From a virus, in IMG/VR virus record IMGVR_UViG_2124908035_000006, positions 1 to 25,693 of that record: a DNA stretch of 25,693 bases; one strand, 5' to 3'. The notes beneath the pieces were generated by a model. The model was not told the origin of the DNA. It made no database searches and saw only the letters and a program-made list of their open reading frames with translations. A program made the position numbers and the translations under genes. Shown here piece by piece: positions 1-25,693 of the stretch (the first letter of the stretch is position 1; every line of letters begins with the position of its first letter).

Positions 1-29
1 AGCAGGGGAAGCAAAATTGTGAGCCTCAT
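1..29 (-). CDS. Start of an unidentified gene, cut by the window edge
   Basis: A Shine-Dalgarno AGGAGG (minus strand, about positions 38-43) stands eight bases before an ATG at 27-29. The nine visible codons read MRLTILLPL. A charged residue followed by a hydrophobic run is how a signal peptide or membrane anchor begins. It follows the DUF5675 gene at a short distance, so a holin, spanin or lysis-module protein is possible, but the visible part is too short to name it. Confidence 0.55.
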
Positions 30-55
30 AAATAAAACCTCCTGAAAAGTGTTTA

Positions 56-457
56 TTAAACAAATGCCTCAATTATTTCAATCGTCAACGGTTCCTCAGT
101 ATTCATTAAAACCGCCATGAGCCGCGCAAAGGCCGTCCGGGAATGATCCACCGCGTCCAGTTCGGCCTTGTCTCCCACTGCAATACAGCCGTCCAACTGA
201 TAGGGCCAGTTTGCGGGATGAATCCTCAACCCTGCATCTCCACCGCCGCCCGTTGCCACGATGTCCCGGGAAGGCACCTTAATATGGGGCGTAAAAATAT
301 GAAACTTAGGGCTTTTGTCAATGTCCAAGTCATAGATGCCCGCCGGGATAGCATGTTCAAGGTTCTCAACCGTGACCTCGGTAAGCAAGCCCTCGATCAC
401 CAGCGTGCCAAGAATGCCATCCGCAGTTTTGCGGGTGCGGGTAAGGATAAGGTTCAT
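56..457 (-). CDS. DUF5675-like phage protein
   Basis: 133 aa. The layout matches the DUF5675 family: an N-terminal LTRT strand, a central IPAGIYDLDI motif (about residues 37-46) and a glycine-rich GLRIHPANWPYQLDGCIAVG block (about 75-94). These end in the His and Cys positions that make the family look like a compact L,D-transpeptidase-type fold. Length is normal for the family. The molecular role of DUF5675 is not established to my knowledge; members commonly sit in phage late regions near lysis genes, and here the gene lies between the tail-fibre end and a gene starting with a membrane-like leader. The ATG at 455-457 has only a weak GGCGG site. A candidate promoter (472-499) precedes it, divergent from the plus-strand cassette. 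Confidence 0.75.
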   Translation of the reverse strand: MNLILTRTRKTADGILGTLVIEGLLTEVTVENLEHAIPAGIYDLDIDKSPKFHIFTPHIKVPSRDIVATGGGGDAGLRIHPANWPYQLDGCIAVGDKAELDAVDHSRTAFARLMAVLMNTEEPLTIEIIEAFV

Positions 458-471
458 GCAAACCGCCTATT

Positions 472-499
472 AAAATATTGACAAAATAATCCTTGTAAA
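472..499 (-). promoter_or_regulatory. Candidate minus-strand promoter for the DUF5675 gene
   Basis: On the minus strand TTTACA (494-499) is followed after 16 bases by TATTTT (472-477), upstream of the start at 457. Its -35 box overlaps the -35 box of the oppositely directed promoter at 493-521. Box match is moderate, so this is a prediction. Confidence 0.4.
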
Positions 500-521
500 C
501 GTAACCGGCTTATGTTATAAT
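493..521 (+). promoter_or_regulatory. Plus-strand promoter, probably leaderless
   Basis: TTGTAA (493-498), a 17-base spacer, and a perfect TATAAT (516-521). The ATG of the small basic gene lies at 528-530, so transcription from a usual start 6-8 bases after the -10 box would begin at or next to the start codon. No Shine-Dalgarno can fit. This supports independent expression of the two plus-strand genes. Confidence 0.65.
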
Positions 522-527
522 ATAAAT

Positions 528-707
528 ATGGAAAAGAATGAAATCTTAATAAGAACGACAAAGCATGGGGAAGAATGGTTTTCGAGAGAATACTTTTCTG
601 ATATGGGGCGCAAGGGCGGTAAGAAATCAAGGCGCGTTTTAACATCCGAGCAAGCCCGCGCAATGGTAAAAGCCAGGGAAGATAAAAAGAAAGTTTCACG
701 TTCATAA
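528..707 (+). CDS. Small basic protein, 59 aa, unknown function
   Basis: Translation begins MEKNEILIRTTKHGEEW and ends in a Lys/Arg-rich tail. Residues 27-50 hold a GRKGGKKSRRVLTSEQARAM stretch and then alternating basic helix residues. This resembles small phage and bacterial proteins with a repeated glycine-Lys/Arg then Ser/Thr-x-E-x-R-helix pattern, often presumed to bind nucleic acid. The start is chosen because the strong -10 box ends seven bases upstream; it would be a leaderless message. It is on the strand opposite to all structural genes and 26 bases before the lipoprotein gene, so the two probably form one small operon of the moron type. Function is unknown. Confidence 0.6.
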   Translation: MEKNEILIRTTKHGEEWFSREYFSDMGRKGGKKSRRVLTSEQARAMVKAREDKKKVSRS

Positions 708-733
708 AATACATTTTACCAAGGGAGTAAACC

Positions 734-1126
734 ATGAATAATAAACATCTCGCCGGGTTTACCGGGCTGTTCGCTGCGGTCGCCGTCGCGCTTGCACTCA
801 TCTGCACGTCGTGCACGAGTCCAGTTTCGGTGCCCATATCAGATACCGCCATTGTAACGGTTAAGGCAAGTACAAATCCAGGATTTTATACTGCTAACAT
901 CAGCCTTTCCATGGCCCAATGTTTTTATGTTGTTAACATTTCCGATTCTGGATTCGGACAAGTTCTTGTCGATTCTATGCTTACCCAAAACTCCACCTTT
1001 ACTTTTTATTCAAATGACCGTATTCAAATCGGTTGGTTTCATCATTTTTGCACTTGTAGTGTTCAACCGGATACAACATATAAAAATATTGAGTTTTTTA
1101 TTAAATCCGATACAACCATCTATTGA
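734..1126 (+). CDS. Putative exported lipoprotein, 130 aa
   Basis: A clear AGGGAG site six bases before the ATG marks the start. The N-terminus has a short polar region with Lys4, a hydrophobic core (about residues 12-23, LFAAVAVALALI) and cysteines at 24 and 27. The CTSC tetrad ending at Cys27 is a non-canonical lipobox (Cys instead of Leu/Val/Ile at -3), so lipidation is probable rather than certain. The rest is Ser/Thr-rich and strand-like, with five further aromatic-rich stretches but no domain I recognise. Its last seven bases overlap the end of the convergent tail-fibre gene. In a phage, an exported lipoprotein with its own promoter suggests lysogenic conversion or superinfection exclusion at the host envelope; this is inference from context. 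Confidence 0.65.
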   Translation: MNNKHLAGFTGLFAAVAVALALICTSCTSPVSVPISDTAIVTVKASTNPGFYTANISLSMAQCFYVVNISDSGFGQVLVDSMLTQNSTFTFYSNDRIQIGWFHHFCTCSVQPDTTYKNIEFFIKSDTTIY

Positions 1127-3825
1127 ATATGTGACCAAGTGTTTCCACCACCATTGTTGCATATAAATTCATAAGCTTTAAATCCAGAGGCACTGATAGT
1201 TACATAATTTGCTGCTGCTACTTGAAAATAAAAGTCCCCACCAATGCCCACATTTATCACTATCACTATATCACCAGTATTTGCATTTGTAGGAATAATT
1301 AAACCGCCCGCCGCCTGACCATCAACTATCCAAAACGATCCGTTTGCTTGTACGTCAACACTCAATGGTGTATTAGTTAATGTTAAAGTAATTGTAGATG
1401 ATCGTTTTAAATTTAAAACCTTATTGACATATTGATTCCCCCCCACCGTATCGTTTCCGGTGACATTCATCGATGGCGCGGTGATCTCACTATTGGAAAT
1501 AACCGGATATATACCTGCGCTTCCTGCCTGTAAATACAGCGCACTTGTCGTTGAGTAAATCATCGGCCCGGCGTAATTTAATATTTCCAAATAATGATTT
1601 CCGCCCGTAAAGAAATATGAATTCCCGTTTACACTCAAAGCCTGCGTCGTGTCCTTATTGCTGGTGAGGGTGCCAGTCGTGGATATGTTGCCGGTGTCGG
1701 AGATGTTGCCCTTGACGGTGACTGCGCCTGTAGGCCCAAATGTAACAGCATCACCAGAATTGCCTGCATTATCCTGTCTTAGAAAATTTAGATTCCCCCC
1801 ATTGCTATAAATGCGCCAGTCTGTGTATTCATCAGAACCAAAAGCTCCTGTTCCTCTAAGAAATTCTAATTGTGGCTGTCTATCACCCGATGAGTCGCTT
1901 ATTCTGATTGTTGCCTTATCTCCAGAAACTTCTGAATTTGTATTTGGGCTCGTGGTCCCTATACCGACATTGCCTGCAAATGAAGAATTGCCCGTCCCTA
2001 CTCTTAATGATGCCCACCTTAGTGCAGTACTACCCAAATTATCGGTAATATCAGCCGATGGCAATAAATCCCGCGATACTTGTAAACCATTTGTAGTTTC
2101 ATCATAAAAAATTGCTCCCCAACCAGTACGTGCCGCGTTGTATAACCTTAGAGCATGTCCCGATGATATAGCAATATCGCCCCAAACATCTAATAAATTT
2201 GTAGGATTATTCGTCCCGATGCCGACGTTAGTGCCGTCATCGTAAATCACGCTGTTCCCGGTCGTGTGCGCTCCGGTATGCCGCACCAAATACCCTGACG
2301 TTCCGTTGATCGCTGCGTTGACCGCTGTAGTTCCAGCACCAGACTGATCTGCTCCAACTACCGACCACGCTGAAGCAATAGCGGTTCCGTTTATATTTGT
2401 AGTTACATTGGTTGCATTAGACGCGGTGCCAGTAACATTTCCAGTTAAATTTCCATTAAACCCAACTGTTGCAATAATAGTCCCCGTGTCAACAATATTC
2501 CCACCACGCACTATTAACGGGTGGTTTAAGTGCAAATTTCCATCAGATGTCGTCGCAAAAGTTGACCATTGCGAATTATCAGGACTGTACAATTGTAGAC
2601 CGTTTCCACTGTATATTTTTAAGTTTCCTCCCTTGTCAATTATAACATTATGTACATTTAAAGTATCTCCATAGAGCAAAGTTGAGGTATTAGTGTGCGC
2701 TACCGTTGGCCCTGGGTATGTGCCGGTTAGGTCACCGCTTGCCGATCCATTCGGTGCGCGCGAATCGGAAAGGCGCGAATCATTTCCCTGTGCAATGGTT
2801 CCACCCGTCGTGCCAAAGTTCGAGGCCCAATTGCCCCAACCATAAGCCGTGTTCCAGTGGGTGGAATTATCGGTTAGAGCAGCCCATGTTCCAGACCCGT
2901 TTCCTATTGCAATACCATTAACAATATCAATTTTGGGATATTTTCCGGTTGAACCCGAACTATCTGAATATTTTGTTTTCCAGGAACTGTCCGGTATTAT
3001 CGTCGCTGTGGACACTGTGGTAAGCCGTCCTTGTGCATTGTAGGTAATTACCGGAGTGACTTTCGATGTTCCCACAGGACCAGCAGCGGTAATTATATTG
3101 GGGATTTTCTTAGCACTATCCGACGTATCGGCGTGGAGAGAATTGACCGCTTTTCCGCCAATAAGTAAATATCGGTTGTCGGGCTTAATCGTGGTATCTG
3201 ATTTTCCAGAGGCCCGGAAACTATCAGGTGGAGAAATAATACGCGCCCAAGGAATTTTACATTTTGTAGAATCAGAAATAACTGAACTATCAGTCTTTGC
3301 ATGAAGTCCCAATTTTGCACCGTGCCCGACAGTATCGTGATAGGACATCGCATATCCGCCTAATTTCCCCGCGTCGTAAGCAGTGTCAGCGCTATCAGCG
3401 GAAGCATGCAAGCCGAGTTTGTTTGAGGCCGTATCTTTTATCGCTTTGTAGGCCGCGCCGAAGCCTGTGGTATCATGCGCCGAAGTATCCCTCTTTGCGC
3501 CGAGCGAAGCGGCAAGTGAACCGTTGCCTACGGTATCGTAGTAGGCTTTGGGTTTTCCACCCAAATTTCCAGCATCTATCGAGGTGTCGGAAAGGTGCGC
3601 TTTTCTTAGACTATCAAGCCATATAATTAGCTGCGCCTTTGTGCATCGCACCGTAAACCCGTTGTTTACAAATACAATAGAATCCCCAGGCGTTCCGCTT
3701 TGCAATGCGCTAAAATGTACGGCCCCGGTATTCACTCGAACGGGTATCCATAGCGTATCAGGGCCGCTTCCCCAACTCGCCAAAAGAATATTAACCGATG
3801 CAAACATTAAAATTAAACTTTTCAT
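1120..3825 (-). CDS. Tail fibre / receptor-binding protein with Sec-type leader
   Basis: 901 aa from the ATG at 3823-3825, chosen because GGAGG lies eight bases upstream; a TTG five codons earlier would overlap that site. Residues 1-19 (MKSLILMFASVNILLASWG) look like a signal peptide. The body is typical phage-fibre repeat sequence: Asp-Ala-Gly-x-Leu-Gly-Gly...Tyr-(Tyr/His)-Asp-Thr-Val-Gly repeats around residues 85-175, SDSRAPNGSASGDLTGTYPG near 355-375, and two VGIGT-x-x-P repeats of the kind seen in S74-type fibres (about 540 and 625). No S74 chaperone domain ends the protein. The C-terminal 100 residues are Gly/Asn-rich strands. It is the last gene of the tail operon, two bases after the fibre-base gene. 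Probable role: host recognition at the tail tip. Confidence 0.8.
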   Translation of the reverse strand: MKSLILMFASVNILLASWGSGPDTLWIPVRVNTGAVHFSALQSGTPGDSIVFVNNGFTVRCTKAQLIIWLDSLRKAHLSDTSIDAGNLGGKPKAYYDTVGNGSLAASLGAKRDTSAHDTTGFGAAYKAIKDTASNKLGLHASADSADTAYDAGKLGGYAMSYHDTVGHGAKLGLHAKTDSSVISDSTKCKIPWARIISPPDSFRASGKSDTTIKPDNRYLLIGGKAVNSLHADTSDSAKKIPNIITAAGPVGTSKVTPVITYNAQGRLTTVSTATIIPDSSWKTKYSDSSGSTGKYPKIDIVNGIAIGNGSGTWAALTDNSTHWNTAYGWGNWASNFGTTGGTIAQGNDSRLSDSRAPNGSASGDLTGTYPGPTVAHTNTSTLLYGDTLNVHNVIIDKGGNLKIYSGNGLQLYSPDNSQWSTFATTSDGNLHLNHPLIVRGGNIVDTGTIIATVGFNGNLTGNVTGTASNATNVTTNINGTAIASAWSVVGADQSGAGTTAVNAAINGTSGYLVRHTGAHTTGNSVIYDDGTNVGIGTNNPTNLLDVWGDIAISSGHALRLYNAARTGWGAIFYDETTNGLQVSRDLLPSADITDNLGSTALRWASLRVGTGNSSFAGNVGIGTTSPNTNSEVSGDKATIRISDSSGDRQPQLEFLRGTGAFGSDEYTDWRIYSNGGNLNFLRQDNAGNSGDAVTFGPTGAVTVKGNISDTGNISTTGTLTSNKDTTQALSVNGNSYFFTGGNHYLEILNYAGPMIYSTTSALYLQAGSAGIYPVISNSEITAPSMNVTGNDTVGGNQYVNKVLNLKRSSTITLTLTNTPLSVDVQANGSFWIVDGQAAGGLIIPTNANTGDIVIVINVGIGGDFYFQVAAANYVTISASGFKAYEFICNNGGGNTWSHIQ

Positions 3826-3827
3826 TT

Positions 3828-4136
3828 TTAAGGCCTCCAAATAGTTTCAACGGTTACATAATCGGCGATCAAGCCAGTTGCAGAGCGTTGCAAAACAAAG
3901 TCGTCGCCTACCTGGGCATACCGATAATTATTTCCAACGTAAGAATAACCGGTATAAAAATCAAACTTTTTAATAATCCCGCTTCCACCATCTGGAACAT
4001 TGACAACAATCCGGTATGTATCGGTTGCAAATCCAAATTGCCCCGGCGCAAGATGCGCCATAAGATCAGCTTCGGTATTATTGATATGATATTCATTTAT
4101 CGGGTCCGCCCCGGCTTTATTGTATGTATTTTCCAT
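3828..4136 (-). CDS. Small tail-fibre-base-like protein, 102 aa
   Basis: The segment LAPGQFGFATDTYRIVV (about residues 29-45) matches the short GEFG-x-x-T-D-T-x-R-(hydrophobic) motif found near the N-termini of many phage tail-fibre and tropism-determinant proteins. The rest is strand-like and aromatic-rich. An AGGA site is eight bases before the ATG and lies inside the end of the frameshifted tail-tip gene, which ends at 4140. It sits between the tail-tip protein and the fibre, so a fibre adaptor or the first part of a split fibre is likely. No enzymatic motif is visible. Confidence 0.6.
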   Translation of the reverse strand: MENTYNKAGADPINEYHINNTEADLMAHLAPGQFGFATDTYRIVVNVPDGGSGIIKKFDFYTGYSYVGNNYRYAQVGDDFVLQRSATGLIADYVTVETIWRP

Positions 4137-4139
4137 TTT

Positions 4140-4254
4140 TTAATTATCCTGTAAAATTTCCGAACTTGGCTCGTCGCTATCTTTAAAATCCTGCCACACT
4201 TTTGAACCAGCACCTTCGCCCTCATAATAATCTTGATATAATTTAAAAAAAAAA
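4140..4254 (-). other. Slippage-restored 3' end of the tail-tip gene
   Basis: Minus-strand AGC is followed by ten T (4245-4254). Read in frame, the tail-tip protein ends after three Phe at TAA (4243-4245). If nine T are read, translation continues 34 residues: KLYQDYYEGEGAGSKVWQDF and then an acidic end ...SEILQDN, stopping at 4140-4142. That leaves a 3-base gap to the next start codon (4136) instead of 106 bases, and puts the next gene's AGGA site inside the gene, as elsewhere in this operon. Either transcriptional slippage/ribosomal shifting on T10, or a one-base sequence error, explains this. Confidence 0.65.
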
Positions 4255-7200
4255 GCTAATTGAGTCCAAGTCATCTATAAATACAAGCGATACCTCAACC
4301 TTGCCCGCTGGATTAAAATTTTTATCCTTTATAACCTTTTCAATAACGCACTCGTAAACTTCTCCATTTGTTTGATGCGGCAAGGCAAGATTTATGTGTT
4401 GAGCATAGTGATATGTTTTTCCCTTGTCGTAAAAAACAGGAACCGTAATTCTGTATTTGTTCATCCATGCTAATTTCATTTTAATCAATGCAAGCGCCTC
4501 ACCATAGGTTGATACTGTTTTCTGATCAGTCCAGTCGCTCGGCGGGACTTCAATTTGTTTATATTTTAAATAAAGCGCTCGGCATGTATTCCAAACCGCT
4601 TCCCCGTCGCTTCCAGAAAATCCCATTGCATAAGATGGGTCGTAAGTATCGGCCTGAATATTTGTTATTGCAAGCTGCTTGTCGAATTTAGAACTGCCGT
4701 AATTGTACTGATAGTTTAACAACGGTTGACAAAACACGTCTTGCACTTGGGCCGGTTGAACATCAGAACATTCCCCGGCAAGGTCTTCAAAGTTGATTGT
4801 TTCGGCAGGACTTTCCGGGAGTAGTGATTTTATACATGCGGTCCCATCTGGGTCATAGTACGTGCAAAGTCCGTACGTCGCGCAAAGCTTCTTTTCGATT
4901 TCAGCCGTCCACGCTTCGGAATCGTTGTCAACCTGAAAAGTGGGTTTATAAAATCCTGGGTATGTGGTAATCGTTGAAGGCATCATTGAAATCATGTCAA
5001 AAGAACCTTCGGCGCTTCCTGTTTTAATAAGCGCTGCTGCATCGTATTCAAGGCCCGGCGTTACCGAGGGCGTTCCAAAATTGCCCAGACGTTTACAATG
5101 CTCTATGATGTCGGCAGGCGTTACCATTTGATTTGTAGCGGTCTTGCGAGCGCCCCAGGCATCATTAAAAATACGGCCTGAACAAAGGGTGAAAATTTCC
5201 GAAGAAATGTTATCGGTAGATTGGCAGATGATTGCGAGTTCTTTGAAATTTAGAGTATGTGTATAGGTAACGTTAACACCAGAATTAATTGATATCGTTT
5301 CGATTAATAGCCCTATTTTGTATATTGATTGCAACAAATCCAAAGAGTTTACTTTGTCAAGAGGAAAGGTTTTATAACCGGAAAATTCTCTAATTGTTGA
5401 CTGTCCCTGTGTCCAGTCAGGAATACGCACAAAAGAAAAATTGTTATCAGGAGCAATTCTATTCTTATAATAAAAGTCAGGGAGATTATTTATGTCCCCA
5501 CCCACGGAAGTGTCAAGATATTTATAAGCATAGGCGGATAGCAATATATATTTATATGGCCCCATAAATCTTCGACTTGCAACTACTATACCAGTAGCGG
5601 AATAAGTATGGTCTGTCGCGGTATGAATATTTAAACCAAGATAATAATTATCATAGTCAATCGATATTTTTGAAAAATCAATACCTATTTCAAATGCAGT
5701 AAAAAACCCTAATTGCACCCCTGGAATTACCTGTACTGCAACTACGTGTTGATCCGAAGTGTTATCATCTGCATCAAAAGCATTCCCAGCAGAACCAGAC
5801 TCCACATACGAAAGCAATGATGCATAAGCCGGAGTTACAATGTAAACATTAGTGTTTTGTCCACCAAGTTGCAAAGGTACAAATGTGTTTTGACCATAAG
5901 CTGATAAGTCGGCAGCAAGATATTTTTGCAAACTGCCAAGTGGGAAAATATCAAAACTATAAAGTTTATCAGGATCGTCATCGCAAAGCATGGCATTAAT
6001 AATAAGAGCATTATTATTTCCATCATTGAATACTGAATATCCATAAAGACCAACAGGACGAAATCCTACTTTTTTCAACTTGCTATAGCCTAATTGATTT
6101 TGCGCTGCATCATAAATAATCGTTCTCTCGAATGATTTTTGAATATCTTTGTTGATGAAAGAATACAAGCGAATGCCAGAAGAAAGTAAACTTCCATCTG
6201 TTTCAAGAAATCCTTTAAGTTTCCAAATATCTCCTGAAAAACCATATTTTAAATTAACAATAGAACACCATACTTGATTTGTAGCTGTAGCTGTGGAATT
6301 CCCTGATAAATCCTTTTCAAAATAATCAGACGTTAATATAATTATCTCATGTGTTGAATTTGTTCCACCTTCAAAAGAAGCTATTTTTTTAAATTTACCA
6401 ACAAGACTTGTATTATCAACCGATCCACCCTCAACTATTTTTAACCATAATTCATTAGTTGTAAGCATAGCATTCAAGCTTGCAATCATAGCGGTAAATT
6501 GAAGATCTGTTGAAGTATCGGTCAATCCTAATTTAATTAGGTATTCAAGGGTCGGCGTTGTTCCTGCTTGCGTTATGGGAAATATACTTTGATCTGATGG
6601 AAGTATATTAGGCAACAAATCAGAATTAACAATAGCCGTTTGTTTATTTGCCGTCCTGATAAACTTAGCAGGAACAGGATTTCCGTCGATGACCTTAAAC
6701 GCACCGAAAGTCAACGGCACCATTTTTCCGTTTAGATCGTCGGTTGCATCTTTATAATTTCCGCTGTCAGGGTCATTGTTTATGATCGTGCCCATGAATG
6801 CATTTTGCGTATACGTGGCATTCATCACCTGTATTTTCCATTCTGCATCATTCCAAGATGAATCCTGAATTATCAACGTGCTCATGAGCATTTTTGAAGT
6901 CACCCTGGAATTAGTATCGCTTCCAATAAAATCCCATCGCTTTATTTTCCTACCAACAAGGTTCACGCCAAGAGATTTTAGTTTTAGGTAGTTTTGGTAT
7001 GTTGACTGTACGTTGATCGTATACCCGGTATAAGCAACAGGCGCACCGCCTCGCCGCAAGTCGGCCCCCGCCTCCTCCGCGCTTAATCCACCATCCGCAA
7101 TGATACCTGAGGCCCAGGAATACCCCGCTTCTATAATGGGGTATTCTGACCATTTTAAATATGATACCCCAGATATGGTATAAATTCCAAGGCTTGCGTC

Positions 7201-7260
7201 ATCACTTAAAACAACGTCAAGTTTAATCTCCACGGCATGTATAATTTTTGTGTTTGACAT
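4243..7260 (-). CDS. Large tail-tip / tail-hub protein, at least 1005 aa
   Basis: 1005 aa in frame, or 1039 aa if the T10 run at its 3' end is slipped (then ending at 4140). The start ATG (7258-7260) overlaps the previous stop as TAATG. I do not recognise a named domain. Position after the tape measure and the distal-tail candidate, and before the fibre genes, is that of the tail hub or tip-attachment protein (gpJ or Tal type) of siphoviruses. The first 180 residues suit a tail-hub beginning; the last 150 residues (...VPVFYDKGKTYHYAQ...EVSLVFIDD) are strand-rich with an ordered, baseplate-like look. Expected role: closing the tail tube and carrying the fibres. The name is by position; the coding status is certain. 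Confidence 0.75.
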   Translation of the reverse strand: MSNTKIIHAVEIKLDVVLSDDASLGIYTISGVSYLKWSEYPIIEAGYSWASGIIADGGLSAEEAGADLRRGGAPVAYTGYTINVQSTYQNYLKLKSLGVNLVGRKIKRWDFIGSDTNSRVTSKMLMSTLIIQDSSWNDAEWKIQVMNATYTQNAFMGTIINNDPDSGNYKDATDDLNGKMVPLTFGAFKVIDGNPVPAKFIRTANKQTAIVNSDLLPNILPSDQSIFPITQAGTTPTLEYLIKLGLTDTSTDLQFTAMIASLNAMLTTNELWLKIVEGGSVDNTSLVGKFKKIASFEGGTNSTHEIIILTSDYFEKDLSGNSTATATNQVWCSIVNLKYGFSGDIWKLKGFLETDGSLLSSGIRLYSFINKDIQKSFERTIIYDAAQNQLGYSKLKKVGFRPVGLYGYSVFNDGNNNALIINAMLCDDDPDKLYSFDIFPLGSLQKYLAADLSAYGQNTFVPLQLGGQNTNVYIVTPAYASLLSYVESGSAGNAFDADDNTSDQHVVAVQVIPGVQLGFFTAFEIGIDFSKISIDYDNYYLGLNIHTATDHTYSATGIVVASRRFMGPYKYILLSAYAYKYLDTSVGGDINNLPDFYYKNRIAPDNNFSFVRIPDWTQGQSTIREFSGYKTFPLDKVNSLDLLQSIYKIGLLIETISINSGVNVTYTHTLNFKELAIICQSTDNISSEIFTLCSGRIFNDAWGARKTATNQMVTPADIIEHCKRLGNFGTPSVTPGLEYDAAALIKTGSAEGSFDMISMMPSTITTYPGFYKPTFQVDNDSEAWTAEIEKKLCATYGLCTYYDPDGTACIKSLLPESPAETINFEDLAGECSDVQPAQVQDVFCQPLLNYQYNYGSSKFDKQLAITNIQADTYDPSYAMGFSGSDGEAVWNTCRALYLKYKQIEVPPSDWTDQKTVSTYGEALALIKMKLAWMNKYRITVPVFYDKGKTYHYAQHINLALPHQTNGEVYECVIEKVIKDKNFNPAGKVEVSLVFIDDLDSISFFF

Positions 7261-8141
7261 TATGACAGCTTCTCTTTAAGCCACACATTGACAGGCATCA
7301 CCCATTGGTTGTGCCCAATGTGCTTCACTGAAATAATAATTTCCCGCCCCGTGTTTTCACTGCCAAGAAATTTGACTGAGTAAATTCCATTGTCCCCCTG
7401 GTCAACCCCGAAAGGATAAAAATTTGACGGCGCAACCAGGGCCATATTTAAATCCCGGTTTGTAATCAGATAATTTATCAGCGCTGCCGCGTTGCCGGTA
7501 TTCAAGTCTTGATCCCATGAGCTTTCCCATGTATCGCTTGCCGAGGTGCTATCTAAGCTATGTGGCACCCCGGAAACGGAAAGGCCAGTATCAAAATTAT
7601 AATCGGTTTTAGGTTTAAACCATCCCTGTGGCATCATTAAATTTTGAATACTACCGATTTCAAAATTCCCTTGTGAAAATTGAGCCGGTAAAGTATATGC
7701 AGGATGCTCAGTAATTATCAGTTGAACATCGTCCTGGAACCATAACCAGGGAGCGGACATTGCCCCGGTCTGGTCCCTGGTCACAATTCTCATTTCAAAA
7801 TTCCCCTTATCACCCCAATCAGCGCCGCCAGGGAAAAAACCAGTAGAATCACTGCCAAGCGATAACCCGAAAGTACACGCCCGCCCGCCAAGCGGATCAA
7901 GCAAAAATGCATTGAGAGCCGCTTTAATAGTAGGATCATTCCAAAATGTGCCCTTGCATATCCGGTAATCATAACTTCCCGTTAAAGTAGTGTCAGGATT
8001 GCGAGGATCGAAAAACGAATAGCTGCCATCGCATGCTTTCTGCGTCGTAATAGGCATGTGTATTTCTGCCGTATATCCATATTTAGGTAAATTTACAGTC
8101 ACACTTGACCCACCGCTATATAATGTCATTGACCGCGCCAT
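7260..8141 (-). CDS. Putative distal tail protein, 293 aa
   Basis: A 293-aa protein directly after the tape measure: start at 8141, one base after the tape-measure stop. It contains many Gly/Asn/Trp-rich strands, for instance around residues 100-150 and 170-210, and no transmembrane or catalytic motif. In siphoviruses the gene after the tape measure usually encodes the distal tail protein (Dit) or gpM-like minor tail protein, which forms the ring between tube and tip; I assign it by order and size only. The gene is translationally coupled to the tail-hub gene through a TAATG overlap. Confidence 0.6.
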   Translation of the reverse strand: MARSMTLYSGGSSVTVNLPKYGYTAEIHMPITTQKACDGSYSFFDPRNPDTTLTGSYDYRICKGTFWNDPTIKAALNAFLLDPLGGRACTFGLSLGSDSTGFFPGGADWGDKGNFEMRIVTRDQTGAMSAPWLWFQDDVQLIITEHPAYTLPAQFSQGNFEIGSIQNLMMPQGWFKPKTDYNFDTGLSVSGVPHSLDSTSASDTWESSWDQDLNTGNAAALINYLITNRDLNMALVAPSNFYPFGVDQGDNGIYSVKFLGSENTGREIIISVKHIGHNQWVMPVNVWLKEKLS

Positions 8142-9890
8142 TTAATTTATCCCCATTTTATTGGCGTGAGAAAACACCATGCTTACAAACCTGTCCGCCG
8201 TCTGCCTTGACCGTAATTGCTGCGTAGCGGCCTCAAGGACGTTACCATTGGCATCATGGATATGGATGTGTACCTCGCCGCCCGATCCCCCTCCTGTTGC
8301 AGCTGTTTGGCCTGCCGTTTGAACCTGTGATCCGCGAGGAAGCATAACCCGCTCCGGTCCCCGCTCCCCGACCATTGCCATTCCCCCAGAAGAATAGGGT
8401 GTACCGACCGCAAATGAATTTATAGCGCCTTTAGCCGCTTCGCCAAGAGCCGTAATTCCAGCAGCTTCAGCCGCTCCAACAACAAGGCCCCAATATCCCT
8501 CAGTTACGACATTATGCAAAGTATTTGCGGCAATGGCGGCAATTTCTTCCTTTTCAAGAAAATCAACCGTCATTACCAAAACATCTTTCATAGCCTGCTT
8601 CATGTCAACTTTTCCCTTGGCAAGCCCTGCCCCTATATCACTGCCGAACTTTTCACCAAGTTCCATTGCATAACCAGTCATGATTTCATTGTGTTTTTTC
8701 TGCTCTTCCTGTTCTTTTTTATGCAGCTCTTCAATTCGTTTATCGTTTTCCTCTGCCCCTTTATAAATAGCCTTCCATTTATCTGCTTCGGTTTTATAAC
8801 CCATATCGTCAAGTTCTTCTTTTTTCTTTTCCTTGGCTTCTAAATCTTTATATTGAGTTTCGGCATCATCATGTATAAGTTTTAAAAACTGCTTGTCAGC
8901 TTCTTTTTGATTTTGAAGAGCTTCTTTGGCTTTTCGTTCTGCTTCTTTCTGTTTTTCCTTTTTTAACGGATCGATATTAAATGTTTTGTTTTTTCTCATA
9001 TTATCAACAGACGCGTCATAACGAGAATCTTCTAAATCTGTTTTCTGTTGTTCAGCTGCTCTTTTCTTTTCCTCGCCTATCATTTTTTCATATTCACCAA
9101 CAATTTTCAATTGTAATTCATAATTGTCTTTAAGTTCTTCTCTTTGGCTATAATACATTCCATTTTCATAATCTTCTATAAACTTTTTGCGCTCTTCGAT
9201 TTCTTGCATTTCTCTCACGCTTTTGTTTCCAAATAACGAAATCCCCATAGCGCGTTTTGTTTTTTCAATAGAAAACGTCAACCTATCAAACCAGTTTTTA
9301 CTCTCCTCTACGGCTTCAGCCTGTCCGTGAAAATGTTTATTTAAAATGTTGGTTATTGAATCCAATCTTTCCGAACTCTCAGCAGCTCCATCTAAATGAC
9401 CTGCAAGCCCACGTACCGACCCCTTCGTTGTTTCAATAGCTATTGAAACAAGTTTTGTAGCGGTTAATAAATCTTTACCTGTTGCATTTGCATAATCAAT
9501 GGTTGCAGAAGTTATCTTTTTTATTCTATCTTCATCTTGAGTGTAAAGAGAGAGTCTTTGTTGAACAGTTAATATTTCTTTTTCATCAATTTTATATTTA
9601 TTACTTAAAGTTGCGGCTTGTTCGTTAAGAGCAATAGAGGTATAACCAAGCGATTCTTTTAATTGATTTTCAACCTGGTTCCATTGCTTCCCGGCTTCAA
9701 TTAAATCTTTTATCTGTCCACTTATTGCGGTTGCACCTATACCTATGCCAATGCCAAGGCCGAACTTTGATGCAACATTATTTATATAGTCGAGCTGCTT
9801 CCCAAAAGCCCCCATTTGCGTTTGAACACCAGTAAGCTTCTGGGTAAAATCATCGACCAGGGAAAGAGTAACTTTTAGATCATTGCCCAT
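8142..9890 (-). CDS. Tail tape measure protein, 582 aa
   Basis: The N-terminal third has a hydrophobic glycine segment (about residues 44-61, FGLGIGIGIGATAISGQ). A long Lys/Glu-rich coiled-coil follows (about 225-425), with many EKKK and KEKEE-type stretches. The C-terminal part is Ala-rich and hydrophobic (about 445-495), ending in a GTPYSSGG...GERGPERVMLP segment (about 499-519), a very common mark of phage tape measures. At roughly 0.15 nm per residue it would set a tail of about 87 nm, which is short. Role: fixes tail length, occupies the tube lumen, and may help DNA entry. The start ATG lies inside the last codons of the upstream GT frame (ATGGGCAATGA), so the two are translationally coupled; no strong Shine-Dalgarno is present. 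Confidence 0.9.
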   Translation of the reverse strand: MGNDLKVTLSLVDDFTQKLTGVQTQMGAFGKQLDYINNVASKFGLGIGIGIGATAISGQIKDLIEAGKQWNQVENQLKESLGYTSIALNEQAATLSNKYKIDEKEILTVQQRLSLYTQDEDRIKKITSATIDYANATGKDLLTATKLVSIAIETTKGSVRGLAGHLDGAAESSERLDSITNILNKHFHGQAEAVEESKNWFDRLTFSIEKTKRAMGISLFGNKSVREMQEIEERKKFIEDYENGMYYSQREELKDNYELQLKIVGEYEKMIGEEKKRAAEQQKTDLEDSRYDASVDNMRKNKTFNIDPLKKEKQKEAERKAKEALQNQKEADKQFLKLIHDDAETQYKDLEAKEKKKEELDDMGYKTEADKWKAIYKGAEENDKRIEELHKKEQEEQKKHNEIMTGYAMELGEKFGSDIGAGLAKGKVDMKQAMKDVLVMTVDFLEKEEIAAIAANTLHNVVTEGYWGLVVGAAEAAGITALGEAAKGAINSFAVGTPYSSGGMAMVGERGPERVMLPRGSQVQTAGQTAATGGGSGGEVHIHIHDANGNVLEAATQQLRSRQTADRFVSMVFSHANKMGIN

Positions 9891-10284
9891 TGTTATTCTG
9901 CTTTGCTTCTATTTGTTTGTAAAGATTCGACCACAGTAAAAATAAACTCAAAAGCGTCTTCGGCTGATATAGTCGAGGCCGTCCATCTGGGAACGTCTCC
10001 GGCAATCCGGTTTTCCTGTAAATGTGAAAGTATGGGAGTAAGAGAAAAACGTCGGCAGTAATGATAGCCCTCGGACATCGTTTTAATGGTATCTCGTTCT
10101 TGCCCTTGCAGTACGTGCATTTTTTGTTTTCCCCTCCGCAAATGGGACATTCAAAAACGAGTTGAGGGCTTCGGGTAAAGGCCTTGCACCCTTTTTGTTT
10201 TTTATCTTTCCAGTTGCAATTCCGGCAATCGTATTTAGCGGCGGTCGATGTTGGAAAGAAAAAAAGCCACGCCGCCGCAATTAT
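9880..10284 (-). CDS. Tail chaperone T domain, made by -1 frameshift (GT)
   Basis: Reading on in the -1 frame from the A AAA AAA site gives 134 residues with no stop until TGA at 9880-9882, which overlaps the tape-measure start. Appended to the 116 residues of G this makes a 250-aa GT protein. The frame has no Met and no GTG codon, so it can hardly be translated alone. It carries eight Cys (GT numbering 136, 139, 149, 162, 165, 172, 175, 186), including three CxxC pairs, as in YDCRNCNW and CPICGG...CTYC. These look like two zinc-binding sites. The rest is basic and then helical. In siphoviruses GT binds the tape measure and tail-tube subunits during assembly and is absent from the virion. The competing 85-aa frame at 9893-10150 lacks a ribosome site and conserved-looking content. 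Confidence 0.8.
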   Translation of the reverse strand: MIAAAWLFFFPTSTAAKYDCRNCNWKDKKQKGCKAFTRSPQLVFECPICGGENKKCTYCKGKNEIPLKRCPRAIITADVFLLLPYFHIYRKTGLPETFPDGRPRLYQPKTLLSLFLLWSNLYKQIEAKQNNNGQ

Positions 10285-10631
10285 TTTTTTAGGTCATCAA
10301 CCTGAAATTCTTTTTGTTCTTTCCACCATTTTAAAATGTCGAGCTTTAAACTTCCATTCATCAACTTTGATGGATTGCTCTTTGGAAATTCAGGGAGCTT
10401 TACTTTCTTGCTTGACCAGCAGACAAGGATAATGTCGATCTGACCATTTATCATGTCCCTGAAAATCTTGTGGGTAATGGTCTTTCCTTCAAGCTTCTCG
10501 TCCTTAAAGGTATCGAGAAAGTCGAGCAACTTTATTTCCACCTCGTCGGTAGCCTGTCGAAAGGTGTACTCAACTCCGGTTTCCTTATCCAGGTATTTTA
10601 TGTTTTCCCCTGTAAACGGAATACTTCCCAC
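10281..10631 (-). CDS. Tail assembly chaperone G-like protein, 116 aa
   Basis: Lies between the tail-tube gene and the tape measure, the standard site of the G/GT chaperone. It starts at GTG (10629-10631) with AGGGGG five bases upstream. It is a small, mainly helical, charged protein (FRQATDEVEIKLLDFLDTF, about residues 25-43) and ends DDLKK. Its last sense codons are CTA AAA AAA before TAA: the slippery heptamer A AAA AAA. Most ribosomes would stop here and give G; a minority would shift to GT. No sequence motif beyond this identifies it, but the frameshift and gene order make the call strong. Confidence 0.8.
   Translation of the reverse strand: MGSIPFTGENIKYLDKETGVEYTFRQATDEVEIKLLDFLDTFKDEKLEGKTITHKIFRDMINGQIDIILVCWSSKKVKLPEFPKSNPSKLMNGSLKLDILKWWKEQKEFQVDDLKK
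10284..10290 (-). promoter_or_regulatory. -1 frameshift slippery heptamer A AAA AAA
   Basis: Minus-strand CTA AAA AAA TAA in the G frame. Both P- and A-site Lys codons can re-pair perfectly after slipping one base back, and the stop codon directly follows, which favours pausing. No obvious strong downstream hairpin was found by eye, though the following GC-rich GCGGCGGCG stretch could contribute. Confidence 0.8.
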
Positions 10632-10640
10632 AATTCCCCC

Positions 10641-11612
10641 TTATGAGTTTATGCCTACAACAAAATTATTCTGGTTAAGTTGCCCTTTAATGTCAAAAGC
10701 GGTTATCCCGTTTTCGTCCGCTTTTTTGCGTTCGGTTATTTGGAAGTAGGTACCGGCCAGCCGAATTGCCTTTGTTCCGGTTCCCCATGTCACCGATATT
10801 ACTCCTTCGGTATCGTTCTGCAAGGCCGTCAATGGGTCAACGGTAGCATGTTTTACCGCATAGCATTTAAGGCTTACTTTTATTTTGCGGTCCGTTATAT
10901 CGCTCTGACCAGCACCCCCGGTTTGCGAAACGTCATTGCGATTGACCACGACCTCGCCGCCGTCAAACTCAAACGATGTCACAGAATAAACCGCACTGCC
11001 TAAAACCAGAACCGTAGCGCCCTTAAAAGCGAAGGGATTTTCCCGAACCTTTGAGTTGGTAACATCAGGTTGCGTCGCATCTATTTCACTGTAAAAAGCG
11101 CCGTCAAGAGAAAAGTCGATTGTGGGCACCTTGTTCGCTTCCATTGCAATTTTGAAACTGCCCTTGAGATTATAATATCGGGACCGGAGAGACGCCCCGC
11201 TTGCCAGATCGCCGGAATAATGGTCAAGCACTCCCGACAATGTAGGTGTACTCGCCGGAGACAATAACCAATTGCTTGGCACGGTCCCTGCCGTGGTCGT
11301 AGCAAGTGAGTAATCACACGACCCCTGCATTACCTTTGCCCACTGTGGAAGCACCAGGCCGCCCCCGCTTGCCGGGTTCATGAGAAATTTCAGGCTCCCT
11401 TTGGCCCCAAATTTTCCAACCACTGCCGAATACTGGTCGAATCCAGCGGCAACAAGCTCGACCGGTTCCATCGCTATTTCATGGTCAATGGTCGATCCCT
11501 TGGCAATCTGAATTAAATCGGCAGCGGCCAGCGTTGCGGCCCCAGCGTCGGAATAAGCAAAGTTGTTTGAACTCTGCTGTTGATAAAGGAATAGTTCCTT
11601 TAATATGTGCAT
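10641..11612 (-). CDS. Major tail (tube) protein, 323 aa
   Basis: A 323-aa protein rich in alternating strand patterns and Gly/Ser/Thr. Examples are VTSFEFDGGEVVVNRNDVSQ (about residues 209-228), followed by the tube-type segment ITDRKIKVSLKCYAVKH. Length and position, upstream of the G/GT frameshift and tape measure and downstream of the tail-completion gene, are those of the siphoviral tail-tube protein. The SFEFDGG and ITERK-type strands are typical of tube proteins that build a hexameric beta-barrel ring. The start ATG has AGGGGG six bases upstream. It should be one of the most abundant virion proteins. Confidence 0.8.
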   Translation of the reverse strand: MHILKELFLYQQQSSNNFAYSDAGAATLAAADLIQIAKGSTIDHEIAMEPVELVAAGFDQYSAVVGKFGAKGSLKFLMNPASGGGLVLPQWAKVMQGSCDYSLATTTAGTVPSNWLLSPASTPTLSGVLDHYSGDLASGASLRSRYYNLKGSFKIAMEANKVPTIDFSLDGAFYSEIDATQPDVTNSKVRENPFAFKGATVLVLGSAVYSVTSFEFDGGEVVVNRNDVSQTGGAGQSDITDRKIKVSLKCYAVKHATVDPLTALQNDTEGVISVTWGTGTKAIRLAGTYFQITERKKADENGITAFDIKGQLNQNNFVVGINS

Positions 11613-11621
11613 GGCTTCCCC

Positions 11622-11906
11622 CTATTCGGTAATGAGCGTGATTTTTGTGGCATCAGTGCCGGTTTTGTAAATCTTGGTTATTCCGTCAACTCCATTCCAA
11701 TTGGGAGCCGGTAAATACATAACCACCGTGGTTCCGTCCGAATTTAATTTATCGATTTTGATTATTGTTCCATCGGCGGTAACCATACCTTTTATTCTTT
11801 TGGTTGTTAAAGCAGATACAATACAATCAGTGGAAGAAAGGTCAACCGCGACAGCGTCGCCGTTCTGAGAAAGTTGATAAATCATTGTGTCAATATCGCG
11901 CATCAT
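11622..11906 (-). CDS. Small phage tail-region protein, 94 aa
   Basis: Two successive ATG codons (11904-11906, 11901-11903); the first is used here. The Shine-Dalgarno AAGGGGTGAT overlaps the stop of the upstream gene, so the two are coupled. The protein is mostly strand-like (VSALTTKRIKGMVTADG, about residues 30-46) with no recognisable domain. It lies between the tail-completion candidate and the tail-tube gene, so a minor tail or neck component is possible. Function unknown. Confidence 0.65.
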   Translation of the reverse strand: MMRDIDTMIYQLSQNGDAVAVDLSSTDCIVSALTTKRIKGMVTADGTIIKIDKLNSDGTTVVMYLPAPNWNGVDGITKIYKTGTDATKITLITE

Positions 11907-11910
11907 AATA

Positions 11911-12408
11911 TCACCCCTTTAAATAAGGATTTGAACTATCGATTAACGCCTCAACTTCAAAAGTCACCCACGAGGCATAGTAGACTTTTCCTTCATCATT
12001 GAAAACGCTCTGTGAAAATCCGAGCGTTCTGTTATATTCAGCAAGCCCCCCGCATGTCCTGTCCGCCATCCAAGCCTTGATTAAATCTGCATTTACATTG
12101 CGGAAGTGCTTAAAAATTTCATCGGGATATGTTTTTACTCCAACCACTAAGCTTTTTTCATCGTTATACTGATCAAAATAAACCACAGCGTATCGCTGTT
12201 TAACATGTGAAGCGACGTTGTATTCATCCTCTTCGTCCGCTTCTTCCTGCGATAAAAGTATAAACGGGAAACGCCCGTCAATGTCCTGAATTATTCTTTG
12301 TTCCTCAACTGCCAGCGGGGTAAAAGTATAGGCGCTGCCCGCCGTAGTAATTGCCGCGAGTGCTGCTTTGCGGTTCGCTGTTATCTGTGCTATGATTGAG
12401 TCGGCCAT
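11911..12408 (-). CDS. Putative tail terminator / completion protein, 165 aa
   Basis: Size and place (directly before the tail-tube region, after the neck proteins) match the tail-terminator or tail-completion class (lambda gpU-like), which caps the tail tube and joins it to the head. The sequence has helix-strand alternation with FPFILLSQEEADEEDEYNV (about residues 48-66) and VTFEVEALIDSSNPYLKG at the end, fitting the alpha/beta fold of that class. Its ATG follows the upstream stop without a gap (TAAATG). The call is by order and size, not by a diagnostic motif. Confidence 0.55.
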   Translation of the reverse strand: MADSIIAQITANRKAALAAITTAGSAYTFTPLAVEEQRIIQDIDGRFPFILLSQEEADEEDEYNVASHVKQRYAVVYFDQYNDEKSLVVGVKTYPDEIFKHFRNVNADLIKAWMADRTCGGLAEYNRTLGFSQSVFNDEGKVYYASWVTFEVEALIDSSNPYLKG

Positions 12409-13134
12409 TTAAAACCCGCTTATGTCACCAGTTGAAATTGCCTTTTCTATACGCCGCGTTGCTCTGAATATTGCCTGCTCCCCGCGTCTCATAATGCTTG
12501 GAATCCGCCTGTTCCATTTTTTTGAAAAATCAAATTGTTTCTTTACCTTTGCTCTTTTGCTCAAAGTATAAAGGAGCATTTTACCTGGTGCCGGTGCGCC
12601 ATGCCTTGCTAACCTGTCAGGTGTTATTCCTGCCCCACCAGAAAGTAAATAATAGTCTCCATCGCTTCCCGGAACAAGCTGAAAATTTTTATTTCCAAAT
12701 GTCGTTTTATAAAAATCTGCTGCTTGTTTCTGGTTATGAACTCCATAATATTTTAACGCCTCAAGATTTGGTATCGGCATAAACTTCCCGGAGTTAATTA
12801 TTCCTCCGCGCTCAAAAAACTCCATGACGCTGTGCATGTGAGCGTTTGGCCCGATAAGACCCATGACCATTTTTGCGTTGAGTTTTCCCTTATTTTGCTT
12901 TACCGATGCAAGTTGTTCAACAAAACTAGGCGACCAGCCTTGAGAACCAGATTCTGTTTGCTTATGATAAAGTTTTCCTTTTATCCCTGCCGTACTCGTT
13001 GGAGAACTCCGCTTCCCGATAAACCCGATACGCTCCTTATTCATCCAATGGTCAATCTCATCGCCGAATACTTCCGGCGCTTTCTTAAACGCAAAAAGCA
13101 CTCTGCCGCTGTCCATTTTAACCATGATTGCCAT
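12409..13134 (-). CDS. Putative neck / head-tail connector protein, 241 aa
   Basis: 241 aa, basic, with a Gly/Asn-rich middle and a basic C-terminal helix (RRIPSIMRRGEQAIFRATRR, about residues 212-231). It sits between the head-closure candidate and the tail-completion candidate, where gp10/HK97- or lambda gpZ-type connector proteins are found. The fold cannot be read from the sequence. A DUF6441-like family is a possible alternative, but I cannot confirm it. Start ATG overlaps the upstream stop (TAATG), so translation is coupled. Confidence 0.55.
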   Translation of the reverse strand: MAIMVKMDSGRVLFAFKKAPEVFGDEIDHWMNKERIGFIGKRSSPTSTAGIKGKLYHKQTESGSQGWSPSFVEQLASVKQNKGKLNAKMVMGLIGPNAHMHSVMEFFERGGIINSGKFMPIPNLEALKYYGVHNQKQAADFYKTTFGNKNFQLVPGSDGDYYLLSGGAGITPDRLARHGAPAPGKMLLYTLSKRAKVKKQFDFSKKWNRRIPSIMRRGEQAIFRATRRIEKAISTGDISGF

Positions 13135-13478
13135 TATGCAAGCCCCAGGCGAAAAGCCCCTTGATCCATCCTAACAATTCCGACCACGTTCATTTTCGTG
13201 GTCATCGTGTCACCTTCGATTTTGTAAAGCTCAACAGTATCGGCGTTTTCTTTTACAACTGGAACGTCGGTCCTTGATACGTAAATCTCAACATCAAATT
13301 TCCGCGCCATGTCGTTGCCTGATTGTTTGATATTGAGAGCAATCCTGTTTTCCTTGCCCCTGAATACAATCGCATTAATAGTTTTTGCCGTCCCGCTTTT
13401 AGGAGTATAAGATACCGCCTCTTCCAGCCCGCTGGAAAGAAAGGCGGTATCCATGTCCTGCATCAGGTCAAGCGTCAT
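13134..13478 (-). CDS. Putative head-tail joining (head-closure) protein, 114 aa
   Basis: A 114-aa strand-rich protein (AKTINAIVFRGKENRIALNI, about residues 31-50) directly after the decoration protein. Small beta-barrel stoppers such as lambda gpFII (about 117 aa) and SPP1 gp16-like proteins occupy this position and size. That similarity is in size and order only. It follows the decoration gene without a gap and overlaps the next gene by one base. Confidence 0.55.
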   Translation of the reverse strand: MTLDLMQDMDTAFLSSGLEEAVSYTPKSGTAKTINAIVFRGKENRIALNIKQSGNDMARKFDVEIYVSRTDVPVVKENADTVELYKIEGDTMTTKMNVVGIVRMDQGAFRLGLA

Positions 13479-13871
13479 TTACCATACCTTAAACGCTTGC
13501 GGGCCAAAATTGAGACCCACATTGACGTACCCGGCTCCGGTCCCGATCGTATCGCGTACAACGCCCAGAGCATAAAGCCCGGCAGTCGTACCGGCAACCG
13601 TGCAAGCGGTTCCGCCGGTCGCGGCCTGGACGGTCTGACCTGCCGTCATTGCAACGGCGGCGGCTTTGAGCTGCACGACGCCCCGGATTGTAACGGGACC
13701 GGTTTCCCCAACGCCGATAGCGGTATTGGCAATACCAACCATGCCGAAACCGGTATCACCGGGAAGGAAAACCAACTGGTTGTAAACAATCGCAAGGCCC
13801 GTAGTATTTGCATACTGGACTACATCCGACATTTCCAGGTCGGCCAATCTTTGCGTACAAGTGATAGACAT
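13479..13871 (-). CDS. DUF2190-like capsid decoration protein, 130 aa
   Basis: The pattern matches the DUF2190 family of capsid cement proteins: LVFLPGDTGFGMVGIANTAI (about residues 32-51), then GETGPVTIRGVVQL (about 55-68), then an Ala/Thr/Gly-rich stretch and YALGVVRDTIGTGAGYVNVGL (about 100-120). DUF2190 genes are normally next to the major capsid gene, as here. Role: binds the outside of the capsid lattice to stabilise it. It starts at ATG 13869-13871 with AAAAGGGGT upstream. A hairpin at 13898-13915 separates it from the capsid gene. Confidence 0.8.
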   Translation of the reverse strand: MSITCTQRLADLEMSDVVQYANTTGLAIVYNQLVFLPGDTGFGMVGIANTAIGVGETGPVTIRGVVQLKAAAVAMTAGQTVQAATGGTACTVAGTTAGLYALGVVRDTIGTGAGYVNVGLNFGPQAFKVW

Positions 13872-13897
13872 TTGTAAACCCCTTTTCTAAAGATAAT

Positions 13898-13920
13898 GCC
13901 CCGCCGAAACGGGGCGTTTT
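13898..13920 (+). terminator. GC-rich hairpin between capsid and decoration genes
   Basis: Six-base-pair stem GCCCCG/CGGGGC (13898-13903 with 13910-13915), followed on the plus strand by GTTTTTGTTT. As a Rho-independent terminator it points to the plus strand, opposite to the genes, so it would stop antisense transcription. On the minus-strand message there is no U tract; there it could slow polymerase or protect mRNA ends and adjust the ratio of capsid to decoration protein. Confidence 0.5.
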
Positions 13921-13929
13921 TGTTTCTGT

Positions 13930-16059
13930 TTATGCGCCGATGTTCTTGACGATTCCGCGCCAATCGCTGGAACCGATTACGAAAATCACCATCAGATCCC
14001 ACACGATACCGCGAGCCTGCCCGATTTCCGAGGGAGCCGAACGAATCTGAGGCGCTTCCTCACCGGCCAGTGTCGCCAAAACGAGATGCTGCGCGACGTT
14101 CGAATCCGCTGCCGCATACCATACCGTGGTCGAATACTCATCCAGATACGGCGTGGTGATGAGCTGTATGCCCATACTTGCGTACGGGTTGATAATCGCA
14201 GGGTTGGCGTTTGCCGTACTGCCGTCAGCGGCCAGATAAGCCGCGGGGGAACCGAGAACCTTCTGCCATTCGGTCCATTTCGTTTCACCGGTAATGATGA
14301 ATTTTATCGGTGCGAGCGTGTACTGCGTTTTGCTCGTCTTATCCGGGGCCAGAAGTTTGATCGACCGGAGGAGCTTCCGCGCTTCCGAAAGTGAAGCCGT
14401 CGAAGGCGCCGCTGTAGTTCCGTAGTTGGCGTGAGTTGACAAATCAAACATTGCAATACTGTCCTCATTCATCGTCGGACCGACCGACCCCGAACCAGTG
14501 CCTTCGGTATTGCCGCGATAGAGGTAGTTATACGTGGTCCGCTCTTTCTTACGGGCAACCGCGCCGCCGAGGGCCGCAGGTATCCGGGAGAAAGCATTCT
14601 TGTCATCGTTGACAAGGGCCTCAAACGAGAGGCTGTACGCCTTCATGTATTTGTAGAGCGTGATGAGTTCGGCCTTGTCGCTGAACCGGCCCCATTCCGG
14701 GTTTTTTCCTTCGGGCACCCAGTCAATGTCTGAGAAATTGCTCAGATTGACAAGCTTGTTCTGCTTGAAATCGTTGAGAGGCTGCTTCCCAACCCACTTG
14801 TCGTACGTGGTCGGAATTTCCTCGTAGCCTTTCATGAGGAATTTATTGACGGCGGCTGCAAGAATGTACGCGAAATCGCCAGTAGCCTGGGCAACCGTAC
14901 CACGGCCAAACTCGCCGGGGTTCATTACCATGCGAGCAATCTCAACATTGTTGAGGTACGGCGCATTGCGAACGCCTGCCCGCTCAAGGCATTTCTTCGC
15001 CATCGTGATCGCCGAGCCGTCTCGAAAATCCGACTTCTCAACATCGGCAACCGTCTTGTCGTCGAGGCGTTTGCGGTTCGTCGCGTCCTGAAAACCGTTT
15101 CGCACCAGCATGCCGTTGAGGGCCGCATCGCGGAATTTGTCGGTTTCGTCAAGAGTGACGTTCGGGCCTTCGCTTCCCGGCTTCTTGGCTTCTTTCAAAA
15201 GCCGCTGTGCTTCAACGATCAGTTTCCTGGTCGCTTCCGCTGCCGGTACGCCTTTCATTATCAGCTCCCGATAAAACTCTTCGGGGATGTTCATTTCACG
15301 GGCCGCGCCTTCAATTTCTTGGCTTCTTGCGCGTTCGGCTTCGGCACCTTCTTTTGCCGCCGCCGCCCTGATTTCGACCACGTTCACTTTTTCAGCGGAC
15401 GCGGGGTTTTCCTGCTGGACATTTTTTTCATCCGGCATAATACGCTCCTTATTTTGAGGTTGATTATTATCCAAACGAGCGTTGCGGAATTTGGCCCGCG
15501 CGTCCGCTCCTATTGGCGTTGTAGATACTTCAAACGGATACCACGTCGTGCGTATCGCGCAGCGTTGGTCCGTGTTATTGACATATTCTTTACCCCTGAT
15601 ATTGCACCGGGAACCTGGTTCGAGCCATTGCGTGGCCTTGGCGTCGGTCTTATAGCCCACCGACAGGTCGGTCAAATGACCCTCTCGGGCGAGCGTGGCA
15701 ACATCCCCGGCAGTTGAGGAAAAGTAAACATCCCCCTCAGCAGTCCCGTTTCCCATGTCGGTTATGTTCCGCACCGAACCCTTAACGCTTGCGCTGCCAT
15801 TCCAGCGACTATGATTATCAAGTAGGGGAACCTGTCGATTATCAGGAGTTTTCATTCCGTCCATCGTAAGAATTTCGCGGATTATTTCATCGTTCTGCCA
15901 ATCGTAAACTTCAACAGGAGCATCGGAAGAAACAATCGCCCTGACTTTGCGTTGAACTACGTTTCCCTTGTCGTCTTTTTCTTCGGTATATGTTCCCGGA
16001 GTAAATGTCCGGTAAAATCCTTCGGGTTTCTCAACCGCTTCGTTGTTATTTATTGGCAT
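13930..16059 (-). CDS. Prohead protease / major capsid protein fusion, 709 aa
   Basis: Start chosen at ATG 16057-16059 because a near-perfect AAGGAGGT lies just before it; the 12 codons upstream have no such site. Residues 1-190 read as a U35/S78-type prohead protease: VPLLDNHSR with candidate catalytic His83, GDVYFS (about 109-114), LTDLSVGYKTD with Ser133, and EVSTTPIGAD (about 177-186). Residues about 208-300 are charged and helical, like the HK97 scaffold or delta domain. The rest is an HK97-fold capsid protein, for example FSDIDWVPEGKNPEWG, YTLAPIKFIITGETKW and the end IVWDLMVIFVIGSSDWRGIV. NCBI already recognises protease/capsid fusions of this kind. An internal start at 15438 could supply capsid protein alone. 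Confidence 0.88.
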   Translation of the reverse strand: MPINNNEAVEKPEGFYRTFTPGTYTEEKDDKGNVVQRKVRAIVSSDAPVEVYDWQNDEIIREILTMDGMKTPDNRQVPLLDNHSRWNGSASVKGSVRNITDMGNGTAEGDVYFSSTAGDVATLAREGHLTDLSVGYKTDAKATQWLEPGSRCNIRGKEYVNNTDQRCAIRTTWYPFEVSTTPIGADARAKFRNARLDNNQPQNKERIMPDEKNVQQENPASAEKVNVVEIRAAAAKEGAEAERARSQEIEGAAREMNIPEEFYRELIMKGVPAAEATRKLIVEAQRLLKEAKKPGSEGPNVTLDETDKFRDAALNGMLVRNGFQDATNRKRLDDKTVADVEKSDFRDGSAITMAKKCLERAGVRNAPYLNNVEIARMVMNPGEFGRGTVAQATGDFAYILAAAVNKFLMKGYEEIPTTYDKWVGKQPLNDFKQNKLVNLSNFSDIDWVPEGKNPEWGRFSDKAELITLYKYMKAYSLSFEALVNDDKNAFSRIPAALGGAVARKKERTTYNYLYRGNTEGTGSGSVGPTMNEDSIAMFDLSTHANYGTTAAPSTASLSEARKLLRSIKLLAPDKTSKTQYTLAPIKFIITGETKWTEWQKVLGSPAAYLAADGSTANANPAIINPYASMGIQLITTPYLDEYSTTVWYAAADSNVAQHLVLATLAGEEAPQIRSAPSEIGQARGIVWDLMVIFVIGSSDWRGIVKNIGA
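15436..15450 (-). promoter_or_regulatory. Internal ribosome site and start inside the protease/capsid gene
   Basis: Minus-strand AAGGAG (15445-15450), a six-base spacer CGTATT, and an in-frame ATG (15436-15438) at residue 208, exactly where the protease part ends and the charged scaffold-like part begins (MPDEKN...). Translation from here would give a 502-aa delta-plus-capsid protein (15438 down to 13930) without protease, so capsid could outnumber protease. Confidence 0.65.
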
Positions 16060-17587
16060 CAGAATTACCTCCTTCTTCGTCAACGCCCGGCGCATTGTCA
16101 GGCGTTTTAAATTTATTTGGCGTTACCGCGACAGGCGCTACAACTGAAATACCGAGCGTGTCTTTGGCTTTCTTTTCTTCTGCCAATGTCGCATAAAGAT
16201 CGTCTTTATTTATGCCTATCATGTCGCAATACATTTCGTCAGTCAACCAGCCAGCATCGCGCTGCTCAATATAGCCCTGCATGTCTTTGAGCGGATCAAC
16301 CCAATCCCACCTATCCGGCGTATGCATGGCGCGACAAAGATTGTACTGGTTTTCCTTAAAATCAAGTATCGATTTACCAGGTATTTGACCGGTAAGAAAA
16401 CACCATTGCACGAATTTATTATAGACGGGTTGACATAGAGAGCGGATAACGAATTGCTGTTTCTTTTTGTAATACCGGCGTTGGTCCTGCGTGATTACCC
16501 GCGCCGAGGAAAAATTAGCACCCGCAAGGTCTGAGGTCATTTCCTGGTACGATATTCCAAAACCGCGAGCTACTTGCCGCAAGTAAAGCTCAATCAATGC
16601 GCCAAGGGTTTCACGAATATTGTCAGCGCTTTGAATAATTTTAGGTTCTTGCCCGCCCTTCCATATCGCTCCCGGAGAAAGAGAAAAATTTCCATCGGCG
16701 TTCGCGTCTTTTTTTGAAAAAGGCTTATTTGTCTCCGGAATCCACAGAGCAATTGCCGCCTGTATACGGGAAGCGATTAATTTATCTTCTTGCAATTGCG
16801 CCAAATCCCAGAGCGTAGTAAGCACCGGAGCGAGCCAGGGAATCCCTATCCATTGCGTGGCATGCCATTTGTCATAGCAGTGGATCATGTTGTTTGCAGG
16901 GAGAGAAAAGAACATCCACGTTACAAGGTCTTGAAAGAAATATTCAAGCGGTTCGCCAAAATCATTTATCTTTACGCCGTTGTAAATCATAGGAACCGAA
17001 GGCATGGCGTAATTGTCATGCGAAAATTCGATATACGATTGATCGATGACCTGAAAAGCAAAAGGAAGCAAGTTGCCTTTCGGGGCCGGGACCATATTTA
17101 AAAACATTCCGCCCGATACGCTTAGGTTGGCAATGTATTTAGCCTGAATTTCATAAAAATTATCATGATTGGGGCGCAAACATTCATCAGCAAACCGCTC
17201 CCAGAGTTTGTCAAGAAGCTTTTCGAGGTCAACCAGTGAATTACCGTTTTTATCTTGTGCTTTGGATCGAGGCTGAATTCCTGTCCCGATTACCTGCGTT
17301 TGCAGCACCCGCACGCATGACCGGGCGTATGGGTCCGTATCGTAGGCCCGTTTTGCCCGAGCAAAGAGCCTCCGGTACTCAAGGCGGTAAATATTCTGAT
17401 CGACAAGGACTGTAGGAGACCAATCGGCACGATTAGCGGATAAATCGGCAGCGGGGTAATAGCGCTCCATTATTTTACCGATTTCGCGGGAAAAATGGGC
17501 GTTAAAACGCGCATCTGGAGGCATTACACCGCGCCGAAACATGCTGAAATTGTCAATTTCCCGCTTAATATTGCCAAAAATACTCAT
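16046..17587 (-). CDS. Lambda-family portal protein, 513 aa
   Basis: Typical of the lambda gpB-type portal: an N-terminal RLEYRRLFARAKRAYDTDPY segment (about residues 67-86), then ARSCVRVLQTQVIGTGIQPR (about 87-106). Both match conserved parts of this family. Central segments WKGGQEPKIIQSADNIRETL and YLRQVARGFGISYQEMTSDL (the latter about 342-361) continue the match. Length is normal. Twelve copies form the ring through which DNA is packaged. It starts at ATG 17585-17587 overlapping the gpW stop (TAATG) and its last 14 bases overlap the capsid start; the ribosome site of the capsid gene lies inside the end of this gene. Confidence 0.92.
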   Translation of the reverse strand: MSIFGNIKREIDNFSMFRRGVMPPDARFNAHFSREIGKIMERYYPAADLSANRADWSPTVLVDQNIYRLEYRRLFARAKRAYDTDPYARSCVRVLQTQVIGTGIQPRSKAQDKNGNSLVDLEKLLDKLWERFADECLRPNHDNFYEIQAKYIANLSVSGGMFLNMVPAPKGNLLPFAFQVIDQSYIEFSHDNYAMPSVPMIYNGVKINDFGEPLEYFFQDLVTWMFFSLPANNMIHCYDKWHATQWIGIPWLAPVLTTLWDLAQLQEDKLIASRIQAAIALWIPETNKPFSKKDANADGNFSLSPGAIWKGGQEPKIIQSADNIRETLGALIELYLRQVARGFGISYQEMTSDLAGANFSSARVITQDQRRYYKKKQQFVIRSLCQPVYNKFVQWCFLTGQIPGKSILDFKENQYNLCRAMHTPDRWDWVDPLKDMQGYIEQRDAGWLTDEMYCDMIGINKDDLYATLAEEKKAKDTLGISVVAPVAVTPNKFKTPDNAPGVDEEGGNSDANK

Positions 17588-17790
17588 TAAAAATACCCCT
17601 TTGGAGGGAAAACAACAGGGTAAATACCGCCTTGCTCATCATTATCCATCATGCGTTTTGCTTCGATTTGGGCCTTGGTATCCTGATAGTCAATGCGCCT
17701 GTCGCCTATGGTAAGCGATTTAATACCGCGTTTAGCATTTAAAGCAGCGGACGCTTCTGCATCGGTGACATTTGTGTCTGTAAAGGCCAT
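17587..17790 (-). CDS. gpW-like head-tail joining protein, 67 aa
   Basis: 67 aa, as in the lambda gpW family. The start MAFTDTNVTDAEASAALNAK, a central RGIKSLTIGDRRIDYQD (about residues 21-37) and the helix TKAQIEAKRMMD have the helix-strand-strand-helix order of that family. gpW lies directly before the portal in lambda too. It joins the filled head to the tail connector. The start at 17788-17790 has GGGGGT upstream, and that site is within ten bases of the U tract of the leader terminator. Confidence 0.82.
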   Translation of the reverse strand: MAFTDTNVTDAEASAALNAKRGIKSLTIGDRRIDYQDTKAQIEAKRMMDNDEQGGIYPVVFPPKGYF

Positions 17791-17802
17791 GTTGACCCCC
17801 GG

Positions 17803-17862
17803 AAATAAAAAAGGCCCCGTTCGAAATGACGTTCCGAAGAAACGTTAATTCGAACAGAGCCT
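17803..17862 (-). terminator. Rho-independent terminator in the gpW leader
   Basis: On the minus strand GGCTCTGTTCGAA pairs with TTCGAACGGGGCC as a 13-bp helix (two or three G-U pairs). After a small internal loop ACGTT pairs with AACGT around a cUUCGg tetraloop. The stem is followed by TTTTTTATTT. The U tract ends only about 12 bases before the gpW start codon, so it may act as an attenuator for the late operon or end the terminase transcript. Confidence 0.8.
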
Positions 17863-17885
17863 ACCAAAAAGAGCAAATACTATTT

Positions 17886-17899
17886 GGGCTTTTATGCCC
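17886..17899 (-). promoter_or_regulatory. Small leader hairpin
   Basis: Minus-strand GGGC-ATAAAA-GCCC, a 4-bp stem about 5-18 bases after the predicted transcription start of the promoter at 17911-17940. It is the first of two hairpins in the leader; its role is unknown. Confidence 0.4.
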
Positions 17900-17910
17900 T
17901 ATCTAAACCA

Positions 17911-17940
17911 ATTATATATTAAAGCAATATAAGAAGTCAA
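17911..17940 (-). promoter_or_regulatory. Strong minus-strand promoter for the morphogenesis operon
   Basis: TTGACT (17935-17940), 18-base spacer, perfect TATAAT (17911-17916), in the AT-rich region after the 69-aa gene. It points to gpW, portal and capsid genes. The predicted start is near 17904, giving a leader of about 114 bases that contains both hairpins. Confidence 0.7.
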
Positions 17941-17953
17941 TATAAAAATTAAA

Positions 17954-18163
17954 TTACCTCTCAAAAATAATTAATAGCTCATTTCCGCCCTGTTGTATTG
18001 AGGAATGATAAAGCCATCCTTCTTTTTGATGAGCGACAATAACCAACTCCGATTCCCCGAGCGTGGTCTTGACTGTTTTTTGTTCCAGGTCGGGCCCCAC
18101 AGTTGAACTCGCCTCAATCAATGGCCGTTTCGACAGTTGCCCTTTGAAATTATGGTCTCCCAT
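17954..18163 (-). CDS. Hypothetical phage protein, 69 aa
   Basis: Start ATG 18161-18163 with GGGGCAGGT upstream, two bases after the stop of the 129-aa gene. The sequence is soluble and strand-like (LGESELVIVAHQKEGWLYHS, about residues 35-54) and ends NELLIIFER. No family recognised. It sits between the terminase and the late promoter, so it may be a packaging accessory protein, but nothing in it shows that. Confidence 0.6.
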   Translation of the reverse strand: MGDHNFKGQLSKRPLIEASSTVGPDLEQKTVKTTLGESELVIVAHQKEGWLYHSSIQQGGNELLIIFER

Positions 18164-18164
18164 G

Positions 18165-18554
18165 TTAAACCTGCCCCTCTATTGTTTTTTTTGATACAAC
18201 AACATCAAAAGAACCGTAATTTTTAATTTCATAACAAAGTTTTTCTCCAATTTCTTCTAATATAGACATTTTAATTTCATTTTTCAAATCGTTTAATATC
18301 CTTTTTTCAATGTTTATGGTTTCCCTTTTTTCTTTATAATATTTTAACTTTTTGGTGTAATCATCTTCCAGGTCTTTGCCGCTTTTTTTAATTTTTGATA
18401 TTATACTTTCAGCATAAGTAACTTCTGAACCAAGTTTTTCCCCGGCTTGCGCGCAGGAATATATCCAGTCTCTTAATTTTTTTTCTGTTAATAACTCTTC
18501 TATTGATTTTCTTACAATTTCTTGAATTTCATCAAACATTTCTTCGTTTAACAT
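18165..18554 (-). CDS. Coiled-coil hypothetical protein, 129 aa
   Basis: 129 aa, strongly Lys/Glu-rich, with a heptad-like stretch SIISKIKKSGKDLEDDYTKK (about residues 50-69) followed by KETINIEKRILNDLKNEIKM. It is almost entirely helical. It begins at ATG 18552-18554, directly after the large-terminase stop, so the two are coupled. No catalytic motif. It looks more AT-rich than the terminase by eye. A partner of the terminase or a capsid-assembly helper is possible, but unsupported. Confidence 0.6.
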   Translation of the reverse strand: MLNEEMFDEIQEIVRKSIEELLTEKKLRDWIYSCAQAGEKLGSEVTYAESIISKIKKSGKDLEDDYTKKLKYYKEKRETINIEKRILNDLKNEIKMSILEEIGEKLCYEIKNYGSFDVVVSKKTIEGQV

Positions 18555-20477
18555 TTAAAAACCTCTCCCTCTTGCCCAGCGTGATTGTATACCTGCTAAA
18601 AAATCATTTACTATTGGTTTCGGTTCGTCCAATGCTTCCCCGCGCTTGATTCTCTCCTCGTTCTCTATTTGCTGCCGTGCATCCTGCGCTTGCTCTCTCC
18701 GTACCGCGTCAACTTCCTCACCATTGTATAAAACTTCATCTACTCCAGAAATAATAAGCGCTGCTTGAATATAATTTTCGCAGTCCCTGAAATGGTCGGC
18801 GCCGCCCTTCATCCATTTTTTTACCGTGTTTCCGTACCGATCGACTTCCTCTTTTTCGTATTGCTTCACAAACTGGTTTAAATAATCGGTCGGCACATCT
18901 TCCGGTAAGTGCCAGTTCGATAATTCAGCGTCCGCCGCGACGATCCGGGCCAGGTTTTCAGTGTTTCCGAAATAGATGTCATCCTTCCCAGCCTTTACCA
19001 GCGGGTGGAGACGGTCCTTGGCCCCTATGTACGCAAATACCCCGTCCAGGTGCCCGGCAATGTAGTCAACGTAGTTTGCCTTGTGCCCTCCCCGGTCGAT
19101 CAGCCCAAAATTAATAAACAAGCGTCGGCCATCAGCCGTAAACAGTTCCCGGCGCTCAATCCGTTTTTTTACCGTTTGAAAAACCGCCTCAAAATTCTGT
19201 TCCGCCCCCATTTCGCATGGAATGTAATCGCAGTCAAGCAACCAGCTTTCCTTCCCGCTGCCGTACCCGCGCATTACAAAATAATATCCTTTATCCTGCG
19301 TATCGATGCCGACAAAGATCGCCAGTACGCCAGAGGGAAGGGATTCGTCCTTCATGGTATACCGGGCGCATTTGGCTATTAGCCAGCTTGTCGGGCGCTC
19401 CTCGGCCCGGAGACTCCAAAACTCAGCCATGTCCTCGTTTAAAAAATCTTTCAATAGAATTGGATTCCCGGACCGCGACGCCTCGAAAAACCGCGCCAAG
19501 CATTCCGACCACTTAAAAGAAAAATCTATTAGACGGTTCCACCGAAAAGAAACGGTCTGTGTCTGTTTGCGCTTCGTTACAAGCTCCCCAGTGGCGCTTA
19601 AAACTTCATCAATGGTTTTCCATACCCCTCGCTCGTTCGTCGCGGCCCGTGCGCTCTCCGGTACGTCGTTCCCGCAATTCACGCACTCATACCGCGCTGC
19701 GGTGTCGTTTCGTATGCGCTGGGGATTGTGATCAAACTCTTTCGCCTCATTCGGTAATTCTTTTATCTGTTTCAAATCATAAATTTGATAGTGCCCACAT
19801 TTCGGACACGGCCAGAACCATTCCAAATTTAAAACACCAGGCCTATACATTTCCCGGTGCAGCGGATCGCCTACTTCAAGCGGGCTACTCTCAAAGACCG
19901 CCGATTTATTCCCGGTCCGGTTGTATGCTTCCTGCCTACCTCGGGCTATTTTAACAACGTCGAAGTCACAGTCTCTGTACTTTGCAAGCTCCGAAAGATA
20001 AATATGGCCAGAAGGATGGGACGCAATATCATCACGCACACGAGCGGAACCAACACGGACAATAGAGTTGTTAAGGGAGAATTTCTTAATAGTAAGATCA
20101 TCAGGATTACCAGACCACAAAGAACGCAATGCAGGTACTTCGTAAAGGCTCGGCCTAAATCTATCTTGGAAAACATCTTCCACCGTCTCTTTCTTGGCGT
20201 AAATGCAAAGTGAATTTATCGGTCGTGTAGCCTGTAACCACCACAAAATAACCTCGGCAATGAGCGATTTTCCAAACTGTACGCACCCGCAAAGAATAAC
20301 CGTATCGTACCGCGTAATCGCATCCATCGGTTCACGTTGCCAGCGGTAGGGGATGAACTGCTTGGATGGATTGGCGTATCCTTTGACCAGGTGAAAGTTT
20401 TCCTCTGCCCATTGGGAAGGGAGAACAAACTCAGGGATCTCGTAGATGCCCTGCTCGTATTCAGATAATTTAATCAT
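18555..20477 (-). CDS. Terminase large subunit, GpA type, 640 aa
   Basis: Start at ATG 20475-20477; the TTG one codon earlier has no better site, and no Shine-Dalgarno precedes either. The ATPase domain has ILCGCVQFGKSLIAEV with the Walker A GCVQFGKS at 64-71. Walker B lies at HIYLSELAKY, where the usual Asp-Glu reads Ser162-Glu163, so the catalytic Glu remains. Cysteine pairs CPKCG (224/227) and CVNCG (265/268) form the zinc ribbon typical of this family. The nuclease part has FVGIDTQ (Asp392), LIDRGG (Asp461) and DHFRDCENY near the C-terminus. It drives DNA packaging and cuts genome ends, normally at cos sites in this family. Confidence 0.93.
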   Translation of the reverse strand: MIKLSEYEQGIYEIPEFVLPSQWAEENFHLVKGYANPSKQFIPYRWQREPMDAITRYDTVILCGCVQFGKSLIAEVILWWLQATRPINSLCIYAKKETVEDVFQDRFRPSLYEVPALRSLWSGNPDDLTIKKFSLNNSIVRVGSARVRDDIASHPSGHIYLSELAKYRDCDFDVVKIARGRQEAYNRTGNKSAVFESSPLEVGDPLHREMYRPGVLNLEWFWPCPKCGHYQIYDLKQIKELPNEAKEFDHNPQRIRNDTAARYECVNCGNDVPESARAATNERGVWKTIDEVLSATGELVTKRKQTQTVSFRWNRLIDFSFKWSECLARFFEASRSGNPILLKDFLNEDMAEFWSLRAEERPTSWLIAKCARYTMKDESLPSGVLAIFVGIDTQDKGYYFVMRGYGSGKESWLLDCDYIPCEMGAEQNFEAVFQTVKKRIERRELFTADGRRLFINFGLIDRGGHKANYVDYIAGHLDGVFAYIGAKDRLHPLVKAGKDDIYFGNTENLARIVAADAELSNWHLPEDVPTDYLNQFVKQYEKEEVDRYGNTVKKWMKGGADHFRDCENYIQAALIISGVDEVLYNGEEVDAVRREQAQDARQQIENEERIKRGEALDEPKPIVNDFLAGIQSRWARGRGF

Positions 20478-20523
20478 CAATAATTTTGTTTTTAATTAAT
20501 AAGTTTTCAATAAATTTATAAAA

Positions 20524-20618
20524 GGTAGCAAGCCGGACTATGCGGCATCTCACCCGATATGTCTATCCGCTTATCAGGGCAACGCCAGTGCGCTATAAAC
20601 ATATTTCTGCTTGCTACC
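20524..20618 (-). ncRNA. Structured RNA candidate filling the TerS-TerL gap
   Basis: Read on the minus strand, GGTAGCAAGC (20609-20618) pairs perfectly with GCTTGCTACC (20524-20533). Inside, ATATGTTTAT pairs with ATAGACATAT over ten pairs (one G-U), closing a short hairpin AGCGC/GCGTT. CGGG with GTCCG forms a further arm, and GCGG with CCGC could make a pseudoknot between the arms. The element begins three bases after the TerS stop and ends 46 bases before the TerL start; it is followed by TTTTATAAATTTATT. No tRNA T-loop, hammerhead, or other ribozyme core that I know fits. It could be a cis-regulator, a processed RNA or a packaging-related DNA/RNA site. Pairing was worked out by eye, not computed. 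Confidence 0.5.
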
Positions 20619-20621
20619 CAG

Positions 20622-21113
20622 TTAAATCCTGTTCTTTACATACGTGTTCATCGCCGCCCGAACTACCTTGTTCCAATATTTTTGACATACTTCAATCGGT
20701 TGCCCAGCAATCTCATTCAGGTTCATCTTTGCATAGCCCATGAGATAATCTTTCAGGTCCGCCGCCCGCGCTGCGAGAAACTCCCGATGATCCTGAATTG
20801 GCATAGTGTTTTTCTTTGCCGTCTCAATGTCCATTTCCAACTTTTTACATTGCAGCCGAAGCTTATCCGCTTCGAGATCTGTTCTATCGCTGCCTTTTTC
20901 TTTTTGTTGCTCAAGCCGCCATGCAAAGACGGCCCCCAGGTCATATGTCTTGTCATCGTTGCGGGGACATTTCCACATACCAAGGGATTGTGCCTGCATC
21001 CCGAAAATAAGCGCCGCGTCTTTTTGCGTACACCGGCGCGGATCGATGCGCTTTGACAACAATGCAACTGGATTTTTGTTGCGGGTTTTTTTGCGGTCTA
21101 TTTTTTTCTTCAT
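20622..21113 (-). CDS. Terminase small subunit, Nu1-like, 163 aa
   Basis: Directly upstream of the large terminase. The N-terminal 60 residues are basic and carry a likely helix-turn-helix (CTQKDAALIFGMQAQSLGMW, about residues 28-47), as in lambda Nu1. A long helix follows with LEADKLRLQCKKLEMDIETA (about 80-99), matching the helical linker of Nu1-type proteins, then the C-terminal part thought to contact the large subunit. Start ATG 21111-21113 with GGGGTGATGG upstream. It would bind the packaging site and recruit the large subunit. Confidence 0.8.
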   Translation of the reverse strand: MKKKIDRKKTRNKNPVALLSKRIDPRRCTQKDAALIFGMQAQSLGMWKCPRNDDKTYDLGAVFAWRLEQQKEKGSDRTDLEADKLRLQCKKLEMDIETAKKNTMPIQDHREFLAARAADLKDYLMGYAKMNLNEIAGQPIEVCQKYWNKVVRAAMNTYVKNRI

Positions 21114-21242
21114 TTTATACCATCACCCCGTATTTAAACCGTTAAGTTGCGCTAAAGTGCCTAAATTTGAAAGATTTCACGTAAAAAATGAAAGCGCTCG
21201 GCTTGAACCTCATTAAAAATACTTGGAGGAGGACCCGTTGTG
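21114..21242 (-). other. Non-coding gap before the small terminase gene
   Basis: About 129 bases between the 50-aa gene and TerS. On the plus strand it has GGAGGAGGACC (21224-21234) and an AT-rich stretch; no promoter with two good boxes is visible. A 23-codon frame is present but has no ribosome site. In lambda-type phages cos lies next to the small terminase gene, so this gap is a reasonable place to look for the packaging site; nothing in the sequence proves it. Confidence 0.4.
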
Positions 21243-21395
21243 TCATTTTGAAACAATGCATTCCTTTACCGCCTGCCCCTGGTCAGGCTTGCCCTGCTCT
21301 TGCTTGTTGATATAGTCAATGATCTCATTGATCTTTTCTGCCGTGTCCCTGTCCTGCCCTGGTCTGTATGTGTTGATGTTAATGGGGTCAATCAT
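21243..21395 (-). CDS. Small hypothetical protein, 50 aa, after the glycosyltransferase
   Basis: The ATG (21393-21395) lies inside the last codons of the glycosyltransferase gene, an 8-base overlap (ATGATTGA), and the frame runs to TGA at 21243-21245. It reads MIDPINININTYRP-like at the start (MIDPININTYRPGQ exactly), then an acidic helix AEKINEIIDYINKQ (about residues 19-32) and a KECIVSK end. Coupled translation and sensible amino-acid use suggest a real gene. It may act with the glycosyltransferase, but there is no motif to say so. Confidence 0.55.
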   Translation of the reverse strand: MIDPININTYRPGQDRDTAEKINEIIDYINKQEQGKPDQGQAVKECIVSK

Positions 21396-22737
21396 GTATG
21401 CTTAACCTTTCGTTATAGAGCTTGAGTATTGTCTGCTCGTAGTTGCTTGTCCATTGCTTCGAGTTATCGAATGACAACATGGTATTGGCTATGTATTGTG
21501 CTCGTGCTGATAATTGCCTGCGTTTCTTTACCTCATTATAATTTATGGCATAGAGACCCGTTTGAATATGTGCATCGTTGCCATGCCTATGCTGTCTCTT
21601 ATTATCGTTATAGATAATGGGTATGCCCATTGATAGGGCGTCCTGTAGCAGTGCATGCGCAGGCCATTGATCAGTGTCTACTATGGCATCAAACATCTCA
21701 AGCATTGTTTTGTATGGGATGTTGAGATTGAGTATTGATATACGATTGTGGTTGGCGATTGAATGCATTGACATTATTTCATCTGTCTTTTCTTGAGTAT
21801 ATTGCATACCCAGGCGTGCATAGACCAGCTCAATATCTTTTCTTTGCGTTAATATTTCGTCGTAAAATTGAATGTCGCTTTTATTTATCTTGCATGGTGA
21901 TGATAGACATCCTATCGTTATTGAATCGTCTGGCTTTTGAGTCTGGAAATATGGCATCCCGGGAATGTGTAGATCAAAACAATCAAGCCCCGTATCAAAA
22001 GGGTATCCAAGCATTGTTATTTGAATCGGGCAAGGTCTCTGACAGAATAGGTTGAGGCGCTTGCCCCCGTTTGTATGCCCGCCAAGATCAACAAATATTT
22101 GTACTTGGTTTTCCCGTAGTTGCTTAAAAATATCATCGCTCGGCATTGGGTATTCTGATTGCTGATTTTGAGCGTAAATGAAATGGTCGCATTCCTTTTG
22201 AATCGCTTTTGTGATTGAGTCTTCCTTGTCTGAGGTATGATAAATATACGTTTCGAATTTCTCTTTGTTTGTTGCTTTTATAATATGCAAAAAAGCATTG
22301 CCAATAGAATGATTGTAAAGGTCTTCTGAAATGTAGGCAATTTTGATTTTGTCTTGCGGTAGAATGGCCAATCCACCTATTGTAGAATCGTAATACGGTT
22401 CTATGTGCAATCGTTGACTTGCTGATATGCCTAAATAATCGCAGCATAGCCAATAATTTGAAATTGCTTGAACCTGTAATATGCGGGGGCAACCGGGGGT
22501 ATAAATTATCTGTTCAAAAAGGTCTTTTGCTTTTTGAGTGAATCCGGTTTGAATTAAATTATATCCGTAATTAAATTGAACTTGTAAATCGTTTGGAAAT
22601 TGCATCATTATCTTTTTTAATTCAACATCGGCTCGAATATAATTTTTATGAGAAAACAGGTTTGCAATGTGCTTAAAGTTAGGACGATTGACCACCTTCT
22701 CCAATCGATCAATGATTTCTCTAATTGGTGCTGTCAT
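21388..22737 (-). CDS. OGT/SPINDLY-type (GT41) glycosyltransferase, 449 aa
   Basis: Start at ATG 22735-22737 with AAGGAT upstream; an earlier ATG eight codons before lacks such a site. Residues 20-115 are helical and look like one to three degenerate TPR repeats (e.g. LQVQFNYGYNLIQTGFTQKA, 51-70). The catalytic part matches the GT41 pattern of O-GlcNAc transferases: KIAYISEDLYNHSIGNAFLH (132-151, with His143 at the place of the OGT catalytic His), IFVDLGGHTNGG (214-225), NLFCQRPCPIQITMLGYPFDTG (229-250), then IGCLSSPCKINKSD (Lys283 at the UDP-contacting Lys), and DTDQWPAHALLQDALSMGIPII (354-375). The OGT GHTT motif reads PAHAL, and about 30 residues before Lys283 are missing compared with typical GT41. 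It would transfer a sugar from a UDP-sugar to Ser/Thr or Asn; donor and target are unknown. HMW1C-type N-glycosyltransferases are the closest alternative in the family. Confidence 0.8.
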   Translation of the reverse strand: MTAPIREIIDRLEKVVNRPNFKHIANLFSHKNYIRADVELKKIMMQFPNDLQVQFNYGYNLIQTGFTQKAKDLFEQIIYTPGCPRILQVQAISNYWLCCDYLGISASQRLHIEPYYDSTIGGLAILPQDKIKIAYISEDLYNHSIGNAFLHIIKATNKEKFETYIYHTSDKEDSITKAIQKECDHFIYAQNQQSEYPMPSDDIFKQLRENQVQIFVDLGGHTNGGKRLNLFCQRPCPIQITMLGYPFDTGLDCFDLHIPGMPYFQTQKPDDSITIGCLSSPCKINKSDIQFYDEILTQRKDIELVYARLGMQYTQEKTDEIMSMHSIANHNRISILNLNIPYKTMLEMFDAIVDTDQWPAHALLQDALSMGIPIIYNDNKRQHRHGNDAHIQTGLYAINYNEVKKRRQLSARAQYIANTMLSFDNSKQWTSNYEQTILKLYNERLSIHD

Positions 22738-23005
22738 TTTTATCCTTAGAAAAAAGTTCAAGAGACAGCTGTTCTGCTTTTGCTTTGGTAAGTTTCAGGT
22801 ATTCATCGACCTTTGCACCCATCTTTGCGAAGCATGCCGTTGTCTCTGCCATGATGTATTCCTGTAGGTTCTCGTTAGGTATGCCATCGAAAAGAATAGT
22901 GTCCTTGAATTTGATTTTATATGTGCCATTTGCCTCTTGCGTTGAGGTAAGCTGAACACTGTTGAGCTTCTCGGATAATCTTTCGAGCCTGTTTATTGTT
23001 CTCAT
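22721..23005 (-). CDS. Hypothetical protein, 94 aa
   Basis: 94 aa. A helical N-terminus (TINRLERLSEKLNSVQLTST, about residues 3-22), a middle strand pair (YKIKFKDTILFDGIP) and a helical, Lys-rich C-terminus with VDEYLKLTKAKAEQL (about 66-80). The start ATG overlaps the upstream stop (ATGA), and its own end overlaps the glycosyltransferase start by 17 bases. No family recognised. Confidence 0.65.
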   Translation of the reverse strand: MRTINRLERLSEKLNSVQLTSTQEANGTYKIKFKDTILFDGIPNENLQEYIMAETTACFAKMGAKVDEYLKLTKAKAEQLSLELFSKDKNDSTN

Positions 23006-23622
23006 GATGGAATTTTTTTAAAGGTGATTTCCATTCCTGCCGTCCTAACAATCACACTACCTGATAGTTCACACATTTTCATACACGCTTCAAATAGTTT
23101 TGCACCTGCAAAAACATTTGGATTCTCTACCGTGGTTTGTTCCGTGCATTTACGGATAATCGTGCTTGGAAATTCAGGAGCGTATTGTTTTATCTTTTCT
23201 CCTTCGTTATTGACCCTCTTGAGTTTTATATATTCCCGCTTTGCTTTATATGTTGTCCTGTTTTTTGCATTGTACTTTGCGTTATATTCTGCTTTCCATT
23301 TTTTTTGACAGTCAATGCAGCGGCTCCCTGTGCCTATAAATTCTTTCTGACAATCAGGTTCAACACATATTCTTTTCTCTGGCATTTTCTTCTCCTTTGA
23401 AATACCTATTGTGATTAAACCACATTTTCCTTTAGCAATATCAGCATCAGCAATCCCAACCACGCCAAAATTTGAATCTTCTTGTATTTTTTCAGAAATC
23501 GGATCAAATCTTTTCTTATGTGGGGCTATCGCGCATTGGGTGCAAATGACTTGCCCTGCGAACATTGGCCGAAATGGTTTCTTGCATTTACCCTCACATA
23601 TTTTCATACCAGATACGTTCAT
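23002..23622 (-). CDS. Protein with two CxxC clusters, 206 aa
   Basis: Start chosen at ATG 23620-23622 (MNVSGMK...), with AGGAG seven bases upstream. A TTG at 23704-23706 would add 28 residues behind a weaker GGAG and cannot be excluded. Two zinc-ribbon-like clusters are seen: CEGKCKKPF...VICTQC (about residues 9-30) and CVEPDCQKEF...SRCIDCQKKW (about 85-105 from this start). A basic, Asn-rich helical segment follows (KAEYNAKYNAKNRTTYKAKR) and a plain C-terminus. The second cluster suggests a link to HNH-type or recombination-associated ribbons, but no catalytic His is seen. It lies in the SSB-side early region, so a nucleic-acid or transcription role is possible. Confidence 0.65.
   Translation of the reverse strand: MNVSGMKICEGKCKKPFRPMFAGQVICTQCAIAPHKKRFDPISEKIQEDSNFGVVGIADADIAKGKCGLITIGISKEKKMPEKRICVEPDCQKEFIGTGSRCIDCQKKWKAEYNAKYNAKNRTTYKAKREYIKLKRVNNEGEKIKQYAPEFPSTIIRKCTEQTTVENPNVFAGAKLFEACMKMCELSGSVIVRTAGMEITFKKIPS
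23383..23398 (-). promoter_or_regulatory. Internal ribosome site in the CxxC gene
   Basis: Minus-strand AAAGGAG followed after six bases by in-frame ATG 23383-23385 (MPEKRICVEPDC...). It is as strong as the ribosome sites of the true genes here. It could yield a 127-aa product carrying only the second CxxC cluster, or mark an ancient fusion of two genes. Confidence 0.45.
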
Positions 23623-23731
23623 GGTTCTACTCCTGTACACTTCAAGGTTTTTAAATCCTCGGCACGATTCGTCTTCTGCTTCTAAGGTGAATAATTTACC
23701 GGCCAATTGTCAACTCCATATTTTTATCTCC

Positions 23732-24190
23732 TTAAAATGGTAGATCGTCGTTTATAGCACCAAGCGTATGGTTTCTTTCTTCCGGCATTTCGTCGGCAGT
23801 TATTGGTGCCTGGTTGAAGCTTTCTTGCGCCGGTCGCTGGTCCATCGGATCGGCTGCCTTCTTCGTGTCCAGAAATTGGAGCACGCTACCGATGATTTCA
23901 GTGACGTACTTCTTGTTCCCGTCCTTATCGTCGTAGCTTCGGTTGTCGATCTTGCCTTCCACATAAACCAAGGAACCCTTTGAGAGATACTTGCTGGCCG
24001 CTTCCCCGGCCTTACCCCAGAAAACTATATTGTGCCACGTAACTTTCTCATGCTTCTCGCCTTGGCTGTCTTTCCATCCATCGACCGTAGCTATGCTGAA
24101 CTTACAAACCGCGTTGCCATTCGGTGTATAGTTCAACGCCGGAGGCTTTCCAAGTCGACCGATAAGTATTGCGCGATTTACGCTTGCCAT
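23732..24190 (-). CDS. ssb: Single-stranded DNA-binding protein, 152 aa
   Basis: Classic SSB: starts MASVNRAILIGRLGKPPALN, with an OB-fold core through the DGWKDSQGEKHEKVTWHNIV segment (about residues 37-56), LSKGSLVYVEGKIDNRSYDD (about 69-88) and KKYVTEIIGSVLQFL. The C-terminal tip DDLPF is the acidic docking tail used to bind partner proteins. A Gln/Pro/Asp linker precedes the tip. It coats single-stranded DNA during phage replication and recombination. Start ATG 24188-24190, four bases after the 59-aa gene stop. Confidence 0.95.
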   Translation of the reverse strand: MASVNRAILIGRLGKPPALNYTPNGNAVCKFSIATVDGWKDSQGEKHEKVTWHNIVFWGKAGEAASKYLSKGSLVYVEGKIDNRSYDDKDGNKKYVTEIIGSVLQFLDTKKAADPMDQRPAQESFNQAPITADEMPEERNHTLGAINDDLPF

Positions 24191-24194
24191 TTTG

Positions 24195-24374
24195 TTACTC
24201 GCTTTCTGAGAAATCTCTAAGTTCCTTCATAAGTTCAGGGGATATGGATTTACTGTCTTCAATTTGTGCTACCGTCATGCTTACAATTACCCGCGCTCGC
24301 GTCGCCTGCATTTCCAGGCGCTTAATACGCTCGGCAATAGTGAGTTCAACAGCGTTTTGGGATACGTCGTCCAT
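24195..24374 (-). CDS. Small acidic protein, 59 aa
   Basis: ATG at 24372-24374 overlaps the stop of the ParB-like gene (TAATG), and the frame ends at 24195-24197, four bases before ssb starts. It reads MDDVSQNAVELTIAERIKRL, then helix and charged residues to ...ELRDFSESE. Mostly helical with an acidic end, no motif recognised. Its exact fit between two genes and coupled start support a real gene; it is too short for usual length cut-offs. Confidence 0.6.
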   Translation of the reverse strand: MDDVSQNAVELTIAERIKRLEMQATRARVIVSMTVAQIEDSKSISPELMKELRDFSESE

Positions 24375-25201
24375 TATTGCACCAGCACCGCGATAAATGG
24401 GGGGTCGATTTGTTCGATGCGAATCGTGATGTTGCCTTTCTTGTGCGGCACGTCCACGGCATTCTCAAATCCACGCGCTCTCAATCCATCCGCAATGATG
24501 CCCGCGTCAACCCGTGGAGCCTCCGCGGGCTTCTCGTGGGCCTTGCGTTCGGCTTTGGCTTCGTCCACGTCTTTGCCGGTGACCTTCTGCCCCATATCGG
24601 CTTTAAGAAGGGCGGTCTGCTTGTCCTGCTCATCGGCAGTCCTGAGCTTCTTTGCAGTTGCCGGTTTTATCTTTCCGGCGCCTACTGCGGCTTTAATCGC
24701 CTCCGGATCAGCGGCCAGGGCCAGGCAGTCGGCTACCCACGTTTTGCTTTTATGGGACTCCGCTGCCATCTTAGCGAGGCTCCACCCTGCCTTCTGTAGG
24801 CGCTGAAAACCAATTCCGCATTCAAGTTGCGTGAAAGGCTTTCCATCGTTCTTCTGGAATTGGAGCAACACGCGGGTTTCTTCCGTGGTCCCGGCAGGCT
24901 CGTTAATGCACTTAGCCTCATCGATTGAGGCATCCAACTTTTCATTGGCGTAGATCATCGCCATGAAGCGACGACATCCATTGGTGATGTACGCCACCTC
25001 TTCTCCGCCCACCTTGGCAATGCGAACCGTCATTGGCTCCTGTTGGCCCTTCTCAGCTATCGACCGGGCAAGTTCAGAAATTTTGTACTGCGAGTTGTCG
25101 AATTCCAGGCGTGATAAATCTGCCGGAGGGATGCGTAGTTTTTTGAGAGGAATGCGGAATATGTCTCCGCCTCGACCGAGTGATAAATCTTTGATACCCA
25201 T
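24374..25201 (-). CDS. ParB-like DNA-binding protein, 275 aa
   Basis: The N-terminal half has the ParB/Srx signature: FRIPLKKLRIPPADL (about 15-29), then ISELARSIAEKGQQEPMTVR (about 41-60) and AYITNGCRRFMAMIYA (about 69-84), where GCRR replaces the GERR box of ParB proteins. A central helical segment with GWSLAKMAAESHKSKTWVAD (about 139-158) fits the helix-turn-helix that binds parS, followed by a Lys/Glu-rich linker and a C-terminal domain. No ParA-like gene is nearby. In phages, ParB-like genes sit in early or replication regions with roles in partition, regulation or as nucleases; this sequence cannot choose. It starts with AAAGGAT eight bases upstream, behind a good promoter. Confidence 0.8.
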   Translation of the reverse strand: MGIKDLSLGRGGDIFRIPLKKLRIPPADLSRLEFDNSQYKISELARSIAEKGQQEPMTVRIAKVGGEEVAYITNGCRRFMAMIYANEKLDASIDEAKCINEPAGTTEETRVLLQFQKNDGKPFTQLECGIGFQRLQKAGWSLAKMAAESHKSKTWVADCLALAADPEAIKAAVGAGKIKPATAKKLRTADEQDKQTALLKADMGQKVTGKDVDEAKAERKAHEKPAEAPRVDAGIIADGLRARGFENAVDVPHKKGNITIRIEQIDPPFIAVLVQ

Positions 25202-25241
25202 ACTGTTTAATCCTTTCGCCTATGTGTGGCATTCATGTATT

Positions 25242-25270
25242 AATATATAATTAAACCGTCTTTTTATCAA
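25242..25270 (-). promoter_or_regulatory. Promoter for the ParB-like / SSB operon
   Basis: Minus-strand TTGATA (25265-25270), 17-base spacer, TATATT (25242-25247), about 41 bases before the ParB-like start. The -10 region overlaps an inverted TTAAT-ATATA-ATTAA motif (25240-25254) that could be an operator. Confidence 0.6.
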
Positions 25271-25299
25271 CACTTTTATTTTGGCGACACACCAACGTT

Positions 25300-25635
25300 T
25301 CAGGCACCCGCCCGAAGTTGCCGCCCTTTAAAAAGTGAGTACTCAGGCACGCAACCAGAACACATAAATTCTTTTTTGTCGCCGTTTACACAATATATGC
25401 AGATATGATTTGATTCCACAATTAACGGCAATTTGGGGCTGGCCGTGTTAGGCGTTGAATTGCCCGCTACCTCAATTTTAAGCCGCGCCTCTTCGTTGTT
25501 ACTTATAGATACATGCCGAGTTTTTGTTATTTCAGAAGCATCTATGATCCACCGGTCTTTAAACCAAAGCGATATGCCTTCTTTGTAAACATGAAGTTTG
25601 AAAGAACGACCAATTTTTATTTCGTTCCATCGCAT
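25300..25635 (-). CDS. Hypothetical protein with a CxxC pair of motifs, 111 aa
   Basis: Start ATG 25633-25635 with AAAGGAATAAAA upstream. The N-terminal part is strand-rich (RSFKLHVYKEGISLWFKDRW, about residues 10-29). The C-terminal part has ICIYCVNGDKKEFMCSGC (about 78-95): two CxxC pairs spaced as in a small zinc ribbon. No family recognised. It ends at 25300, before the ParB promoter, so it may belong to a separate transcript. Confidence 0.6.
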   Translation of the reverse strand: MRWNEIKIGRSFKLHVYKEGISLWFKDRWIIDASEITKTRHVSISNNEEARLKIEVAGNSTPNTASPKLPLIVESNHICIYCVNGDKKEFMCSGCVPEYSLFKGRQLRAGA

Positions 25636-25693
25636 TTTTATTCCTTTCCTGGCGCGGCCTACTCATATAAAAGCAGGCAATTTTGCGCCTAAC
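25636..25693 (-). other. Right edge, no gene visible
   Basis: 58 bases. An imperfect inverted repeat, minus-strand AGGCGCAA-AA-TTGCCT followed by GCTTTTAT (around 25668-25690), may be part of a terminator or operator but is cut by the window edge. Nothing else is supported. Confidence 0.25.

Follow-up and report, generated by a model that had tools for sequence, protein, structure and literature searches.

Two overlapping reading frames, G and T, lie between the tail tube and tape measure genes in a 25.7 kb stretch of a virus record (analysed whole and hereafter called the window), the genes of which are on the minus strand. They very probably constitute a tail assembly chaperone pair of the G/GT type of a lambda-like long-tailed phage, in which a -1 slip would make GT and the cysteines of the T part would likely hold zinc. 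The frameshift arrangement is ordinary and long known; what is new is only the type of T domain, which is rich in cysteine.

Two overlapping frames between the tube and tape measure genes

The order of genes at this locus, namely tube protein, G, T and tape measure, is the order found in lambda. The tail tube protein, also called the major tail protein, is encoded upstream of G (10641-11612, minus strand) and matches phrog_290 (tail, E 1.4e-7), and the tape measure protein (8142-9890, minus strand) matches phrog_19914 (tail length tape measure, E 1.7e-8). The head module of the window is likewise of lambda type, with a GpA terminase, a portal of the lambda family and a 721 aa protein carrying Phage_capsid_4. 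This last protein is encoded by a single frame at 13930-16095, has its capsid match at residues 390-718 with a long N-terminal part ahead of it, and is probably a protease-capsid fusion.

G (10284-10631, minus strand; 116 aa) was assigned from its homologues and from its place between the major tail protein and the tape measure. It starts with a GTG at 10631, has a Shine-Dalgarno sequence (AAGGGGG) ahead of the start, and closes with the codons GAT GAC CTA AAA AAA and a TAA stop at 10283-10281. The first-pass annotation had placed a perfect A AAA AAA slippery site directly ahead of this stop, and the minus strand indeed reads CTA AAA AAA TAA at the junction (...GATGACCTAAAAAAATAATTGCGG...). 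The heptamer, at 10290-10284, fills the sole overlap of the G and T frames: the -1 frame opens three codons ahead of the junction, shortly after a stop, and its translation through the junction is P-K-K-I-I. An in-phase heptamer of this kind is not by itself rare, as there are 15 A AAA AAN heptamers in the 7,670 codons of the window genes (about one per 511 codons); it is the placement in the only overlap between the two frames that sets this site apart.

Downstream of the heptamer, the T frame (10284 to 9883, minus strand) is free of stops for 134 codons, closing with a TGA at 9882-9880 that is overlapped by the tape measure gene, which starts with an ATG at 9890. Inspection of the frame bears out the earlier statement that it stays open as far as the tape measure start and holds neither an ATG nor a GTG; TTG, the only common start codon present, occurs at residues 94 and 112, past the cysteine region. 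The length of 250 aa proposed for GT also holds (116 + 134). For comparison, we collected 936 off-frame runs from 18 other genes of the window, the longest of which has 126 codons, so that none reaches 134. A third frame, the +1 frame, holds an 85 aa ORF (10150-9893) overlapping T; it was rejected as a candidate gene, having no family match and lying where selection between the window and the related contig L003 sits in the T frame and in neither of the other two.

Outside the structural modules, the protein encoded at 23002-23706 is 234 aa long, contains several CxxC motifs and has a weak match to an HNH endonuclease family (phrog_144, E 0.003); its gene adjoins an SSB-like gene. The window also encodes a ParB-like partition protein (24374-25201; phrog_1033, E 2.5e-25), which may serve to maintain the phage as a plasmid or may act as a regulator of the ParB type.

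Conservation of the slip site and of the T frame

Scans of IMG/VR with T and with the terminase recovered one near-identical contig (2140918023_000014) and four distinct relatives: L003 (3300036985_004199; T 72% identical, G 51%), L028 (3300009502_000237; T 53%, G 35%), L056 (3300032046_000372; T 42%) and L011 (3300037796_000153; T 35%, G 24%). Together with the window, these make a conservation set of five distinct phage contigs. All five keep the same layout, in which G ends at a stop, a heptamer stands zero or one codon before that stop, and a -1 T frame with eight cysteines follows. L003 and L028 share the A AAA AAA of the window, reading CTA AAA AAA and then TAA or TAG, and the remaining two have A AAA AAC with the stop one codon later (GCA AAA AAC TCA TAG in L056, CAA AAA AAC TTA TAG in L011). 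Since the heptamer has changed from A AAA AAA to A AAA AAC with its X XXY YYZ phase kept in every member, and both are -1 slip sites, the comparison suggests that slippage is under selection in this family. The DNA around the slip site (window 10292-10255, L003 around 4001) is nearly identical in the two contigs (CCTAAAAAAATAATTGCGGCGGCGTGGCTTT), with G just upstream diverged to 51% protein identity.

Runs of A could also act on RNA polymerase, which might add an A within the A6-A7 run so that some of the mRNAs join G and T in one frame. The window, L003, L028 and L011 do carry a run of seven, and a slip in such a homopolymer would yield a protein differing by no more than a lysine. Transcriptional slippage, however, is as a rule efficient only on runs of about nine or more, longer than those found here; in L056 the run is just six A and then a C, and still a phased A AAA AAC is retained, and conservation of the X XXY YYZ phase in all five contigs likewise disfavors slippage during transcription, which we regard as very unlikely.

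Slippage by the ribosome presupposes that the T frame is translated, and the pattern of substitution points the same way. Between the window and L003, the T frames differ with dN 0.18 and dS 0.92 (dN/dS 0.195), the differences fall at codon positions 1, 2 and 3 in the numbers 22, 23 and 50, and the other two frames hold six to eight stop codons. The first 87 codons of T show a similar distribution between the window and L028 (27, 18 and 56). A dN/dS of about 0.2, together with the bias toward third positions, indicates that the T frame is under purifying selection.

A translated T frame could in principle yield a separate protein and no fusion to G, if ribosomes reinitiated past the G stop or began at an internal or non-standard start. 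Some phages have T annotated as a gene of its own, as with gp16 of TM4, and two of the relatives contain an ATG within T, at residue 17 in L003 and at residue 14 in L028, L003 having in addition an in-frame GTG or TTG further upstream. Against this, T of the window lacks both ATG and GTG, its only TTG codons are those at residues 94 and 112, the members do not have their internal starts in common, and from the junction to the first cysteine no initiation codon is shared by all. An alignment of the five sequences shows the motif I/L-I/V-x-A-A conserved from the junction onward. Because the stretch between the junction and the first cysteine is conserved from the junction itself, use of the T frame appears to start at the slip site, and we consider separate translation of T to be extremely improbable.

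The favored explanation is thus a G/GT-type programmed -1 frameshift, because the layout is kept in five contigs, a stop-free join of G and T in one frame occurs in none of them, and T shows the marks of purifying selection; the long chaperone is almost certainly made by a -1 ribosomal slip. This was the reading of the first-pass annotation, and the heptamer, the conserved frames, the selection on T and the gene order support it well. The two observations that it had named as speaking against a frameshift are not seen: a one-frame join is absent from all relatives, and the -1 frame and its eight cysteines are conserved in them.

A possible stimulator was sought around the heptamer. A GC-rich hairpin (arms GCGGCGG and CCGCCGC; 10238-10278, minus strand), identified as possibly stimulatory by its folding energy, starts 5 nt past the heptamer, a usual spacing for a stimulatory hairpin, and has a predicted energy of -17.3 kcal/mol in the window (z about -2). 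It is stronger in L003 (-21.8 kcal/mol, z about -3.6), weak in L028, where the arms are out of register, and absent from L056 and L011. As a stimulator for the whole family the stem-loop was therefore rejected, being upheld in the window and L003 only, and a search of Rfam at the slip site gave no match. Ahead of the heptamer, at a distance of 6-7 nt, L056 and L011 have a GGAGG-like stretch instead. A stimulator of the Shine-Dalgarno type is known from dnaX, with a longer spacing than in these two contigs.

Tube and decoration proteins of these same two contigs (L011:11760-11859, L011:8780-8900, and upstream of G in L056) end in long serine-rich runs, of the form SSSSSVSS... in L011 and of uninterrupted serine in L056. 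The proteins of the window are without such runs, which are possibly surface tails of variable repeat length.

An eight-cysteine domain in T

The cysteine region of T (10075-10227, minus strand) has the form C20-x2-C23, C33, C46-x2-C49, C56-x2-C59, C70-P-R. These residue positions (20, 23, 33, 46, 49, 56, 59 and 70) confirm the earlier count of eight cysteines, three CxxC pairs among them, with two further cysteines standing singly. None of the eight varies among the five sequences, and neither does the CPR motif that includes the last of them; L028 has one additional cysteine and L011 two. The C-terminal half of T is conserved as P-x-G...R...Q...L...F. In a small set of seven hand-picked phages with their T parts cut in the same way, we counted no cysteine in lambda, HK97, TM4, Loki and Bxb1 and one each in TP901-1 and phiC31.

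Since the same eight cysteines are conserved, they likely bind zinc, and two Cys4 sites would be the simplest reading of eight invariant cysteines in a cytoplasmic protein. The cysteines may alternatively serve without zinc, in disulfides or another metal site, with the frameshift nonetheless real, and no structural model or family match backs a zinc fold. We find this unlikely, if a good deal less so than the alternatives to the frameshift, as three CxxC knuckles (two of them CxxCxG) with eight invariant cysteines are typical of Cys4 zinc sites, and an assembly chaperone works in the reducing cytoplasm.

Searches of T against Pfam, PHROG, NCBIfam and the sequences of the PDB gave no significant match, nor did G match the family libraries, and the T domain is new to the libraries searched. 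The best zinc-finger matches of T were weak, with E 0.27 for the DnaJ central domain (L003) and E near 1 for an HVO_2753-type finger. An AlphaFold2 run on T with four sequences gave a mean pLDDT of 71 for the best of five models and 42-48 for the other four, and a run with five sequences gave 52.6 at best. Both of these low-confidence runs depict the cysteine region as loops and two short strands, followed by a long C-terminal helix. Fold searches of BFVD and the PDB with the first, low-confidence, model found nothing credible; across the profile and fold searches, no known zinc domain was matched significantly. The first-pass annotation had suggested a double zinc ribbon; that fold is left unsupported by the weak library matches, the low-confidence models and the lack of a fold match.

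Beyond the contigs described above, tblastn with T of the window, L011 and L028 found no match in 50,697 phage records. A T profile found none in 395 bacterial genomes of one phylum, a search that was run without a positive control and says little, and weak profile matches elsewhere were dismissed as noise. Scans of GTDB with T found nothing, and those with TerL reached only remote loci, at about 22-35% identity, in which no T could be recognised. A scan for the cysteine motif with a DNA pattern, the second gap of which was too short to catch the family, gave nine matches, all unrelated. In the full-text, open-licence literature, we found no paper describing a cysteine-rich or zinc-binding T of a tail assembly chaperone.

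Relation to known tail chaperones and implications

A conserved frameshift in tail assembly chaperones was reportedly described by Xu, Hendrix and Duda in 2004. The locus resembles gpG/gpGT of lambda in its gene order, its short G with a stop, a -1 slip near the end of G, and a T that is not started independently. Unlike lambda, in which the heptamer is G GGA AAG and T has no cysteine beyond the junction, the window has A AAA AAA and a T with eight. Alignment with hhalign detected no homology of T or G to their lambda counterparts (E 0.83 and 0.38, respectively), as is usual for the G/T group; a review notes that the G and T frames are poorly conserved between phages (PMC5009743). The heptamer of L011 and L056 recurs in gp12/gp13 of Acinetobacter phage Loki, for which the slip site proposed is an AAAAAAC that immediately precedes the stop of the first chaperone frame (PMC5313236), although the T part of Loki lacks cysteine. 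The zinc centre of DnaJ and small two-zinc ribbons share CxxCxG knuckles and eight cysteines with T; T differs in having only three CxxC pairs and two single cysteines and in sitting on a phage tail chaperone, and its match to the DnaJ domain (L003) is not significant.

In lambda, G binds the tape measure and T brings the tube subunits (PMC5009743). By analogy, the best reading is that G would be the main product and GT a minor one: the majority of ribosomes would halt at the TAA to give G (116 aa), and a minority would shift one base backward at A AAA AAA and continue in the T frame to give GT (250 aa). Many copies of G and a few of GT would then coat the tape measure protein, with the T end recruiting tail tube subunits. 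T itself would consist of a cysteine-rich domain followed by a helical tail, its eight invariant cysteines holding two zinc ions and thereby folding the piece that touches the tube protein.

The chances seem to us about even that T represents an undescribed class, a two-zinc module that frameshifting appends to some of the chaperones and that recognises the tube protein, in which case tail assembly in these phages would be zinc-dependent. The frameshift itself is a further well-conserved instance of a common class. The small size and strong divergence of T domains have left their recognition of tube subunits poorly understood, and a compact domain in which metal ligands are conserved would offer a folded, mutable handle on this step. 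T frames that lack annotation in environmental phages can also be sought by the eight-cysteine signature.
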